A DNA stretch of 64,000 nt from Bradyrhizobium sp. CB2312. GTDB lineage: Bacteria; Pseudomonadota; Alphaproteobacteria; Rhizobiales; Xanthobacteraceae. Under the pieces are notes generated by a model, which was given only the letters and a program-made list of their open reading frames with translations, did no database searches and was not told the DNA's origin. Made by a program: the position numbers and the translations under genes. Of this stretch, positions 1 to 64,000 are shown one piece after another. Numbering within the stretch: the stretch's first letter is position 1; the number at the start of each line of letters is the position of its first letter. The stretch spans positions 1,757,501-1,821,500 of the forward strand of contig NZ_CP121668.1 in assembly GCF_029714425.1 (NCBI RefSeq), read 5' to 3'.

Positions 1-2258
1 ATCGGAGGCTGGACCTCCAGGATGACCCGTGCTCCGAGCGCGGCCACCATGGGGACATAGCGCGCAAACTGGATTGCGTCGCCGAATCCCTCGTCGGCAT
101 GAAGCAAGATGGTCTTGCCTTCGAGCGGTTGGTCACCAAGCCAAACAGGCTGGGAAAAACCGCGATTGAGCAAACCGACAGGAAGTTTCCAGCGCGCTTC
201 GCGCCCGAGCCAGCCTGGCTCGAAGTCTCCGGTCAGCAACTGAAGTGTCGCCAGATTGTAGGTGGCCACCGCATTGCCCGGGGCGACCGTCAGCGACCTG
301 CGGAAGGTCGCGAAAGCTTCATCCAGAAATTGCAGATTCAGCAGGACCAAGGCCCTGTTGGAAAGCGCTCCGGAAAAAGCCGGTTGAAGCTCGAGCGCCC
401 GATCGAAACACGCCAATGCCCGGTCCATTCGGCCAAGTTTCACATGGAGCACGCCAAATTTGTTGTGCGTGTCGGCCAGGCTGGGGTCGAGCGCAATGGA
501 CGTCTCGTAGGCGGCCTCCGCTTCCTCGAACCGCTTCATCTCCTGGAGGCAATCGCCGCGAATTTGATGCAGGAGTGCGAAATCCGGGTCCGGTGTCTCG
601 GCCACATCAAGGCATTCGAGGGCTTCCGCATACCGTCCGAGACTGAACAACAGCCTTCCGCAGCAGTTCGCCGCTTCCAGATATTGGGGATACAGCTCTA
701 ACGCCCGCTGGAAGTGCAGCACGGCCTCGTCCGTGCGCCTGTGTTGCCGGTGCATATGGCCGAGGTAATTCGAGACGACTGCATCCAGCGGTTTGGCGAT
801 CGGGGCCTTGCTCGGGAGTTGCCGTGCTCCCGACCGCCATTTGGACACCAGCCCATGGAGCTCGCGCCGAACGCAGTCCACGACGCTGACCCAGTCGTCT
901 CGCTTCGGCTGCCGGAACAGCCGCATCGACCGGTACCACGGGCTGTCGTCGCGCTGGAGCAACCAGCGCCAGTCCGGGTTGAAGGGCAGCATGGTCCAGA
1001 CCGGCACGCCAAGCGCCCCGGCGAGGTGGGCGACGCTGGTGTCGACCGCGATCACCAGGTCGAGACAGCCGATCAGCGCCGCGGTTTCGCAAAAATCCGT
1101 CAGCTGCTCCGTCAGGTCGACGATGCCAGGCCGTTCGGCGAGAAAGGCCCGGTCCTGATCCCGAACGCCTTTTTGCAAGGAGACGAACTGGACGTCGCAA
1201 TCGAGCAGCGGCGCGAGCGCGCGCAGCGCGATCGATCGATTATGATCGTTGTTGTGATCCGGATTGCCCGACCAGACGAGGCCGACACGGAAGCGGTCGC
1301 GCCGGCCGAGCCGGTCCTCCCACGCCTTCACCCGCGCCGCCGGCGGGGCAGGAAGGTAAGTGTCCGCGAACGGGATCGTGTCGAGCCGCGTTGCGAACGC
1401 CAGCGGCAGGCTGCCAAGCGGACAGTGCAGGTCGAACGCGGTCGACGCCGCGGCCGATCGGCCGATGCATGCTGCGACGCCGCTGTTGCCTTCCAGAAGT
1501 GGCTGGATCGGCGGCGGCACCTCCAGGACGACCCGAGCCCCGAGCGCGGCCACCATCGGCGCATAGCGCGCGAACTGGATCGAATCGCCCAATCCCTCGT
1601 CGGCATGCAGCAGGATGGTCTTGCCTGCGATCGGGGTGTCGCCGAGCCAGAGCGGTGCGGAAAAGCCGCGATCGACGAGGCCAAGCGAGGCTTTCCAGCG
1701 CGCCTCGCGTCCCAACAGGCCCCGCTCGAAATCTCCGGTCAGCATCTGCAGCAGCGAGAGATTCCAGATCGTGTGCGCGTTGGTCGGATCGGCCGCCAGC
1801 GCCGCGCTGAAGGCCGCGAAGGCCTCGTCCAGCAATTGCATGCTCCACAACGCCCGCGCCTTTTCGGTCAGCGCTGCGGGGAAGTTTGGACGAAGTGCGA
1901 GTGCGCGATCGATGCAGGCAAAGGCCTGCTCCATTCGGCCCAGCCGCGAATGAAGCGTGCCGAGGTTCTTGTGCGTCTCCGCCTCGAGGGGGGCGAGCGC
2001 AATCGACCGCTCGAAATCGGCCTGCGCCTGCGCGAACCGGCCGAGGCGCTGCAGGCAAAGCCCGCGCGTCTGATACAGCGGCGCGATGCCGGGATTGTGC
2101 CTCTCGAACAGGTCGAAGCATTCGAGCGCTTCGGTATAGCGGCCGAGATGAAACAGCGATTGGCCCTGCTTCAAGGCCTCGAAATGCTGCGGCAAAGCTC
2201 GTGGTGCGACCGTTTTGGACTGTTGCTTGGCCGCAGCCCGGCGCTCTTGGCGATTCAT
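1..2258 (-). CDS. TPR-repeat glycosyltransferase-like protein, bimodular, C-terminus beyond left edge
   Basis: The frame is open from an ATG at 2258 to the window edge (about 752 residues). It starts MNRQERRAAAKQQ, a typical start for rhizobial TPR proteins. The order is TPR helices (about residues 24-200), a GT9/heptosyltransferase-like domain (about 290-490, with DTSVAHLAGALGVPVW and DWRWLLQRDDSPWY), a second TPR block (about 510-660), and the start of a second transferase domain. The segment LLHADEGLGDSIQFARY in module 1 recurs as LLHADEGFGDAIQFARY in module 2, so the gene is an internal duplication. Proteins of this type are usually linked to protein or surface glycan glycosylation; the acceptor is unknown here. 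No strong Shine-Dalgarno precedes the start. Other frames across the region are shadows. Confidence 0.85.
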   Translation of the reverse strand, partial: MNRQERRAAAKQQSKTVAPRALPQHFEALKQGQSLFHLGRYTEALECFDLFERHNPGIAPLYQTRGLCLQRLGRFAQAQADFERSIALAPLEAETHKNLGTLHSRLGRMEQAFACIDRALALRPNFPAALTEKARALWSMQLLDEAFAAFSAALAADPTNAHTIWNLSLLQMLTGDFERGLLGREARWKASLGLVDRGFSAPLWLGDTPIAGKTILLHADEGLGDSIQFARYAPMVAALGARVVLEVPPPIQPLLEGNSGVAACIGRSAAASTAFDLHCPLGSLPLAFATRLDTIPFADTYLPAPPAARVKAWEDRLGRRDRFRVGLVWSGNPDHNNDHNRSIALRALAPLLDCDVQFVSLQKGVRDQDRAFLAERPGIVDLTEQLTDFCETAALIGCLDLVIAVDTSVAHLAGALGVPVWTMLPFNPDWRWLLQRDDSPWYRSMRLFRQPKRDDWVSVVDCVRRELHGLVSKWRSGARQLPSKAPIAKPLDAVVSNYLGHMHRQHRRTDEAVLHFQRALELYPQYLEAANCCGRLLFSLGRYAEALECLDVAETPDPDFALLHQIRGDCLQEMKRFEEAEAAYETSIALDPSLADTHNKFGVLHVKLGRMDRALACFDRALELQPAFSGALSNRALVLLNLQFLDEAFATFRRSLTVAPGNAVATYNLATLQLLTGDFEPGWLGREARWKLPVGLLNRGFSQPVWLGDQPLEGKTILLHADEGFGDAIQFARYVPMVAALGARVILEVQPP

Positions 2259-2345
2259 GTGGTGACCAGAAGGAGACCAGGTAAAAATTGCTGACCGGGC
2301 CAGGTGTGCGGAATCCACCGAGCACGGCCATAGCGTCCCGTTGGG

Positions 2346-2489
2346 GCAGTTTCTGGCGCGAAGCTGGTGTGAAGCTGATGCGGATTGAACGTTCCGTGAT
2401 GGAATGTTCAGGATTCGCAACAAAAATTGCAGCTTTCGTCGCGGGAGACGTGAGGGTTGAACCTGCAGCCAGACCGTCATGAGCGGCCC
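2346..2489. repeat. Composite repeat, copy 1, with degenerate tRNA 3' piece
   Basis: A GCGAAGCTGGTGTGAAGC-type segment (2346-2385) is followed by a degenerate copy (2455-2489) of the tRNA 3' half that is intact at 15861-15911. The same two segments recur near 3614-3742 and 15741-15911. The rest of 2259-2690 holds no convincing gene. It reads as remnant of an integrative element junction. Confidence 0.5.
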
Positions 2490-2690
2490 GACTGAATTCT
2501 TGTTTACGTTCGATGCGGGGCAGTCGAATCCGCCCTTACGGCTCGTGTTCGCGGGCGATTGCACGCGCCTCAGGCAAATCGAAAACGACTTCGTGACTTG
2601 GGAATAAGCACCGGGCTACGCACGTCTAGGCGTGGTGGATTGGATCTCTTGCCTCGCGGGAGATCGCCCAATCGAGAAGGAGTAGCCACG

Positions 2691-2957
2691 ATGACATCAT
2701 TCAGAAATCCCATGGGGTCGGTGCTGTTCAAGGCCCTGTTGACCGGACTGGTCGTCACTGCAATCTCTGGCACGCCGCTGCAGGCGCACGAGCATCGCGC
2801 CAGCGATCGACACGCCGAGCAGAGCGTGGGGTCCAGCTTCCGTCGCATCGCGGGCGATCGGTCGATCGCGACGCCGGCCTACCACGCATTTGCGCCGGCG
2901 CCCGCGGAGCAGCCGGGTGGCGTTTGCGACCACGGAGATAACCCGATGATATGCTGA
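2691..2957 (+). CDS. Small exported protein of unknown function
   Basis: An 88-residue protein. The ATG at 2691 follows a strong GAAGGAG ribosome site; an upstream ATG at 2559 lacks one. Residues 1-31 form a signal peptide (hydrophobic VLFKALLTGLVVTAISG, likely cut after PLQA). The mature part starts HEHRA, is His/Arg-rich, and ends GGVCDHGDNPMIC with two cysteines. No family was recognised. A periplasmic location is inferred from the signal peptide only. It stands alone upstream of the phosphodiesterase gene, separated from it by a hairpin repeat. Confidence 0.6.
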   Translation: MTSFRNPMGSVLFKALLTGLVVTAISGTPLQAHEHRASDRHAEQSVGSSFRRIAGDRSIATPAYHAFAPAPAEQPGGVCDHGDNPMIC

Positions 2958-2986
2958 GGGCGGACGGCGCGGTGCGCATTGTGGTG

Positions 2987-3055
2987 GCAGCGCTGTCAAT
3001 TGACGGGTCTTCGGATCCGTGAAGATGGTAGAGCCGTTGAGTGCACTGTCACCGT
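2987..3055. repeat. REP/MITE-like hairpin element, copy A
   Basis: About 70 bp. The outer arms are imperfect inverted repeats (GGCAGCGCTGTCAATTGACG at left; GTGCACTGTCACC at right), and there is an internal near-palindrome around CTTCGGATCCGTGAAG. The right arm matches the arms of copies at 12354, 14291 and 15588. It lies between two genes and overlaps the false N-terminal extension of the phosphodiesterase frame. Confidence 0.6.
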
Positions 3056-3113
3056 AATCCTCGAAGGTCGTCGCTTTTCGATCCTCGTCGCCAACTGGGA
3101 ACCGCGAGCAAGG

Positions 3114-3584
3114 ATGACGCTCAAGATCGGGGTGATTTCGGACACGCATGGGCTGTTGAGGCTGGAGGCCGAGCACTGCCTCGCCGGCGTGTCCCACATC
3201 ATCCACGCCGGTGATATCGGCACTCCGGAGATCGTGGACCGCCTTAACCGGATCGCGCCCGTGACCGCCATCAGAGGCAACGTCGACACAGGCGACTGGG
3301 CGAGGCGCTACCGTGACACCGAAACGTTGCGCCTTGGCGGCCGCGGCCTCTATGTCCTGCACGATCTCAAGCAGCTTACGATCAAGCCGAAGGAGCTTGG
3401 GATCGATGTCGTGATATCGGGCCACTCCCATCGCGTCACGATCGAGACCGTCGATGGCGTGCTCTACCTGAACCCGGGAAGCGCGGGGCGCAGGCGCTTC
3501 AAGCTGCCGATCACGCTGGCAACGCTCGATTTGGATCGGATTGGCGCTCTCCAACCTGTCATTCATGATCTCGGCAACGTGTGA
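3114..3584 (+). CDS. YfcE/MJ0936-type metallophosphoesterase
   Basis: 156 residues, normal for this family of small cytoplasmic phosphodiesterases. The metal-binding motifs are visible in order: ISDTHG near the start, HAGDIG, GNVD, and the paired histidines GHSH, followed by LNPGS. The family hydrolyses phosphodiester substrates with two divalent metals; the physiological substrate is usually unknown. The start MTLKIGVISDTHG at 3114 puts the beta strand at residue 4, as in family members. The open frame reaches back to 2979, but that stretch is hairpin-repeat DNA. The ribosome site is weak (GCAAGG). There is no operon partner. Confidence 0.88.
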   Translation: MTLKIGVISDTHGLLRLEAEHCLAGVSHIIHAGDIGTPEIVDRLNRIAPVTAIRGNVDTGDWARRYRDTETLRLGGRGLYVLHDLKQLTIKPKELGIDVVISGHSHRVTIETVDGVLYLNPGSAGRRRFKLPITLATLDLDRIGALQPVIHDLGNV

Positions 3585-3613
3585 CAGCCGCACGCAGGCT
3601 CCTGCGGTCTAAG

Positions 3614-3742
3614 TGCAACAGACCGTTATGAGCGGCCGAATGTTGGTCAGCTCCGTTGATCTCCTGCGATCTTGTTCGAGCCCAATTGCTTTGGTTGCGT
3701 TTCGTTCACGCCGTTCCTGGTGCGAAACTGGTGCGATGCTCC
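3614..3742. repeat. Composite repeat, copy 2, with tRNA anticodon-arm piece
   Basis: 3614-3639 matches the inner part of the tRNA 3' half at 15885-15911 almost base for base. 3714-3742 carries the GGTGCGAAACTGGTGCGAT segment also found at 2346 and 15741. In this copy the tRNA piece comes first. Nothing gene-like was seen in 3585-4040. Confidence 0.5.
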
Positions 3743-4040
3743 GAAACTTGCCTGAAGGCCCTAAGTCGGCGATCGGCAGCGTTTGGTAGCGCAGACCTTT
3801 GGACGAACTCGCAAGTTGCAAAATTGGTCCAAGAGTGGACCAAAACGGCCATGATTGCTTTCACGATCGGCCTTTTGCGGTCATCTCGGTTGGAGTCCGA
3901 TCGGATCCGCACATCTGGGTATGGGCCGGACAGCGGCGCGCTTAATGGGCGCTTAATGCTTTTGCGCAACAGATAGATTACCAGCGCGGAATTAGTCCTA
4001 GTTACAAATGCGAGCCGAGCTCCCGAGGAGGGGAAATCGG

Positions 4041-4670
4041 ATGGGACTGCTTTTTGTCGGAGTGCTGGCAGGAGTCCTGATCGGCTTTGGCTGGTTTGCG
4101 CCTTCCCGGGGGTATTTCCTCGGGTGCGCGTCACGACCCTGTTTCGACAGGGTTGCTGTCGCCCAATCCGCGCAGCCAATGCCGAAGGCGTCGGCGCCAG
4201 AGCCTGCGGTCGTCAGATCGAATTCCGCAACGCCGGCAAAGCCCGGCAAGACATCACCTCCGAAGAAGCGGGGATCGACCGATCTTGCCAAAGCGGCGTC
4301 GCCGCGGACGACGATCAGCGTCCCGGCGCCCGAACGGGCCGCGGAAATGTCGGATCCTGCTCTGGACAAGGCGAAGGTTGCGATCGCGACGCAGATGGGG
4401 GCTCCGGAAACGGTCGAACTCAGCGACGTGAAGCGCGCAATGCGAAAGAACATGCTTGGACGCCCCGTGGATACGATTTGCGGGCGCGCGAAAGGAAGAA
4501 ACGCGTCAGGCGGCGAGACCGGAGAGCGGCCGTTTCTGTATCTCGTGAAGGAGGATGAAGCATATGTCGTCGACGGCAGGTCAGGGTCGGCGGCGTCAAC
4601 AGCGTATCGAAATATCTGCAATTTAGGGGATGCGTCGACGGCGCCACCGGACGGTACACGCCCCAAATGA
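4041..4670 (+). CDS. Membrane-anchored protein of unknown function
   Basis: 209 residues from the ATG at 4041, which follows GAGGAGGGGA. An upstream ATG at 4008 is less likely. Residues 2-16 (GLLFVGVLAGVLIGF) form one N-terminal membrane segment. A Pro/Ala/Lys-rich linker (about 40-105) follows, then a small C-terminal domain with two cysteines (TICGRAKG and NICNLGD) that could pair outside the cytoplasm. No family was recognised. It lies upstream of the LuxR regulator on the same strand with a 126-base gap, so a functional link is possible but unproven. Confidence 0.6.
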   Translation: MGLLFVGVLAGVLIGFGWFAPSRGYFLGCASRPCFDRVAVAQSAQPMPKASAPEPAVVRSNSATPAKPGKTSPPKKRGSTDLAKAASPRTTISVPAPERAAEMSDPALDKAKVAIATQMGAPETVELSDVKRAMRKNMLGRPVDTICGRAKGRNASGGETGERPFLYLVKEDEAYVVDGRSGSAASTAYRNICNLGDASTAPPDGTRPK

Positions 4671-4796
4671 TTTGAGCGGAAAGAATTTCCACCCAGGTGT
4701 CAAGTGATCCCGCAGCGGATGCGGAACTAACGGCGGCACTGCGCCGCTCTCGTGATGATGCATTCAGGATGAGTGCAGCAGCAGGGGAGACGCAAT

Positions 4797-5618
4797 ATGG
4801 AATGGGAATATCGCGGAAGTTCTTTTCAGCTCGAGGACATCATGCACGACATAACCAGCACTTCAAAACGGCTCAATGAATCGCTTCACTTGCCGGTTCT
4901 GGTGATCATCGAGCCGCTCCTGTTGCCTCGTACATGTATTCTGCAGATCCTCAGGAGGGAGTTGGACGAAGTTGAGATCCTTGACATGGCAACGGCCCAG
5001 GGCCTGGACTGCACGTCAGCCCGCGATGTTCGTCTGGTGATGCTGAGCATCGCGGACAAGCCCATCGGCGATCCCTCGGTTGAGGACGATCTCGCCTTCG
5101 TTGCGGAGTGTTGTCCCAACGCCGCCACCGTGGTCCTGTCAAACCATGACGACGAGCCGACCGTGCAGGCCGCGATGCAGCGGGGCGTGCGCGGTTTTCT
5201 TTCCACCTCGCTACCGATCGAGATCGCGATAGCCGGCCTGCGCCTTGTTCTTGTCGGCGGCGCCTACAGGCCGTTGCCCGTGGCCGGGATCAACAGGATA
5301 CCGGATTTCGAGCCACCGGATGCGCGCGGGCCCGCATATCTGGTGAACGAGGGAGCCAGAGTGGCTATCGACAGGAGCGTGACCGATCTCACGCCTCGTG
5401 AGCAACAGGTTCTGGCGGAACTGGAGCTCGGCCTGCCCAACAAGCTGATCGCCGCCAAATTGGGCCTCTCGGAAAGCACGGTCAAAATGCACATTCAGCA
5501 TATCATGAGGAAATGTGCCGCGCACAATCGCACGGAAGCCGTCCTCCGCTGGCGCGGCCGGTTGCCCGCGCAGATTCGCGATCACGACCCTGGCGCTGCT
5601 CCCATGCAGGAGACCTAG
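4797..5618 (+). CDS. LuxR/NarL-type regulator with degenerate receiver domain
   Basis: 273 residues. The C-terminal HTH is clear (LTPREQQVLAELELGLPNK, then LGLSESTVKMHIQHIMRK). The N-terminal 150 residues follow receiver order (VLVIIEP, RLVMLSIADKP, TVVLSNHD, GVRGFLSTS), but the phosphoacceptor Asp position reads Ser in MLSIAD and the acidic pocket reads EP. Phosphorylation is therefore unlikely. The ATG at 4797 has a GGGGAGA ribosome site; an inner ATG at 4842 is an alternative. It faces the HlyD gene tail to tail with overlapping stops (CTAG), which suggests but does not prove control of the secretion genes. Confidence 0.85.
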   Translation: MEWEYRGSSFQLEDIMHDITSTSKRLNESLHLPVLVIIEPLLLPRTCILQILRRELDEVEILDMATAQGLDCTSARDVRLVMLSIADKPIGDPSVEDDLAFVAECCPNAATVVLSNHDDEPTVQAAMQRGVRGFLSTSLPIEIAIAGLRLVLVGGAYRPLPVAGINRIPDFEPPDARGPAYLVNEGARVAIDRSVTDLTPREQQVLAELELGLPNKLIAAKLGLSESTVKMHIQHIMRKCAAHNRTEAVLRWRGRLPAQIRDHDPGAAPMQET

Positions 5619-7087
5619 TCTTCTCTGAATGCACCACGGAAGCTGTCGAGCAGGGGCCTGAGCGCGTAGAGAGCCACGGTGCCGCGCCCCGTCGTGATGA
5701 ACACTTGAACCGGCATGCCGGGGACGATCTGGATGTCGTTCGCGACGATCTGCCCGTCGTCGATCCGGATCTTGGTCGCGTAGTATGGCTGGTCGGTACG
5801 CTTGTCGAGGAGCCGGTCTGCGGATACGTGCACGACGGTTCCCTTCAAGCGAGGTACGCGACGCTGATTGTACGGTACGAGGTGAACCTCGGCGTTGAGG
5901 CCGGGATGAACCACATCGATGTCCTCGGGCCTCAGGCGCGCGGTTACGATGAGACGGTCTTGCCGGGGCACCAGGTCCATGAGCGGAGCACCCGCCCCGA
6001 TGACGCCGCCGGCTGTATGAACCCGCAGATCGGTTATCACGCCGTCCTCGGGCGCCTTGACCTCCGTTCGCGATAGCTGATCCCTGGCCGCAAGCAACCG
6101 CTCGCGGAGCTGGAATATCTGGTTCTGTGCTTCACGAAGCGACTGTGCGATCTCGTTCTGCCTCTCGCTCTCGAGCTTGAACAACGTGGCCTGCTGTTCG
6201 CTGATGACCTGCCCGGCGCGGGCAATCTGCGCGGCGGTCTCGCCGCGGCGGCCCTCGACCTCGGCCAGCTCCCGCTGCAGGTTCAGAAGCCGCGGCCGCC
6301 GTTCGAGCCCCTTGTTGACGAGGGTCGCGACCATATCCAGTTCCTCCCGAACGATGTCGACCCGCTGCCCGGTGGCGGTTTCCTGCGCCTTGAGACCTTC
6401 GATCTCCTTCTCGACCTGATGCCTTCGTTCGCGAATGACCGCAAGCTGCGACTCGTGAACCTGCAGGCGCGCCTGGAAAATGAATTGCTGCGCCGACACT
6501 GCAGCGGCGGCCACTCCGCTCTGCCTGCTGTCCTGTTCCAGCGCGTCCGGAATTGCGATGCTCTCGAACCTCTGCTGCTCGGCTTGAAGCCGAGCGGCTC
6601 GAGCAGCCGCATCCCAAAATTGGCCTTGAAGACTTTGCACCTCCGAGCTCGCCCTTGTGTCCTCCAGCGCGATCAGCGTCTGGCCGCTTCGCACGATATC
6701 GCCATCCGACACCAGGATCTTGCTGACGATACCGCCTTCCAGGTGCTGGATCGTCTTGCGGCTCGATTCCGATTCCACGACGCCGGACGCGATCGCGGCG
6801 CTCTCGAGCGGCGCGAGGCTCGCCCATGTCCCGAGCCCCAGCATGAAGCAGAGCACCAGCAGATTGCCCGCAACGGTAATACCGCGAAGCCTTCCGCGCG
6901 GAGAGGTCGGCGTGGGCGTCGAGCACCATGGAAATTCCAGAGGCTCGTAATCGTCGATCGCGGTCACCACGACGCCAGATCGCCGCACGGGCGGGGGGCT
7001 TGTCGGCGCTCGCATGAGCTGGTCCCAGATCATGGGAAGCCTCGAGACGGCGGGATGCTTCCATATGGTGAGAGAATTCCAGATCAT
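5615..7087 (-). CDS. HlyD-family membrane fusion protein of a type I secretion system
   Basis: 490 residues. A cytoplasmic N-terminus is followed by one membrane helix (about 70-92, VAGNLLVLCFMLGLGTW). Then come a lipoyl half (SGVVESESSRKTIQHLEGG), a long periplasmic coiled coil (about 140-340, many Gln/Glu/Arg), the second lipoyl half (VKAPEDGVITDL), and a beta-barrel (RLRPEDIDVVHPGLNAEVHL). This is the adaptor linking the inner-membrane ABC exporter to a TolC-like channel. Its ATG overlaps the ABC gene stop (ATGA), so translation is coupled. No TolC gene lies in the window; a chromosomal one is presumably shared. Confidence 0.95.
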   Translation of the reverse strand: MIWNSLTIWKHPAVSRLPMIWDQLMRAPTSPPPVRRSGVVVTAIDDYEPLEFPWCSTPTPTSPRGRLRGITVAGNLLVLCFMLGLGTWASLAPLESAAIASGVVESESSRKTIQHLEGGIVSKILVSDGDIVRSGQTLIALEDTRASSEVQSLQGQFWDAAARAARLQAEQQRFESIAIPDALEQDSRQSGVAAAAVSAQQFIFQARLQVHESQLAVIRERRHQVEKEIEGLKAQETATGQRVDIVREELDMVATLVNKGLERRPRLLNLQRELAEVEGRRGETAAQIARAGQVISEQQATLFKLESERQNEIAQSLREAQNQIFQLRERLLAARDQLSRTEVKAPEDGVITDLRVHTAGGVIGAGAPLMDLVPRQDRLIVTARLRPEDIDVVHPGLNAEVHLVPYNQRRVPRLKGTVVHVSADRLLDKRTDQPYYATKIRIDDGQIVANDIQIVPGMPVQVFITTGRGTVALYALRPLLDSFRGAFRED

Positions 7088-8820
7088 GGCGCAATCTGCG
7101 AAGTAACCTGCGGGCGGCTCAGGTGCCGTTCAAAGATGTCCTCGCTGTCGCCGAACGCGGCGACCGCACCGTCCTCCATGATGGCAATCTTGTCCGTGGC
7201 GGCGAGCAGACCCATCCGGTGAGTGACGACGACGAGGATGACCCCTGCGAGCTTCATGCGCTCGATCGCATCCAGGAGCATTCGCTCGCCCCCGTAGTCG
7301 AGGCTGGCGTTGGGTTCGTCGAGAACGACGAGGCGTGGACTGCCGAAAAAGGCGCGGGCGAGACCGAGGCGCTGGCGATACCCGCGCGAGAAGGTTGCTT
7401 CACTCTGAACCACCGTGTCGTACCCCAGCGGCAGGCGCATGATCGCCCCATGGATACCGACGAGCTTGGCCGCTTCGATGACCTTCCGCCGATCGACATC
7501 TTCAAGGCGTGCGATGATGTCGTTGATCGTGTCGCCGAGGAGGCTGATGTCCTGGGGGAGATATCCGAGGCGGTCGCCGTTTCGGCCCTCGCGAAGCAGC
7601 GAGACGTCGGTGTCGTCGAGAAGGACACGGCCGCGCGTTGGCATCGACAGCCCGGCGATCACCTGGCCGAGCAAGGACTTGCCCGACCCGGACGGACCGA
7701 TAATGCCAAGGCATTCTCCGGGCATGAGGCTGAACGAGACGCCGTTCAGGAGAAGATGGTTGGTCCCCGCAAGCCGCACGTCGACATTGTCGACGACGAG
7801 ACCGCTTCGCGCCTGCGGCGGAGCAACCTCCGCGCTCTGCTGCCGGGCGACGGGAAATGCGGCAAGCAGAGCGCCGAGCCGCTGACAGGCGCTCGCGGCC
7901 GTCACGAGTGATTTCCAGCCTGCGACCGCGCTTTCGACCGGGGCGAGCGCCCGGCTGAACATCAGCGTGGCAGCAAAGATGATGGCCGGACTCTTCCCGT
8001 GATCGAGGACGAGCCATGCGGCGGCGCCCATGATCAGGACCTGCGACAGCGCGCGAACCGGCTTGGCGGCCAGTGAGACGATCTCGCCTCGCCGGAGTGC
8101 CACATCGTGCTCTCTGCGCGCGTGCTGCGCGTCACGGTGGATCATGCGTGCGGCGTTGTCGAACATTCCCATGGCGCGGATCATGTGGATGTTGCTCGCT
8201 GCAGTCTGGAGGCGGCCGCAGCTTCTGGACAGCGCGGCGCCGGATCTGAGCAGAACGTCTTCCGTGACCAGCTCTCCGGCAACCGTGAGCGCGAACAGGA
8301 AGGCGACGCAGCAGGCGCCGACCACGCCAAGCAGGGGATGGATCAGGAAGAGGACAAGGAGGAACAACGGCGCCCAGAGCGCGTCGAACAGCATCGGACA
8401 TGCGCCGGACTCGACGAACTGGCGCAGCACGGTGAGATCCCGATATGCGCCCGACGCCTGCGTCCAATCGCTGCGAAGCGCCGATTCGAGGCCGGCCGAG
8501 AGCACGCAAGGACGAAGGCGATCGTCGAGCCAGGCGCCAAGGCGCCCAAGGACGGCGCGCCGCAATGCATCGAACACGCCGCCGACGACCACCGTGACCG
8601 CGACAATGAGCGTGAGCAGGAGCAACGTGTCGCCGCTCCGGCTCGACAACACCCGGTCGTAGATCTGAAGAAGATAGATGGAGGGCGCAAACAGAAGCAG
8701 GTTGTAGCTGCAGCTATACGCGAATACGAGACCGAGCGGTCCTGCGCAGGACCGGAGGGCCGCGTGCAGTGGGGTCCCGATCTGCGGCAGGATGGGCAAC
8801 CGAAGGGGCGGCATCAGCAT
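7084..8820 (-). CDS. Type I secretion ABC permease/ATPase (PrtD type)
   Basis: About 578 residues from the ATG at 8820 (alternative 8814); the longer frame to 8946 has no support. The N-terminal membrane domain has PrtD-like IYLLQIYDRVLSSRSGDTL. The nucleotide-binding domain has Walker A GPSGSGKS, Q-loop YLPQDISLL, Walker B RLVVLDEPNASLD and switch VVTHR. The ABC signature is unusual: FSRGYRQRLGLARAF in place of LSGGQ. It drives one-step export of an unfolded protein across both membranes. It is the second-last gene of a leftward run: two glycine-rich proteins, ABC, then HlyD. Confidence 0.95.
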   Translation of the reverse strand: MLMPPLRLPILPQIGTPLHAALRSCAGPLGLVFAYSCSYNLLLFAPSIYLLQIYDRVLSSRSGDTLLLLTLIVAVTVVVGGVFDALRRAVLGRLGAWLDDRLRPCVLSAGLESALRSDWTQASGAYRDLTVLRQFVESGACPMLFDALWAPLFLLVLFLIHPLLGVVGACCVAFLFALTVAGELVTEDVLLRSGAALSRSCGRLQTAASNIHMIRAMGMFDNAARMIHRDAQHARREHDVALRRGEIVSLAAKPVRALSQVLIMGAAAWLVLDHGKSPAIIFAATLMFSRALAPVESAVAGWKSLVTAASACQRLGALLAAFPVARQQSAEVAPPQARSGLVVDNVDVRLAGTNHLLLNGVSFSLMPGECLGIIGPSGSGKSLLGQVIAGLSMPTRGRVLLDDTDVSLLREGRNGDRLGYLPQDISLLGDTINDIIARLEDVDRRKVIEAAKLVGIHGAIMRLPLGYDTVVQSEATFSRGYRQRLGLARAFFGSPRLVVLDEPNASLDYGGERMLLDAIERMKLAGVILVVVTHRMGLLAATDKIAIMEDGAVAAFGDSEDIFERHLSRPQVTSQIAP

Positions 8821-8970
8821 GATCGTCACCGCCTGAAATCGAGGTCCGGCGCACTTGGCCGGCGTACTTGGCCGATGGCCAAAATCATCCGCCGACGGGT
8901 TCGGCGGGGTATGGGCCCGAACTTCAGGACCGGTGGCGGCGGCCACCGGTCCTGCCGGACGAGCCGGTGA

Positions 8971-9429
8971 TCAGAACGTGTCGAGATGGAAGCTGACTTC
9001 GCCGCCCAGCGCGGCGTTGCCGTCTCCGCCATGGCCGCCGATGCCGGCCACGACCTCCTGGTGCTGGTCCACCGCGACCTTGTTGATCTGGGTCGCGTCC
9101 GTATTGGCGTAGACCTTGGAGGTATCGTGGCCGCTGTAGGACTTCTGGCTTCCGTTCGACTCGGCGTCGCCGCCATGGGCCTTCGAGAACCACGAGGCCT
9201 TCGCGTTGGCGCCGCCGGCATCCCAATCTGCCGTCTGTTTGACGTGATCGCCGGTGTTCACGTGAACGTCGGCACCGACTGCCTTGTTGGTTGGGTCGAA
9301 GTTGAGCGTCGGCTTGCTGATGATGGCTCCCTTGAAGGTGCCGTCGCCGCCATTTCCGACGCTCTGACCACCGGTGCTGATCGATTTGAACTCGATCGAG
9401 TCCGAGATGTTGATCGCTTTGGGCATCAT
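8971..9429 (-). CDS. Glycine-rich repeat protein, short form; likely type I secretion substrate
   Basis: 152 residues. Starts at 9429 and 9426 (MM) follow a GAGGGAGG ribosome site. It contains one unit of the repeat found four times in the neighbouring long protein. The first half (VGNGGDGTFKGAIISKP, then NFDP) and second half (QINKVAVDQ, then AGIGGHGGDGNAALGG) are split by a hydrophilic insert of about 55 residues. The C-terminus SFHLDTF resembles the LSAHLLSD end of the long form. There is no signal peptide and almost no Cys. The position just upstream of the ABC gene (150 bases) points to cargo of this exporter. That role is inferred. Confidence 0.8.
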   Translation of the reverse strand: MMPKAINISDSIEFKSISTGGQSVGNGGDGTFKGAIISKPTLNFDPTNKAVGADVHVNTGDHVKQTADWDAGGANAKASWFSKAHGGDAESNGSQKSYSGHDTSKVYANTDATQINKVAVDQHQEVVAGIGGHGGDGNAALGGEVSFHLDTF

Positions 9430-9688
9430 GTGTGCCTCCCTCTGTTGGCTTTCGTGCATCATCCATCCCGATCAGGCGGACGCGCGCGGGAAGTCTGATC
9501 CGCCCACGCGCGATGGCGATAGATGTCAAATCGGACACCATCCGGCTTGGTCGACCTACGTACGAAAGTATGACGTTCGTCGCGCAACGCCGGAGCGCGA
9601 GACATCCGGGGGGCCGCAGGGCGAGCTTGCATGCGCAGAGCATCGACGCAGCTCGCGATCGAACTTGTGCGAGCGGCACGATGTCCCG

Positions 9689-11110
9689 CTATGCCATCAG
9701 GTGAAGATCCGACAGAAGATGGGCGGAGAGATCGCCACCCAGCGCGAGATTGCCGTGGCCGCCGTCCCCGCCAACACCGGCGATCTGGATCGCACTCTGG
9801 TCGATGTGCACGTTGTTGACCTGATCGGCTACGGCCGTCGAATGGGGACCTGCGATCGCGATATTGATCGGTGCATAGATCGCGACGCTGACATCGATCA
9901 GGCTGCCGGCAAAATATCCGTTGCCGCCATTGCCTGCGCCGTTCGAGCCGGTCGCGATCGTGTCGGAGCCGCCCCACAGGCCATGGGAAAGAAGGTTTGC
10001 ATGGCCGCCCGCCGCGGCGTTGGCGTTGCCGCCGTGCCCGCCAATGCCGGCGATCTGCATGATGGATTGATCCACGTAGGCGTCGTTGGTCTGGACCGAA
10101 TGAACGCTGGAGCCATAGCCTGCGACCGCGATGTTGATCGGGTCGTACACCACGACGGAGGAATGGACGAGACTCCCATGGAACGCGCCGTCGCCGCCAT
10201 TGCCGGCCTGGCTTCCGCCGGTTTGAACGTCCCCGACGCCCCCTCCGTTGCTTGATCCCCAGCTGGGGTCGAGCGTCATGACGCTGCCGCCGGCGGCCAC
10301 GTTGCCATTTCCGCCACTGCCGCCGACGCCCGCGATCTGGGTGGCCGACTGATCGATGTCGACCGTGTTCGATTGACTTGCATGCGCAGTGCCGCTCGAG
10401 GCCGCCACCGCGATGTTGATCGGATGATAGATCACCACGGGAGCGTCCACGATCGCACCCGAGAAATGGCCGCTGCCGCCGTTTCCGGCGCCGTTGTCGC
10501 CGCTCGCGATCACGCCGGCGCCTAAGGACGTACTGACGCTGCCTCCCAATGCAATGTTGCCGTTGCCGCCATGGCCGCCGACGCCGGCCATCTGAAAGGC
10601 GGATTGATCGACATTCAAATTGTTGGACTGGTTGGCCAGGGCGATCGCGCCGTATCCCAGGCTCACCGAGATGTTGATCGGTTCATAGACCAACAGGGAC
10701 GCGTGAATGAGACTTCCGTAGAAGTAGCCGTCTCCGCCGTTCCCGGCCGTGTTGGCCCCGCTCTCGACCGTCGCAATGCCCGTTCCGGGATGCGATACGC
10801 CGGACGCGGGTGTGGTGGACGAAACATCCAGGCCCGCCGCAGCGTGATTGCCGGCGTGGCCGCCTACCTCGACCTCCGATGTGGGGTGTTTGGATTGAAT
10901 CGGGTCGGAGTCACGATACTGGGTATTCGCGCTCGCGGCGTGCGCTTCAGCGGACGGGCCGGGACGATGGACCAGGGTGCCACCACCGACCGCGTCGGTC
11001 GGGAACGGAGCGCTCGGTGCCGGACCCGCTTCGTCGTCGCCATCGTACCCATCGTGCCGATGAGAGGCGTGATGCAGCCGGATCCCATCCGACATCCGCG
11101 AAAAATCCAT
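9689..11110 (-). CDS. Glycine-rich four-repeat protein; likely type I secretion substrate
   Basis: 473 residues. The ATG at 11110 has a GAGGGAGGC ribosome site, nearly the same leader as the short form. Residues 1-120 are His/Asp/Pro-rich and unlike the rest. Four tandem units start at 122, 208, 302 and 392 (period 86-94). Each reads AGNGGxGxFxG, YxPINIAVA, QxN, (V/I)DQS, QIAGVGG, GGNGNxAxGG. The pattern fits stacked beta strands of a surface or matrix protein. No RTX nonapeptide is present, so calcium binding cannot be claimed. No N-terminal signal peptide was seen. First gene of the apparent secretion operon. Confidence 0.82.
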   Translation of the reverse strand: MDFSRMSDGIRLHHASHRHDGYDGDDEAGPAPSAPFPTDAVGGGTLVHRPGPSAEAHAASANTQYRDSDPIQSKHPTSEVEVGGHAGNHAAAGLDVSSTTPASGVSHPGTGIATVESGANTAGNGGDGYFYGSLIHASLLVYEPINISVSLGYGAIALANQSNNLNVDQSAFQMAGVGGHGGNGNIALGGSVSTSLGAGVIASGDNGAGNGGSGHFSGAIVDAPVVIYHPINIAVAASSGTAHASQSNTVDIDQSATQIAGVGGSGGNGNVAAGGSVMTLDPSWGSSNGGGVGDVQTGGSQAGNGGDGAFHGSLVHSSVVVYDPINIAVAGYGSSVHSVQTNDAYVDQSIMQIAGIGGHGGNANAAAGGHANLLSHGLWGGSDTIATGSNGAGNGGNGYFAGSLIDVSVAIYAPINIAIAGPHSTAVADQVNNVHIDQSAIQIAGVGGDGGHGNLALGGDLSAHLLSDLHLMA

Positions 11111-11483
11111 CCTAGCCTCCCTCATCGCAATCGCTCCACGCAATCGGACGGGTTCTGCACGGACAGAATGTCATCCCGGGAAGGTCGAAAGCCCAGTCGT
11201 CAGTTCGGATATAGCGCTTCGTCTGGCAGCCGTAACATCGGCTACATCCATTCGGGTAAAGTGACAGCCTTCGCAACTTTGCGCGCGCCAATGCTTGAAA
11301 GTGCGACCTTGAGGGGATGGCGAAAATGGACAATCGAGCTGACGGCCAAGTCGCCTGGATCGTCGCCTGCATCTCGCCTGCGGCCAAAATAAATCCACCG
11401 CGTTGCCTGATTTAAGTCGCATTGCGACCTAGATCACGGCCAAAACTTCCGTCCGGGCAGGGGGCGCAACACCGGGGTTTTTC
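11111..11483. other. Intergenic region between divergent genes
   Basis: This stretch must hold the promoter of the leftward secretion genes and that of the rightward gene at 11484. No sigma-70 or EcfG box was clear enough to call. Short frames here are shadows. Confidence 0.4.
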
Positions 11484-12407
11484 ATGTCCGGTCATTTGCG
11501 AGTTTATTACGCCGCTTTTGCGTTTCTTGCGGGTCTGTCGACATCATCCGCGTTTTCGGCTCCCCTTTCCGAACTCTTCAATGCCGGTCCCGCCACAGCC
11601 CCTGCGTCCGCTTCCGCGGAAGCGGAGTGCTTGACGCGGCCCGGCAAGCCGAGCGCCGATGGCCAGCACTGGTTCTATCGGGTGGAAGGCCAGCGCAGAT
11701 GCTGGTTCCAGATCGCCAAAGGAACGGAGACGGCGAAGAAGCTGGTTCAGCAACGCGCCACCAAACAGCGTGTCGCCACGGCCGAAGAGAACCAGACCGC
11801 GGCGCGCAAGCGGAAGTCTGGCGTGGATGCGCGCGCGGAGCTGCCGCGCTCCGCACCTGCGGATACGTCCCGGCCGAGCCCGTCCGTGCCCGTGCAGGTA
11901 GTTGATGCCAGTCCCGTCCTCGCCGGGATCGCAACCCGCGCGTCGCTGGTCCCCCTTGCCAAACGCGACCGGCTCACGGCCGACGAGATCGCGCTGCGCC
12001 AGGTCGACGTTGAGGCACTCCTGGTGGCGACGCCGGCCGCCAGCGAGGTTGTTGCCGCTGCGACGATGCCGCTCGCACTTTCCACCGCCGAGGCGGACGA
12101 TGACGGATGGGTCTGGACCTGGCTTGGCATGCTGCTGATGGCTTTGGGTCTTGTCTCCGTCCTGAGCGCTGCTCGAACCACTCGGTGGGATGTGCTGCTT
12201 CCCCAGCTGAGGTCATCTTTCGCTGGCCAGAGGCTGCTGCAGGTCAAACGCGACCTCGCGCAAAGGTGCGGCAAAGCCGTCACCGAGGCCTGGTTCTACG
12301 TCCGCCCGTACAGCGTCAGCAGGTCTTCGCCATCCAGCTTACATATTCCAGAGACAATGCACTTAATTCATGAGCCTTCGAACCCGCGGAGCAGCCGGGT
12401 TCATTGA
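11484..12407 (+). CDS. Exported/membrane protein of unknown function, C-terminus supplied by a repeat
   Basis: 307 residues. Residues 1-26 are a signal peptide (YYAAFAFLAGLSTSSAFSA). A small domain follows (about 46-80, ECLTRPGKPSADGQHWFYR, RRCWFQI) that resembles a wrap-around motif seen in rhizobial exported proteins. Next come a Lys/Arg/Ala-rich linker and one membrane helix (about 212-232, WTWLGMLLMALGLVSVL). The last 15 or so residues (HLIHEPSNPRSSRVH) and the stop are encoded inside hairpin element B, so the original end was replaced or extended. Function unknown. Confidence 0.65.
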   Translation: MSGHLRVYYAAFAFLAGLSTSSAFSAPLSELFNAGPATAPASASAEAECLTRPGKPSADGQHWFYRVEGQRRCWFQIAKGTETAKKLVQQRATKQRVATAEENQTAARKRKSGVDARAELPRSAPADTSRPSPSVPVQVVDASPVLAGIATRASLVPLAKRDRLTADEIALRQVDVEALLVATPAASEVVAAATMPLALSTAEADDDGWVWTWLGMLLMALGLVSVLSAARTTRWDVLLPQLRSSFAGQRLLQVKRDLAQRCGKAVTEAWFYVRPYSVSRSSPSSLHIPETMHLIHEPSNPRSSRVH

Positions 12408-12424
12408 CTGCACTGTCACCGTAA
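12354..12424. repeat. REP/MITE-like hairpin element, copy B
   Basis: The left arm (ACAATGCACTTAATTCATGA) and right arm (TCATTGACTGCACTGTCACC) are inverted repeats. The inner stem pairs GAACCCG with CGGGTTC. It shares GAGCCTTCGAACCCGCG with copy C. It lies inside the 3' end of the upstream gene and provides its stop codon. Confidence 0.7.
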
Positions 12425-12643
12425 TCCCGACGCCAGACATGCCTGGATGTGCGGGTCACGCAACGGTGAGCGTACTGATTTGCCGTTCGCGCAGCTGTGA
12501 TTTTCCACTGCGTGTCTTTTCTCAAGCGCGTACCTACCTAACCCCTGTCCAAAAAAAGTTCGAAGGAAACGCTTTCGACAGAGCAGCCGATTCTGGCCAG
12601 CGGGAATGCTCCGCACGAAACAACAACCGTTCGGAGCACGACT

Positions 12644-12922
12644 ATGATTGGATTCAGGACTTCCATTATTGCAGCAATTATGTCGATTGGCGCGATAAGC
12701 TCTGCAAGCGCCCAGTGCCCGACGTGGGCTACGCAAAATCCAGCTTCGTTTCAGGCGCAATATCCCGATAGGGATGTGTTGAACGACTGCGAATTGACGC
12801 CAGCAGGCAGAATGGGCCTCGAACTCCCCGGCGGCGCGGCTCCCTGGTTTGGGCCCAACAGGGCCTATGGGGCAATGCCTGGCGTTGCTCAGCACCACAG
12901 CTTTCAGCACCGATCGCGGTGA
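12644..12922 (+). CDS. Small exported protein of unknown function
   Basis: 92 residues. The ATG at 12644 follows CGGAGCACGACT. Residues 1-23 are a clear signal peptide (SIIAAIMSIGAISSASA, cut before QCPTW). The mature part has two cysteines (QCPTW and NDCELTP) and a Gly/Pro-rich middle (GLELPGGAAPWFGP). No family was recognised. It stands alone; the ribosome site is moderate. Confidence 0.6.
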   Translation: MIGFRTSIIAAIMSIGAISSASAQCPTWATQNPASFQAQYPDRDVLNDCELTPAGRMGLELPGGAAPWFGPNRAYGAMPGVAQHHSFQHRSR

Positions 12923-13162
12923 GTATCTGAAGATAAACCCGAATGGTCGGATTCCGGCCCGTCGATCGCGATATCGAGAAGTTCGAGGCCGCCTCCAAGT
13001 CAGGCAATACATAAAATCTGATTGATCTGATTAGGCGGATCTTATGCCTGCTCCAAGGCGGCGGGAATGATTTACCGCGTGTTCAGGACCGAGTGGTGTC
13101 ATGGCCCATTCCTTTGAAATCCCGCTTTTGTCGTTCGATTATTTCAAACTGCGAGCGCATCA

Positions 13163-14278
13163 ATGGCTGGTATCACGTCATTCTTGGCCGAGTTGGACGA
13201 AGCAGTTGCGAGAGGAAATCCCGAGAGTTGTCTGCGGGCGCTCTGGCATGCGGCAGACATCCTGATCGCCGGCACTTATTCCGAGGAGCAGATCTGGACT
13301 TTCGGTGAGGTCATCGGTCGTCTCGCGCAGGAGATTGAAGCGAGCGCGCGGGCGAAGCTCGCAGGAAAGCTCGCATGCAGCCCAAACGCGCCCTATGCGT
13401 TGACCCGGCAGATGGCAAGCGACGACTGCATCGATGTCGCGTGGCCGGTTCTCAGTCAGTCGGAGCGCCTTGACACCGAGACATTGATTGCGTGTGCCAA
13501 GAACAAGAGCCAGCAACATCTGCTTGCAATCTCCAAGCGACAAACGGTCCCGGAAGCGGTCACCGATGTCCTGGTGGTGCGGGGATCTCCCGAGGTCGTA
13601 ACCTCGGTCGCATCGAATGCTGGGGCGAATCTCTCGAAATCCGGATTTCTGCACCTGGTGCGACGGTCAGAAGGGGATTCGATCCTTGCTGAGTCGGTGG
13701 GACTTCGAAAGGATATTCCTCGGCATCTCTTCCACCAGTTGATCGCCAAAGCCTCTGAAGAGGTGCGGCAAAAGCTGAAGAGGGAGCGTCCGGATATCGA
13801 AAATCAGGTCCATCGCGTCGTGGTCGATGTCACCGGGGCCATTCACGCCAGGTTTGGCCCGGCGTCGAAGGATTACTTCACGGCGAAACGCACGGTGGCA
13901 AAACTGCACGAGAGAGGCGAATTGACAGAAGACAAGGTCTTCGAACTTGCTCACTCTCTCAAGTTCAACGAGACCACCGTTGCCCTGTCGTTGCTCTGTC
14001 GGCTTCCAGTAGACGTCGCGGAACGGGCATTGATCGAGAGGGATCGCGAGCCGGCGTTGATCTTGGCCAAGTCTCTCGATTTCTCATGGCCCACCACGAT
14101 GGCGCTGCTGTTCCTGGGCGCCGCCAACTACCGGATAACCGCGGGCGAGCTGGATCAATTGAAGATCAATTTCCACGGGCTGAACGTCAAGGCGTGCCGG
14201 GAGGTCGTCACCATCTACCGAACGCGAAAGGAGGAGGTTTTCGGCGGCTCGTTTCAACAACCCCGGCGCATGATCTAG
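13163..14278 (+). CDS. DUF2336 protein
   Basis: 371 residues, the normal size of this alphaproteobacterial family. It is all-helical, with HEAT-like short helix pairs (KLAGKLACSPNAPYALTRQM, AWPVLSQSERLDTETLIACA, LLAISKRQTVPEAVTDVLV). The pattern of leucines and the WPTTMALLFLG stretch near the C-terminus are typical. Family members occur with cell-cycle and motility regulators, but no activity is established. There is no signal peptide. Hairpin element C follows the stop at once. There is no operon partner. Confidence 0.8.
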   Translation: MAGITSFLAELDEAVARGNPESCLRALWHAADILIAGTYSEEQIWTFGEVIGRLAQEIEASARAKLAGKLACSPNAPYALTRQMASDDCIDVAWPVLSQSERLDTETLIACAKNKSQQHLLAISKRQTVPEAVTDVLVVRGSPEVVTSVASNAGANLSKSGFLHLVRRSEGDSILAESVGLRKDIPRHLFHQLIAKASEEVRQKLKRERPDIENQVHRVVVDVTGAIHARFGPASKDYFTAKRTVAKLHERGELTEDKVFELAHSLKFNETTVALSLLCRLPVDVAERALIERDREPALILAKSLDFSWPTTMALLFLGAANYRITAGELDQLKINFHGLNVKACREVVTIYRTRKEEVFGGSFQQPRRMI

Positions 14279-14290
14279 GATCGCAATCGC

Positions 14291-14360
14291 GGTGACGGTG
14301 CACCTAATTGATGAGCCTTCGAACCCGCGAACGCGGCCGAGATCATTGACTACACTGTCA
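14291..14360. repeat. REP/MITE-like hairpin element, copy C
   Basis: Left arm GGTGACGGTGCACCTAATTG and right arm TCATTGACTACACTGTCA are inverted repeats around GAGCCTTCGAACCCGCG. It lies between the ends of two convergent genes, where it may act as a transcription end or mRNA-stabilising hairpin. Confidence 0.7.
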
Positions 14361-14437
14361 AACTGATCCGACCGCAATCCCGGATAAGTCTCGTGCCGGC
14401 GCCTTCGCTCCTTGGTTTCGGTGCGGCACGCCTCGTT

Positions 14438-15394
14438 TCAAAAAGGCCTGCAATACAGCACGGTTTCTTCGGGGTAGATCGTAAAATGATCCAGCCACAT
14501 CTTGTAGCCGAGGTTCAGGGAATTGATGAAGAGGGGAATGTCGACCCAGTCATTCGGCTTGTGGTAGACGCAAATCGCCAATGATGGTTTGAACCGTTCG
14601 AGCGTGCCCACGGCGCCTTTGAGCGCGGAAAGCTCGGCCCCCTCGATGTCCATTTTTATGAAATCGACACGGGGCAGATTTCTCTCACGAACCATATCGT
14701 CGATGGAAATGGTTCTGACTTCGGTCGCGCCGTGGAAGAGGGGGCGTTCGGAAACCTGGCTCCCCGGACCATTGTTCATCATATAGAGTATCTTTTCGGA
14801 TGTCTCCCATACCGGTCTCTCGATGATCTCGATATTCGACGCATATTTGGGATTCAGTTCCAGGTTCTGACGCAAGATATCGAGATTTTCTGGTATGAAT
14901 TCGAACCCGATCACCTTGCCCTCGGGTCCCACCTTCGTTGCAAAATACAGGCTCGTATCACCGTAGCAGCTGCCGGCTTCGATGACGATATCCCCGGTCT
15001 TTGCTGCGATCGCTGGCTTGACACCGCTATACTCGTATTGCGTTTTCAGGAACGTGGCGTCGATCCCGATGGGAGCGGAAAACAGATTGAGATCGTAGCC
15101 GATGTCCTTCAGATCGAAATGAGTCAGCTCGAAGTTCATGTTCCTGATTTTCTTCGCAGGCAGACGGTTCGTTTGCAGACTTCGTGCCAGGCTCCGTTCC
15201 TGCCAATATTTTGGCGAATTTCGAAAGAGCTTGACGAGGTCATGCCCTATCACGCGTTGAAGATACAACTCCAACAGGACGTCTTTCGAGTAATCGTCTT
15301 GCAGCAACTGCCAGGTATCCAGCAAGACCAGAGGAAGCGCCTTTGAGTTTTTCAATCGCGCCATTGCCTGGAGCTTGCTCTGATGCTCTTGCAT
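14438..15394 (-). CDS. FkbM-family SAM-dependent methyltransferase
   Basis: 318 residues. The SAM-binding motif I is VIEAGSCYGDTSLYFA (about residue 137); FEFIPENLDIL is the acidic loop; DFIKMDIEGAELSALKGA (about 244) is the FkbM signature. The family O-methylates sugars and polyketides, often in surface polysaccharide loci. Residues 1-120 precede the usual catalytic core and are helical. No sugar-synthesis genes flank it, so it may be displaced; hairpin element D and a displaced tRNA piece lie just upstream. Start uncertain: no strong ribosome site at 15394. Confidence 0.88.
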   Translation of the reverse strand: MQEHQSKLQAMARLKNSKALPLVLLDTWQLLQDDYSKDVLLELYLQRVIGHDLVKLFRNSPKYWQERSLARSLQTNRLPAKKIRNMNFELTHFDLKDIGYDLNLFSAPIGIDATFLKTQYEYSGVKPAIAAKTGDIVIEAGSCYGDTSLYFATKVGPEGKVIGFEFIPENLDILRQNLELNPKYASNIEIIERPVWETSEKILYMMNNGPGSQVSERPLFHGATEVRTISIDDMVRERNLPRVDFIKMDIEGAELSALKGAVGTLERFKPSLAICVYHKPNDWVDIPLFINSLNLGYKMWLDHFTIYPEETVLYCRPF

Positions 15395-15587
15395 ATCGTG
15401 GCCCAGCGTTCGCTTGGGCTCAGGTCAATAACGATCCGCCTCGTGGTTTCGTTCAAGGTCTCTCGTGGCAACCTCGTACACCTTGGCCTGCAGGTGAGAC
15501 AGGAATGAAATTGCAACATCTGCGGACATTTGAGCTTCTGACGACATTTGAATGGCTGAGCCTCTCTTCGATCCGGCGGCAGTCGGG

Positions 15588-15660
15588 ACCCGACAGTGCA
15601 CCTCATTCCGAGCCTTCGAACCGGCGAACGCGACCGGAGTCATCGAGGGCACCGTCACGG
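15588..15660. repeat. REP/MITE-like hairpin element, copy D
   Basis: Left arm CGACAGTGCACCTCATTCCG, right arm GGGCACCGTCACGG, and the shared centre GAGCCTTCGAACCGGCGAAC. More diverged than copies B and C. It lies about 200 bases upstream of the methyltransferase start. Confidence 0.65.
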
Positions 15661-15740
15661 CAGGTTCGCGTTCTCGTGCCGTCAGTTCGCGTTCAGCTGT
15701 GCTTGCGGGGTCCACCGTGCGCGGCCGTAGCGTCCGGTTC

Positions 15741-15911
15741 GGGGAGTTTCTGGTGCGAAGCTGGTGCGAGGCTGGGCGGCCTGAATATTTCATGACCTCA
15801 TCCGTCAAGGCGCCCGGCTCTCCGCGCGGCCGCGCCACGCGTAGCCCGAAGGGCGAAGCGTGGTGGGCCCGGCAGGACTCGAACCTGCAACCAGACCGTT
15901 ATGAGCGGCCG
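15741..15911 (-). other. tRNA(CAU) 3' half with flanking repeat; putative attachment site
   Basis: On the minus strand 15911-15861 folds as the 3' half of a tRNA: anticodon arm with loop CTCATAA, variable loop, T-arm with TTCGAGT, acceptor strand CGGGCCC and encoded ACCA. The 5' half is absent; the sequence on that side is the amidohydrolase 3' end. Such 3' halves are the usual attachment sites left by tyrosine-recombinase elements. 15741-15773 is the GGTGCGAAGCTGGTGCGAG segment also seen at 2346 and 3714. No integrase gene is in the window. The tRNA cannot be functional. Confidence 0.7.
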
Positions 15912-15925
15912 CCGGCCCCGAGCCC

Positions 15926-17575
15926 CTATTTCGCGCTCGCGAAAACATCCGCTGCGTAGACCACCTTGCCGCCCACGACCGTCAGCAGAGACGTCGTGGC
16001 GCCGATTTGCTCGACGGGGACGGACATGAAATCCCGATCGAGAATCACGAAGTCGGCGAGCTTGCCGGCCTCTAACGTGCCGCGCCGCGTCTCGTCGAAG
16101 CAGAACCAGGCGCTTCCCACGGTGTACAGGCGCAAGGCATCTTCGCGGCTGGGTGTTTCGTCCGGGCCGCGCGTCGATAGTCCGCCGACGGTCTTGCCGT
16201 CGAGCATCCATTGCAGCGCGACGAACGGATTGTAGGATGCGACCCGATGCGCATCCGTGCCGGCTCCGACATGGACGCCCGTGCGCAACGCCGTGACGAT
16301 GGGCGGCATGCTGCGCGCGGCTTCGCCCGCCTGCGCTACGATACGGTCGCCTCCGAGGTACATGGCGTCCTGCATGGTCCAGCCGACACCGAGGGTCTTC
16401 ATGCGCGCCAGCGTTTCGGACGAGGCGTTGTCGAGATGGGCGATCGACCAGCGCAGCGGGGCGATCGGCGTCTCCTTGTTGACCTCTTCATAGAGGTCCA
16501 GGAGTTGGTGGACGGATTTGTCTTCCTGCCAGTGGATGGTGACGGTAAGCCCTTGTTTGGCTGCCCAGCGAACGATCTCGAGGAACTTGTCCCTGGCGGC
16601 CGCGTCGGGCGCGTTGTTGTTGTACATGGCGCCGGTGATCCGCTCGCCGATTCCGTTGAATCGCAGCATGTCGTCGCCGAATCCCATCGGCAGGAATGGC
16701 GTGAGACTCTTGTACTCCTCGAATTCCGCGCCGACATTCTGCGCGAACAGGCTGAAGGCTATTCGCACCGAAAGTGATTTCTCGCGCCAAAGCTTTTGCA
16801 AGGCGGCGTAATGGCCAGGATAAATGCTGAAGCCGCCGGGATCCACGATCCCGGTAATTCCGAGGCGATTGAGCTCCGTGAAGAACTGCCGGGTCCCGGC
16901 GACATTGTCTTCGACATTCGGCCTCGGCAGGCGATCGAACAGCGCGGAGATGCTGACGATGGAGCCGTTGAACCAGCCCGTGGTTTCGCCCGATGCGGCG
17001 CGCTCGGCCGTGATTCCGGCCGGCAACAGATCCGCGGATATCCCGAGCGCTTGCAGCGTTTTCGGCGTCATCAGCACCGCCGAATAGAACAGCTGGATGT
17101 ACGCCGGATTGTCGGGAACTGCCGACATCACCTCGGCCAGGGTTGGCCGCCGCTTCTCCGCAAACTGCAACTCGCTCCAGCCACCGGCCACGATGATCCA
17201 GGACGCCGGGCGCGCTTTTGCCGCCTGGCGGAGGCGATCCATGGCCTCTCGAATCGTTTTTGCGCCGATCCAGTTGACCTCGGTTGCGTAGGTCAGGCCG
17301 GCGCGCACGGCGTGAATATGGGAATCGATCAATCCGGGAATGATCGTGCGTCCGCCTGCGTCGACGCGGCGCGTCGCGGACCCGATCAGACCTTCCATGG
17401 CATCGTTGCCGCCAACTGCAACGATCTTGCCTTCGCGGACCGCGAGAGCCTGCGCGATCGTCGATGCGCCATCCAGCGTCACGATTTTTGCGTTCGTGAC
17501 AACGAGGTCGGCCTTTTGTGCGTAAGCCAAATTGGCCCAGCACGAGATCACCAAGATCGCCAGAAGCTTGCGCAT
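15926..17575 (-). CDS. YtcJ-type amidohydrolase, exported
   Basis: 549 residues from the ATG at 17575, where a signal peptide begins (MRKLLAILVISCWANLAYA, cut before QKAD). The longer frame to 17755 only adds a tandem-repeat stretch. Metal ligands: GLIDSHIHA near residue 90, the Lys/His region VTIHWQED, SIAHLD and GAGTDAHR. The C-terminus GTLEAGKLADFVILDRD is typical of the amidohydrolase superfamily. These enzymes hydrolyse amide or imide bonds; the substrate is unknown. The stop lies 15 bases from the tRNA 3' piece, so the gene borders an integration junction. Confidence 0.88.
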   Translation of the reverse strand: MRKLLAILVISCWANLAYAQKADLVVTNAKIVTLDGASTIAQALAVREGKIVAVGGNDAMEGLIGSATRRVDAGGRTIIPGLIDSHIHAVRAGLTYATEVNWIGAKTIREAMDRLRQAAKARPASWIIVAGGWSELQFAEKRRPTLAEVMSAVPDNPAYIQLFYSAVLMTPKTLQALGISADLLPAGITAERAASGETTGWFNGSIVSISALFDRLPRPNVEDNVAGTRQFFTELNRLGITGIVDPGGFSIYPGHYAALQKLWREKSLSVRIAFSLFAQNVGAEFEEYKSLTPFLPMGFGDDMLRFNGIGERITGAMYNNNAPDAAARDKFLEIVRWAAKQGLTVTIHWQEDKSVHQLLDLYEEVNKETPIAPLRWSIAHLDNASSETLARMKTLGVGWTMQDAMYLGGDRIVAQAGEAARSMPPIVTALRTGVHVGAGTDAHRVASYNPFVALQWMLDGKTVGGLSTRGPDETPSREDALRLYTVGSAWFCFDETRRGTLEAGKLADFVILDRDFMSVPVEQIGATTSLLTVVGGKVVYAADVFASAK

Positions 17576-17584
17576 GTTCAGTCC

Positions 17585-17642
17585 CGAAATGAGAGAGCCA
17601 GGCGTGAGAGAGGCAAGAGTGAGAGAGGCAGGAGTGAGGAAG
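17585..17642. repeat. Short tandem repeat upstream of the amidohydrolase
   Basis: Three imperfect copies of a 15-base unit (GAGAGAGGCAGGAGT type). It falls in the 5' leader of the amidohydrolase mRNA, just before the chosen start. In the longer frame it would encode the repeated TPASLTLASLTPGSL, which argues against that start. Confidence 0.6.
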
Positions 17643-17955
17643 GTAGCCGCGGCGCCACACATCCGCCGCTGGATGCACGCGCGGATGTCGCGTGTCGCAC
17701 CGGGGAGTGTGGTGATCTTGATCATGTCTGGCTTCAACAAAATCAGCCAGTCCACCGGAAAATTCGGTAAGGGGTCAAGGAATTGATTTTACAGCCCGCC
17801 TTCGCCCGTTGGCTTCGGCGCGGCAGCCTTCGCCCGCTTCGCAGCAGTTCGTCCGTCTTCGCTCTCACTTCGCTAGGCTACGCCGGACACCACGCTCCGC
17901 CCCTGGTTCTCCGCGCGGCTGCGCCACGCGTAGCCCGACGAAGGTGTGGGGCCAC

Positions 17956-18073
17956 TTTGAGAGCGACTCGGTTATCCCTTTGAAAGCGTTCGATGCCCCG
18001 TTTTGAAAACGACTCGATTTTGACTTTAAGAGCGACTCGATTACCCCCTTTTTCATTTTGAGAACGACTCGAT
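17956..18073. repeat. Orphan IS21-type end: five spaced motif repeats
   Basis: Five copies of TTTGAGAACGACTCGAT-type units at irregular spacing of about 20-35 bases. Multiple terminal repeats of this kind are the transposase-binding ends of IS21-family elements. No istA/istB genes are attached, so this is a solo end or remnant. 17780-17950 before it is low-complexity DNA rich in TTCGCCCG/CACGCGTAGCCC, also seen at 15815-15865. Confidence 0.55.
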
Positions 18074-18806
18074 ATCGCAAGTGGCTGCGATTGCTTGATA
18101 ATTTGTGGTATTTTTTTTGATGGAGAGCCCGAACGTGAGAAATGCGTGTGAATCGGCGTGGGGTCCCGACGCCGATCGGCACGACAAGTCTCTGATTCAC
18201 ATCACGTTGGAGGGGTGATGCTTCGGTGCCGATTCACAGACTATTTCCAGCCAGCCGCCGATGATCGCCGATGAGCTTCGGCGACAAGCCGACGTCTTCA
18301 TCGACCTGATGGAGTTGCGATCCAAGCTCGGCCGGGACCTCTCGGAGCGGCCACCCTCGCGCGAGCGCGCCGTGCCGCCGCCCCTAGGACAGCATGTTCA
18401 GCGGCGCGCCCGCCCGGTTCGGGCGCCCGGCGAAAGCGACGATCTCAATCCGTAGATCGACTTGTGCGTCATTTGACTTGCGTACCAGTTCCGTGCCTCA
18501 CCCAATCGCCGCGTTCGTGCTTTGAGCGCCGGGAAATTTCCCAGGTTTCTGCAACTGTTCTCCGTAGAATCCGCAAGGGCGGCCGTATCGTAGGAGAGGC
18601 CGCTCCCCAACACGTGGCGACGTTAGGTAGCGTTTGCCCGAGCTCGTTCGCGCGCCTCCCGCCGACGATCGCGGCGTTCGCGCCGCCGCTTCGCCCGATC
18701 CGCCGGTTGCGGGAGGGCAGGCACTGGCGCAGCAACGGTCTCGACTGAAGGTGCATCGCCGCCCTTCACGCGATTTTCCTGCCGGACGTGACGCCCGAGG
18801 CTTACG
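18074..18806. other. Intergenic remnant region
   Basis: No convincing gene. A 64-residue plus frame at 18261-18455 (MIADELRRQADVFIDL start) has protein-like composition but no recognised family and no good ribosome site. A GC-rich hairpin near 18400-18430 lacks a T-run. Confidence 0.35.
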
Positions 18807-19595
18807 TCACGGCGTCCATCCCCGCGTTCCCAAGAGAACGCCGTGATTCCTGCCGGGAACGTTGAAATCGTAGATCTTCAGGTCAGACCAATCGAGCTTT
18901 CCGCGAAGTTCGGCCAAAGACCCTTTATCCAATTTCTCATACACCTGAACGGCAAAAAGGATCCGGCTCGCAGGAAACCTGTCGCCGACCTTCCCGATAA
19001 TCTCCGTTATGGGAGGTTCGGTTCGACGCAGATCCAGCCCTTCAACCTCATTCAGCGCGGTGCCCCAAGGCGGTGCCACGAAGAGTATCATGGCGTCGTC
19101 CCTTGCAGCATCGACTTGCCCCAACATAGCGCGGTAGTCGCCGCGCTTCAGATCGATGGTGTGATCGACTGCGGCGAGGTTCTGTTTGGTCAGGTGATAA
19201 ACCTGAGGGTCGAATTCGAACGCGATCCCGCGTGATCGCGGCACGTGTCGCAATATCCAGTACAACGTGTTGCAAGAGCCGGCGAACGGGTCGACGACGA
19301 TCCACCGGCCGCCGACCGGAAGCGACGCGGCCACGGCGGCCACATCCTGCCCGATGCGGTCCGCAACGGCATCTCGGGTGCACTCTACCGCGGTCCGGCC
19401 GAGCAAACGCACCCCGCGTGCGTACCACTGCGCCGGTGCCATTCCGTACAACCGGATGAAGTCCGGATCGGAGAAGCTGTCGCTGCCGTACCGGCGGACC
19501 TCTTCCAAGGTCAGCAACTCGTTGCGCTTAGATCCATGCAGCAGCAACGTTCGGTCATGAAGCGGCGTCTCGGGCTCCTTCCGATGCTCGTTCAT
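18807..19595 (-). CDS. Class I SAM-dependent methyltransferase-like protein
   Basis: 262 residues. The ATG at 19595 has an AGGAG ribosome site 8 bases upstream. The core shows VVDPFAGSCNTLYWILRHV (SAM motif I, about residue 98), FEFDPQVYHLTKQNL, then LFVAPPWG (about 176), an (D/N)PPW-like catalytic tetrad with Ala in first place. This resembles RsmD/TGS1-type N-methyltransferases acting on RNA or other bases. The altered first residue (APPW) leaves activity uncertain. The target is unknown. A second methyltransferase lies just upstream on the same strand, but the gap has no overlap. Confidence 0.75.
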   Translation of the reverse strand: MNEHRKEPETPLHDRTLLLHGSKRNELLTLEEVRRYGSDSFSDPDFIRLYGMAPAQWYARGVRLLGRTAVECTRDAVADRIGQDVAAVAASLPVGGRWIVVDPFAGSCNTLYWILRHVPRSRGIAFEFDPQVYHLTKQNLAAVDHTIDLKRGDYRAMLGQVDAARDDAMILFVAPPWGTALNEVEGLDLRRTEPPITEIIGKVGDRFPASRILFAVQVYEKLDKGSLAELRGKLDWSDLKIYDFNVPGRNHGVLLGTRGWTP

Positions 19596-19679
19596 GTGCG
19601 GATGCTCCTAAGATCGGCTTTCTAATTTAGGGCGCCGGCGGGGGGCCTACGAACAGTCCTTGATGGAGGAAATGGACGG

Positions 19680-20498
19680 TCAGCGATGCGATGCGACAAC
19701 CACGAAGGACTCCTGAGGAAACGTCAGCCTACCGTTCGCCAGCATTGAGGAATCCAAACGGCTCGCCACGTCGTCGGCGATAGCTGCGATCATGCGTTCA
19801 CGCCCGGAGTCGTCCTCATCCTTCAACAGCGCAGCCATCGGGGTCGCGGTGAGCTGGAAGCGAACGTAATCGAGCGTCGACGGAAAGCTGATCTGCTTGG
19901 TCACGGACTCGACGTCGACACGGTCGAAACCCGCCTGTCGCACCCAATTACCCACCTCGTCGGCGTTGCAGGAAAGATGCTCGGCGCGTTTGGTTCGCGA
20001 GGACTCTGCGCCGAGAAACTTGTCCAGCGACTGCACGAAGGCGTGTGCGGCCGGCGTGTGCTCGATGGCGCTGTAGACGCTGAGCCCGAGGCGTCCGGAC
20101 GGCGTCATGACCCGATCCATCTCTCTAAGAGCCCGCGGCCGGTCAGGAAAGAATTGCAGTCCGAGCTGGCAGAGCACGACATCGAAGCTGTGCGATGCCA
20201 AGGGCAAATCCAGTGCGCTGCCCTCAGTCCACTCGACCTCGCTGGATTTCGCCCGGGCGACGGCCAGCATCGCCTCGTTGAGGTCTACGCCGACCAGCCT
20301 TCCGACGTGGCCGCGCCCGGCCAGCCGGCGCGCCACGACGCCGGTCCCGCACGCCACGTCCAGTACGCTTTCTTCCTTCGCCGGCGCGATACGATCGAGC
20401 AGATCATCCGCCCAAGCCGAGGTGATAGCGGGGACGAGATAGCGCTCATACAGCTCGGGAGCGCTGGCATCCATCTGCCAATGTTCGTGAACTGCCAT
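19680..20498 (-). CDS. UbiE/Methyltransf_11-type SAM-dependent methyltransferase
   Basis: 272 residues, usual size. SAM motif I is VLDVACGTGVVARRLAG (about 45-60); motif II is GVDLNEAMLAVAR; SFDVVLCQLGLQFFPDRPRA is motif III; and MTPSGRLGLSVY is the post-core strand. This family methylates small molecules such as quinones or lipids; the substrate is unknown. The start at 20498 follows AAGAGGGTG. There is no signal peptide. The gap to the next methyltransferase is 84 bases, so co-transcription is possible. Confidence 0.88.
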   Translation of the reverse strand: MAVHEHWQMDASAPELYERYLVPAITSAWADDLLDRIAPAKEESVLDVACGTGVVARRLAGRGHVGRLVGVDLNEAMLAVARAKSSEVEWTEGSALDLPLASHSFDVVLCQLGLQFFPDRPRALREMDRVMTPSGRLGLSVYSAIEHTPAAHAFVQSLDKFLGAESSRTKRAEHLSCNADEVGNWVRQAGFDRVDVESVTKQISFPSTLDYVRFQLTATPMAALLKDEDDSGRERMIAAIADDVASRLDSSMLANGRLTFPQESFVVVASHR

Positions 20499-20650
20499 AA
20501 CACCCTCTTGAAATTGGCCGGGTGTAACCGAGAGAGATCAACAAATATTCCCCATGCTGGCCGATAACTACGGCCAACACAAGGTCTCTGAAGGTATGCC
20601 TGGTTCTGGGCGTGCTGATAGAAATTGGCGAGGAAGATCGGCCGCTCGGT

Positions 20651-20836
20651 TCAGCGTCCCAGCCGCTTCTCGACGCGCTTGCGGCTGTTGCCGACCTTCT
20701 TCACGGCTTTCTTCACCGCAGAGGCTGATCGACCGGCTTTCTTCGCTTCGTAGCGGACTTCGTAGTCCTGTCCTTTGGCCACCCGGGCCCGGTCCTGTTT
20801 GCGTCCACGCGCGGTCTTCTTCTTCGCTGCGGCCAT
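20651..20836 (-). CDS. DUF3606 small basic protein
   Basis: 61 residues. The ATG at 20836 follows AGGAGGAG; the longer frame to 21031 has no support. The very basic start (AAAKKKTARGRKQDRARV) leads into QDYEVRYEAKK, then ASAVKKAVKKVGNSRKRVEK, the DUF3606 signature. The family is common in rhizobia and often stress-linked; nucleic-acid binding is suggested by charge only. A weak EcfG-like box (GGAAC near 20895) may lie upstream but its -10 half reads CATT. Confidence 0.85.
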   Translation of the reverse strand: MAAAKKKTARGRKQDRARVAKGQDYEVRYEAKKAGRSASAVKKAVKKVGNSRKRVEKRLGR

Positions 20837-21133
20837 CGGCTCCTCCTCTTGCGAACTGATGGCGATGCAATGCCGCAAGGATTCGTGGGTTCCGGAAACG
20901 AATCCAGCCGTCCCGGCTTTGAGTCCTAGCTGTTGCGTGGAGTTGCTTGCGCGGCGTTTCAGCGGCGTAGACCGGCGGTGATCGGCGTCAAGGCGCCGTT
21001 GCCCGGCTTCTAGAACCGGCCTTGGCATCATCGATCGAGAAGGTGCCGTCTGGAGTCCGGCACCCGGTCTTCAAGGGACTGCGGGAGGACCTCTGACGCT
21101 CGGCATCGGACGCCACGAAAGGACGGGTGAGAC

Positions 21134-21624
21134 ATGAACGAGAAAGCCGACATCGATCGCGTCTGGGACATCATCGAAAAGGTCGGCGTGTGCATGCTGA
21201 CGACGCAATTCGCAGGTGGGCTACGTGCGCGCCCCCTCCAAGCAAGGCCCGACCGCGAGGCCCGCCTGATCTTCTTCGTTACGGACGTCCACAGCCCGAA
21301 GGAGGATGAGGTCGCGGCCGCTCCCAATGTCGTTATCATCTTCATCGATGCGGATGAGAAGGCCTATCTATCGATCACGTGCCGTGCCTCCGTCTTACGC
21401 GACGTCGAGAAGACGAAGGCGATGTGGCGGAAGACGATGAGGTATGGTGGCCCGACGGTCCGGGCAGTCCCGACGTGAGCTTGCTCCGGATCGAGCCTTC
21501 CACGGCCGAATTGTGGGACGGACCGGCGAGCGCAGCGGTCACCGCCTTCGAGTTCGTCAAGGCGAAGCTGACAGGGCAGGAGCCGAACCTCGGCGAAAAC
21601 CGGAAGTCAACCGTCAACATGTGA
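21134..21624 (+). pseudogene. Pyridoxamine 5'-phosphate oxidase-like stress protein, frameshifted
   Basis: The frame from the ATG at 21134 gives a split-barrel fold: KVGVCMLTTQFAGGLRARPL, LIFFVTD, NVVIIFID and YLSITCRASVLRD. It breaks after MWRKT at 21436. The rest continues one frame over as DEVWWPDGP, then VSLLRIEPSTAELWDG, ending NLGENRKSTVNM at 21624. One missing base explains the shift. These general-stress family proteins bind flavin or deazaflavin cofactors. As written, the product would lose its C-terminal third. This is a mutation or a sequence error. Confidence 0.8.
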
Positions 21625-21637
21625 GCGGGCGTCGGCT

Positions 21638-21943
21638 CTACAACAAGGTCACGGCCGATGCACGAACGATGATCTTGTCCTGCCGGAAGTCCGCCTGCAG
21701 GCGCTGCCGGCATGTCGTCCACCAAGACTCATCGAGTGTTTCAGTCAGGACTTCAAACACGATGATCTCGTCGCGCACCGTCTTGTCCCCCTCACGGGTC
21801 GTGCCCTGGGCGGGAGAGCGGGTGAATGCGGTCAATCCACCGAATCGCTCGGTCAGTCTCTCGCGGAACGCGGAAAACTTCTCGGGATCGAACGGCCGCC
21901 CTTCGTTGTCATTCAGGGGAAGAAGTATCTCGACCAGGTGCAT
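21638..21943 (-). CDS. Conserved-type small protein of unknown function
   Basis: 101 residues from the ATG at 21943, which has GAAGGA 9 bases upstream; two upstream in-frame ATGs are less likely. The sequence has alternating strands and helices (MHLVEILLPLND, FGGLTAFTRSPAQG, DEIIVFEVLTE, WWTTCRQRLQADF), like a small ferredoxin-like fold. No named family was recognised. The preceding 34-residue membrane protein gene ends 13 bases upstream, so the two are probably translated together. Confidence 0.6.
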   Translation of the reverse strand: MHLVEILLPLNDNEGRPFDPEKFSAFRERLTERFGGLTAFTRSPAQGTTREGDKTVRDEIIVFEVLTETLDESWWTTCRQRLQADFRQDKIIVRASAVTLL

Positions 21944-21956
21944 TGGAAACATTCCT

Positions 21957-22061
21957 TCAGAACCGCAGCATTCCAAACACGAAAAGAAGCGCGACCGTGA
22001 TGACGGCGGAGATCAGCAGAGAGCCGAAACAGCCTAGGCGGTTCGAAAAGAACAAGAACAT
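21957..22061 (-). CDS. 34-residue membrane protein
   Basis: Starts MFLFFSNRLGCFGSLL. One membrane helix covers most of the protein (SLLISAVITVALLFVFGML), and it ends RF. Its stop overlaps the ribosome site of the next gene (TGAAGGA), a sign of translational coupling. Ribosome site of its own is weak. Small proteins beginning with NRLGC are a recurrent rhizobial type, recalled rather than searched. Function unknown. Confidence 0.5.
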   Translation of the reverse strand: MFLFFSNRLGCFGSLLISAVITVALLFVFGMLRF

Positions 22062-22149
22062 GTTCGCGCCGTCGCGAAGGATCGGAATGCGAGACTAACC
22101 AGCCAAACCCCGACGTCGTTCCGGAAAGCCGGTCGCACTCCATCCCTCG

Positions 22150-22365
22150 TCAGTCGTCAAGAAGCTTGCCGATCAGTTGGAGGAGTGCCTGGTGCTCGGG
22201 GCCGCTTCCACCCGCGCCAAGGAATTGCCCGATCTCCGTCAGCGAAGTCCGGCCACCGGAGCTGCGGTTCGGCTCGTGCTCCACCATCGGCACACCTGAT
22301 TGCGGATCCCGGACCAGACGCCAGATGTCACCATTGGGGCTTTCGTAGAGAACTCTTGCGGTCAT
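22150..22365 (-). CDS. Small protein of unknown function
   Basis: 71 residues from MTARVLYESPNGDIW at 22365; an ATG 12 bases upstream is possible. It reads as a compact soluble protein: a WRLVRD strand, PMVEHEPN, SSGGRTSLTEIGQFL, and a C-terminal helix HQALLQLIGKLL. No family name was recognised, although proteins of this pattern are common in Bradyrhizobium. It lies alone between converging and diverging genes. Confidence 0.6.
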   Translation of the reverse strand: MTARVLYESPNGDIWRLVRDPQSGVPMVEHEPNRSSGGRTSLTEIGQFLGAGGSGPEHQALLQLIGKLLDD

Positions 22366-22447
22366 GCCATTCAACAAATTTGGCCCGGCGCCGTTCCCGA
22401 TGGGTGGCCTGTAAGAACCAAGCCTCAGCTGAGGCGTTGAGTCACCG

Positions 22448-22654
22448 ATGTCGGACGCTTTTGACTATTTCCGTGCCCATGCCGTCCGAGCCCTTTGCAA
22501 GGCTCGAAGGATGCGTCGCGGAAGAATGAAGCACCTGCAGATGATGGTAGGGAGAGTGTATCACCTGCTCACCAAGGAGGCCGCATACGGGCCGAATCTA
22601 CAGCATCTGGACGAGTTCCGGGCCGCGCAGAAGCTCGAGAAGTCGCTTGAGTAA
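22448..22654 (+). CDS. Small helical protein of unknown function
   Basis: 68 residues, starting MSDAFDYFRAHAVRAL. It is highly helical and basic (RRMRRGRMKHLQMMVGRVYH), then NLQHLDEFRAAQKLEKSLE. No family was recognised. It is 104 bases upstream of the PolX-like gene on the same strand and may be co-transcribed with it. Confidence 0.5.
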   Translation: MSDAFDYFRAHAVRALCKARRMRRGRMKHLQMMVGRVYHLLTKEAAYGPNLQHLDEFRAAQKLEKSLE

Positions 22655-22757
22655 TGGCGTCGCGATCGAGCAGCCGGTGGACGTGCGAAGGCCTGGCGGC
22701 CGCAACAACTACGTGCAAACCTCCCGGAGGAACAGGCCGCGGGAGCAGGAGCGTTGA

Positions 22758-24437
22758 ATGCTGGCCGCTGATACCCAAACTGTGGCCAAGCTCCTGCGAG
22801 AATACGCGCACCGGACCTCGTTGCGCGGAGGCAATCCGTACCGCGCCAAGGCGTATTCCCGCGCCGCGGACAGTCTCGCCGCCCTGGCAATTCCGCTCCA
22901 CGTCGTGATCGAAGAAGGCCGGCTCACGGAGATCCCCGGCGTCGGTGATGCGATCGCGGACATCATCACCAGATTGCACCGGACCGGGAGCCATCCGAGC
23001 CTGGAGAAACTGCGCAAGGACGTGCCGGCCGGCGTCCTCGAGATGCTGACCGTGCCCGGCCTGCGCCCGGACAAGGTGCTGCGTCTCTATAACGATCTCG
23101 GCATTGCCTCTCTCGCCGAACTGGAAGCCGCCGCCAAGGACGACCGCATCAAAAAAGCCAAAGGACTCGGCACGGCGCTGCAGACCAAGATCCTGCAGAA
23201 TTTGGCCATCGCAAAGAGCGGAGAAGGCCACCTCCATGTGCACCGCGCTGCCGCGCTGCTTGCGCACGCGAAGGACTCGATCCGGAAGGCCCGGCCCGAG
23301 CTCAGGCGCGTGACGATCGCTGGCGATTTCCGCCGCGGCTGCGAGCTCGTCGGCGATCTCGCGATCGTTGCGGAGGCTGCCAAGCCGGACAAGACATCGA
23401 CGCCATCGGCCGACGGGCTGCAAATCCATCTGTCCGACCGCAAGCACTTCGGCGCCTCCCTTCTCTTCGCGACAGGCTCCGCCGCTCATGTCGAACAACT
23501 CCAGGCTTTGGCGGCGGAGAAGGGGATGCGATTGGAGCCAGACGGCTTGCACAAGGGGCGCACCCTGATCGCCGGCGAGGAGGCTGAGATCTACCGCGCC
23601 CTCGGTCTGCCCTTCATCGACCCTGAACTCCGGGAGGGGCGCGGCGAGATCGAGGCGGCTTTGAAAGGCAAGCTTCCGAAGCTCGTCACCGACCAGGATC
23701 TGCGCGGCATCCTTCACTGCCACACCGATGCCTCCGACGGCACCGAGACGCTGGAGACCATGGCTAAGGCCACACGCCAGCGGGGCTTCGAGTATTTCGG
23801 CGTGGCGGACCATTCCAAGTCCGCCCACTACGCAGGCGGCCTCTCCGTTGAGGAGATCGCGCAGCAGCACCGGGAAGCCGATCGACTGAACAAGCGCTTC
23901 GGCAAGGACTTCCGGATCCTCAAGGGTATCGAGTCCGACATCCTGGCGGACGGGTCGCTCGACTATGACGACGACGTTCTGGAGCGCTTCGATTTCGTGG
24001 TCGCCAGCATCCATGGGCGCTTCAAGCTGGATCGCAAGGCGCAGACGCAGCGCCTGCTTCGGGCTATTTCCGACCCTCACACCACCATCATCGGCCACAT
24101 GACGGGGCGACAGCTCCAGCGGCGGCCGGGCTATGAAATCGACGTTGAGAAGGTACTGCGAGCGTGCGCCAAGCACGACGTTGTGGTCGAGATTAACGCC
24201 CACCCATGGCGGCTCGACCTGGACTGGCGTTGGCACCAGGCGGCCCTCGACTTCGGTTGCATGCTGAGCATCAATCCCGACGCGCACTCGATCGCCGAAC
24301 TCGACCACATGCACTGGGGCGTCGTGATGGCCCGCAAGGGCGGTGTCCCCGCCGACCGGATCCTGAATGCGATGACGCTTGCCGAGATCACGCGTTACCT
24401 GCGCCAGAAGCGGCGCTCGCTCGCCCGCGCCGCTTGA
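22758..24437 (+). CDS. PolX-family protein with degenerate polymerase site and intact PHP domain
   Basis: 559 residues, full PolX length. The helix-hairpin-helix region is EIPGVGDAIADII (about 58-70) and TVPGLRPDKVLRLY. The nucleotidyltransferase motif reads IAGDFRRGCELVGDLAIVAEA around 188-208. Usual PolX has AGS and GD-x-D; here A202 replaces the second catalytic Asp, and the third-Asp strand reads LQIHL. The PHP domain is intact (LHCHTDASDGT, VADHSKS, ASIHGRF, INAHPWRLD, NPDAHS). The inference is a repair 3'-5' exonuclease or phosphatase without DNA synthesis. The ATG follows AGGAG. The stop overlaps the MOSC start (TGATG). Confidence 0.88.
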   Translation: MLAADTQTVAKLLREYAHRTSLRGGNPYRAKAYSRAADSLAALAIPLHVVIEEGRLTEIPGVGDAIADIITRLHRTGSHPSLEKLRKDVPAGVLEMLTVPGLRPDKVLRLYNDLGIASLAELEAAAKDDRIKKAKGLGTALQTKILQNLAIAKSGEGHLHVHRAAALLAHAKDSIRKARPELRRVTIAGDFRRGCELVGDLAIVAEAAKPDKTSTPSADGLQIHLSDRKHFGASLLFATGSAAHVEQLQALAAEKGMRLEPDGLHKGRTLIAGEEAEIYRALGLPFIDPELREGRGEIEAALKGKLPKLVTDQDLRGILHCHTDASDGTETLETMAKATRQRGFEYFGVADHSKSAHYAGGLSVEEIAQQHREADRLNKRFGKDFRILKGIESDILADGSLDYDDDVLERFDFVVASIHGRFKLDRKAQTQRLLRAISDPHTTIIGHMTGRQLQRRPGYEIDVEKVLRACAKHDVVVEINAHPWRLDLDWRWHQAALDFGCMLSINPDAHSIAELDHMHWGVVMARKGGVPADRILNAMTLAEITRYLRQKRRSLARAA

Positions 24438-24999
24438 TGCCGCAGAAGCACGAATTCTCATTGCGGGGAAGGGTGGTGGCGGTCGCCGCCGATCGCGGGC
24501 ACCACTTCAGCAAACCAATTCAGGAGCGCATAATCCTGGTGGAAGGCCACGGCGTCGAAGGCGACGCCCACGCCGGCCCGTTCATCCGGCACCGCTATTT
24601 GGCACGCCGCCGTCCCCGCCTGCCCAATCTCCCGCAAGTCCACCTGATCCCATCCGAACTCTTCCCGTCTCTCCTCGAAGCTGGTTCGAGGTTGGCGCCG
24701 GCGACCTTGGCGAGAACCTCACCACCGCCGGATTGGACCTCGAACGGATCCCGCTCGGGACCTTGATCGAGCTCGGGCCGTCCGCGGTCGTCGAGCTGAG
24801 GGGCCTCCGGACGCCCTGCGTCCTCATCGACCGCTTCCGAGCCGGGCTTAAGCGGCACGTGCTCTCGTCGGCGGAAACGGGCCCTCCGTTCAAATCGGGG
24901 GTGCTGGGCGTGGTACGGGCCGGCGGGACGGTCGCGGCTGGTGATACCGCGCGGGTTCGCCTTCCGTGCTCCTCGTTTCGGCCGCTGCCGGCCGTGTAG
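24437..24999 (+). pseudogene. MOSC-domain protein, frameshifted
   Basis: The start MPQKHEFSLRGRVVAVAAD overlaps the PolX stop. The first frame carries RIILVEGHGVEGDAHAG and QVHLIPSELF. After LLEAG at 24684 the match continues one frame over as FEVGAGDLGENLTTAGLDL, then LRGLRTPCVLIDRF, ending at 24999. One missing base after GAAGCTGG explains it. MOSC domains handle sulfur in molybdenum cofactor transfer; the conserved Cys sits in TPCVLIDRF. As written, the product is truncated before that Cys. Confidence 0.8.
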
Positions 25000-25011
25000 A
25001 AAGACCCTACC

Positions 25012-25959
25012 ATGGCCCGAAAATCGACCCTGCCTCGTCGCCTGCAGCCGATGCTGGCCACGCTGACGGATGCGCCGTTCGACGATCCCGATTGGGTCTT
25101 CGAGGACAAGTTTGATGGTTTCCGCATGGTCGCGGAGATCCGGCGTGGTCGGGTCGCGCTCTACAGCCGTAATGGGAAGATCATCAGCCACTCCTACCTC
25201 GAGGTCGCGAAAGCGCTTGAGGGCGTGAAGGCAGACGCCGTGATCGATGGCGAACTCGTCGCGGTCGGCAAGGACGGCGTCTCCCATTTCCAATTGCTCC
25301 AGAACGCGCTGCGCCATGAGGCCAAGCTTCTGTTCTGCGCGTTCGATCTCATGTTCGCGGACGGAGAGGACCTGCGTGCGCTGCCGCTCCTCGAGCGCAA
25401 GAAGCGGCTAAAGGCTATTCTGCCGCGCCACAAGCTGATCGCATTCAGCAACCACCGCAAAGGCGAGGGGACGAAGTTCTTCGCAGAAGCGGAGCGGAGG
25501 CATCTCGAAGGCATCATGGCCAAGCGTGCCGACAGCTCGTACGCGTCCGGACGCCGGACCGCCGACTGGCTGAAGATGAAGACCGCGCAGCGGCAGGAGG
25601 TCGTGATCGCCGGCTTCACGGCGCCGAGGCGAACCCGACCCTTTTTCGGCGCTCTCGCGCTGGCAGTGCGGGAAAATGGCGGGTGGCGGTACATCGGCCA
25701 CGTCGGCACCGGTTTCAGCCACCAGGTTCTGGAAGAGCTTCACAGCAAGCTGGTGAGGCTCAAAACCGCCAGATCGCCGTTTCCTGCCAAGGTGAAGGAT
25801 GAGCAGGTCACGACCTGGGTCCGTCCTTCGCTGGTCGCAGAGGTGAAGTTCGCGGAGTGGACCAGCAAGGGAGAGCTGCGCCAGCCGGTTTATCTCGGCC
25901 TGCGATCCGACAAAAAGGCCAAGGACGTCGTTCGCGAAAAGAGCTGGTCGCGAAAATAA
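25012..25959 (+). CDS. ATP-dependent DNA ligase (LigD ligase-domain type, stand-alone)
   Basis: 315 residues. Adenylation motif EDKFDGFRM has catalytic Lys33. Motif III area is AVIDGELVAVG, motif IV LEGIMAKRADSSY and motif V WLKMK. The C-terminal OB domain follows (VVIAGFTAPRRTRPFFGALALA, GHVGTGF, AEVKFAEWT). It seals DNA nicks using ATP, unlike the NAD-dependent replicative LigA. No Ku or LigD polymerase domain is nearby. It starts 12 bases after the MOSC gene, so the two and PolX probably form one transcript. Confidence 0.93.
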   Translation: MARKSTLPRRLQPMLATLTDAPFDDPDWVFEDKFDGFRMVAEIRRGRVALYSRNGKIISHSYLEVAKALEGVKADAVIDGELVAVGKDGVSHFQLLQNALRHEAKLLFCAFDLMFADGEDLRALPLLERKKRLKAILPRHKLIAFSNHRKGEGTKFFAEAERRHLEGIMAKRADSSYASGRRTADWLKMKTAQRQEVVIAGFTAPRRTRPFFGALALAVRENGGWRYIGHVGTGFSHQVLEELHSKLVRLKTARSPFPAKVKDEQVTTWVRPSLVAEVKFAEWTSKGELRQPVYLGLRSDKKAKDVVREKSWSRK

Positions 25960-25989
25960 GGCAGCGGAGGCGGGTCAAAAGACCTGGGT

Positions 25990-26814
25990 TCAGCCCGCGT
26001 CGCGCTCGGCTGCTGAAGGCCACGGCGGCAAGGGCGGCAACCCAAGAGCCTTGCGTACAGGTCCGAACGACTTCCGGTGAACTGCGCATGCGCCAAGCCT
26101 GGCGAGGGCTTCGTAATGAGCCGGCACCGGGTAGCCCTTGTGGTCCGCGAATCCATAGCCGGGGTGACGCATGTCGAGCGTCCGCATGATGGCGTCGCGC
26201 TCGACCTTCGCGAGGATGGAGGCGGCGGCGATGCTTGCGGACTTGGCGTCGCCCTTGATGATGGCCTGCTGAGGGAGGTCGATTTCCTTCAACCGCTTCG
26301 CATCGATGAGCAAGTGTTGCGGCGTCAGCCCTAGCCCCCGGACTGCACGCTGCATAGCCTGAATGCCTGCCCAATGGATGTTGATCGCGTCGATCTCCTC
26401 GACCTCGACAAACACCACGCACCAACTCTCTGCTTTGTCCTTGATCTCCTTCGCGAGTTCCTCGCGAGCCGCGGCGTCGAGTTTCTTCGAGTCGTCGATT
26501 CCCACTATTCGTGTGCCGGGTTTCAGGATCACGGCAGCGGCGGAGACTGGCCCGGCGAGCGGGCTCATGCCGGCCTCGTCCACGCCTGCCACAGCATGTT
26601 GGCCACTTTCCCAAAGAGAGGTCTCGAAGCGGAGCATCTTGCGGAGGCGCTGCCCTTCGGACCTGTTTTCGAAGCGACGCTTATCGATCGAAGCCAGGAT
26701 GGCACGGGCTCCCGCGCGGCAGTCGGCGCGCAAGATCTGCTCGACGCTGGCCTCGAGCGGCCTTTTCTCGACGACATAGCGCTTACGCAACACATCGAGC
26801 GAATATTGGGACAT
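25990..26814 (-). CDS. rnhB: Ribonuclease HII with N-terminal extension
   Basis: 274 residues. The catalytic set is present: D79 and E80 in AGVDEAGMSPLAGPV, D171 in LLIDAKRL and D189 in IKGDAKSASIAAASILAKV; DDSKKL is also seen. The enzyme cuts RNA in RNA-DNA hybrids and removes single ribonucleotides. Residues 1-72 are a basic helical extension absent from ordinary RNase HII, and the usual GVDEAGRG reads DEAGMS. This may therefore be a second, divergent copy. It runs opposite to the neighbouring ligase and topoisomerase genes. Confidence 0.92.
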   Translation of the reverse strand: MSQYSLDVLRKRYVVEKRPLEASVEQILRADCRAGARAILASIDKRRFENRSEGQRLRKMLRFETSLWESGQHAVAGVDEAGMSPLAGPVSAAAVILKPGTRIVGIDDSKKLDAAAREELAKEIKDKAESWCVVFVEVEEIDAINIHWAGIQAMQRAVRGLGLTPQHLLIDAKRLKEIDLPQQAIIKGDAKSASIAAASILAKVERDAIMRTLDMRHPGYGFADHKGYPVPAHYEALARLGACAVHRKSFGPVRKALGLPPLPPWPSAAERDAG

Positions 26815-27073
26815 AGCGGCCTTCGCACAGACTAATCGGGGAAGCGTGTCCGTAAACTTTGTGGCGATTGTCTGAAGTTAGGCCTTGCCGCCATCGTCAG
26901 CCTACGTAGCGCCCCGTCAAGAGGAACCGCCGGCTCTAGCTGGGGGTCGGTATTCTGCGCGGCTACTGATCTGTATCTACGACCCCCGATCTCCGAACGG
27001 AACCAACCGCTGTCTTCATTCCTTTAGAAAGGAGTGGAGCCTCGATCCCAGGGTGCTTCCGAGGGACAGGCCC

Positions 27074-28177
27074 ATGCTCCGAGAGACTCGCCACGAAGAA
27101 CAGGTTCTGGACCGCACCGCCGAGGTCGCAGCCACCATTGCCGAAGAAGGCCTTCGCTATGTCAGCGACTCCGCGCCCGGTTACACCCGCAAGCGGACGG
27201 GGACTACCTTCAGCTACTACGACAAGGATGGGAAGCGCATCACCGATGCCGCCGTTGTCCGACGCATCAAGTCCATCGGCATCCCGCCGGCCTACGAATC
27301 CGTCTGGATCTGCCCCTCCGCCAACGGCCACATCCAGGCGACCGGGCTCGATGCGCGGGGGCGCAAGCAGTACCGCTACCACGCGAAATGGCGCGAGCTG
27401 CGCGACCAGAACAAGTACGAGCACATCATCCAGTTCGCCGCTGCGCTGCCCGCGCTGCGCGACCGTGTCGCCGCCGATATGAAGCTGGACGGACTACCCC
27501 GCGAGAAGGTGCTGGCCACGATTGTCAGTCTTCTAGACAAGACATTGATCCGGGTCGGCAACGCCGAGTATGCCGAGAAAAACAGATCTTACGGGCTCAC
27601 CACCATGCGCCGCAAGCACGTCGCGGTCGGTCGCGGCGTCCTTCGGTTCGACTTCACGGGCAAGTCGGGCAAACAATGGAAGCTTCGCGTCGAGGACAAG
27701 CGGATAGCTGCGATCGTGAAGCGCTGCGCGGAGATCCCGGGACACGAACTCTTCAAGTACCTTGACGACGACGGACAGCCCCGCACCATCGATTCCGGCG
27801 ACGTCAACGCCTACATCAAGGACGTCACGGGCGAGGACTTCAGCGCCAAGGATTTCCGGACCTGGGCGGGGACGGTTCTGGCGGCGTTGGCCCTGGCCGA
27901 ATTCAAGAAGTACGATAGTCAGGCCGAGGCGAAGCGCAACGTCGTCGCCGCGATCGAGAGGGTCTCGAAGCAATTGGGCAACACGCCGACCATCTGCCGC
28001 AAGTGCTACGTGCACCCGGAAGTCCTGAACGCCTACATGTCGGGTGATCTTGTGAAGATGATTGAAGCCAAGATCGCGCAGAAGTTCAAGCGCCCATTCG
28101 CCAAGCTCACTTCCGACGAGATCATGGTGCTGGCATTTCTCCGCAAACGTCTCGGCTCGGTAAAGGCCCCCGCCTAG
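27074..28177 (+). CDS. DNA topoisomerase IB (poxvirus/bacterial type)
   Basis: 367 residues from the ATG at 27074 (AGGGACAGG upstream); the longer frame from 26885 is unsupported. The N-terminal domain has GLRYVSDSAPGYTRKR, FSYYDKDGKRI and YRYHAKWRELRD. The catalytic domain has RVGNAEYAEKNRSYGLTTMR, KDFRTWAGT, and the nucleophile Tyr312 in ICRKCYVHPEVLNAY. It relaxes supercoils through a 3'-phosphotyrosine intermediate without ATP. It completes the DNA-metabolism cluster. A bacterial accessory gene, often near ligase genes. Confidence 0.93.
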   Translation: MLRETRHEEQVLDRTAEVAATIAEEGLRYVSDSAPGYTRKRTGTTFSYYDKDGKRITDAAVVRRIKSIGIPPAYESVWICPSANGHIQATGLDARGRKQYRYHAKWRELRDQNKYEHIIQFAAALPALRDRVAADMKLDGLPREKVLATIVSLLDKTLIRVGNAEYAEKNRSYGLTTMRRKHVAVGRGVLRFDFTGKSGKQWKLRVEDKRIAAIVKRCAEIPGHELFKYLDDDGQPRTIDSGDVNAYIKDVTGEDFSAKDFRTWAGTVLAALALAEFKKYDSQAEAKRNVVAAIERVSKQLGNTPTICRKCYVHPEVLNAYMSGDLVKMIEAKIAQKFKRPFAKLTSDEIMVLAFLRKRLGSVKAPA

Positions 28178-28404
28178 TGCAATCCCGAAGCGAGAAATTG
28201 CTTTGGCTGGCAGCGTCAGCTCGCCGTCCCCGGCAGGTGGTGGAAGGACGGTCAGCTCTTCTGGCGCGAACTCTTCTTCGCAGTTGTCGCAGCGGCGTGG
28301 GATTTCGAGCATCCGCGCATTTGCTCACGTAGTTGGCGGAATTCGGCAAAGGCGGCCGGAATGAACCCAAGAACCGCTGGTCAGTTGGTACCAGGAGAAT
28401 ACAA
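28178..28404. other. Region after topoisomerase IB with a remnant frame
   Basis: A minus-strand frame starting at 28312 reads MLEIPRRCDNCEEEF, a plausible CxxC protein start, for about 45 codons. It then runs antisense into the topoisomerase gene without a stop. It may be the cut-off start of a lost gene. No other gene was seen. Confidence 0.3.
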
Positions 28405-28438
28405 AAAAGTCGCGCCCACAGGAATGGGCGCGACTTTT
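28405..28438 (-). terminator. Rho-independent terminator
   Basis: Perfect stem of 14 bases (28405-28418 with 28425-28438), loop CAGGAA, GC core GTCGCGCCCA. On the minus strand it ends in a run of T. It lies 39 bases after the exported-protein gene at 28477-28740. Confidence 0.85.
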
Positions 28439-28476
28439 CTCGAATAGCCAAAGATGATCAGGAATGATGCCCTCGA

Positions 28477-28740
28477 CTATTTCTCTTTGATGACAGTCGT
28501 GCTGCTACTGCCAACTGTCCCTTCCTCGCAGACTTTGGTCCGCTTGATGCGATCTTCGGCTTCCACGCGGCTCTTGAAAGCCATCGGGCCGATCTGTGTT
28601 ACGACCTCCTTGTCCGCCGGGCGTGTGGTGGTAACCGTGCATTGGCGGCTCGGACCTTGCACGACATAGTACTCATCGGCCAGTGCTGGGGCGGTGCATC
28701 CGATGATTAATGCGCCAGCAAGAAGAAGTGGTGCCTTCAT
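28477..28740 (-). CDS. Small exported protein of unknown function
   Basis: 87 residues. The signal peptide (KAPLLLAGALIIGCTAPALA) is cut before DEYYVVQGPSRQCTV. The mature part is a small domain with two cysteines (RQCTVTTTRP and KVCEEG), a predicted helix EAEDRIKRTK, and a Ser/Thr tail. The pattern is common in Bradyrhizobium; no activity is known. A strong terminator follows. The N-terminal Cys in the signal is not in a lipobox. Confidence 0.75.
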   Translation of the reverse strand: MKAPLLLAGALIIGCTAPALADEYYVVQGPSRQCTVTTTRPADKEVVTQIGPMAFKSRVEAEDRIKRTKVCEEGTVGSSSTTVIKEK

Positions 28741-28994
28741 TGTCGCCTCTCTCTGTTCAAGTGCTGCCGGCCGGTGCGATCAAGAAGCCACGTGCTAGCG
28801 CGCACGCGACCGCTCATGCTCCCTCCTGTCGGCGGCTCTGTAACTCGTTGCGGACTACAAGAGTTCCGAAAGGCCACGTCATCAGAACCAAGCCTTGGAA
28901 CGAGGCCAAGGTGCTGCAGGGCCAGTTACTGGATGATGTGCTCAGGTTCTGATGGCCGCTGCATGGCACGCGGGCTTTCGTTCAGAAGCACAAA
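28741..28994. other. Intergenic region
   Basis: Upstream region of the exported-protein gene. A GGAAC sits near 28867 on the minus strand but no CGTT at proper spacing follows. No gene was seen. Confidence 0.35.
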
Positions 28995-29020
28995 CAAAAA
29001 TGCCGCCCCGAAGGAGCGGC
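28995..29020 (-). terminator. Rho-independent terminator of the CsbD gene
   Basis: Minus strand: stem GCCGCTCC/GGGGCGGC around a UUC(G) loop, followed by TTTTTG. It lies 29 bases after the csbD-like stop. Confidence 0.8.
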
Positions 29021-29048
29021 GAGTGCGAAACCTACATATGAGCGGAAC

Positions 29049-29240
29049 TCATTTCTTCATGGCGTCTGCTGCGTCTCTCGCCGCATCCTTAACGTCACCT
29101 GCGGCATTATGTGCAGCGCCCTTGGCCTTGTCAGCCTTGCCTTCCATTTGCAGGTCCTTATCGCCAGTCAGCTTACCCGCGCCTTCCTTGATGCTGCCCT
29201 TGGCCTTATCGGCGGCACCTTTCACATGTTCGCGATCCAT
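29049..29240 (-). CDS. CsbD-family general stress protein
   Basis: 63 residues. The start MDREHVKGAADKAKGSIKEG at 29240 has GAAGGAG upstream. It shows the repeated ADKAKG and GKLTGD motifs of the CsbD family: soluble, low-complexity, Lys/Ala/Asp-rich, hydrophilin-like. Such proteins accumulate under stress. The EcfG-type promoter at 29273-29297 agrees with general-stress control. A terminator follows. The frame extending to 29351 is untranslated leader and promoter. Confidence 0.92.
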   Translation of the reverse strand: MDREHVKGAADKAKGSIKEGAGKLTGDKDLQMEGKADKAKGAAHNAAGDVKDAARDAADAMKK

Positions 29241-29272
29241 AACGCGCGCTCCTTCGATCTGAATAGCACTCC

Positions 29273-29297
29273 AACGCACCTGAAGGTGCAGCGTTCC
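29273..29297 (-). promoter_or_regulatory. EcfG (general stress sigma factor) promoter of csbD
   Basis: Minus strand GGAAC (29297-29293), 16-base spacer, CGTT (29276-29273). This fits the alphaproteobacterial EcfG consensus exactly. It ends 32 bases before the csbD start codon. Confidence 0.8.
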
Positions 29298-29604
29298 AAA
29301 TAGCGCCGATGAGCAAAGCCAATCGGCTGAGTGGACCTGTGCGGTAACCATGTTGACCCAAGAATGTTCGACCTCGGGAGCTACTTTTTATGGCGCCGTG
29401 GCACTGAAGAAGGTGTGCAATCCCGAGGCGGCTGGTGCTCTCGGTTGGGCGAAGGACGTTCCGCAGCATCTTTGCCGGTACAGCAGAAGTCGCGAGGGCG
29501 TTGCACATTTGCAACCCGCACAGCCATTCGAGGTAGTAAGCTGCCGAGCAGAATGACTGAAACATACTTCGTGTTTACTTCGATACGATCAGCGGGGACG
29601 GAAA

Positions 29605-29805
29605 GTGTTTGATGTCTATCGCAATGATAAGCGCGAGTTGCTGGTTCTAAGCAATGGCTCTGCCATACCTGTCGTTTGCTCGCACAATAACTGGCGCAAG
29701 AAAAGAAAAAGAGTTCTGAAAGTCAGCGACGAGATCAGGGCGGCCGTTGAGGGGCAAGGCTATTACGTTCGCAGCTTGCGGGTTACTAAGAGGGGATTGA
29801 TCTAG
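29605..29805 (+). CDS. Small basic protein of unknown function
   Basis: 66 residues, starting [20 protein letters not shown]. The middle is very basic ([20 protein letters not shown]) and the end reads [15 protein letters not shown] short beta-strand start and a basic helix suggest nucleic-acid contact, without proof. No family name was recognised. Converges on the next gene with a 6-base gap. Confidence 0.6.
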
Positions 29806-29811
29806 GCAAAG

Positions 29812-30024
29812 CTAGGTCGTCGCGCCGCCATCCAACTGCGCCAGCCCCGCCTCGGTCACGTTGATATCTTCCTCAATCTGCTGAATGGTTGTCCCACAAT
29901 CAAATCCCGTGCGTGCCTTTAGGTCCACGGCCAGCTTCCGGCGCTGCATGCGCAAATCGTCGAGAGCCCTCCTGTCATTCAGGCGAACGTAAGCGTTCAC
30001 AATAAGCTCGATTGCGTTTGGCAT
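29812..30024 (-). CDS. Small helical protein of unknown function
   Basis: 70 residues, MPNAIELIVNAYVRLNDRRA at the start, then ALDDLRMQRRKLAVDLKAR and IQQIEEDINVTEAGLAQL. Two long amphipathic helices are likely, a coiled-coil-like hairpin. The start overlaps GGCAGGGA. No family was recognised; the pattern recurs in Bradyrhizobium small proteins. Ends tail to tail with its neighbour. Confidence 0.6.
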   Translation of the reverse strand: MPNAIELIVNAYVRLNDRRALDDLRMQRRKLAVDLKARTGFDCGTTIQQIEEDINVTEAGLAQLDGGATT

Positions 30025-30060
30025 TCCCTGCCCCAGTCCTCATTACCTAACCCGCAACGC

Positions 30061-30261
30061 TCAGCCCGCGAGACTCCTCATAACGGCATCTCTTCGCAGA
30101 TTATGTCCGGCAGCCGACAAATGGGACGCCCCTATGACCAGGCCGAGCCGCCTTAATCTCATGAGGGCAAGAGGGTTGCATAATTCAATGGAAAGTCCGG
30201 CTCCCAATATCGCTATGGTGCGCTGTTCATCGCTATCTAGATCAGCCCATGAAATGTCCAT
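30061..30261 (-). CDS. Small protein of unknown function, possible winged-helix fold
   Basis: 66 residues from the ATG at 30261 (a GTG lies just upstream). It reads MDISWADLDSDEQRTIAIL, then ELCNPLALMRLRRLGLV and LSAAGHNLRRDAVMRSL. The helix order with a C-terminal LTPxG-like element (LSAAGHNL) resembles half of a winged-helix domain. Function unknown. Confidence 0.55.
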   Translation of the reverse strand: MDISWADLDSDEQRTIAILGAGLSIELCNPLALMRLRRLGLVIGASHLSAAGHNLRRDAVMRSLAG

Positions 30262-30287
30262 CACGCGGCTCCGCGTTAAACGATTAT

Positions 30288-30422
30288 CTAAAACCCAAAC
30301 GCGTGCCTGATTTGCCGCAGCATAGCCATGGCCGCGTCGGTGTACCGACCGTTGGTTAGGTAGTGATCCACCTGCGCTGTGCTAATCAGCGCGACAACTG
30401 CCACTGTGAAGCCCTTAAACAT
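30288..30422 (-). CDS. 44-residue small protein, probably membrane-associated
   Basis: The ATG at 30422 follows an excellent AAGGAGAGG ribosome site, the best argument that it is translated. The N-terminal 15 residues are hydrophobic (FKGFTVAVVALISTAQ), then DHYLTNGRYTDAAMAMLRQI, ending HAFGF. The N-terminus could be a short membrane anchor or signal. No family was recognised. Confidence 0.6.
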   Translation of the reverse strand: MFKGFTVAVVALISTAQVDHYLTNGRYTDAAMAMLRQIRHAFGF

Positions 30423-30797
30423 TGGGCCTCTCCTTCAAGAGACCGCCAACCGGGCGTGTCGAAAAATCAAAGCGTTCTTGGAATTGGCTGCCGCCTATGG
30501 CGACCTAATAGGGAAATGGTGACACTGACTTGTAACCGGTTCCTTAACGGGCGTGATGTACGGACGCGAGCGCGCCGCCAAGGCGAAGACGCTGAAACGA
30601 GCAATGTATCGCTCCAGCTCACGGATCGCCGTCGTCTTCCGATTGGCGCTGGCGGGATGGCTAGGCCAGGCCCTTGGAAGACAAGCATGCGTTTATTCAC
30701 GCTTCACATGCAAGCCGGTCAGCGACCTTGCGCGCCTCCATTGCCCACTCTGCCGAGGCGCCATAGATCGCGGCAAAGCTATCGCGCGCACGGCCGA
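30423..30797. other. Intergenic region with a possible orphan C-terminus
   Basis: On the minus strand, a frame ending at about 30709 reads ARDSFAAIYGASAEWAMEAR, then KVADRLACEA. It is protein-like but has no clear start. It begins right after the stop of the next gene, so it could be a short overlapping gene. The rest holds nothing. Confidence 0.3.
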
Positions 30798-31016
30798 TCA
30801 GCCCTCAATGTGCTTCACCGTCGAAATCGGCCAGCGACCTTCATGTCCCGCGACCGAGATGCGAAGTCCGTGCTCATCATCGAGAAAGACGCGATCAATT
30901 GTGCCAGCCTTGCCGTCAGTCAAGACGACCGTCTTGCCGACCAGCTCCGTCTCGGCCTCGTGAAGTTCGCGTAAGATGTTCATCGCTCGCGCGTCGCCGG
31001 TACTTGCAGCACTCAC
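30798..31016 (-). CDS. Small PRC-barrel-like protein of unknown function
   Basis: 72 residues from a GTG at 31016 with AGGG upstream; an ATG at 30983 is the alternative. The core VGKTVVLTDGKAGTIDRVFL, then HGLRISVAGHEGRWPIS, is a run of short strands that resembles a PRC-barrel or KOW-type module. Soluble. Function unknown. Confidence 0.5.
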   Translation of the reverse strand: MSAASTGDARAMNILRELHEAETELVGKTVVLTDGKAGTIDRVFLDDEHGLRISVAGHEGRWPISTVKHIEG

Positions 31017-31141
31017 GAATGCACCCTGTTTGGTGCGAATTCTTGTATTCTACCACTCTGGTATTTTGACGCGAGCACGCAATCGGGTGATGCAGCGCAC
31101 CCTCCCAGCAGCACGCGCTCGACCGTGAGACCCGCGATCAA

Positions 31142-31309
31142 TCAGTGAATGGTTGACTTCACGGGGTCCGCCGACTGACCGAGAGTTGCATTTTCCTCGG
31201 CCTCCTGCACTCGGCCTCGAAGTATCTCAAGTTCGGCAAGCTGAGAAAGAAGTGCCTGAGCGCGCTGGCACAGGACAACGCGGTTGTACGCACGATTGCG
31301 GTTACTCAT
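31142..31309 (-). CDS. 55-residue coiled-coil protein
   Basis: Starts MSNRNRAYNRVVLCQRAQAL. One long helix follows (LLSQLAELEILRGRVQEAEE), then a short tail ending VKSTIH. Heptad leucines suggest a coiled coil. No clear ribosome site was confirmed. Too short for a family call. Confidence 0.45.
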   Translation of the reverse strand: MSNRNRAYNRVVLCQRAQALLSQLAELEILRGRVQEAEENATLGQSADPVKSTIH

Positions 31310-31520
31310 TGCACGCCCCCGATGTTTGAAGAGTTAGTTCCTTGGGTCGGTTCTCATCCCCCTGCAAGGGTTTTCTCACTCGGCCAGATCATGCGAGCTG
31401 GTCGAGCTACCGACGTTGCATTCCCGGAAGTGGGACGATAGCTCAAGCTCAGCCAAGTGCTCCCAGCATTCCGCGTCCGCGAGGAGTTTCCATTTGTTCA
31501 TGCTGTTGTAAGCGGCCTGT

Positions 31521-32250
31521 TGACGCCATAGCCTTCTCGACCTGGCAAAATCCTTTACGCTGGTTCGTTACGATGCGCGCGGCAATGGTCTCTCTGATTG
31601 GGACGTCGGCGAAGTCTCCTTCGATGCGTGGGTCAGCGTATGGAGACGGTTGTCGATGCCGCTGGCCTCGACCGATTTCCCTTGCTCGGATATTCACAAG
31701 GCTGCGCCGTCTCGATCGCCTACGCAGCAAAGCACCCCGATCGCGTGTCGCACCTGATCTTGTGCGGCGGATTTGCAATTGGCTTCAATAAAAGACCCAA
31801 TACCACTACCGCCGATTGCGAGCGTTGGGCGGCCATGAAGACATTGATGAAGCTCGGGTGGGGTTCGGACGACGCAACATTCCGTCAGATGTTTACATCT
31901 CAGATGATGCCGACTGCCACGCGGGAGCAGGCCGACGCGTTCAACGAAATCCAGCGTCTGAGCGCTTCGCCCGAGTGCGCTGTGCGCTACCTTGAGACAG
32001 TTGGCGAGTTCGACGTTCGCCATCTGTTGTGCCAGGTCAGAGCGCCGACGCTGGTGATGCATGTCCGCGACGATGTTCGGGTACCGATTGCCTTGGGCCG
32101 CGAAATGGCCGCTGGAATTCCGAACGCCAGATTCATTGCGTTGCCGGGCAAGAACCACGTCTTGCTTGAGCAAGACCCAGGCGTGACGCAGTTCTCAAGC
32201 GAACTGAAAAGCTTTGTGAGTGCCCAGCTTGATGGAGCCGCCGATAAGCA
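31521..32250 (+). pseudogene. Alpha/beta hydrolase fragment, broken
   Basis: Homology begins at about 31524 (RHSLLDLAKSFTLVRYDARG), directly after an in-frame TGA. It shifts frame near 31639, and continues as METVVDAAGLDRFPLLGYSQG with the nucleophile elbow GYSQG. Further on come HVRDDVRVP (acid) and GKNHVLLEQDP (His). The N-terminal strands are missing, and the frame then runs on into unrelated DNA to 32602. A start at 31640 could still give a shortened product. Such domains usually belong to larger regulators or hydrolases. Confidence 0.7.
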
Positions 32251-32925
32251 AACCTCGATTGTTCCAATTACAAGACATGTCCGACGCAGCAACCGCGGCC
32301 CCATGTCGGCTCTCGGTCGGAAATCGGACGGGTACGATAGTCGCGGCGCCTCTCGGGGGCGGATCTTTCTTCACGCTCCGCGTGAGGATCCAGAGCGTTT
32401 ACGTCGGGCAGGGGAGCGCTGCAGCGTCAGGGGCTTCGTTCTAGTGGCGCCGTCATCTAGGTCTCAACCCATAACTTCCGAGAAGAGCTGTTATCGGAAG
32501 GTATCGATCTCCAGTGAATTGCGCCCGAAGTATCAGAAGGCAACCTCCCGACCGATAAGGTTTCATACGAAACCTTATCAGTTTTGCCGTCTCGGCCGTT
32601 AGCAAACCTCCCGTGCGGAAGCATACTTGAAACCGGCGCTCAGATCCTACGGCGCGCACTGTAAGTCTGTGCACTTTGGGGGCACGTGCACCACTGCATG
32701 ATGGTCGACTCGGCCTGCCATTGTTAGTTTCAATGCGCACAGGCTCGCTGTGAGCTTGCGGACGTTTTGAGGGACATCCATGCATATCGACCCGGCGAGG
32801 CTTGGACCGACGGCCAACGAGTTGCCGCGAACCCGCTCGACTTTGATGCCTCTTCTTGAGCCAGAGCGTAAGTTCAATTTTCTAAGGCACAGAATCCAAG
32901 GAGCATGTTTGAAGTTGCGCACTGG
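32251..32925. other. Intergenic region with a perfect inverted repeat
   Basis: 32554-32579 is a perfect 11-base inverted repeat (GATAAGGTTTC, ATAC spacer, GAAACCTTATC). Near 32300 lies a CCCATGTCGGCTCTCGGTCG segment of a kind common in Bradyrhizobium intergenic DNA. No gene was seen. Confidence 0.5.
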
Positions 32926-33117
32926 TCATGCGTTCAGCCTATCGGACGAATGTTTGGCCGCATAAGCATGCGAAGCGTTATCAGCTCGCGACTCGTAATA
33001 GTCGGCAAGGTCCTTAAGGTGACCCGCGATCGCTGAGTCGGTCATGGTTTGGGCTGCGCGGAGCAAAGTCCATGCTGTCTCTAAATATGCCTTGCCTCGT
33101 TGTGAGATCTGGACCAT
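32926..33117 (-). CDS. Small helical protein of unknown function
   Basis: 63 residues from the ATG at 33117, which overlaps the stop of the upstream gene (TGATG). It is helical throughout: MVQISQRGKAYLETAWTLLR, AAQTMTDSAIAGHLKDLADY, YESRADNASHAYAAKH. Coupled translation with the zinc-ribbon gene suggests a joint role. No family was recognised. Confidence 0.6.
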   Translation of the reverse strand: MVQISQRGKAYLETAWTLLRAAQTMTDSAIAGHLKDLADYYESRADNASHAYAAKHSSDRLNA

Positions 33118-33338
33118 CACGAGACCCTCGCGCGGTTCTCTGGCAGCTGGTTGAAGGTGATCTGGAGCCAGCCCACCCAATTGCGGTCACTTTCCCTGCG
33201 GGCTCTGAAGCGATCGACGCACTTCTTGGAACAAAGAGGTGTTCGCCACGAGTAGTGCCGGACGAGACCAAACTTGCCACCACAAACTGCGCATCGCGCG
33301 GCACTACCGGATCTAGGACTTTCGGAGCAGTTGGGCAT
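33117..33338 (-). CDS. Small zinc-ribbon-like protein
   Basis: 73 residues. The motif CAVCGGKFGLVRHYSWRTPL followed by CSKKCVDRF gives C-x2-C and C-x3-C, a likely zinc knuckle. The tail RRESDRNWVGWLQIT is basic and aromatic. It is the first of two overlapping genes. Nucleic-acid or protein binding is inferred from the fold only. No homologous named family recalled. Confidence 0.6.
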   Translation of the reverse strand: MPNCSESPRSGSAARCAVCGGKFGLVRHYSWRTPLCSKKCVDRFRARRESDRNWVGWLQITFNQLPENRARVS

Positions 33339-34076
33339 TGTAATCTCCTCTTGGCTTTATCGCAGCTGTTAGTAGATCATCCTTTTTTCACGATCGCACT
33401 TCATGAGGCCATGCGCTTTTCCAACGCATGCATGCTAGGGCGATTGAGATCAGCAACTCAATTGAACGTTTAGTCGTCGCGTCATCCAAATGGTGCCGGG
33501 GACCGATACGAAGGTCTAGGGCGCTCCTCCTCAATGCGGACCACTCGCGCAAATGGTCTTTGCGTGCGCAAACGGACGAAATCTTGGTCGACAATCGCTT
33601 TGGGCCGCGCGTTTCAACGAACGCATCGACCACATGGACCACGTTGTCCTCGCTTACCCAATCCTCCAGGCAGTCCGGCAAGAGCGATACGGATGGGACG
33701 CTTCGCTGAAGGCGCGGACGGATCCCGGTCGGCCCCAATCAGGAAACGGAGAAGGGTCCGCGTATCCAAAAATCCTGAGTGTCATTTGGGGGCACTATCT
33801 AGGTCACCACCACAAAGATCCGAGTTCGGATTCGCGAAATGTTTCTGTTGACGTCCTCCTCAATTTGCAAAGTCGCGATATCTTTCGCTCTCTTACCTGG
33901 TGCGGCACCCGGTCGGCGAAGTCGCGCCGACAGATCCATCGTAGGTGCGGCGTCAGAGTCAAGGACGGCGGCGCGCGTTGGCATGCGCAACCTCGATTGG
34001 CCCAAGGGCGGCAACGGGTTTCGGAGTCCCTGCAGAGGCAGCTGGCATTCCTCGCTACGGCATCACGCGGCGAGCT
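33339..34076. other. Intergenic remnant region
   Basis: No convincing gene despite several open frames on both strands. 33448-33468 is one copy of a dispersed repeat (core CAATTGAACG) also at 41400, 41632 and 45049. Confidence 0.4.
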
Positions 34077-34120
34077 GGCAATAACGATCTTCTATCAACT
34101 CTACGGCGAGAGGTGATTCC
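34077..34120 (+). promoter_or_regulatory. Shared 45-bp regulatory box, copy 1 (cupin)
   Basis: Begins GGCAATAACGATCTTCTATC and ends GGCGAGAGGTGATTCC. The core ATAA-N7-CTAT resembles an OxyR half-site. Copies at 47508, 53628 and 58775 share order and spacing. It ends 57 bases before the cupin start. Confidence 0.65.
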
Positions 34121-34692
34121 ACTCGTCGGCGTTGCGATGTCACTCTCGTCATGTTCAACATGACCAGGAGCTACAAATGTCAGCCCAGCAGCCGGTTCTC
34201 AGGCCGCCCCGCGCCGGCGAGACGGTGACCTCGAGCGGCGGCTCGAGCATCGAGATGAAAGTGGATAGCCGCCAGTCCGGAGGTGACTATGGCGCTGTCC
34301 TGTGGACGGTACGGGCGGGGAGGAGCCGCCGCTGCACACCCACTCGCGCGAGGACGAACTGGTCTACGTGGTGCAGGGGCAGCTAATCGCGCGGGTCGGC
34401 GATGCCCGCGTCGAGGTGGGACCGGGCGCCTACGCGGCTCTTCCCCGCGGTGTGCCGCATACGATCAAGGTGGTCGGCGACCAGGCACCCTGCTGGTCAG
34501 CTTGTGCCGGGTGCGGATTCCGCTCGATGTCGCCCACCATTCCGAGATGATCTCGCCCACCATTCCGATTTGAAGTCGCCCGCCCGTTCCGAGATGATGT
34601 CGCCCACCATTCCGGGATGATGTCGCCCGGGTGACGAGACCTCTTCTGGCTCCCATAGGGTCAACCCTTTCGGCTTTGCGAAGGGGACCTGG

Positions 34693-36246
34693 ATGCCGAC
34701 GGAGAGGCTTGCGATGCGCCGTGTGCGCGATGTGATCAGAATGAAGGCGGCCGGGCTGCCGAGCCGCGAGATTGCGCGACGGGTGGGCGCGGCACCCTCG
34801 ACGGTGCGGCTGGCGCTCCGGCGGTTCGAGGCCGCGGGCTTGAGCTGGCCGTTGCCAGACGACGTCACCGACACGGTTCTGGAACTTCGCCTGTTCGCTA
34901 AGACCGGCAATGGCAACCGTCAGGGTCACCGCCGCATCGCCGAGCCCGACTGGGCGACCGTGCACCGCGAGCTCAAACGCAAGCACGTGACGCTGTCGAT
35001 CCTGTGGGAGGAATATATCGCCACCGAGCCCGGCGGATACCGGTACTCGCGCTTCTGTGAGCTCTACCGCGCCTGGGAGGGCCGTCTGTCGGTGACGATG
35101 CGCCAGGCCCATGTGGCTGGCGACAAGCTGTTCGTCGACTACGCCGGCGATGGCGTGCCGGTGGTGGTCGACCGCCTGACCGGTGAGCGCAGAACGGCGC
35201 AGATCTTCGTCGCCGTGCTCGGCGCATCGAGCTTCACCTACGCGCAGGCGACGTGGACGCAGGGGCTCGCCGACTGGATCAGCGCCCATGTTGGCGCCTT
35301 CGCGGCGATCGGCGGCATACCGGCGCTGCTGGTGCCCGACAACACCAAGGTCGCGGTCATCAAGGCGAGCCTGTACGACCCGCAGATCAATCGTACCTAT
35401 GCGGAGATGGCGGCGCATTACGGCACCGCCATCTTGCCGGCGCGGCCGCGCAAGCCGCGCGACAAGGCCAAGGTCGAGCAGGCCGTCCTCATCGTCGAGC
35501 GCTGGCTGCTCGGTCGCCTGCGTCATCGCACCTTCTACAGCCTGGCCGAGGTCAATGCGGCGATCGGCGAACTGCTCACGAGGCTGAACGAGGAACGGCC
35601 GATCCGACGGCTCGGCGTGACACGCCGCCGGTTGCTCGAGGAGGTCGACCGGCCGGCGCTCAAGCCATTGCCGGTGTCCCCCTACGTCCTCGCCGAGTGG
35701 CGGATCCGCCGCGTCAGTCTCGATTACCACGTCGAGGTGGAGAAGCATTACTACAGCGTTCCGCATCGCTTCGCCCGCGCCGAGGTCGAGGTGCGGTTCA
35801 CGGCCCGCACCGTCGAGATCTTCCACAAGGGCGAGCGGATCGCCGCGCATCAGCGCATGAGCGGCAATCACAAACACACCACCGTGCCGGAGCACATGGC
35901 CTCCAGCCATCGGCGCTACGCCGGCTGGACCATCGCGCGTATCCGCCAGGACGCCGCCGCGATCGGGCCGGCGACCAGCGCGTTGTGCGACCTCATTCTC
36001 GACGAGCGCTCGCACCCCGAGCAAGGCTTCCGCGCCTGCCTCGGCATCCTCAGGCTCGCCGCCTCCTATGGGCGCGAACGGCTGGACGCCGCGGCTGCGC
36101 GGGCGATCGACATCGGCGCGCGCACCTATGGCTCGGTCAAGTCGATCCTCGCCAATAATCTCGATCGGCGTCCTGCTCACCAGCGCTCCGCGGACGATGC
36201 GCCGATCCTGCATGCCAACATCCGCGGACCGCGCTACTACAATTAG
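34693..36246 (+). CDS. istA: IS21-family transposase IstA
   Basis: 517 residues, usual for IstA. The N-terminal helix-turn-helix is MKAAGLPSREIARRVGAAPS. The rve/DDE integrase core has catalytic acids in KLFVDYAGD, ALLVPDNTK and KAKVEQAVLIVERW. The C-terminal Mu-like domain has YHVEVEKHYYSVPHRF, typical of the family. It cuts and joins the element ends together with the IstB ATPase. A possible start at 34693 lies past the terminal repeats. The stop is 11 bases before istB. Confidence 0.95.
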   Translation: MPTERLAMRRVRDVIRMKAAGLPSREIARRVGAAPSTVRLALRRFEAAGLSWPLPDDVTDTVLELRLFAKTGNGNRQGHRRIAEPDWATVHRELKRKHVTLSILWEEYIATEPGGYRYSRFCELYRAWEGRLSVTMRQAHVAGDKLFVDYAGDGVPVVVDRLTGERRTAQIFVAVLGASSFTYAQATWTQGLADWISAHVGAFAAIGGIPALLVPDNTKVAVIKASLYDPQINRTYAEMAAHYGTAILPARPRKPRDKAKVEQAVLIVERWLLGRLRHRTFYSLAEVNAAIGELLTRLNEERPIRRLGVTRRRLLEEVDRPALKPLPVSPYVLAEWRIRRVSLDYHVEVEKHYYSVPHRFARAEVEVRFTARTVEIFHKGERIAAHQRMSGNHKHTTVPEHMASSHRRYAGWTIARIRQDAAAIGPATSALCDLILDERSHPEQGFRACLGILRLAASYGRERLDAAAARAIDIGARTYGSVKSILANNLDRRPAHQRSADDAPILHANIRGPRYYN

Positions 36247-36257
36247 GAGATCATCCC

Positions 36258-37001
36258 TTGCTCACCCATCCGACCCTCGACCGCCTCAACGCCCTCGGCC
36301 TCCACGGCATGGCCAAGGCCTTCGCCGACATCGAAGCCACCGGTGAGGCCGCAAGCCTCGGTCACGCCGAATGGCTTGCTCTGCTGCTCGAACGTGAAGC
36401 CTCGCTGCGGCACGACAAACGGCTCGCCACCCGCCTGCGCTACGCCAAGCTGCGCCAGCAGGCGTGCGTCGAGGACATCGACTACCGCACCCCGCGCGGT
36501 CTCGACCGTCCGCTGTTCGCCAAGCTTGTCGAGGGCCGCTGGATCGACGACCACGTCAATCTCCTGATCTGCGGCCCGGCCGGCGTCGGCAAGAGTTGGC
36601 TCGCCTCGGCGCTCGGCCACAAGGCCTGTCGCGACAATCGCTCCGTGCTCTATCAGCGCGTCCCGCGCCTGTTCGACGATCTGGCGCTCGCCCGCGGCGA
36701 CGGTCGCCATCCACGCCTGTTGCGCGGCCTTGGCCGTGTCGATCTGCTGATCCTCGATGATTGGGGGCTCGAGCCGCTCGATGCCGGCGCCCGTCACGAC
36801 CTCCTGGAAATCCTCGAAGATCGCTACGGTCATCGCTCCACCATCGTCACCAGCCAGCTCCCCGTGGACCAGTGGCATCTGCTCATTGGAGATCCCACCT
36901 ATGCCGACGCCGTGCTCGATCGCCTCGTCCACAATGCCCATCGGCTCGACCTCACCGGTGAGAGCCTGCGCCGAAGCCGGCAACCCGCCCGAAAGACCTG
37001 A
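36258..37001 (+). CDS. istB: IS21-family helper ATPase IstB
   Basis: 247 residues. AAA+ ATPase related to DnaC: Walker A CGPAGVGKSWLASALG, Walker B LLILDDWG, and sensor STIVTSQLPVDQWH. The N-terminal helical domain (HPTLDRLNALGLHGMAKAF) recruits the transposase. It assembles on target DNA and activates IstA. The start follows AGGAG (AATTAGGAGATC). Operon with istA. Confidence 0.95.
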   Translation: MLTHPTLDRLNALGLHGMAKAFADIEATGEAASLGHAEWLALLLEREASLRHDKRLATRLRYAKLRQQACVEDIDYRTPRGLDRPLFAKLVEGRWIDDHVNLLICGPAGVGKSWLASALGHKACRDNRSVLYQRVPRLFDDLALARGDGRHPRLLRGLGRVDLLILDDWGLEPLDAGARHDLLEILEDRYGHRSTIVTSQLPVDQWHLLIGDPTYADAVLDRLVHNAHRLDLTGESLRRSRQPARKT

Positions 37002-37342
37002 GCCCGTCGCCCTGTGGACATGCCGCTGCGCTTGGACAACGCCAAGGCGTTGCCCACATGCCCACAGCAACCGCAACAGAAACAGAAGAGTTCAAGCCGC
37101 GATTCCGGGTTGACCGCCCGGGTCGCCCAATGCCAGAAAATCTATCGGCCAGAATGCCTCGCTCCCGGGCGAGATCAAATCGGAAAGGTGGGCGACATCG
37201 TCTCGGAATCCCCGGGCGACTTCATATCGGTACACCCGGGCGACTTCGTCGGAATCCGCAGCCGGGTGGGCTGGAGCGCTTCTTGGTCCTCCGGGACGGC
37301 GAGAAGCCCGATCCGGCTCCTTTCGGCCTGGCGTTCCCCTAG

Positions 37343-37735
37343 GGGCGGGGACCGGGACTCGCGGCGTTCGTCACCTTGCGACCTCGCGGGCCCGGACGCC
37401 GGCCGCTCGCGACTGCGCCAGATGACTGATTGCACGCGCGCCGATCGGCGGCATCGCAGCTCCGAACGGCGGGTTGTCCCGTGATCTGCGGCTGAAGTTC
37501 AAGTGGCGGCACCGGCATGAAATGGAGGCAGCCCAGACGGATGATGGCCTGGAGCCCGAGCGCATCATTTCCGCGCGCGCCCGTTGGCACGACGCAAACG
37601 GCGCCGCTGAGCTGCGCAACGCATTTAGGTGGCTTTTGAAGTAGTCGCAGTGAACTCAAATCCTCTCGTCGGATGCTGGACACAACCCACGATTTTATGC
37701 CACGCGAACGACGATCGGGCGACGGTCGGCAGGAC
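37343..37735. other. Intergenic region
   Basis: No gene supported. Composition and short frames look like decayed coding DNA downstream of the cupin. Confidence 0.35.
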
Positions 37736-38623
37736 TCACGGATCGGTCTTGAGGTTTTTCGCGAAATGTTCAACGAAAGCGCGGGCCGCGAGTTTCGCTC
37801 CGCGTCCGGCCGGGAATATAGCGTTGACCTCGGCGGCACCCATGTTCCAATCCTTGAGGATCTGCACTAACGCACCCGACTTGAGCTCGGCGCGACAGCC
37901 CCAGAGGCTGCAGGCGACGATCCCGATTCCGGCGACGCCTCCAGCCACGGCCGCTTCGTTGATGTTCCCCGACAATGGAGCTTCCACCTTTATGGATACT
38001 GTTCTTCCGTTCTTCTCGAAGCAACAGACGCCATTCGAACCTGGAACACCAATCAACACGGGATGTCCGGACAGATCGTTGGGTGTTTTCGGGTACCCAG
38101 CCCGTTTCAGGTAGGCCGGCGAGGCGGCGATGAGCAGAGGGTTTGATCCTACCCTTCTTAGAGTCGCGGAGGAATCCTCCAACTTTCCGGACCGGATCGC
38201 GACGTCAATCGCGCCCCTGATGAGGTCTTGGCGACCGTCATCCATCGCCAAATCGATCCGCAGCGCAGGGTGCTTCGAGATGAAGGCTGGAAGGCGCGGA
38301 ATGACCTCCCGAATTGCCATGCTAGGCGACAGGCCTATCCGGAGCACGCCGCGAAGCACGCCCTTGCCGTGAATGGCTTGGGTCGCTTCTTCCAGAATGG
38401 CGAGCGCGGGCTCGACCTTCGCGAGGTAGTCCGCCCCGGCTTCGGTGAGCACAACGGCCCTTGTCGATCTCGCGAAGAGGGCCGCTCCTACCTCGCGTTC
38501 GAGCGACGCGATGTGTCGGGACGCCGAAGGTTGCGAAAGTCCGAGATCCTTGCCGGCCCGCGAGAAGCTACCGGTATGTGCGACACGGACGAAGAGTGTT
38601 AGAGCAAGGAGGCGATCGGTCAT
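37736..38623 (-). CDS. LysR-family transcriptional regulator
   Basis: 295 residues from MTDRLLALTLFVRVAHTGSF at 38623; the longer frame to 38743 is unlikely. The winged-helix domain has DLGLSQPSASRHIASLEREV and GAALFARSTRAVVLTEAG. The effector domain follows (LRIGLSPSMAIREVIPRLPA, GAIDVAIRSGKLEDSS, VAGGVAGIGI). LysR regulators often control a divergent neighbour, but no clear gene starts on the other strand here. The target and ligand are unknown. The C-terminus RAFVEHFAKNL is typical of the DhbR/CrgA-like subgroup. Confidence 0.92.
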   Translation of the reverse strand: MTDRLLALTLFVRVAHTGSFSRAGKDLGLSQPSASRHIASLEREVGAALFARSTRAVVLTEAGADYLAKVEPALAILEEATQAIHGKGVLRGVLRIGLSPSMAIREVIPRLPAFISKHPALRIDLAMDDGRQDLIRGAIDVAIRSGKLEDSSATLRRVGSNPLLIAASPAYLKRAGYPKTPNDLSGHPVLIGVPGSNGVCCFEKNGRTVSIKVEAPLSGNINEAAVAGGVAGIGIVACSLWGCRAELKSGALVQILKDWNMGAAEVNAIFPAGRGAKLAARAFVEHFAKNLKTDP

Positions 38624-39286
38624 GTCGTCTCTGCGCAGGGTTTGGCATGTTGGAGCTGGGTTTCGGATCCAAATTATGCGAAAATCAAATGAGTTGCGAG
38701 CCCACAACGGCGATCTTCGCGCCACAGAGGAAGCGGTGCGCATTGATAATCCTAGTTATCTAGTTCACGCTGGAAAAGAGCGTCAGGCGTCGAACAAGTC
38801 GACGGCGCACGTCCCACTAGTCGGTAGCATGATCGATCTTCTTGGGTGGATCTACACGCACGCTTAGGAAGAATGCGGCATCATCTTTACCCACAAACGG
38901 CGTTCGGCAGAATTCCTGCGCAGAGACTTCAGGAGAGAGCGCCGATTTTTGGCATCTGGACTTTCTCGCTTCGGAGTTCCGCCTTTCTCCAAAGCAGGCA
39001 CTTTCACAACAGGAGCGCGCCGACAAAATATTCGACGGCAAACAATGGCTGACCTCGCGGGACTCGACGGTTGCTTGAGTGAAACGTAACGGCTAATCAG
39101 CTGGGCTGATGCTGCCTGGCTCTTCTCGGCACTGCCTGCTGCGCAAGCGAATGTCGTATGCAGCCGATGAAGGCGATCGGGGCTCCATAAACGGCCTCAA
39201 GTATAGAAACTGAGAGTCGACGGATCAGTTGAAGCAACTTCCGTGACCGCCTTATTTGTTTCCGATTTGGTAATTTGCCGTTGACG
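38624..39286. other. Intergenic region
   Basis: Overlapping frames on both strands near 38817-39078 have no recognisable product. Nothing supported. Confidence 0.35.
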
Positions 39287-39742
39287 TCAACCGCGTGATG
39301 GTGGAGGGCGCTTCATAGTCAAAAGCTCCGTCACATCGTGTCGATCAGCTGCCGAGGAGATGGCAGCTGTCAGCCATTTCCCATCTGGGTACGTTTTGGC
39401 TTGGTCGTAGAGGTTGACCAGATGCGAGCGCCAGCCATAGCGCCGCTGCTCAAACTTCTCTCGCTCTGCTCTCCCCAAGACCACCAGGACGCTAAACCGC
39501 CTGTATTCCGGTAAAAAAGTGCAGAATGCCTTGGACTTCTTGTAGCGCAGGGACCAGCCGCGCTTCTTGCCGGCATATAGCCAATCCGGCGCGAAAACAC
39601 CGGGGTAGTATGCTCCGATCCAATTCCGCAGCTCGACCCAATGCACAAACGCCTTCTGACCTACCCAGTCCCGGACAGTGTTGTCATCCGGCGGCTCTAA
39701 TTTTTCAGTGATCCTGTCGCCGATCCGCGGAGACTGCTCCAT
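39287..39742 (-). CDS. DUF3788 protein
   Basis: 151 residues from MEQSPRIGDRITEKLEPPDD at 39742, where AAAGGAAA stands upstream; the longer frame to 39823 is not needed. It shows the family pattern VELRNWIGAYYPGVF, DWLYAGKKRGWSLRYKKSKA, CTFLPEYRRFSVLVVLGRAE, then YPDGKWLTAAIS. DUF3788 proteins are small, soluble and of unknown function, found across bacteria as mobile accessory genes. There is no operon partner. Confidence 0.85.
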   Translation of the reverse strand: MEQSPRIGDRITEKLEPPDDNTVRDWVGQKAFVHWVELRNWIGAYYPGVFAPDWLYAGKKRGWSLRYKKSKAFCTFLPEYRRFSVLVVLGRAEREKFEQRRYGWRSHLVNLYDQAKTYPDGKWLTAAISSAADRHDVTELLTMKRPPPSRG

Positions 39743-40283
39743 GCTGCTTTCCTTTACCACATCTCGCAAGCGTCGGAAGACTTGGCGGGCTGCACCTCGA
39801 TCTCGCGCTAGGATTTCACGCAAATTCTTGCGTTTTTGATCGTTGCTTCGAGGAACTGCCCTCGGCCCGTAATTGAGGCGCAGGCAAATCGCTCGTCAAA
39901 GAGAAAATAGGGGCCGCGGATTCGTGGACACGTAATTTGGACTTTGGGCACGGCTTGGAGAAGGCGTAGCCGAGCTTTGCATCAGCAAACCGAGATGACG
40001 TCTCCAATAACGATATCGTCTATGTGGCGGCTTCGTCGCTTTATATTCGAAACGTCATGCATGCTATCGGGCTGCAAGCCATGCGTTTGCGATCAGGGGC
40101 GGGTCAATGCAGGCATCATATTTCGCCTGCCACACTGCGGGCGGGTGCGATCCCTGTACACGAGCCGCCGGCAGCGAGCGCTCAACAGCGCTGCTCGAGC
40201 CGCAAGACAGGCCAAAGCTTGGGCCAAAGCCGACGTCATTGCCGGCCAGGAGGAACGCAGATACACACAGAACAGCGCGATGA
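39743..40283. other. Intergenic region
   Basis: A minus frame at 40093-40287 starts MIIALFCVYLRSSWPAM, signal-like, but the following sequence changes character; it may be a decayed small exported protein. Nothing else supported. Confidence 0.3.
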
Positions 40284-41337
40284 TCATGAGGCCGGTATTG
40301 ATGCGCGAACCTCGTGATTAATTTCGGCTGAGCCCGCCACTGCTTCCGACGTGTGAGTTTGGGAGCAAAATGGTGCCGTGGGTTTGGTCGCCAGCACCGT
40401 GTTGTACGGGTTGCCAAACACAAACACCTTCGACGTGCGCCAAATGATTCGCTCCAGTTCCACGAATGTGCGCATCTTTAGCCGGTACTTCCACAACAGC
40501 ATGTGTTGAATGAAGTTCCAGGTTACTCCCCAGGCCAAGAATGGTAGTCGCCGATAGTGGATTGGACTGAACCCAAGTCGGCGCATCTTGTAGACGAGAA
40601 GATTGGCCCCGATAAAATTGTAGCGCCAATTCTCGAAGAAGGCGGTGACACTCAGGTAATCCTTGGTACGGCGACAATGATCCAGCGACCCCGGCGAATG
40701 GATCAGCAACCGTCCTCCCGGCTTGAGCATCCGCCAGCATCTAGCTAGCCAGGCGTCCAGGTCTTTCGTGTAGCCAATCGACTCGATCGCATAGATGGCA
40801 TCAAAGTGTTCATTTGAGATCTAGGCTGTCGAAATCGATGACTATCACCTGTCCACGCCCACCAAGGCTCGCAAATTTCCGCCGGCAGATCTCCGCCTGC
40901 ACAGATGAATTGGTCACGCACACAATCTCGATATTGCTCCGCCTGGCCAGGTATTCGGCTGCCGCGCCGGAGCCGCATCCGAGATCTAGGAATCGCATCC
41001 CGTCTTTCGGCTTCAAAAGTGCACATTCGGCCTCGTAAGGGTGCGAAAATGCCAATCGTGGAAACACACACGTGCTGTAGTTCGATTGCTCGTCGCGATA
41101 CGTACCGAATACGTCATCATATGTGCGCTTTTCGTCGTCGTGTTTGAGAAAGTCGTGCGGCCTTGGTGTCCATTCAATCAGTTGGCGCTGCTCGAATTCA
41201 TTCAGCTGGTGGCCGATCTTGCTCGCGTCCTTCGGTCGGGTCACCAAAAGAAAAAGTACGTAATGAAACAAGTTGTATGCCATAAACAGCGCGCCGATGA
41301 CGGCCGCTATGACCTGAGATAGTAGAACAATATTCAA
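40284..41337 (-). pseudogene. Membrane-anchored class I methyltransferase, frameshifted
   Basis: It starts MNIVLLSQVIAAVIGALFMA with one N-terminal membrane helix. Then come YDDVFGTYRDEQSNYSTCVF and SAM motif I RFLDLGCGSGAAAEYLARR. The first frame stops after DFDSLDLK at 40810. Homology resumes in another frame as DAIYAIESIGYTKDLDAWLA, then MLKPGGRLLIHSPGSLDHCR, to about 40318. It resembles sterol or cyclopropane-fatty-acid methyltransferases. One indel separates the halves. As read, neither half alone would be active. Confidence 0.75.
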
Positions 41338-41659
41338 GGCTGCTCCTGTGATAGCGGAAAAATTCTGTGTTTCCCACGGATGCAGCCTATGACAATCGCG
41401 ATCAGCGGTTCAATTGAACGTAGGTAATCGTACGGCATCCAAAGTGGTCATGGAACGATGCGAAGGTCTCGCCCTTAAAGGCGAACTCGTCACGCCACAG
41501 CCAAATTCGTAATGACGCTGTAGATGCTCGACGTAATGCGCTGGCAGTGACGGCGGCTGCCCTAGTGCGGAAGTGGCCGGCCATAGACCTTTGTGTCGGT
41601 CCCATGATCCCTTGTGATGCCCGACGTCTACCGACGTACAATTGAGCCGGTGATCGCGA
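41338..41659. repeat. Region flanked by inverted 25-30 base repeats
   Basis: 41400-41422 (GATCAGCGGTTCAATTGAAC start) and 41632-41663 are inverted copies. Related single copies lie at 33448 and 45049. The interval could be a small non-autonomous element of about 265 bp. No gene was seen inside, though a minus frame ending TYVQLNR is protein-like. Confidence 0.4.
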
Positions 41660-41779
41660 TCATCTTAGATACCGTATGCGGTAGCGAGAGACCTCCCCCC
41701 AGCCCACCTCGCTATCGCTGCCCGCCTTGGACGTTCCTCCTGAGGCGTGGGCCGCCTGCGGTAACGCAGGCGGCCTTTT
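41660..41779 (+). ncRNA. Candidate trans-acting small RNA with anti-Shine-Dalgarno loops
   Basis: The sequence folds into a hairpin (GGTAGCGAG with CTCGCTATC) whose loop holds ACCTCCCCCC. A single-stranded CCTCCT follows near 41735, then a strong terminator (41750-41779). Loops complementary to ribosome sites mark a known class of alphaproteobacterial small RNAs. No coding frame uses the terminator on this strand. The 5' end is a guess; no promoter was confirmed. Confidence 0.5.
41750..41779 (+). terminator. Strong Rho-independent terminator
   Basis: Perfect 11-base stem (GGCCGCCTGCG with CGCAGGCGGCC), loop GTAA, then TTTT on the plus strand. No plus-strand gene ends just before it, which is the reason for the small RNA proposal. 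Confidence 0.85.
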
Positions 41780-42375
41780 GCGTCGCGACGCACTCCGTGC
41801 GCCTCGACCGAGCCAGCAGGCAGTTGCAAAACAAAGCCGGCGGCGTAGCGCCCGCCGCGTTTCTCTTGATCGAGCCGCGTGTTGCCGCTCCGGTAATTAG
41901 TGTCTACTGCCACAGTTGGCTGCGGGGCGTCCGCCTTGAAAAACATCGTCGATCTCGTAACGCGGTTTTGGCAAGGGAGCCAGCCCGCGTCCAATAATCA
42001 GGTAGCGGCTATAGCCAAAAATCGTGATCGATCCAGCAGGGCCGATTCTGTCCGCATTCTGCAACTCTGCGATCAAGAGCAGTACGGCACAAATTTGGGG
42101 TGACCGCGTGCCAATCGGTTTCTCGGCTCCTTTGGAGAGCGTGAGGAATGCGAGGTACACGCAAGTCGCACTTATTGATATTATCTGCTGTAAGAAAATC
42201 CCTGGTTGCAGTTACAGTGGTGGGTGCGTCCTGCTCGATACCGGCTATGCCCAGATAACAAGTAAATTCCGCGTCGCCACGGAATGACGCGATGGGCCAA
42301 AACCAGAATTCTCTGTTGCAGACCTTCACCATCTTTTGTTGGCGACAGGGCTGAATTTCTGGATAGTAGTGAAGA
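41780..42375. other. Intergenic region
   Basis: No supported gene. Short frames on both strands have no recognisable product. Confidence 0.35.
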
Positions 42376-43866
42376 TTACGCCGCCGGACGCGCGGATGCC
42401 GTGGCTTGATCGTTGATCGGCAAAGTGAATTGCACGGTGATGCCTGGCCCGGCGTTCGGGGTGGCCCATATGCGTCCCCCGTGAGCTTCGACAATCGAAC
42501 GGCAGATCGATAGCCCCATGCCCATGCCGCCCGGCTTGGTGGTGTAGAATGAGTCAAACAGGCGTTCAAAACTCTTCGGGTTGAGTCCCGGACCAGAATC
42601 CTGCACGGCGACAAGCACTCTGCCCGATGCATCCTTCCCAGTGCCGATCAGCAACCCCCGCGACTCTTCGCTTACACCGTTCATCGCTTGGACGGCGTTG
42701 ATGATCAAGTTAAGCACCACCTGCTGAAGTTGGACTCGATCTCCTTGAATGGGCGGCAAGCTCTCCGCGAGTTGCGTCTGCACCGAGACATTGTTTTTCA
42801 TCACTTCGCCACGGGTCAGGGCAATGACCTCAACGACCGCTTCGTTGACGTCCAAGGCATCCTTCCGCGGGGGCTCTTTCTTGACGAGGGCACGGATGCG
42901 GCTGATGATCTCGGCCGCACGCTGTCCGTTCGCGACGGTACGACCAAGCGCCTCCCGGGCCTTGTCCAGATTTGGCGGTTGGCCATCCAGCCAGCGCAAG
43001 GCCGCCCCGGCATTGTTCATTCCCGCCCCGAGCGGCTGCATGACTTCATGTGTAATCGAGGCCGCCAGTTCTCCCATGGCGGTGACCCGTTGGATATGGG
43101 CAAGATCCGCCTGCGTCTGACGCAGGGCCTCCGCGGCGCGCTTGCGCTTGGCCACGGAGGCGAGGAGGGCAGCCAGATCGACGAGCACGAAACCGGCGAT
43201 CCCCACCGCCAAGGGAGTCCGATCGAGGGTCGCGTCCTCGTGGGCGACCTCGGTCGTGGCGGGAGCGGTACAGATGGCCGCCCGCATCCCCGTGTAGTGC
43301 ATGCCGGAAATGGCGACGCCCATGATGATGGCGGCGGCGAGCTTCTGCCCAGGGTCCGTGGTTCCGAACGCCAGCCACAGCGCCGCCGTCGCCGCGCCGA
43401 TCGCGATGATCACGGAGAGCGCGAACCACAGGGGGTCGTAGCTCAATTCGACGGGCCCCCGCATGGCCGCCATGCCGGTGTAGTGCATGGCGAGGATGCC
43501 GAGCCCCATGAAGACGCCGCTGAGGACGAGGCGGGGGCGCCATGCGCCCGGGCTACTGATGACGTAGAAGCTGCCGCTCGTGCCCAAGATCGCCAGCACG
43601 AGGGAAAGGACAGTTAAGCCGACATCGTAGGACACCGGCATCGGCAGCTCGAAGGCGAGCATGGCGACGAAGTGCATCGACCATATGCCGCCTCCCATGG
43701 TGAGGGCGGCCGCCGCCAGCCAGATGGGGTGCGTGGGTATGCGGTGCGCGGGTCCTTGGGCAAGCGCCACGCGTCCGCCGAGATCCAGGGCCGTGTAAGA
43801 CGCGAAGCCAGCGACCAGGATGGACAGGGCAACGAGGGACGGATCGTATGTTGCGGTAACGATCAT
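42376..43866 (-). CDS. MHYT-domain sensor histidine kinase
   Basis: 496 residues from the ATG at 43866 (GGGGAAA upstream). The N-terminal membrane sensor has seven helices and three MHYT-type motifs (SMHFVAMLAF, AMHYTGMAAM, GMHYTGMRAA), thought to bind copper and sense oxygen, CO or NO. A short coiled linker leads to HisKA with phosphoacceptor His in LAASITHEVMQPLGAGMNNA. The ATPase domain has N-box LNLIINAVQAM, DSGPGL and GGMGMGLSICRSIVEAHGG. No response regulator gene is adjacent. Closely related to the kinase half of the large protein at 61494. Confidence 0.95.
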   Translation of the reverse strand: MIVTATYDPSLVALSILVAGFASYTALDLGGRVALAQGPAHRIPTHPIWLAAAALTMGGGIWSMHFVAMLAFELPMPVSYDVGLTVLSLVLAILGTSGSFYVISSPGAWRPRLVLSGVFMGLGILAMHYTGMAAMRGPVELSYDPLWFALSVIIAIGAATAALWLAFGTTDPGQKLAAAIIMGVAISGMHYTGMRAAICTAPATTEVAHEDATLDRTPLAVGIAGFVLVDLAALLASVAKRKRAAEALRQTQADLAHIQRVTAMGELAASITHEVMQPLGAGMNNAGAALRWLDGQPPNLDKAREALGRTVANGQRAAEIISRIRALVKKEPPRKDALDVNEAVVEVIALTRGEVMKNNVSVQTQLAESLPPIQGDRVQLQQVVLNLIINAVQAMNGVSEESRGLLIGTGKDASGRVLVAVQDSGPGLNPKSFERLFDSFYTTKPGGMGMGLSICRSIVEAHGGRIWATPNAGPGITVQFTLPINDQATASARPAA

Positions 43867-44577
43867 CGGGATTTTCCCCATTTCAAAGCAGAGACGAGGG
43901 AGGCACCATCCGAGGCATCACAACCGATATTCCCCGGATGCCGGCTCCTACCAGTGCGCCACGCAAGGGATATTGTCAGTACGATGAGGTAAGGACTCGC
44001 TTCCCTCAAGGGCGACGATAGTTCGGCAGCGAGGCTGTCTCAAGCGAGGCGCGCTATCTGCACGGTCATCGGCGGCACCGGTCCGATGGCCACCAACGGC
44101 GCCGCCAGAAAAGCCAGCGTTTGGGTGGCGATTGGCTGTGCTGGTATCATGAATGCGCACTTCGTCTGTCGGATGGCCGTCGTTCATCGCTACCAGACGA
44201 CTGCCGCCCTGATTGTTTGTCGCCCCATTGTTAGAGCGGCAGCTTTCGACACGGGGGAGCGTGTTGAATACACGCTTTTGATATCAGGCGAACCGGCCAG
44301 GACTGAGGCCTTTTTCGAACCAAGCGCTAGATACTGAATCTAGCTCGCAAACGGATGAGGAAGCATCCGAACTTTTCCCGTTCGGATGCCCGATCGAATG
44401 TTGGTTGAGCGTCACAAGCGACGTTCTGGCGTCGGGTCGACGGCGTCTTGCTTGCCTCTGTAAGGAGACTCACAATTTGGCCGGCGCAAATTGCGGCTCC
44501 CGCCGGAGCGACTCCGCCCCCCGGCTGTCGAGCAACACGAACAGCCTCGGCATATGTCTTGATCTTCTTTTCTAACG
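43867..44577. other. Intergenic region
   Basis: Upstream region of the MHYT kinase. Frames at 44086-44337 (plus) and 43948-44187 (minus) are not convincing. Nothing else seen. Confidence 0.35.
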
Positions 44578-44706
44578 CTAAGTCGGCTGGATCGCGCGGC
44601 TGCTCGCCGGTTGGCTAACCGCCGGTTGGCTGCTCCAGGCGATGGTTGTGCCGCTTGCTCTCCCTGGACGGACCGCAGCGATTGCTGCAAAGAAGACTAT
44701 CAACAT
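44578..44706 (-). CDS. Possible 42-residue exported peptide
   Basis: A frame starting MLIVFFAAIAAVRPGRASG has a signal-like hydrophobic start and a Ser/Gln/Pro-rich end (SSQPAVSQPASSRAIQPT). Upstream in the same frame is KLLKSFAL, which may belong to it. The ribosome site is weak. It is reported because the composition is typical of small exported rhizobial proteins. Confidence 0.3.
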   Translation of the reverse strand: MLIVFFAAIAAVRPGRASGTTIAWSSQPAVSQPASSRAIQPT

Positions 44707-45048
44707 CAATGCAAAGGACTTCAGCAACTTTTGAAACCTTCTCCACTGCCTTGTCGGCCTCGTTGTCCCCTGATCGATCTCGGCGTCGCTGCCCTGTTCG
44801 TTCGTGTTCGTCGGCTTGCCGATGCCCCTTGCCAGCTTCGCCTGTCGGCAGGTCCACGTTGTGCGCCAGTGCCATCGTGCTGCGGCAGAGGTGGGCGATC
44901 TTGGTCCCTAAGGGGAGTTGTCGGGCAGTCTCTTTTGCCGAGAGCGACGCTCTTGACTCGTTGCGCAGGTGGTCGGCGTTAGAGTCCGAGCGCCATAAAA
45001 CCTTCGCATCGTATCAGTGACCCTTTAGAGCCCAACGGTTACTGATCG

Positions 45049-45075
45049 TTCAATTGAGCCGCTGATGGCGATCAG
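45049..45075. repeat. Dispersed repeat copy (core CAATTGAGCC)
   Basis: Same 25-base family as 33448-33468 (CAATTGAACG core), 41400-41422 and 41632-41663. It lies 58 bases upstream of the small gene at 45133. Confidence 0.4.
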
Positions 45076-45132
45076 CTTAGGCCGGATGCGCTGGAAAGTG
45101 CATAGGCTCTTGGATGCGACAGTGAAAATGGG

Positions 45133-45303
45133 ATGATGGACGAATTGCGAACGACATTGGTCGCAAGATTCAATAATTACGTTTGGGTGCGCCGCTTGTT
45201 TGATGACGCCCGTTGGGAAGCTAAGGACGTTCGCTATCGCGTGCGCATTGATAGCGAATGGGTTGATGATCGGAACGACGCTGTCTTGGATGGGCCGAAC
45301 TGA
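45133..45303 (+). CDS. 56-residue small protein of unknown function
   Basis: Starts MMDELRTTLVARFNNYVWVR, then RLFDDARWEAKDVRYRVRID, ending VLDGPN. The mix of charged and aromatic residues is protein-like and the frame is closed cleanly. There is only a weak ribosome site. No family was recognised. A dispersed repeat lies upstream. Confidence 0.4.
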   Translation: MMDELRTTLVARFNNYVWVRRLFDDARWEAKDVRYRVRIDSEWVDDRNDAVLDGPN

Positions 45304-45430
45304 GCTGGTCGCACGACGGTCTGGCCCTACAATCTAAACGGCGCTTTAGTTGGCGTCAGATGTGCCGAGCCAGCATGGCCTGATCGCAAGCGCAGGGCGA
45401 TCACGTCTTGCACACAAGCGTGAGTGAGAC

Positions 45431-45598
45431 ATGTCCAATCCCATCGCAAAGATAGTCAATCGTCACCTGAAATCTGGAATACCCGAGACGCAGCTGAGCG
45501 CATCGCGGGCATTCCTTCAACCTATGCAGAAGACGTGGTCATCGGCGAGCAGGAAGACTGGTTTTTCGGGTTATGCGGGCGTCGAAACTCGCGATTAA
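45431..45598 (+). CDS. Possible 55-residue small protein
   Basis: MSNPIAKIVNRHLKSGIPET start, a basic helix, end KTGFSGYAGVETRD. The ribosome site is poor. A second possible small frame overlaps downstream (45573-45755, KLAIKAVQAQMPEMDLAF). One of the two may be a remnant; they are not clearly linked. Confidence 0.3.
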   Translation: MSNPIAKIVNRHLKSGIPETQLSASRAFLQPMQKTWSSASRKTGFSGYAGVETRD

Positions 45599-45830
45599 GG
45601 CGGTACAGGCGCAGATGCCGGAAATGGACCTCGCGTTCACCGGCCTAATTCAGACAATGGGGGACATGTCTACCTACACTTGGGCGCTTGCAGGGAAAGA
45701 CGGCAACCCCGTCGTCAAGGCCCGGGAGGTTAGCTGTAAAAAACGTATCGACTGATGATCCGCTCGTGCTTCACCATGATCATGGCGACTAAGACAACAG
45801 CACAATCGATTCCGCCTCACGGAAGTCGGG

Positions 45831-46637
45831 CTATACCACTGCCGAGATCGCGCGTTCCATGTCCGGCGCAACTGTGGCCTGTGCGGCGTCAACTTGGAGA
45901 TCTGCCCAGCGCATGTTTTTATAGTTGAAGCCCGTGGGTAGCGTGGGCTTCACCACCATGAAGTAGGGCGATAGATCGAAGTCGCGCGGCGCATATAGAG
46001 ACGAATGACGGATCTCGGCGATCTCGCACCGCCCGGACTTGTTCTCCATGTGCGTGATGTTGGGCAGGATCGGGTAACGCACGGCGTCGAATGCCTGCGC
46101 AATCAGAGACGAACAGATGGTCCGACGCGAATCGCCGGAGCCGAGCGCAATGGTTCGTTGACGCCAACGTTGCGTGAATGGACAAGGGAATAGATAGCGC
46201 ATGAGGTCGACGACGTTTTTGAAATCGTAGCCGAGACCTATCCGTTCGAATGCGTAACGACAGACCTGTTCGCGGTCCGCATCGCTCAGGCCGACTGGTC
46301 GGCATATGCGGGTTTGGCAATGCAAATACTTCGACAGAGGGGCCGACACGACCCCTTCGTCGATATTGGCTTCAATCAGGACGTGCGGCTCGCCGCAATT
46401 TGTGGCGCCCGATATCGGTCCGACGTACAACGCCGAATGCGACCATGTCGACTGAGTGATATATTTGATGCTGCTGGAAATACGACCTTTGCCCTCGACC
46501 AGCAGGACGTCACCGGGTTGAAGAGTGTGGCGTAGGGCAGTCGTTGCATCGTCCGAGGTGGGGGGCTCACACCGATTGGCCGGCTTCTGCAGCCGGGCCA
46601 TCAAACGTTCGACGTTGTCGAACATCCAGCCCATCAC
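45831..46637 (-). CDS. YiiX-like permuted NlpC/P60 cysteine hydrolase
   Basis: 268 residues. The start MMGWMFDNVERLMARLQ at 46637 has AGGAAAG upstream. The family order is LQPGDVLLVEG, STWSHSALYVG (His), VLIEANIDEGVV, and the catalytic Cys in RRTICSSLIAQAFDAV. These permuted papain-fold enzymes cut amide or acyl bonds in peptides or lipids. No signal peptide, so a cytoplasmic or membrane-surface location. Substrate unknown; there is no operon partner. Confidence 0.85.
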   Translation of the reverse strand: MMGWMFDNVERLMARLQKPANRCEPPTSDDATTALRHTLQPGDVLLVEGKGRISSSIKYITQSTWSHSALYVGPISGATNCGEPHVLIEANIDEGVVSAPLSKYLHCQTRICRPVGLSDADREQVCRYAFERIGLGYDFKNVVDLMRYLFPCPFTQRWRQRTIALGSGDSRRTICSSLIAQAFDAVRYPILPNITHMENKSGRCEIAEIRHSSLYAPRDFDLSPYFMVVKPTLPTGFNYKNMRWADLQVDAAQATVAPDMERAISAVV

Positions 46638-47278
46638 TCTTTCCTTTCTTTTTGGCCGTTTTCGTATGGCAGTTCCAGACGACTATTCCCTCTTATCTAA
46701 GCCTATTCAGGAAAGACGGACTGGACCATTACACTGAGGTCGATCTGCGCACTGCATTTGTCTGAAACAACCATACCAAAGGATACGATTGATCACCCGG
46801 GCCGTTCCCAGTGATGGGAAAGCCGCACTTGGTCCGGCGGCTGCTATCGGCGGTGCTCTTCATCGGGCGCACGTGCGAGATCGCGGGGTCGAGCGAGCTG
46901 ACCAATGAGGGCACTCAACGCCTCCATCGACTTTGCACTGGGGCTAATTTCGAGTTTTGACCTTCGCGTCGTTTCACCTACATGCAAGGGTCATGTCGGT
47001 TCAGTGGACAACAATTGGCAGGCAGGACCGCTTGGCTCCGTCGAGAATGACTCAAGAACCAGTGCGCATGACCGCGGAAGGCTAAAACTGTTCAAACGGG
47101 CGTTCGCCTTCCTCAAACCGGAAGCATGTTGATCACTGTACCAAGAACAAAGCACAGCGACCCGATAAGATAAAGCCAGTTCGCTAAATTGCCCATGCGA
47201 TATCCCGTCGATTGGCCGGCTGGGGTTCTGCAGCCTTGTTCATTTCAGCATCTCTCCTCAGGAGAACGCAGGGGAAGT
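46638..47278. other. Intergenic region
   Basis: No supported gene. Upstream region of the hydrolase and downstream region of a remnant gene. Confidence 0.35.
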
Positions 47279-47500
47279 TTATCCATACGGCGGACACGTC
47301 GGCGTATCGGTCCAGGTCGCCGTCGCAAAAGCGCCGAGGTTGATAACCTCAGTACTAACCATCGGATGACCCCGCTGCGCCCAATAGCGCACGTCCGTTG
47401 TCACGGAAGGTATCGCTACCTTGATCGATCTGGCATTGAGCAGTGCAGAAGACGATTTAGCGGAGGCGGTCCACCACTCACGATAATTACCTTCGAGTGC
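47279..47500 (-). pseudogene. Remnant paralogue of the small exported protein at 58347
   Basis: Minus-strand reading SIKVAIPSVTTDVRYWAQRG, then INLGAFATATWTDTPTCPPY before a stop at 47279. This aligns with SIKAAVPTGTTDVRY and VGAFATAPWTDTPTCPPY of the copy at 58 kb. The signal peptide and start are lost, and the Tyr/Gly-rich middle is shortened. It still has Trp (TGG) where the other copy has TGA. The shared 45-bp box lies just upstream. Confidence 0.65.
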
Positions 47501-47507
47501 TGCGGAG

Positions 47508-47552
47508 GGAAATCACGTCCCGCCATAGAATCGATAAACGATCGTTATTGCC
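47508..47552 (-). promoter_or_regulatory. Shared 45-bp regulatory box, copy 2
   Basis: Minus strand GGCAATAACGATCGTTTATC at the start and ACGTGATTTCC at the end. Same order and spacing as copies at 34077, 53628 and 58775. It precedes the remnant gene at 47279. Confidence 0.65.
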
Positions 47553-47855
47553 GCCGCGATCCGCAAGTGCCAAAGCTAAGAATTCAGCCGTCACCAACTG
47601 TAGAGACTCCGTTGCCGCCGGGGCGCGCGCTTATGCATCGATCTTGACAATGTTGATCATGAAGCAGCTGCTCCAGTCGACTTGTCGTGCACTGTCCTCG
47701 CATACTCAGGACTGATAGCGGCATGAGCCAAGTCCTCGTCCTCGAACCTCAAGAAATGCGAGCTGACCCACGAGCGTTACATCGCTCTCCGGCTCAGTTT
47801 TTTGGTACGAAAACGTACAGTTGGATAGCTCGTTTACTCAAAAAGTATTAGGACG

Positions 47856-48605
47856 TTGAATCTGATGTATGAAGTTCGCAACAGATTATTACGTCTGCTC
47901 CCACCTGATGAACTCAAGCACGTTCTGTTGCTCTCGGAAGAGGTGCCGCTTACGAAGCGGCAAGTTCTTCATCGCTACGGCGTTCGCATGCAACACGTCT
48001 ATTTCGTCGAGAGTGGTCTTGTGTCGGTCGGTGCCAAGGTGGGACCGCAACAGTTCGTTGAGGTGTGGCTGATCGGCTCGGAAGGGCTTGCCGGAATACA
48101 TCTCGCGTTGACAGCAAAAACGCAGCCGACGCACCGTCGAATTGTGCAGGTGGCCGGCGCGGCCAATCGCCTCACCGTAGATCGCTTTCAGGAAGCGATT
48201 GCCCGTCTGCCGACGTTCCGCAGCGTGGTGCACGCGTATATCGCTTCCGTGCTTATTCAGACCGCCCAATCAGGGGCATGTAATACGGCCCATCAACTAC
48301 AGCAGCGCCTGGCGCGATGGCTCCTGCTCGCTCGCAATGCCCTGGGCTCTGACGAGATCCCTCTTACACACCAAGTGCTCGCTCAGCTTCTCGGAGTGCG
48401 CCGCGCAGGCGTTACGGATTGCCTTCTTCAACTCAGGAAGGATGGGCTTATTGAAATGATGCGTGGCTGCCTCGTAGTCCGTGACGTATTTCGGCTGGCG
48501 CAGATCTCCTGCCATTGCTGGAGCTTGATCGAGCGCGAGTACGAGCGGCAACTGCTGAATGTTGGCACTCCGAATAGCGAATTGTTGGTGCATGGGAACC
48601 GATAG
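47856..48605 (+). CDS. Crp/Fnr-family transcriptional regulator
   Basis: 249 residues from a TTG at 47856; an ATG at 47865 is the alternative. The cyclic-nucleotide-like beta-barrel is EVPLTKRQVLHRYGVRMQHV, YFVESGLVSVGAKVG and VWLIGSEGLAGIHLAL. The helix-turn-helix is EIPLTHQVLAQLLGVRRAGV, then LRKDGLIEMMRGCLVV. No FNR-type Cys cluster is seen, so redox sensing by Fe-S is unlikely. The ligand is unknown. It is the only gene in its transcript. Confidence 0.92.
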   Translation: MNLMYEVRNRLLRLLPPDELKHVLLLSEEVPLTKRQVLHRYGVRMQHVYFVESGLVSVGAKVGPQQFVEVWLIGSEGLAGIHLALTAKTQPTHRRIVQVAGAANRLTVDRFQEAIARLPTFRSVVHAYIASVLIQTAQSGACNTAHQLQQRLARWLLLARNALGSDEIPLTHQVLAQLLGVRRAGVTDCLLQLRKDGLIEMMRGCLVVRDVFRLAQISCHCWSLIEREYERQLLNVGTPNSELLVHGNR

Positions 48606-48896
48606 TTATTTGCGATGCCAAGCCAAAATAGCTGATTCCCAAGGTTGTTGCAGTTGGCCCACCGACACATCGATCTGCGTCTTCAAGCGAGTCCTCATAG
48701 TTGGCCTCGAGGATCCGTCGTTCACTTCGCATGCGGATCCGAAGCGAGTCTGGTCATCCTTCAGTATGTCCAACTTCGTCAGGGCTAGTAGACGATAGGC
48801 ACGCTTGTGTGCGCTTTTGCAGGACTACGCTGTCAAGTGGCAAGGCAGGCGCACGCCCCGGCGCTACCTGACCACACGGGAATTAGGAGCACAGGA

Positions 48897-49130
48897 ATGG
48901 AAGAACAAGAAGCGTTGCGAGTGATGCGGGTTCTCATCGAGCATGGGTGCGGAGCGGATATCGATATCGAGGACGCTATGGCGCAGTCTTGGCTCACAGA
49001 GGCAGGTCTCAGCGATTACGAATCCGAGCGTGGAATTGGGTTTGCCGGCGATTACAGATGGATAGTTCTGAGTGGGTGGGGGCGATTTCGGATCACCCAG
49101 GCCGGACTTGTCGCTGCGATGCGGGCGTGA
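48897..49130 (+). CDS. Small protein of unknown function
   Basis: 77 residues from MEEQEALRVMRVLIEHGCGA at 48897, with AGGAGCACAGGA upstream. It is acidic: DIDIEDAMAQSWLTEAGLSD, then a strand-rich end YRWIVLSGWGRFRITQAGLV. The end resembles a small winged-helix or DNA-binding wing, but no family name was recognised. It is alone. Confidence 0.6.
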   Translation: MEEQEALRVMRVLIEHGCGADIDIEDAMAQSWLTEAGLSDYESERGIGFAGDYRWIVLSGWGRFRITQAGLVAAMRA

Positions 49131-49585
49131 GTTTGTTCTAAGCCAAAACTGGAGGTCGAGCTAATGGGCTTTAATCAGGGCGGCGTTGTAGGCATCGGGC
49201 AGAGGCTTGGCCTCGTTCTCGATGTATCATTCAGTACCACTCATGACCCCGGCCTTCGCGGAGCGAGACTGACACCACGTCCGACCAACCCCGCACCGAG
49301 ATGAACAATTCCCGTTGACGTTGGAGAGGGGGCGCCCTTTGGGGCCGCCAGCCTCGAAACAATCTAACACAACCGGGCTGAGCCGCGGCAAAACCAGCTT
49401 TTTGTCGGCACCTTATTGGAGCCGCGACGCCTGCACATCGTTGGGGGGGACCTCGTCGAAGGCTTTTGCCTTTTCCAAGTCGCGCCTAGTCCATTGGGGG
49501 GTATCGATTACGCGCGCATATCGCTGGCCGTATAGCGCTACTTAGCGACAATTTGCTTTTCACCTTCCAATCGGACCTTCGAACG
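49131..49585. other. Intergenic region
   Basis: No supported gene; short frames have no recognisable product. Confidence 0.35.
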
Positions 49586-49616
49586 AAAAAGCCCGGAGCT
49601 CGCTTTGAGCCCCGGG
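49586..49616 (-). terminator. Probable Rho-independent terminator
   Basis: Stem GCCCGG-A-GCTC with GAGC-C-CCGGGC (one mismatch pair), loop GCTTT, then a T-run on the minus strand. It may end transcription of the SPW gene at 49800, 184 bases upstream. Confidence 0.55.
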
Positions 49617-49799
49617 CAGTCAAGGGAGGAAACGCCTGCGGCGTTGGTGTCATTCACCGGCCATCAGCCAGTCCGCTGGCACCAAGCCGGAGCACAAAGT
49701 GGTTCGGTTCATCGTCGGCATCGAGAACTCCGTGAGCGGCTCACTCCTCGCCACATCAATTTCAGCCTGAAGTAGCTCCTCTGGACGCCGGCGCCGTCT

Positions 49800-50198
49800 T
49801 CAACCCGCGGCGCGCCCGTTCAAACCCAAACGCGCGACTGGCTCTGCGGGCGCGTTGAAGACTGACGTGGTGAGCAGGACAGCGGCAGCGAGGACCCAGT
49901 AATACCAGGCGTCGAGCCCCGCGAATTTGAAGGCAAACGGCGCGATGACAAACACCACCCCAACAGCGCGATCGACCCAAAGGTGCAGCCAGTACGGAAT
50001 GATGCGGACGAGCCCGGTGGGATGGTTGGTCATGGCGGCCAAGAGTAGCGCCGCGACGCCGACAACAACCGAAAGCCACATTGCGATCGGTTCGCTCTGA
50101 CCGAGCTTCAGCTCGAACGGCGCTGCCATCAAGACGATCGCGACAGGATAATCGATCAGGTAAGCGTGGATAGACTTGGTGATGAAGCGGAACGACAT
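49800..50198 (-). CDS. SPW-repeat membrane protein, copy 1
   Basis: 132 residues with four membrane helices in two similar halves: LIDYPVAIVLMAAPFELKLG, SVVVGVAALLLAAMTNHPTG, DRAVGVVFVIAPFAFKFAGL, YYWVLAAAVLLTTSVF. SPW-repeat proteins are small inner-membrane proteins of unknown role, often stress-linked. The start MSFRFITKSIHAYL follows AGGAG. A diverged second copy with a similar upstream region lies at 56040. Confidence 0.8.
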   Translation of the reverse strand: MSFRFITKSIHAYLIDYPVAIVLMAAPFELKLGQSEPIAMWLSVVVGVAALLLAAMTNHPTGLVRIIPYWLHLWVDRAVGVVFVIAPFAFKFAGLDAWYYWVLAAAVLLTTSVFNAPAEPVARLGLNGRAAG

Positions 50199-50489
50199 CG
50201 GTGACTCCTATGTGCTTGGTTTCTCGAGCGGGTTCTTGCGACGCAGCGAGTGCAGCCACCTAAGATGACGATCACGCCGTCCTATGCTGGCAAGTACTCC
50301 GCACGACCGTCGCGCCCGGTTAGACGCGCAGAAAGGCTATGCCGATACGCCAACCATTAGAAATGCCCGGTCGTTATTGTTTCCATTCCACTCGCTCGGC
50401 GCCACGCAAGGGCAGCACGCGCCGGGTCGACGAGCGGCTGGTCCAGGCGGCCGGCGCAACGCTGCCAGCGCTCTCGCTGCTGCGGAAGT
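50199..50489. other. Upstream region of the SPW gene
   Basis: It shares blocks with the region upstream of the second SPW gene (near 56460-56660), for example CATTTCTAATGG-type sequence near 50360 on the minus strand. No gene. Confidence 0.45.
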
Positions 50490-50805
50490 GGCGTTATCGA
50501 TTTCATTCCCTGCAGCTTGAGCGCGCCGTAGAGCCCCTCCAGGCGCGTAATCTCGCGGTCCTTCGCGGTGACCAATGACGGCCAGTCGAAATGCGCGACC
50601 GACAAGCGCCAGCCGAATTTCTGTAGCCTCATCGAACGAATCGTTGAAACGGCTCGCGTACACAAACAGCATCTTCGGCACGCAGCCGCGAATGACACAG
50701 GTCTCTCCCAGTCGGTGCTCCTGGGCGAGCATCACTTTCGCGTCATGTCCCGATGCCACGCGCGCAGCGCGGACGCCTCCTGACCCGCTCCCGACGAACG
50801 GCCGT
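50490..50805 (-). pseudogene. Glutathione reductase fragment
   Basis: Minus strand reads GSGSGGVRAARVASGHDAKV, then the redox-active site GETCVIRGCVPKMLFVYASR with both Cys. After EATE near 50622 the match shifts frame to FGWRLSVAHFDWPSLVTAKD and REITRLEGLY. The FAD-binding start and everything beyond about residue 120 are missing. It is an inactive piece of a glutathione-disulfide reductase. Confidence 0.75.
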
Positions 50806-51007
50806 GAGTCCTAGCGCATACGCGGCCACTTCGGACTCGCGGCTTCGTGTTTTGGACTTTCGGCTCATCGCATCCGTCGACGATCAAGGGCGGCCGTGCA
50901 GCCTCGCTCAGCAACCACGCCCCGCTTCTTGGCCGCGTCTACGTACACTTTGAGAAGGCTTGCCGTCGCAACGTCGTCGAGCTCGTCGCGGAGCTTGGCC
51001 GCGATGC

Positions 51008-51566
51008 CTACGCACCCCGCGCGTTCCGGAGGAGATCCAGTACAGGAAGGATGTCAGATGGGTTTGACCGGTGAGTTTGATCCGGATCGACTTGCGAGTA
51101 GGCGATGACCCCGTCTTGATCGACAACGAACCGTGCCGGGATTGGAAGCATCCAGCTATCTTCCCCATGAAGGCTTGGCAGATCGATTCCGCTCTTCAGA
51201 TGCAATGTCTGGAGGCGCTCGGGAATGCGCCAACGAACGCCGAACTGCAGCGCGATCTTCCCGCATTTGTTGCTCAAGATTGGTAGCGTTACGTCTTTGG
51301 TCCTTCGGGTTCTTGCATTCTCCTCAATTGTCTGCGGCGAGATGACGACTAGCGAAGCTCCACCTGCCTCGATTGATGGGCTATAGAAGATCAAAAAGGA
51401 GCGGACCGCGGCGCAGTATCGAGGCCAAGGAGGTCTTTACGCCATCTTGGCCGGGCAGACAGAAGCCCGGCGCGAGTCGTCCGGCGGCTAACGCCTTCTC
51501 AGCCTGGCCGGAGGCCTTCAGGTATTCGGCAGCCTGCCTCAGGGCTATTTCGATGTCAGTGGTCAT
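51008..51566 (-). pseudogene. Peroxiredoxin (AhpC/TSA) remnant lacking its catalytic cysteine
   Basis: The N-terminal frame has GRLAPGFCLPGQDGVKTSLA and RRGPLLF. It then shifts frame near 51388 to IFYSPSIEAGGASLVVISPQ and LPILSNKCGKIALQFGVRWR, then PIPARFVVDQDGVIAYSQVD. The segment that should hold the peroxidatic Cys (a WCPYC-type motif) is deleted between LIFY and SIEAGG. The gene cannot make an active peroxidase. Confidence 0.75.
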
Positions 51567-51582
51567 TTCCGGCGTCCAGTGG

Positions 51583-53503
51583 TCAGAACAGCTTGCGTTC
51601 CAATGCCCGAGCTGAACGATAAGAGCTCCTCCCGGTGGCGGTCTTTGGCAACTTTGATCTATTCAGCCCGTCATGAGCCAATCGCAGATTACCCAGGCCA
51701 GCCGACGAGACGTTGAGTCCCCGCGCAATGAACCACCCTTCATTCCCATCCAACGCGCGATGGCCACCCGGATGATAGTTCGACCTTTGGAGACCGCCAG
51801 AAGCCGCCGCAAGGATGAAGCATATCGAGGACAATGATGCCGGCCCTTTGACGTTGACGCGGCATGGTCGGTTTGGCCTTCGATCGTCAGGCCACGCAGG
51901 CTTGCACCAGAGCTCCTCGGTCTGCTTATCCTCGACCAGCATCGCCTTGGCGTGGCGCGCCAGCGCTTGGGTCGGGGCGTTGGTATTACCGCTGCTGATG
52001 TTCGGCATGATTGAGGCGTCGATCACCCGGAGGCCGTCGACCCCGCGGACCCTGAGCCTCGCGTCAACCACCGCTCGCGCATCTTGGCCCATCCTGCACG
52101 TGCCGACCGGGTGCCACATCGTCGTCACAGCGCGCTTCGCCCATTCGCCGATCTCGGCATCCGACCGGATGCGCGGCCCCGGCTCCATCTCTTCCTCGAT
52201 AACCGGCGCCAACGACTCCTGCGCCATAACCCTGCGGATCGCGTGCACCGATTCCACCACGGCTCTCAAGTCTTCCTCCTCGCCGATGAAGTTCGGATTG
52301 ATCAGGGGCATCGACGTCGGGTCGCTGTCGGCCAACCGCACCCAGCCACGGCTCTTGGGCTGAAGCACTACGAGTTCGAAGGTGATGACGGAGCGGTCGC
52401 CCGTCGGGCTGAGTTCCTGGTTCGCGATGATAGGAGCGTGATAGCATTGGATCGTGGGTTCGGCGGTGAAGTCGGACGGATTCCAGTGGGAAACCGTCTC
52501 GATGCCATTGCCCGCTGCGGGGGCCATCCTTGGTGACGAGATAGCGAAGGCCCGCCTTCACGGTGCCGAGGCCTTGCGCGACGGCCTGATAGCCGAGATC
52601 GCCCTTCACATAGGCACGCACCGGTACCATCGGATGGTCTTGCAGATTTTCGCCGACCTCTGGAGAATCGACGATTACGGCGATACCGTGCTGGCGAAGC
52701 TGCTCGGCTGGACCGATGCCCGAGTGCATGAGGATCTTCGGGCTATGGACGCTGCCGGCCGACAGCACGACCTTTCCGGCTGTGATCCTGGCGCCCTCCA
52801 TGAGCTCGACGCCAACAGCCTGCTTGTTTTCGATGAGGATGCGGACGACCGTCTTGCCGGTGACAAGAGTCACGCGGCCCGACGTCAGGTGTGGACGCAG
52901 ATAAGCGTCGACCGCGCTGCAGCGCTGCTGGTTTCCGACCGTGGACTGCACGGGTGAGACGCCGATCTGGCTCTTGCCGTTATAGTCCGGATTGAAGGGT
53001 AGCCCATATTCCTGGAAGGCCTTTAGGCAGTATTGGTTCAGTTCATTGATGCCTTTGGGCTGCTGGACAGCTAGGCCGCCATCGATGCCGTGAAATTGGT
53101 CGTGAAAGGTGTCATTGTTCTCCTGCGCGATAAAGACGGGGAGCAAATCGTTATACGACCAGTAGCCAGTCTCGCCGACCGCGTCCTGCCACGCTGTGTA
53201 GTCGCGTATCTGACCGCGAACGTAGGCCATAGCGTTGATCGAGGAGCCGCCGCCAAGCACCTTTCCTGAGCGATAGGCTCGCTTGGTGCCGTGCTGGGGA
53301 ACAGTCTCATATTTCCAGACATGCCGATCGTGTGCCAATATCTTGGCGAAGCCGGCAGGAATGTGGATGAACGGATCGCGATCTGTGTCGCCTGCTTCGA
53401 TCAGCGCGATCGAAGCATCGGTGTGTTCGGCAAGATAACTCGCGACCACACATCCCGCTGCCCCCGCACCGACAACGACAATATCGTAGGCTTGTTGAGA
53501 CAT
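51583..53503 (-). pseudogene. GMC-family oxidoreductase (choline dehydrogenase-like), frameshifted
   Basis: The start SQQAYDIVVVGAGAAGCVVA gives the FAD-binding motif. GKVLGGGSSINAMAYVRG is GMC signature 1 and LSAGSVHSPKILMHSGIG is signature 2. After VTKDGP near 52519 the frame shifts because of one extra C in a C-run. The C-terminal domain continues as AAGNGIETVSHWNPSDFT, with the catalytic region TTMWHPVGTCRMG and SSGNTNAPTQALA. Family members oxidise alcohols. After about 51935 the frame runs on for some 115 codons with no homology. The shared 45-bp box lies upstream. Confidence 0.85.
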
Positions 53504-53627
53504 CAGCGGCTTTTCTCTCTTGCGCCAATCTGCATCGTCCGACGCCGTCTACCGCGGAGCGCCATCGAATGATCCTGAGAGTGATCGCACCATACGGGTC
53601 AAACAGTGACTTCGCGTCGCGAGCGAG

Positions 53628-53672
53628 GGAAATGAACTCTCGACATGAAATCGATAGACGATCGTTGTTGCC
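53628..53672 (-). promoter_or_regulatory. Shared 45-bp regulatory box, copy 3 (GMC oxidoreductase)
   Basis: Minus strand GGCAACAACGATCGTCTATC at the start, GAGTTCATTTCC at the end. It lies 125 bases upstream of the oxidoreductase start and inside the broken end of the monooxygenase remnant. Confidence 0.65.
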
Positions 53673-53694
53673 GCCGCCGCCCGTGCGTATTGCT

Positions 53695-53853
53695 TCATCG
53701 CGTTGGCGCTGCGGGTACTCCATGTACAGGTCGCGCGCAGGGATTTCCCATTCCGGCAACCTGCTCCAACTCGGGGCGAAGCATCCGGACCTTGTCGAGG
53801 TAGTCATCCCACTTCTCTCGATTTGGGAGCGTCTCAAAGATCACCGAAAACAT
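53695..53853 (-). pseudogene. Antibiotic-biosynthesis-monooxygenase-like N-terminal fragment
   Basis: From the ATG at 53853: MFSVIFETLPNREKWDDYLD, then KVRMLRPELEQVAGM, the N-terminal half of a small ABM-fold heme-degrading or quinone monooxygenase. After that the expected FIDNxRYRS strand is lost and the frame ends in unrelated sequence that leads into the shared box. Confidence 0.6.
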
Positions 53854-54446
53854 ATAGTATCTCGCTCTTGAGTGCCGCGACTCAGTCGATCTCGTATGCC
53901 CCCGCCGCGAGTGTGTCTGCAATTTTAATCGCTGCGAACTGTACGCCCTCGACTACAGTCTTATGATCGCGCCCATCCTGGTCGCCCTGTTGATTAAGAA
54001 CCGAACCGTAAAGGCATGATTTCGATGATGGCGTGGGTTACAGGCGCGCCTTGAGGATGTCTCATCCCAGTTGTCGAGAGTTCCGCGCGGGCGACTTCTT
54101 GAGCAGGAGGAGCTGCTCCGACATGGCCCTCGAACCAATCGACGCCGCACGCCTTCCAGCCGAATGGCAGACTTCAACGACCCGCCGCCAATTTCCGCAA
54201 CGAGCAGGCGCGCGGCTGAGCGACGCCGAAGCTGCATAGAAATAATCACGTTCCACCCCCTCACGATTCGGTTTCGTCGTAAGAAGCAGATATCTGTATC
54301 TGTACCACACCTTTGCATCTTTGGGCGCCGGGTCGATGGCATCGATTCCATAGCTATAGGTCATTAGACGAACGAATCTTGAATCGTATTTTGGTGGCTC
54401 GCGAACAATACGAACATCACGACATACCACGCTCAAGAGGTGGACG
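53854..54446. other. Intergenic region with an unclear minus-strand frame
   Basis: The minus frame 54062-54436 (SRFVRLMTYSYGIDAIDPAP, VWYRYRYLLLTTKPNREGVE) is protein-like for about 60 codons but lacks a good start and a recognisable family. It may be decayed. Confidence 0.3.
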
Positions 54447-55364
54447 ATGAAAGCTATTGCAGTGAGCAGCCAGGCTGCGGGAACGGCCGGAATGAAGCTG
54501 GTGGAGCGGCCGGGGCCGCAGGCAGCGATAAACGATGTCGTCGTTCGGGTTCATGCGTCGGGATTCGTCGGGACCGAGCTGGCGTGGCCCTCGACCTGGA
54601 CCGATCGCCTCGACCGTGAGCGGACACCGTCAGTTCCTGGGCACGAATTGGCCGGAGTGGTCATCGCCCTCGGCTATGGCACGACAGGGCTGTCGGTCGG
54701 ACAGCGAGTGTTCGGCCTCGCGGACTGGTATCGCGACGGCACCCTGGCGGAGTACGTGGCGGTCGAGGCACGCAATCTCTCGCCGCTGCCCGGAGATGTC
54801 GACTTTACATTGGCTGCGAGCTTACCCATCTCGGGCCTCACCGCATGGCAGGGATTGTTCGACCACGGCCGCTTACGGGCGGGCCAGAGCGTCCTCGCGC
54901 ATGGGGCTGCCGGCGCAGTCGGATCGATGGTGTCCCAGCTCGCACGTGAGGCCGGCGCCTACGTCATCGGCACCGGACGGGCCGCAGACCGTCAGAAGGC
55001 GCTCGACTTCGGCGCGCAAGAGTTCGTCGACCTCGAGAACGACGCCTTGGAAGACGTCGGCGACGTCGATTTGGTGTTCGATCTCATTGGTGGAGATATT
55101 GGCAAACAGTCTGCGCGGCTGGTGAGAGCCGGAGGAACGCTGGTGTCGATCGTCGGGCCCGTCGAGATACAGCCCGCCAACTTCTTAGCGATCGACTTTG
55201 TCGTCGAGCCCGATCGCGCCCAACTGGGTGAGATCGTCCAGCGGGTGCGAGACGGGCGACTACGGCCGAACATCGGAAACGTCTCGCCGCTCCATGACGC
55301 TGTTGCCGTCTTCAACCAGGCTAAACGGGTCAACGGGAAGAAGGTCATCCGCGTTTGTCCGTGA
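54447..55364 (+). CDS. NADPH quinone oxidoreductase-like MDR-family enzyme
   Basis: 305 residues. GroES-like N-terminal half: VPGHELAGVVIALGYGTTGL, GQRVFGLADWYRDGTLAEYV. Rossmann half: LPISGLTAWQGLFDHG, VLAHGAAGAVGSMVSQLARE (NADPH motif GAAGAVG), GTLVSIVG. There are no structural zinc cysteines, so it is of the zinc-free quinone reductase/enoyl reductase branch (DUF/ADH_zinc_N_2 type). It reduces quinones or enones with NADPH; the substrate is unknown. Intact, unlike most neighbours. Confidence 0.9.
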   Translation: MKAIAVSSQAAGTAGMKLVERPGPQAAINDVVVRVHASGFVGTELAWPSTWTDRLDRERTPSVPGHELAGVVIALGYGTTGLSVGQRVFGLADWYRDGTLAEYVAVEARNLSPLPGDVDFTLAASLPISGLTAWQGLFDHGRLRAGQSVLAHGAAGAVGSMVSQLAREAGAYVIGTGRAADRQKALDFGAQEFVDLENDALEDVGDVDLVFDLIGGDIGKQSARLVRAGGTLVSIVGPVEIQPANFLAIDFVVEPDRAQLGEIVQRVRDGRLRPNIGNVSPLHDAVAVFNQAKRVNGKKVIRVCP

Positions 55365-56039
55365 GCGACACGCGCGCGCCGATGCATGCGGCGTCCCTTG
55401 CCTAGATCGATCCGTCCCTTCAAGCAAGCATGTAAGCCATTTCACCGCGCTTTAGCGGATCAGCTTTCTCGGCTCGGCCGAACGGATCTAGCCCGGAGTT
55501 CATTGGCTTGAGCTTTTAGAGGGTCTCGCGAATTACTCGTAGCTCATTGTCGATGGTGAACCTAACGACGATTCTGCGCGTACTACGCGACTCTTGAGGA
55601 CTACATCGCGTTCCGGAAAGGAGCCATTATAACCTGAGGGGTAAAACCCGGTCCTCACGCTGTCAGCCGCGACAGGATCTCGATGGAATGCCGCCTAGTC
55701 GGGAATGGCGGTCACGCCCGCTGGTCCGGACGGAGTCGATGGGCCTGCTTAATCCGGTCGTTTAGCGGTTCGCTATCAACCGCGCGTACCTGGTTTGACG
55801 GCCAGTCGCCCAGCCGTCTGAGCCTCGCAAGTAGCGTGTCAATCAAGGGAAGAGCTCCGCGTTGGGCAAGGCCGCCACGCAGATTTGGAGGCGCTGGCCA
55901 TCTCCGCCCACCATGCGCTTGTCTTGTTTAATTGAAAAGGTAAGTGGCTATGTAAATCTTCTCAATCGCATTCTCTCCGGATTCGATCGATTCATTCTGG
56001 GGCGGCGCGACACATCGTTTTCTGCGACGGAATGCTGCG
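55365..56039. other. Intergenic region
   Basis: No supported gene. Frames are short and lack ribosome sites. Confidence 0.35.
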
Positions 56040-56456
56040 CTAAAATCGAAGCGGTCGCCCGATGATCGCCCGAGTGCCGAGATGGGCTACGGCAGTGCTC
56101 GTTTCGATCGCGCTCAGGGCTGGGGCCGTCAGCAAGACCGCAGCGGCGAGAACGGGGTAGCAACAGATGTCGATCCCACCAAAATGGAGGGCAGACGGGT
56201 GAGTAATGGAAATCGGGCCAGATGCGCCATCCATCCATGGATGCAGCCAGTAATGGATGACCCGGACGAGCCCCGTCGCGTGGTCCGCGAAAGTGGGCGG
56301 CAGAAGCGCTGCAATGCGGGTCACCGCCCAAAGCCAGAGCGCGACAGGACTGTTCTTGCTAAAGTTCAACCGGAAAGGTGCGATCATCAAGACGCTGGCT
56401 GCAGGATAGTCGATGAGGTGGGTCTGGATAGACTTTGTGATGCGGCGAAAGGGCAT
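56040..56456 (-). CDS. SPW-repeat membrane protein, diverged copy 2
   Basis: About 138 residues from MPFRRITKSIQTHLIDYPAA at 56456. It matches copy 1 at 49800 along its length (LIDYPAASVLMIAPFRLNF, GLVRVIHYWLHPWMDG, YPVLAAAVLLTAPALSAIE). The second SPW half has decayed (HPSALHFGG where copy 1 has APFAFKFAG), and the C-terminus is longer. The upstream region is also shared. It may be losing function. Confidence 0.65.
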   Translation of the reverse strand: MPFRRITKSIQTHLIDYPAASVLMIAPFRLNFSKNSPVALWLWAVTRIAALLPPTFADHATGLVRVIHYWLHPWMDGASGPISITHPSALHFGGIDICCYPVLAAAVLLTAPALSAIETSTAVAHLGTRAIIGRPLRF

Positions 56457-57374
56457 AGCGCAACTCCTGCATGCTGGGCTGCTCATTTGAGTTCTTGTGA
56501 CATCGAGAGTAGGAGCGGCGAACGAGATCAACCGCGTTGATGGGCGGCGCGGCTTGCCACCGAGTATCGATGAGGTGTACGGGGAAAGTATTCTTGTCTG
56601 TCCGCCGTTAGAAATGCAGGATCGTTATCGTTTTCATTCTCCGGAGCGGCCGCGTCTAAGGCGCTTAATTCAAGCGGGCCGGTACGAGAGTTTAGAAAAT
56701 TGGTTTGCGCAGAAATCTCTTCCATTGAATGCTCCCGATTTGTACCTCAGGATCGGTGCCAGCCGCGCACGGGCGGCAGCGAGTCCCCACCCGATCGAGT
56801 CTGAGCAAATCGTGTTCTTATCTCGCATTCACAGCGCCAAAGTAGTGTGAATGCGCTATCGTTCTGTTCGTGGCCAATCACTTGGAGGCGTGCTCTCGAT
56901 CTAGATGTGCGTCGAGAGGAAGATGCCAACGAGCAGCACAAAAATCGTGCCCCACTACAGTGGCGAACGATCGCTCAACGCGATCGATGGCACGCAACTC
57001 CTGCCTGAAACACGTGCGTTCCGTGTCGCGTATCCCCGGTCGCACGGTCTGATCGCAATCCTGATCGATGTTGGACGCTCATGGATGAGTCCGCGTAGCT
57101 AAAGATGCTTGGCGACTCGACGATTTGATCGACTAATGATCGATGTATTCGATGCACTGGCTGCGGCCGCCAGCCGGACATCTCGTTAGCGGTCCCAATG
57201 CGGCTCCGTAGGCGCCGTTACGACTGCGGAGGAGCCGGCGTGAGAGTATCCGTCCGGTGAAGCTTTCAATTACCCACATTTAGCCCGGAGGGCTGAGGAA
57301 GCGCACCAACCTATTGCATCGCAGGAATCGACCGTGATTCCTTGACTGGCACCGATTCGCAGGGAGCGGTGCCA
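56457..57374. other. Intergenic region
   Basis: The first 200 bases resemble the upstream region of SPW copy 1. No supported gene in the rest. Confidence 0.4.
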
Positions 57375-58135
57375 ATGGACGAAGAAGCCGACGCATGGTT
57401 TGATCGCGAACTCGCTGGCTGCAACCTTGCCGACGAGCGCCTGAATAAGCGGCTCCGCAAACTGGTAGCGCAGATCGGGAGCGCCATGGGAGAAAGCATT
57501 CCGCTGGTGTGCCAGGACTGGGCTAATACCAAGGCCGCGTATCGTTTTTTCTCCAACGACCGGGTCAGTGAGGCGGATATTCTGGCTGGCCACTTTCAAT
57601 CGACGCGTGAGCGCACGATTGCCACTGACGGGCCTATTCTAGTGCTCCACGATACGACCGAGTTCAGTTATCAAAGAGAGAACTCAGACGCGAGCGCATC
57701 CGGAGCAGCCTCTGGCAGGCTATGCCGGACTGATGCAGGCCGACGCCTACGCCGGCTTTGGCAGGCTCTACGAGGCCAATCGCAAGGGCGGCCCGATCAT
57801 CGAGGCCGCGTGCTGGGCGCACGGCAGACGCAAGTTCTTTGATCTCGCGCGGCTCACCAACGCCGATCGCGGCCGAGGCGGTCAAGCGCATCGATGTCCT
57901 GTTCGCCATCGAGCGCGAGATCAACGGTCTTGCTGCGCAGGAGCGTTTGCGTGTGCGCCAGGGGCGTAGCCGCCCTCTGATCGTCGAGCTGGAGGCTTGG
58001 TTGCTTGAGCAGCGCGCCAAGCTCTCCAGGAACAACGACACGACCAAAGCGATCAATTACTGCCTCAGCCGCTGGGATGCATTTACCCGCTTCCTTGATG
58101 ACGGACGGCTTTGCATGTCGAACAATGCTGCAAAA
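57375..58135 (+). mobile_element. Transposase debris: IS4/Tn5-type N-terminus joined to IS66 TnpC C-terminus
   Basis: 57375-57671 encodes WFDRELAGCNLADERLNKRL and DWANTKAAYRFFSNDRVSEA, the N-terminal domain of a Tn5-like IS4 transposase, ending at TTEFSYQRE. From about 57700 the sequence is IS66 TnpC: GLMQADAYAGFGRLYEANRK, ACWAHGRRKFFDLARL, then one frame over IAAEAVKRIDVLFAIEREIN, CLSRWDAFTRFLDDGRLCMS, ending NNAA near 58130. Two unrelated elements are joined. No inverted ends were found. Inactive. Confidence 0.8.
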
Positions 58136-58346
58136 ACATCGCGGCTAGCGGCGGCGAGAGGCGCCGCGCGCTGCCAAGCTTTGCTGTCACAATTCGCCCT
58201 AGTTACCACCGGTGGCACGAGGAGTTGGGACAGTAATAGTTCGATACATTGGATTTCAAAGGCGGTGATCCAATCGCGGGTCGCCTGGAGGCCGCATTAA
58301 CCTCCTTGCAAGTACGTCCAGCTCCTCGGAAGCGTAGGAGATCTTA

Positions 58347-58718
58347 TCAATACGGCGGACACGTCGGTGTGTCAGTCCAGGGTGCGGTTGCAAATGCGCC
58401 GACACGCGGTCCGGGCAAGCAACCTGACCTGTAATATCCGTAACCGTAGGCCGCATCGTATGACTCATCGGTCGGGTAGCCCCAATACGAACTATCGGCG
58501 GGATAGCCCCAGCTCGAATAATAGGCGGGGTAGCCCCAGTGCTGATGGTAGGGAGGGCTCCGCCGTACTCAATAGCGCACGTCCGTCGTTCCGGTAGGTA
58601 CCGCCGCTTTGATCGACGTGCCATTGATCGGCGCGGCCGACGATTCAGCCGTGGAGACGACGGCGATAGGAACAGCAATTGCGAGCGCAGCCGCGAGGCC
58701 GCGGACTTGAGTCTTCAT
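58347..58718 (-). pseudogene. Small exported Tyr/Gly-rich protein interrupted by TGA
   Basis: From the ATG at 58718 (AGGAG upstream): signal peptide KTQVRGLAAALAIAVPIAVV (cut near SSAAP), then GTSIKAAVPTGTTDVRY and TGA at 58571-58569. The same frame goes on: HQHWGYPAYYSSWGYPADSS, a WGYP repeat, then VGAFATAPWTDTPTCPPY and stop at 58347 (124 codons in all). The remnant paralogue at 47279 has Trp at the TGA position, so this is a Trp-to-stop change or a read-through codon. The shared box lies 57 bases upstream. Confidence 0.7.
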
Positions 58719-58774
58719 GGTAGCTCCTTTTCGTTCTGGACTGCTAACGAGAATAGCTCTGCAACGTCGGCGAT

Positions 58775-58819
58775 GGAAATCACCTCTCGCCATCGAGTCG
58801 ATAGACAATCATTATTGCC
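58775..58819 (-). promoter_or_regulatory. Shared 45-bp regulatory box, copy 4 (small exported protein)
   Basis: Minus strand GGCAATAATGATTGTCTATC at the start, GCGAGAGGTGATTTCC at the end. It holds ATAA-N7-CTAT as in copies at 34077, 47508 and 53628. Confidence 0.65.
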
Positions 58820-59571
58820 ATGCTGCACAATGCCCAAAGCCGGGGATTACCCATGAGCTGCATCCGCGGAGAGTTCTAGTATCGTTGTTGCGCTTTGTGC
58901 TGAGGGTTACGCATCGAGGGGGTTACGCATCCAGACGACATCTGTAACAAACACTTCATTTTCGCTCTTTTAATTCCCCTAAGTGCGTCAGGAGAGGCAC
59001 TGAATGCCCGTGGCAACCCTATTATCCGCCAGGGGCTGTTTGTCACGGACACCCTTCTACCGACCTGACTACACGCGATTTGAGTGTGACTGGGAGAGGC
59101 TGGCAAAGAACCTCTCTTTCCTAAAGACGAGCAAGTTCGTGGTCACGCAACAGAGCCCCGGCGGGAAATGCGATATCGCTAGGGCACAGACACTGCGGCA
59201 ACGCAGCTGGGGCGCCGCCTACGAGGTTGAGATGTACCAAGCAGGGCTCTATGACTGATTTGCAGCAGAGAATGCAGAGACGAATGAGCCACGTCGTGCC
59301 GCAAGCCGCATCGACTTGAGGCGACTGATCGGCATGCGGCTTCGTGGCGTTTTCTTGAGCAGCTGGCCCCTAAGAAAGGCGGCGTGACTCGATCCTCCTT
59401 TCGTGCCGCGGGTCTGCCCAAGCGGGGGAGCATGAAGCCAATAGAGTCGGGACTTGTCTCTCTAGCGGGGGTGGTCCCGAGGATCGCCCCTAGAATTGGC
59501 CTTCATTCTGAGGGGCAGCCCGAAGATCATTATGTCGAGTGCCAAGGCCACACCGCGTGTCTCGCGAGTAG
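58820..59571. other. Intergenic region
   Basis: No supported gene; a frame at 59004-59258 has no recognisable product. Confidence 0.35.
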
Positions 59572-60645
59572 TCACCGCCGCTCTATTGAGTGCGGTTGCC
59601 GGGATAGCCGCGCTTCCAGATCTTCGCCAGCTGTCTGAGAATCGCTCGGGCGAGCGACCCGGATTCGTGGCTCAAATAAGGAGCCTCCACGTTGTACGCC
59701 AGCGTTGTGAATGTTACCATTGTTTGAGGCAGGGATAGATGCGTTGCGGAGATTTTCCAGTGTACTCTGCCAGTCCCGAGCGCGGACAGTCTTTATAAAC
59801 GCGTCAAGAGCCGGCGAGTATTGCCTCCCCGCCACGGCCATGAGCTGCACCTCACGCCCAATTGGGTCGCCCTCAATCGGTATAGCAGCGAGCGACGGCA
59901 GCCTTGGAGCGTGCTCTGGGGCCAAAATGGCTCCAAAACCGGCGGATGCCATTTGCTGAAGATGCCTTTCCTGATCACTGGTGTGTACTACCTTAGGGCC
60001 AGGATGGTCGCCAAAACACTCTCGCATGAATCTGCCCACGACGTCACATCCGAGCCGTTCGAGAAATACCACCTCGCGCAAGTCTTGGATGGGGATCGCG
60101 GCTTGCCTCGCTATCGCATGTTCTCGAGATAGGACAAGAACGTACCGCTCTTGGAAGAGCGGCCAATGGTCGATCCTCTCAGGTAGCTCCACGGTATCGC
60201 CGACAAGGGCCGCATTAATTTCGCCATCCAAAAGCAACGCAACGAGCTCGTCGGCATCGGCTTCGCGTAAATCGAATCGAAGTTCAGGGATGGTCCTGGC
60301 GAGTTCCGCGAGCAATTCCGTAATCAGTGCGGCGGAAATTGACGGCGCCAAGCCGATCTTGAGGCGGGCGATTGCCTTCTTTTGATAGCTTCGCGCCTGA
60401 CGCCTTACCGCCTCCGCAGCGAGAAATACCTCCTCCAGCTTGGGCAGAATTATTTTGCCAAGCTCGGTGAGCTGGGTGAAACGACGTTCACGGTGAATCA
60501 ACGCACCGCCGAGCTCCTCCTCCAGCTTGTGGACCGCCTTTGTCAGTGCCGGCTGGGTTACGTTGCATTGCTTAGCAGCCTGCGTAAAATTGAGCGTCCT
60601 TGCGAGGGCCAAGAAGTATCGCACCTGATGGAACTGCAGATGCAT
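59572..60645 (-). CDS. LysR-family transcriptional regulator, OxyR-like DNA-binding domain
   Basis: 357 residues from MHLQFHQVRYFLALARTLNF at 60645; the longer start at 60681 is less likely. Winged helix: NFTQAAKQCNVTQPALTKAV, KLEEELGGALIHRERR. Effector domain: RLKIGLAPSISAALITELLA, LLDGEINAALVGD, RYVLVLSREHAIA, VFLERLGCDVVGRFMREC. There are two Cys in the effector domain (GCDVV and REC), but spacing differs from OxyR. Its C-terminal 50 residues are poorly conserved. It is a candidate regulator for the shared ATAA-N7-CTAT boxes; that link is inferred. Confidence 0.88.
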   Translation of the reverse strand: MHLQFHQVRYFLALARTLNFTQAAKQCNVTQPALTKAVHKLEEELGGALIHRERRFTQLTELGKIILPKLEEVFLAAEAVRRQARSYQKKAIARLKIGLAPSISAALITELLAELARTIPELRFDLREADADELVALLLDGEINAALVGDTVELPERIDHWPLFQERYVLVLSREHAIARQAAIPIQDLREVVFLERLGCDVVGRFMRECFGDHPGPKVVHTSDQERHLQQMASAGFGAILAPEHAPRLPSLAAIPIEGDPIGREVQLMAVAGRQYSPALDAFIKTVRARDWQSTLENLRNASIPASNNGNIHNAGVQRGGSLFEPRIRVARPSDSQTAGEDLEARLSRQPHSIERR

Positions 60646-61493
60646 GCTCACACTCGAGAGATTTGCCATGGTCCGGACCATTTCAGGTCGTCGCCATGGG
60701 AAGCAGGGGCGATGGCAAAAGGATTGGTCGTGGAGTTTCCGACGAAATGGGAGCTGTGCATCGGCCCGGAGCTCTCGATATCCCTGGTGCGAAAAGTTCT
60801 CTTACCGACGCTCTTTCCTGCTAACGCCGCGGAGGATGATATCAGCTCAACTCGAGGGTCCGGAAAACACCCCGGATCATGAAGCTTGCATTGCGTCGAT
60901 CCGATCTCGATATGCCGATAGCGACCTTGGATGTCGACGTTATGGGCGCAGCGTTTAGTATCCCTCACGGTCACTTCGACACCGGTGGGCAATACAGTTG
61001 ACGCTGGGAATATGGTTCGCATCCTGGTTATCCGTGACGCTGCAGTCCTGATGTCTCGCGAGAGATAGAGCAGATTGCGCGTGACGGTAAGCTCGGTTCT
61101 TGTTGCGGCGTTCTCATTCTTGCGGATTTATCGAGTGAGTAGTTCCGCTTCGTCTCTGGCCTGCTCGGCAGCTCCGTGGTCTCGATCACCTATCAATCTA
61201 AGTTGGCTTAAAAGTGAGCCGCGGCCTACAAGCGAGAATAAATTGCACAGGTCGCCCTTGGTTAGTTGATTGGTAGCTGCCCTTTTTGAATTAGCAACTA
61301 AAGCGCGCTTGCCACCCCGGGGTCGCCATCTGTCATTGCATCAAGGCGACTCAACGGGCCAACTCAATAACTGGTGCAGCTCTGTCACGTGAGCGACGGG
61401 CACGTGCTTGAAATCGCAAAAGCCCAAAGACACCAAGATTCGCACCGTCGATAGATATTCGCTCCGCTGTTGGTTCGCTGCAGGATATCCGAT
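60646..61493. other. Intergenic region
   Basis: A minus frame at 60648-61022 starts MRTIFPASTVLPTGVEVTVR and is protein-like for about 60 codons; no family was recognised. Nothing else seen between the LysR gene and the kinase stop. Confidence 0.3.
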
Positions 61494-64000
61494 TCACGCG
61501 GCTCGATTTGACTGTGCGGGCAACGTGAATCGAAAACTTGCTCCCCGAGGTTCGGCGGCAGTGGCCCATAGTCGTCCCCCGTGCGCTTCGATGATGGTGC
61601 GGCAGATCGACAGACCCATGCCCAAGCCGCCGGGCTTTGTCGTATTGAAGGCGTCAAAGACGCGCTCAAGATCCGCTGAGCTCAGACCTGGACCCGAATC
61701 CCGCACCTCGACAAGAACGCCATCCGGCTCGCTCTTCGCGGTGGTGATCACCAATTCTCGCGCCCCCTCGCAGATCGAGCTCAAAGCTTCGATCGCGTTG
61801 ATGATCAGGTTCATGATCACTTGTTGCATCTGAACCCGATCTCCTTGAATGAGCGGCAAGCCGTCCACGAGGTGTGACTGCACCACAATGCCATTCTTCT
61901 CGACTTCGCCACGGGTCAGGGCGATGACCTCGAGGATTGCTCCGTTGATGTCCACGTCTTCTTTCCGGAGAGGTGCTTTTTTGAAAAGCGCGCGCATCCG
62001 GCCGACGATCTCGCTGACGCGATTGCCGTTAGCAAAGATCCGGTTGAGAGCCTGCCGAGCTTTCTCCAGATCTGCCGGTTCTTTGCTTAGCCAGTGCAAC
62101 GCCGCTGAGGCATTGTTGAGCGTTGCACCGATCGGCTGATTGACTTCATGGGCAATCGAAGCAGAGAGCTGCCCCATTGTTGCGACCCGATTCGCGTGCA
62201 CGAGCTCCATCTGCACCTCGCTGTAACGCCGCTCGCTTTCGCGAATTTCCTCCTCTGCCCGCTTGCGCTGGGTTAAGTCTACCACGAAGGCAACGCCCTG
62301 GTCGTGTCGCCCGCCGAACGTCGCTGCCCCGACCAGCACCGGCACGCGGCTGCCGTTTTTCAGGAAGTACTCCTTCTCATAGGGTTGCACGGTTCCGGTC
62401 GCCTCCAGCTCGGCCACGCGTCGGTCGTCGGCATCGCGCCATTCGGTGGGCGTTAGATCCCGCCAGCGCAGTCGACCGGAGACGAGATCGTCGCGGTCGT
62501 ATCCGACGATGCGGAGAAAAGCTTCGTTGGCATCGATGATCCGATCGTCACGATCCCAGACGAAGATGCCGATGATGTTGGCATCCACTAGTCGTCGGAT
62601 CCTGGCCTCCCGCTCGGCTAGCTCGCGGTACAGGCTGGCATTCTCTATTGAGATAGCCGCCTGGGAAGCGAGCAGTGTGAGCACCACCATTCGAGTAGGA
62701 GTAAATGCGGCAGTCGCAAAGTTGTTCTCCAAGTACAGCATTCCAATCAACCTGGTCTGCTTAAGTATCGGGAGGCAGAGCACTGATCGTGAGCGATGGT
62801 CGCGAATATAGGCATCTGCTGAAAACGAGCTCTGACTGGACGCATCGTGCAGGAGAACGCTTTCTTTTGTCCGAAGGACGTAGTGAAACACAGACTCCGG
62901 GAGATCAGCGGCCGTGACGCGTGCCTGTTTCAGGACCACGTTCACATTGTCACTGCTGGTTGTCGCTTCTGCTTCAATTTGATATTTGTCGTCCCGCGAA
63001 AGTATCAAGAGGCCTCGATCGGCGCCCGCGTGTTCGATTGCTGAACTCATGAGGGTGTTGATTAACTTCTCGAAGACGATCTCGCCTGACACTGCTTCCG
63101 ACACTCTGAGTACGGTAGCCAAGTCGAGTTGTTCGATGGGTGTCACTATCGTCGCCGCGGAATCCCGGATCGACTTGTCCACCTTGAGGTGCGGATAAAG
63201 CTCCTCGAGTTGGCGGACCTTTCCGTCGGCTCCCCAGCGCAGGTAGCAGGCCCGCGCCGCCCGCAAATAGGTCGCTGCGATCTTCTCGTAGCCGCGCTCT
63301 GCGTAGAAGCGCCCGGCGATCTCGTTGGCAATTGCCTGGTTGTGCACGAATCCCTGTTTGTGAGCCTCGCGGATGGCCTTGTCGTACAGCTCCTGAGCGT
63401 TCTGCACCTGGCCCTCGAGGCGGGCGATTTCGGCGCCGACCAACGTGGCGCGATCTTCGAAGGTTTCGGGGTTGGCCTCCGTCCACATTTGGAGCTGCCG
63501 GTAGTGGTCCAGCACAGAGTCGAAATGCCTCGGTCTCTCCTCCGGTGTGGCGTGATCCCAGACCGCCGCATGCGCCAGCGCGCCATAGAGTCGATACTCC
63601 GCTGACTCGAACATTGCCGCCGACGTCCAAAGCAGCGGTTCGGCGTGTAGCGAGGCGTCAACCGCCGACGCAAGGTCTCCGGCGAAAAAGTGCGCCTGCA
63701 GCTTTCGCGTCCAGTAATAGAACTCGGCGAGCACTAAGTCGGGGCTCTTGGCTAAGCGGCGTTCGGTATCGATTTCACTGTATCCCTCGTGATCCAGGCA
63801 TCCGAAAGTTGCAGTTAGCCCGCGCAAGGTGAGGATCAAACCGAGTTGTGCTTCGCAGCGCTCGATGGCCAGGCCGAAACGCGCCCGCCTAGCGGATGCC
63901 AGGCCGTTCTCGCATTCCTTTTGCACTTCGGCGAGTGGATCCCCGGCGGCGAGGCAAACCGTGACAGTGAGCAACTCGCACTCGGCTGTCAGATACTCGA
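61494..64000 (-). CDS. Large sensor histidine kinase, N-terminus beyond right edge
   Basis: The frame is open from the right edge (reading EYLTAECELLTVTVCLA across 63974) to a stop at 61494; 835 residues are visible. The order is TPR-like helices typical of the region after an AAA_16 ATPase, a GAF domain (VLRVSEAVSGEIVFEKLINT, ADRGLLILSRDD), a PAS domain (DANIIGIFVWDRDDRIIDAN), HisKA with LSASIAHEVNQPIGATLNNA, and an ATPase (NLIINAIEAL, DSGPGLSS, GGLGMGLSICRTIIEAHGG). This is the C-terminal part of the Ser/Thr kinase-ATPase-histidine kinase fusion class; the kinase end would lie outside the window. Confidence 0.92.
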   Translation of the reverse strand, partial: EYLTAECELLTVTVCLAAGDPLAEVQKECENGLASARRARFGLAIERCEAQLGLILTLRGLTATFGCLDHEGYSEIDTERRLAKSPDLVLAEFYYWTRKLQAHFFAGDLASAVDASLHAEPLLWTSAAMFESAEYRLYGALAHAAVWDHATPEERPRHFDSVLDHYRQLQMWTEANPETFEDRATLVGAEIARLEGQVQNAQELYDKAIREAHKQGFVHNQAIANEIAGRFYAERGYEKIAATYLRAARACYLRWGADGKVRQLEELYPHLKVDKSIRDSAATIVTPIEQLDLATVLRVSEAVSGEIVFEKLINTLMSSAIEHAGADRGLLILSRDDKYQIEAEATTSSDNVNVVLKQARVTAADLPESVFHYVLRTKESVLLHDASSQSSFSADAYIRDHRSRSVLCLPILKQTRLIGMLYLENNFATAAFTPTRMVVLTLLASQAAISIENASLYRELAEREARIRRLVDANIIGIFVWDRDDRIIDANEAFLRIVGYDRDDLVSGRLRWRDLTPTEWRDADDRRVAELEATGTVQPYEKEYFLKNGSRVPVLVGAATFGGRHDQGVAFVVDLTQRKRAEEEIRESERRYSEVQMELVHANRVATMGQLSASIAHEVNQPIGATLNNASAALHWLSKEPADLEKARQALNRIFANGNRVSEIVGRMRALFKKAPLRKEDVDINGAILEVIALTRGEVEKNGIVVQSHLVDGLPLIQGDRVQMQQVIMNLIINAIEALSSICEGARELVITTAKSEPDGVLVEVRDSGPGLSSADLERVFDAFNTTKPGGLGMGLSICRTIIEAHGGRLWATAAEPRGASFRFTLPAQSNRAA

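Follow-up and report, generated by a model that had tools for sequence, protein, structure and literature searches.

A 71-bp box occurs in ten strong copies on a chromosomal island of Bradyrhizobium sp. CB2312, a bacterium of soil and root nodules, and it is, with good confidence, predicted to be the operator and core promoter of an island-confined regulon controlled by a subfamily of LysR-type regulators (LTTRs). LTTR1, the proposed activator, is encoded in the window, that is, the whole 64-kb stretch of DNA that was analysed. Judged from sequence, an LTTR bound to the box would activate transcription from a -10-like CATTCT motif, 18 bp past the TTTCCC of the box. The genes regulated in this way would form a defence set of enzymes (peroxiredoxin, GMC oxidoreductase, molybdopterin oxidoreductase and a cbb3-like oxidase), cytochrome b561, efflux systems of the RND and MFS types, a cupin, a histidine-kinase-type protein and exported proteins of small size. 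This set is probably induced by an oxidant or a reactive electrophile, sensed via a conserved cysteine (Cys198), and it would move among rhizobia on islands and plasmids together with its own regulator. For an oxidant as the signal, the prospects may be put at about even. The first-pass annotation had suggested a local regulon from four boxes, and this suggestion is supported by the ten boxes in 75.4 kb, by the lack of strong boxes elsewhere in the genome and by orthologous genes behind boxes in other species.

Copies, limits and layout of the box

The copies were collected by a profile built on eight of them, which returned ten when run across 224 kb around the window; a sequence model made from these ten and searched against the entire 9.78-Mb genome recovered the same ten (60.7-73.7 bits, E 8.6e-16 to 7.6e-20). 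No eleventh strong box exists in the genome, the next best match reaching 14.2 bits (E 0.27), and the reversed box pattern, used as a control, has no match. All ten lie between genome positions 1,791,577 and 1,866,942, four of them in the window (Table 1), and the chance of so short a span is about 1e-18 if ten sites are placed at random on the circle. Such a full-genome scan had been proposed as a check by the first-pass annotation; it places every strong copy on the island, and the downstream genes were compiled. A 12.3-bit match in the core genome, lying some 100 bp before a further LTTR gene (genome 5699157), was treated as chance, because the adjoining LTTR is only 26-28% identical and the first half-site is absent there.

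Table 1. Box copies, genes behind them and regulator genes in Bradyrhizobium sp. CB2312 (window positions unless marked as genome positions)
Feature	Position	Strand	Remarks
Box copy 1 (71 bp)	34077..34147	+	71.9 bits; upstream of broken cupin gene
Box copy 2	47482..47552	- (start 47552)	65.5 bits; upstream of degenerate exported-protein remnant
Box copy 3	53602..53672	- (start 53672)	63 bits; upstream of GMC oxidoreductase gene
Box copy 4	58749..58819	- (start 58819)	72.2 bits; upstream of exported-protein gene with in-frame stop
Six box copies outside the window	genome starts 1847900 (-), 1848295 (+), 1860553 (-), 1860752 (+), 1862797 (+), 1866869 (+)		
Cupin gene remnant (target 1)	34177..34513, end approximate	+	frame disturbed, then IS21-type element; boxed orthologue elsewhere with Pfam Cupin_2
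GMC oxidoreductase (target 3), two overlapping frames	51583..53503	-	N-part 52064-53503, C-part 51583-52527
Exported protein (target 4), first 49 codons to in-frame stop	58569..58718	-	orthologue cluster of 11 other boxes
LTTR1, LysR-type regulator, proposed activator	59572..60681	-	HTH_1 and LysR_substrate
LTTR2, paralogue of LTTR1, 59% identical	genome 1876007-1876939 (outside the window)		9 kb past last box

The four copies first reported at 34077 (+), 47508 (-), 53628 (-) and 58775 (-) are all present at these places. They had been described as a 45-bp unit with a common order and spacing of GGCAAYAAYGAT, CTATCRA and GCGAGAGGTGATTTCC, and this description holds in part. The spacing is kept throughout positions 1-45 and GGCAAYAAYGAT is exact in all four copies, but CTATCRA is exact in three (the 47.5 kb copy reads TTATCGA) and GCGAGAGGTGATTTCC only in the 58.8 kb copy, the copies at 34.1, 47.5 and 53.6 kb having 2, 2 and 3 changes; moreover, the conserved unit is longer, at 71 bp. 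Mean pairwise identity among the ten own copies is 0.73-0.78 at positions 1-45, 0.48-0.57 at positions 46-71 and 0.22-0.28 outside. Because identity falls to background on either side of positions 1-71, the box is a 71-bp unit and not part of a larger repeat. This bears directly on the idea of a dispersed island repeat, MITE-like or a recombination site, that lies upstream of genes by accident. Further dispersed repeats and an IS element do occur in the region, but there is no homology between the ten copies past the motif, and boxes are oriented toward orthologous ORF starts in many genomes, which leaves this explanation with very little credit. Neither a box lying mostly inside genes nor one forming part of a transposable repeat, the two outcomes named beforehand as contrary to the regulon, was found, and the flanks are at background identity.

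The ten-copy consensus is GGCAATAACGATCGTCTATCGACTCTATGGCGAGAGGTGATTTCCCTCGCCGGCGTTGCAAGGTCATTCTC. It includes ATAA-N7-CTAT-N7-ATGG-N7-TGAT, four 4-bp elements over 37 bp, and the N7 spacing is kept in 10/10 own copies, none of which has an insertion or deletion at positions 1-45. The OxyR site consensus given in PMC5720770, ATAG-N7-CTAT-N7-ATAG-N7-CTAT, also has four elements with N7, so the spacing of the box is identical to that of OxyR sites. Relative to this consensus, CTAT is identical, ATAA and ATGG are one base off and TGAT is two bases off. It had been noticed in the first-pass annotation that ATAA-N7-CTAT stands one base from the OxyR half-site ATAG-N7-CTAT; this is correct, and a second half-site is also present at the correct spacing. 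An assignment of the elements as OxyR ATAG/CTAT sequences was rejected, the consensus being ATAA, CTAT, ATGG and TGAT. LTTR sites are described as carrying a T-N11-A dyad (PMC5002191), which is found as T6-N11-A18 in the first half of the box in nine of the ten own copies, the 53.6 kb copy having C at position 6.

Conservation was profiled on 33 copies, left after dereplication of the best 119 of 137 aligned rows (those of about 30 bits or higher). The 16 positions of the elements average 1.69 bits, against 1.29 bits for the remaining 29 of positions 1-45; since a one-base slide of the element mask gives 1.686 bits against 1.693 in phase, the profile is no sharp test of the four-element phase. 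Further along the box, TTTCCC (positions 41-46) and CATTCT (positions 65-70) lie 18 bp apart, and they may represent the weak -35 and the -10 of a predicted promoter. LTTR recognition sites are usually located near -65. A transcription start about 7 bp past CATTCT would put the centre of the distal half-site near -65.

The region around the boxes has several features of its own. Behind the start of the cupin gene lies an IS21-type element (window 34514-37230) with IstA-like (34693-36246) and IstB (36258-37001) genes and repeated ends. A shorter second repeat, GAATGGAAACAATAACGACCGGGCATTTCTAATG, which has CAATAACGA in common with the box, is present at window 50355-50388 (-) and 56606-56639 (-), with 0 copies expected by chance, and it is possibly another operator family. 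Another repeat of 50-70 bp around CAATTGA is found at window 33418, 41370, 41599-41668 and 45041-45097, and the segment 41370-41668 resembles a small element with inverted ends of about 70 bp. GC content in 8-kb bins is 0.57-0.60 over genome 1,785,501-1,897,500, that is, from window 28 kb onward, as against 0.64-0.66 left of the window; within the window it is 0.59 at 12-20 kb and 0.63 at 20-28 kb. The low GC from 28 kb onward is consistent with an acquired island. A nif-linked location was considered and dismissed, as the only nifH above cut-off lies at 8.71 Mb and the boxes at 1.79-1.87 Mb.

Genes behind the boxes

Each of the four boxes in the window had been said to point toward a gene (cupin, exported protein remnant, GMC oxidoreductase and exported protein). 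The orientation stands, and two of the four genes are remnants. Taken in genome order, the first four of the ten targets are the cupin remnant, the exported-protein remnant, the two-frame GMC oxidoreductase and the exported protein interrupted by an in-frame stop. The fifth box precedes an exported protein that is intact, the sixth a histidine-kinase-type gene and the seventh a small ORF with a cbb3-like oxidase operon after it. The last three targets are cytochrome b561 (so named after its orthologue), a peroxiredoxin and a pair of RND efflux genes. The boxed histidine-kinase-type gene is followed by a fusion of an NhaA-type antiporter with a DsbA-like thioredoxin domain (L013 8007-9872). The two GMC oxidoreductase frames match GMC_oxred_N and GMC_oxred_C and have orthologues behind 12 other boxes; the start codon of the gene lies 93 bp past the model match of box copy 3. 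As several targets in the window are decayed, part of the circuit may be dead in CB2312.

Across CB2312 and other genomes, 137 box matches at E 0.05 were obtained in 66 stretches. The first downstream ORF clusters with an ORF behind another box in 121 of these matches and stands alone in 16. These ORFs were picked simply by length, the longest being taken, and no gene caller was used; at least 9 of the 121 clustered ones look like wrong frames, one cluster of two represents two boxes before the same ORF, and two boxes have no ORF. The larger clusters are the RND adaptor and kinase-type genes (16 each), GMC oxidoreductase and cupin (13 each) and the exported protein (11), followed by peroxiredoxin (7) and COX1-like, MFS and molybdopterin oxidoreductase genes (6 each). 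Small clusters comprise cytochrome P460 (5), cytochrome b561 (4), the Rid family (3) and still smaller ones. The boxes of molybdopterin oxidoreductase reach only 25-34 bits and those of cytochrome P460 14-17 bits, and these two targets are weaker claims on account of the low scores.

Start codons mostly follow the box by about 25-330 bp. With a position just upstream of start codons and a single orientation, the box might act at the RNA level, as a riboswitch or other structured leader, and not as a DNA operator. This seems most improbable given that the 64-kb window has no Rfam match at gathering score, that the ten-copy consensus fold is weak (-3.74 kcal/mol, with an unfavourable covariation term of +0.58) and that a two-sided change is seen in one of 12 pairs.

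The proposed regulator and its co-occurrence with the box

The LysR-type gene that had been reported at 59572 is confirmed, with HTH_1 (69.2 bits, cut-off 26.6) and LysR_substrate (112.1 bits, cut-off 28) both above cut-off. In the CB2312 genome, neither LTTR1 nor its paralogue LTTR2 has a strong box upstream of its gene. Co-occurrence was counted in 146 Bradyrhizobium genomes, with LTTR (subfamily cut-off E 1e-60), box and GMC counts taken as one set on the grounds that genome number and labels agree. The LTTR is present in 22 and the box in 23; 21 genomes have both, two the box only, one the LTTR only and 122 neither (Fisher p 4.5e-22). The two box-only genomes (G174 and G185) have one copy each and no LTTR at the cut-off, and the LTTR-only genome (G032) has a distant LTTR at 42% identity. 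As a yardstick, the GMC target is found in 16 of the 21 genomes with box and LTTR and in one box-free genome, where the gene is cut by a contig end; it tracks the box less closely than the LTTR does. Putative control of the boxes by the LTTR1 subfamily is thus supported by co-occurrence, although this could also reflect hitch-hiking, since box and LTTR share one island.

The box and the LTTR also occur together outside Bradyrhizobium. Three of 249 genomes of the order have the box, and one of these, G199, belongs to another family and carries an LTTR2 relative at 84% identity with three boxes within 5 kb. Many named Bradyrhizobium genomes carry the LTTR and so do, among others, those of Mesorhizobium hawassense (86%), Rhizobium calliandrae (82%, the translated stretch containing a stop) and Devosia nitrariae (72%). 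The model search finds 6, 6 and 4 boxes in the latter three, respectively, and no box in a Caulobacterales genome whose LTTR is at 52%. Among 30 plasmid records with an LTTR relative, the closest LTTRs are those of Rhizobium jaguaris (85%), Mesorhizobium sp. B2-1-1 (84%) and Sinorhizobium mexicanum (74%). Five of the 30 records were searched for boxes: these three plasmids have 8, 1 and 6, and the other two, whose LTTRs are at 53% and 40%, have none. The eight boxes of R. jaguaris lie 46-119 kb from the matched LTTR gene, with none inside 20 kb.

The independently annotated S. mexicanum plasmid pEmeITTGR7a likewise has boxes before orthologous genes. Of its six boxes, three are followed after 73-80 bp by the start of a gene, for a GMC oxidoreductase, an ATP-binding protein and a hypothetical protein; the other three stand 187-668 bp before the genes of an RND adaptor, a DUF3788 protein and a second hypothetical protein. 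Five boxes are intergenic, and the RND adaptor box overlaps a short CDS annotated on the opposite strand. The single box of Mesorhizobium sp. B2-1-1 begins in the final 4 bp of a gene, 100 bp before a sulfite-oxidase-like gene, and its cluster contains OsmC, two peroxiredoxins, MsrA, MsrB and Dps. Annotated neighbours on the box plasmids include MsrA, MsrB, peroxiredoxins, OsmC, Dps and WrbA. The S. mexicanum plasmid (L202, L206) also encodes hemA, hemC, hemE, hemF, hemJ, cytochrome c maturation and cytochrome P460 alongside the regulon, and URO-D, PBG deaminase and P460 genes are also found on the Bradyrhizobium island (L013).

More divergent regulators were followed with the core pattern TATCRANTNNATGNCN8ATTTC, written after the Mesorhizobium sites had been seen and searched in eight genomes. 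M. hawassense has eight matches and R. calliandrae four. Each of four genomes reached via Mesorhizobium loci (LTTRs at 36-37%) has exactly two matches and none for the reversed pattern, and G392 and G393 have no match. The sites are 1.3-3.7 kb from the LTTR in three of the two-match genomes and 5.7 kb (nearer site) in G391. In one locus examined, they precede other genes, namely an MbnB-like gene as well as SDR and patatin genes. The box thus goes with the regulator family and not with a single set of genes, and the Mesorhizobium sites before other genes weaken the hitch-hiking objection.

The box could also be bound by another regulator, be it a core-genome LTTR or the canonical OxyR of the host, with the island LTTRs as mere co-travellers. 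At genome 63274-64131 the host encodes an OxyR-type candidate, which at 250.5 bits likewise stays below the OxyR cut-off, and the box shows OxyR spacing. However, the box is absent from 123 of the 146 same-genus genomes and from CB2312 outside the island, it tracks the island LTTR across genera, and three of its four elements (ATAA, ATGG and TGAT) depart from ATAG/CTAT, which makes binding by another regulator improbable. Control by the LTTR1 subfamily is preferred. The box is essentially tied to LTTR-bearing genomes, and the same target types (RND efflux, GMC oxidoreductase, cupin, peroxiredoxin, oxidase/cytochrome and exported proteins) recur. Because the box occurs almost only where this LTTR type does, the whole looks like a transferable gene set with its own control circuit.

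Probable signal of the proposed regulon and comparison with known systems

Both by sequence and by fold (predicted model of mean pLDDT 87.8), the solved structure nearest to LTTR1 is that of Pseudomonas aeruginosa OxyR; those of CcmR, CbnR and BenM come not much further away. Classification of LTTR1 and LTTR2 as OxyR was rejected, their scores being 95.7 and 88.3 bits against the NF008361 cut-off of 329; the NCBIfam models GltC (131 and 125 bits), CynR, HcaR and others outscore the OxyR model, all under their cut-offs. The system may work like an OxyR-type LTTR, although it is not classed as OxyR. OxyR senses through a redox cysteine pair, C199 and C208. One cysteine, Cys198, is kept in 13/13 close and 31/35 wider members of the LTTR family, and in a profile alignment with 4x6g, a C199D protein, it falls one residue off position 199, the peroxidatic position of OxyR. 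A second cysteine lies 10 residues further in LTTR1, and LTTR2 has none there.

These features matter for the putative signal. The regulon may instead answer a non-oxidant ligand, such as a plant aromatic or quinone or an efflux substrate, with the redox genes serving its metabolism. RND and MFS pumps, GMC oxidoreductase and cupin among the targets would suit such a ligand, as would the matches of the LTTR to BenM, CatM and CbnR structures and to GltC, CynR and HcaR models. The peroxiredoxin and molybdopterin oxidoreductase targets, the Msr, OsmC and Dps neighbours and the conserved Cys198 close to the OxyR redox position speak against it, and a non-oxidant ligand is considered rather unlikely, if still worth weighing. 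It would keep the same operator and regulator and is compatible with control of the boxes by the LTTR1 subfamily. If the signal is an oxidant, the system could be a self-contained mobile redox regulon, with one to three OxyR-like LTTRs and up to thirteen operators, insulated from the host OxyR; this is advanced tentatively, at slightly less than even. Recipients among Bradyrhizobium, Mesorhizobium, Rhizobium, Sinorhizobium and Devosia would then gain a ready-wired oxidant response by transfer.

No description of this box was found in the titles and abstract openings among the literature matches listed, which is not proof of absence. For an accessory rhizobial regulon, the analysis provides a precise predicted operator along with two candidate regulators and a set of orthologous promoters. 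It illustrates how a response of several operons may pass to a new host together with its wiring, and the question of which stress the regulon serves becomes directly testable.

The predicted system resembles that of OxyR in its LysR-type regulator, in the four 4-bp elements with N7 spacers over 37 bp, in a peroxiredoxin target and in the nearest structure. It differs in the elements themselves (ATAA, CTAT, ATGG and TGAT), in a single family cysteine instead of a conserved pair and in the confinement of strong sites to the island; in addition, the annotated target clusters showed neither katG nor a canonical oxyR. NodD and its nod boxes offer another parallel, with several LTTR boxes confined to a symbiotic plasmid or island that also encodes NodD copies. 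The box described here likewise has several copies on a transferable replicon that also encodes LTTR copies, but the box and the gene set are different. For Deinococcus radiodurans, PMC2225504 reports a peroxide-sensing OxyR with one cysteine; a single conserved cysteine is the point of resemblance; the lineage is another one and redox sensing by the box-linked LTTR is putative. Finally, LsrB of Rhizobiales is described in PMC11975290 as consistently in an operon with trxB and as having four sensor-domain cysteines in Agrobacterium. The box-linked LTTR would be comparable to LsrB as a second redox-type LTTR beside OxyR in rhizobia (PMC11975290), but it differs as an accessory island gene, present in 21 box-bearing genomes of 146.
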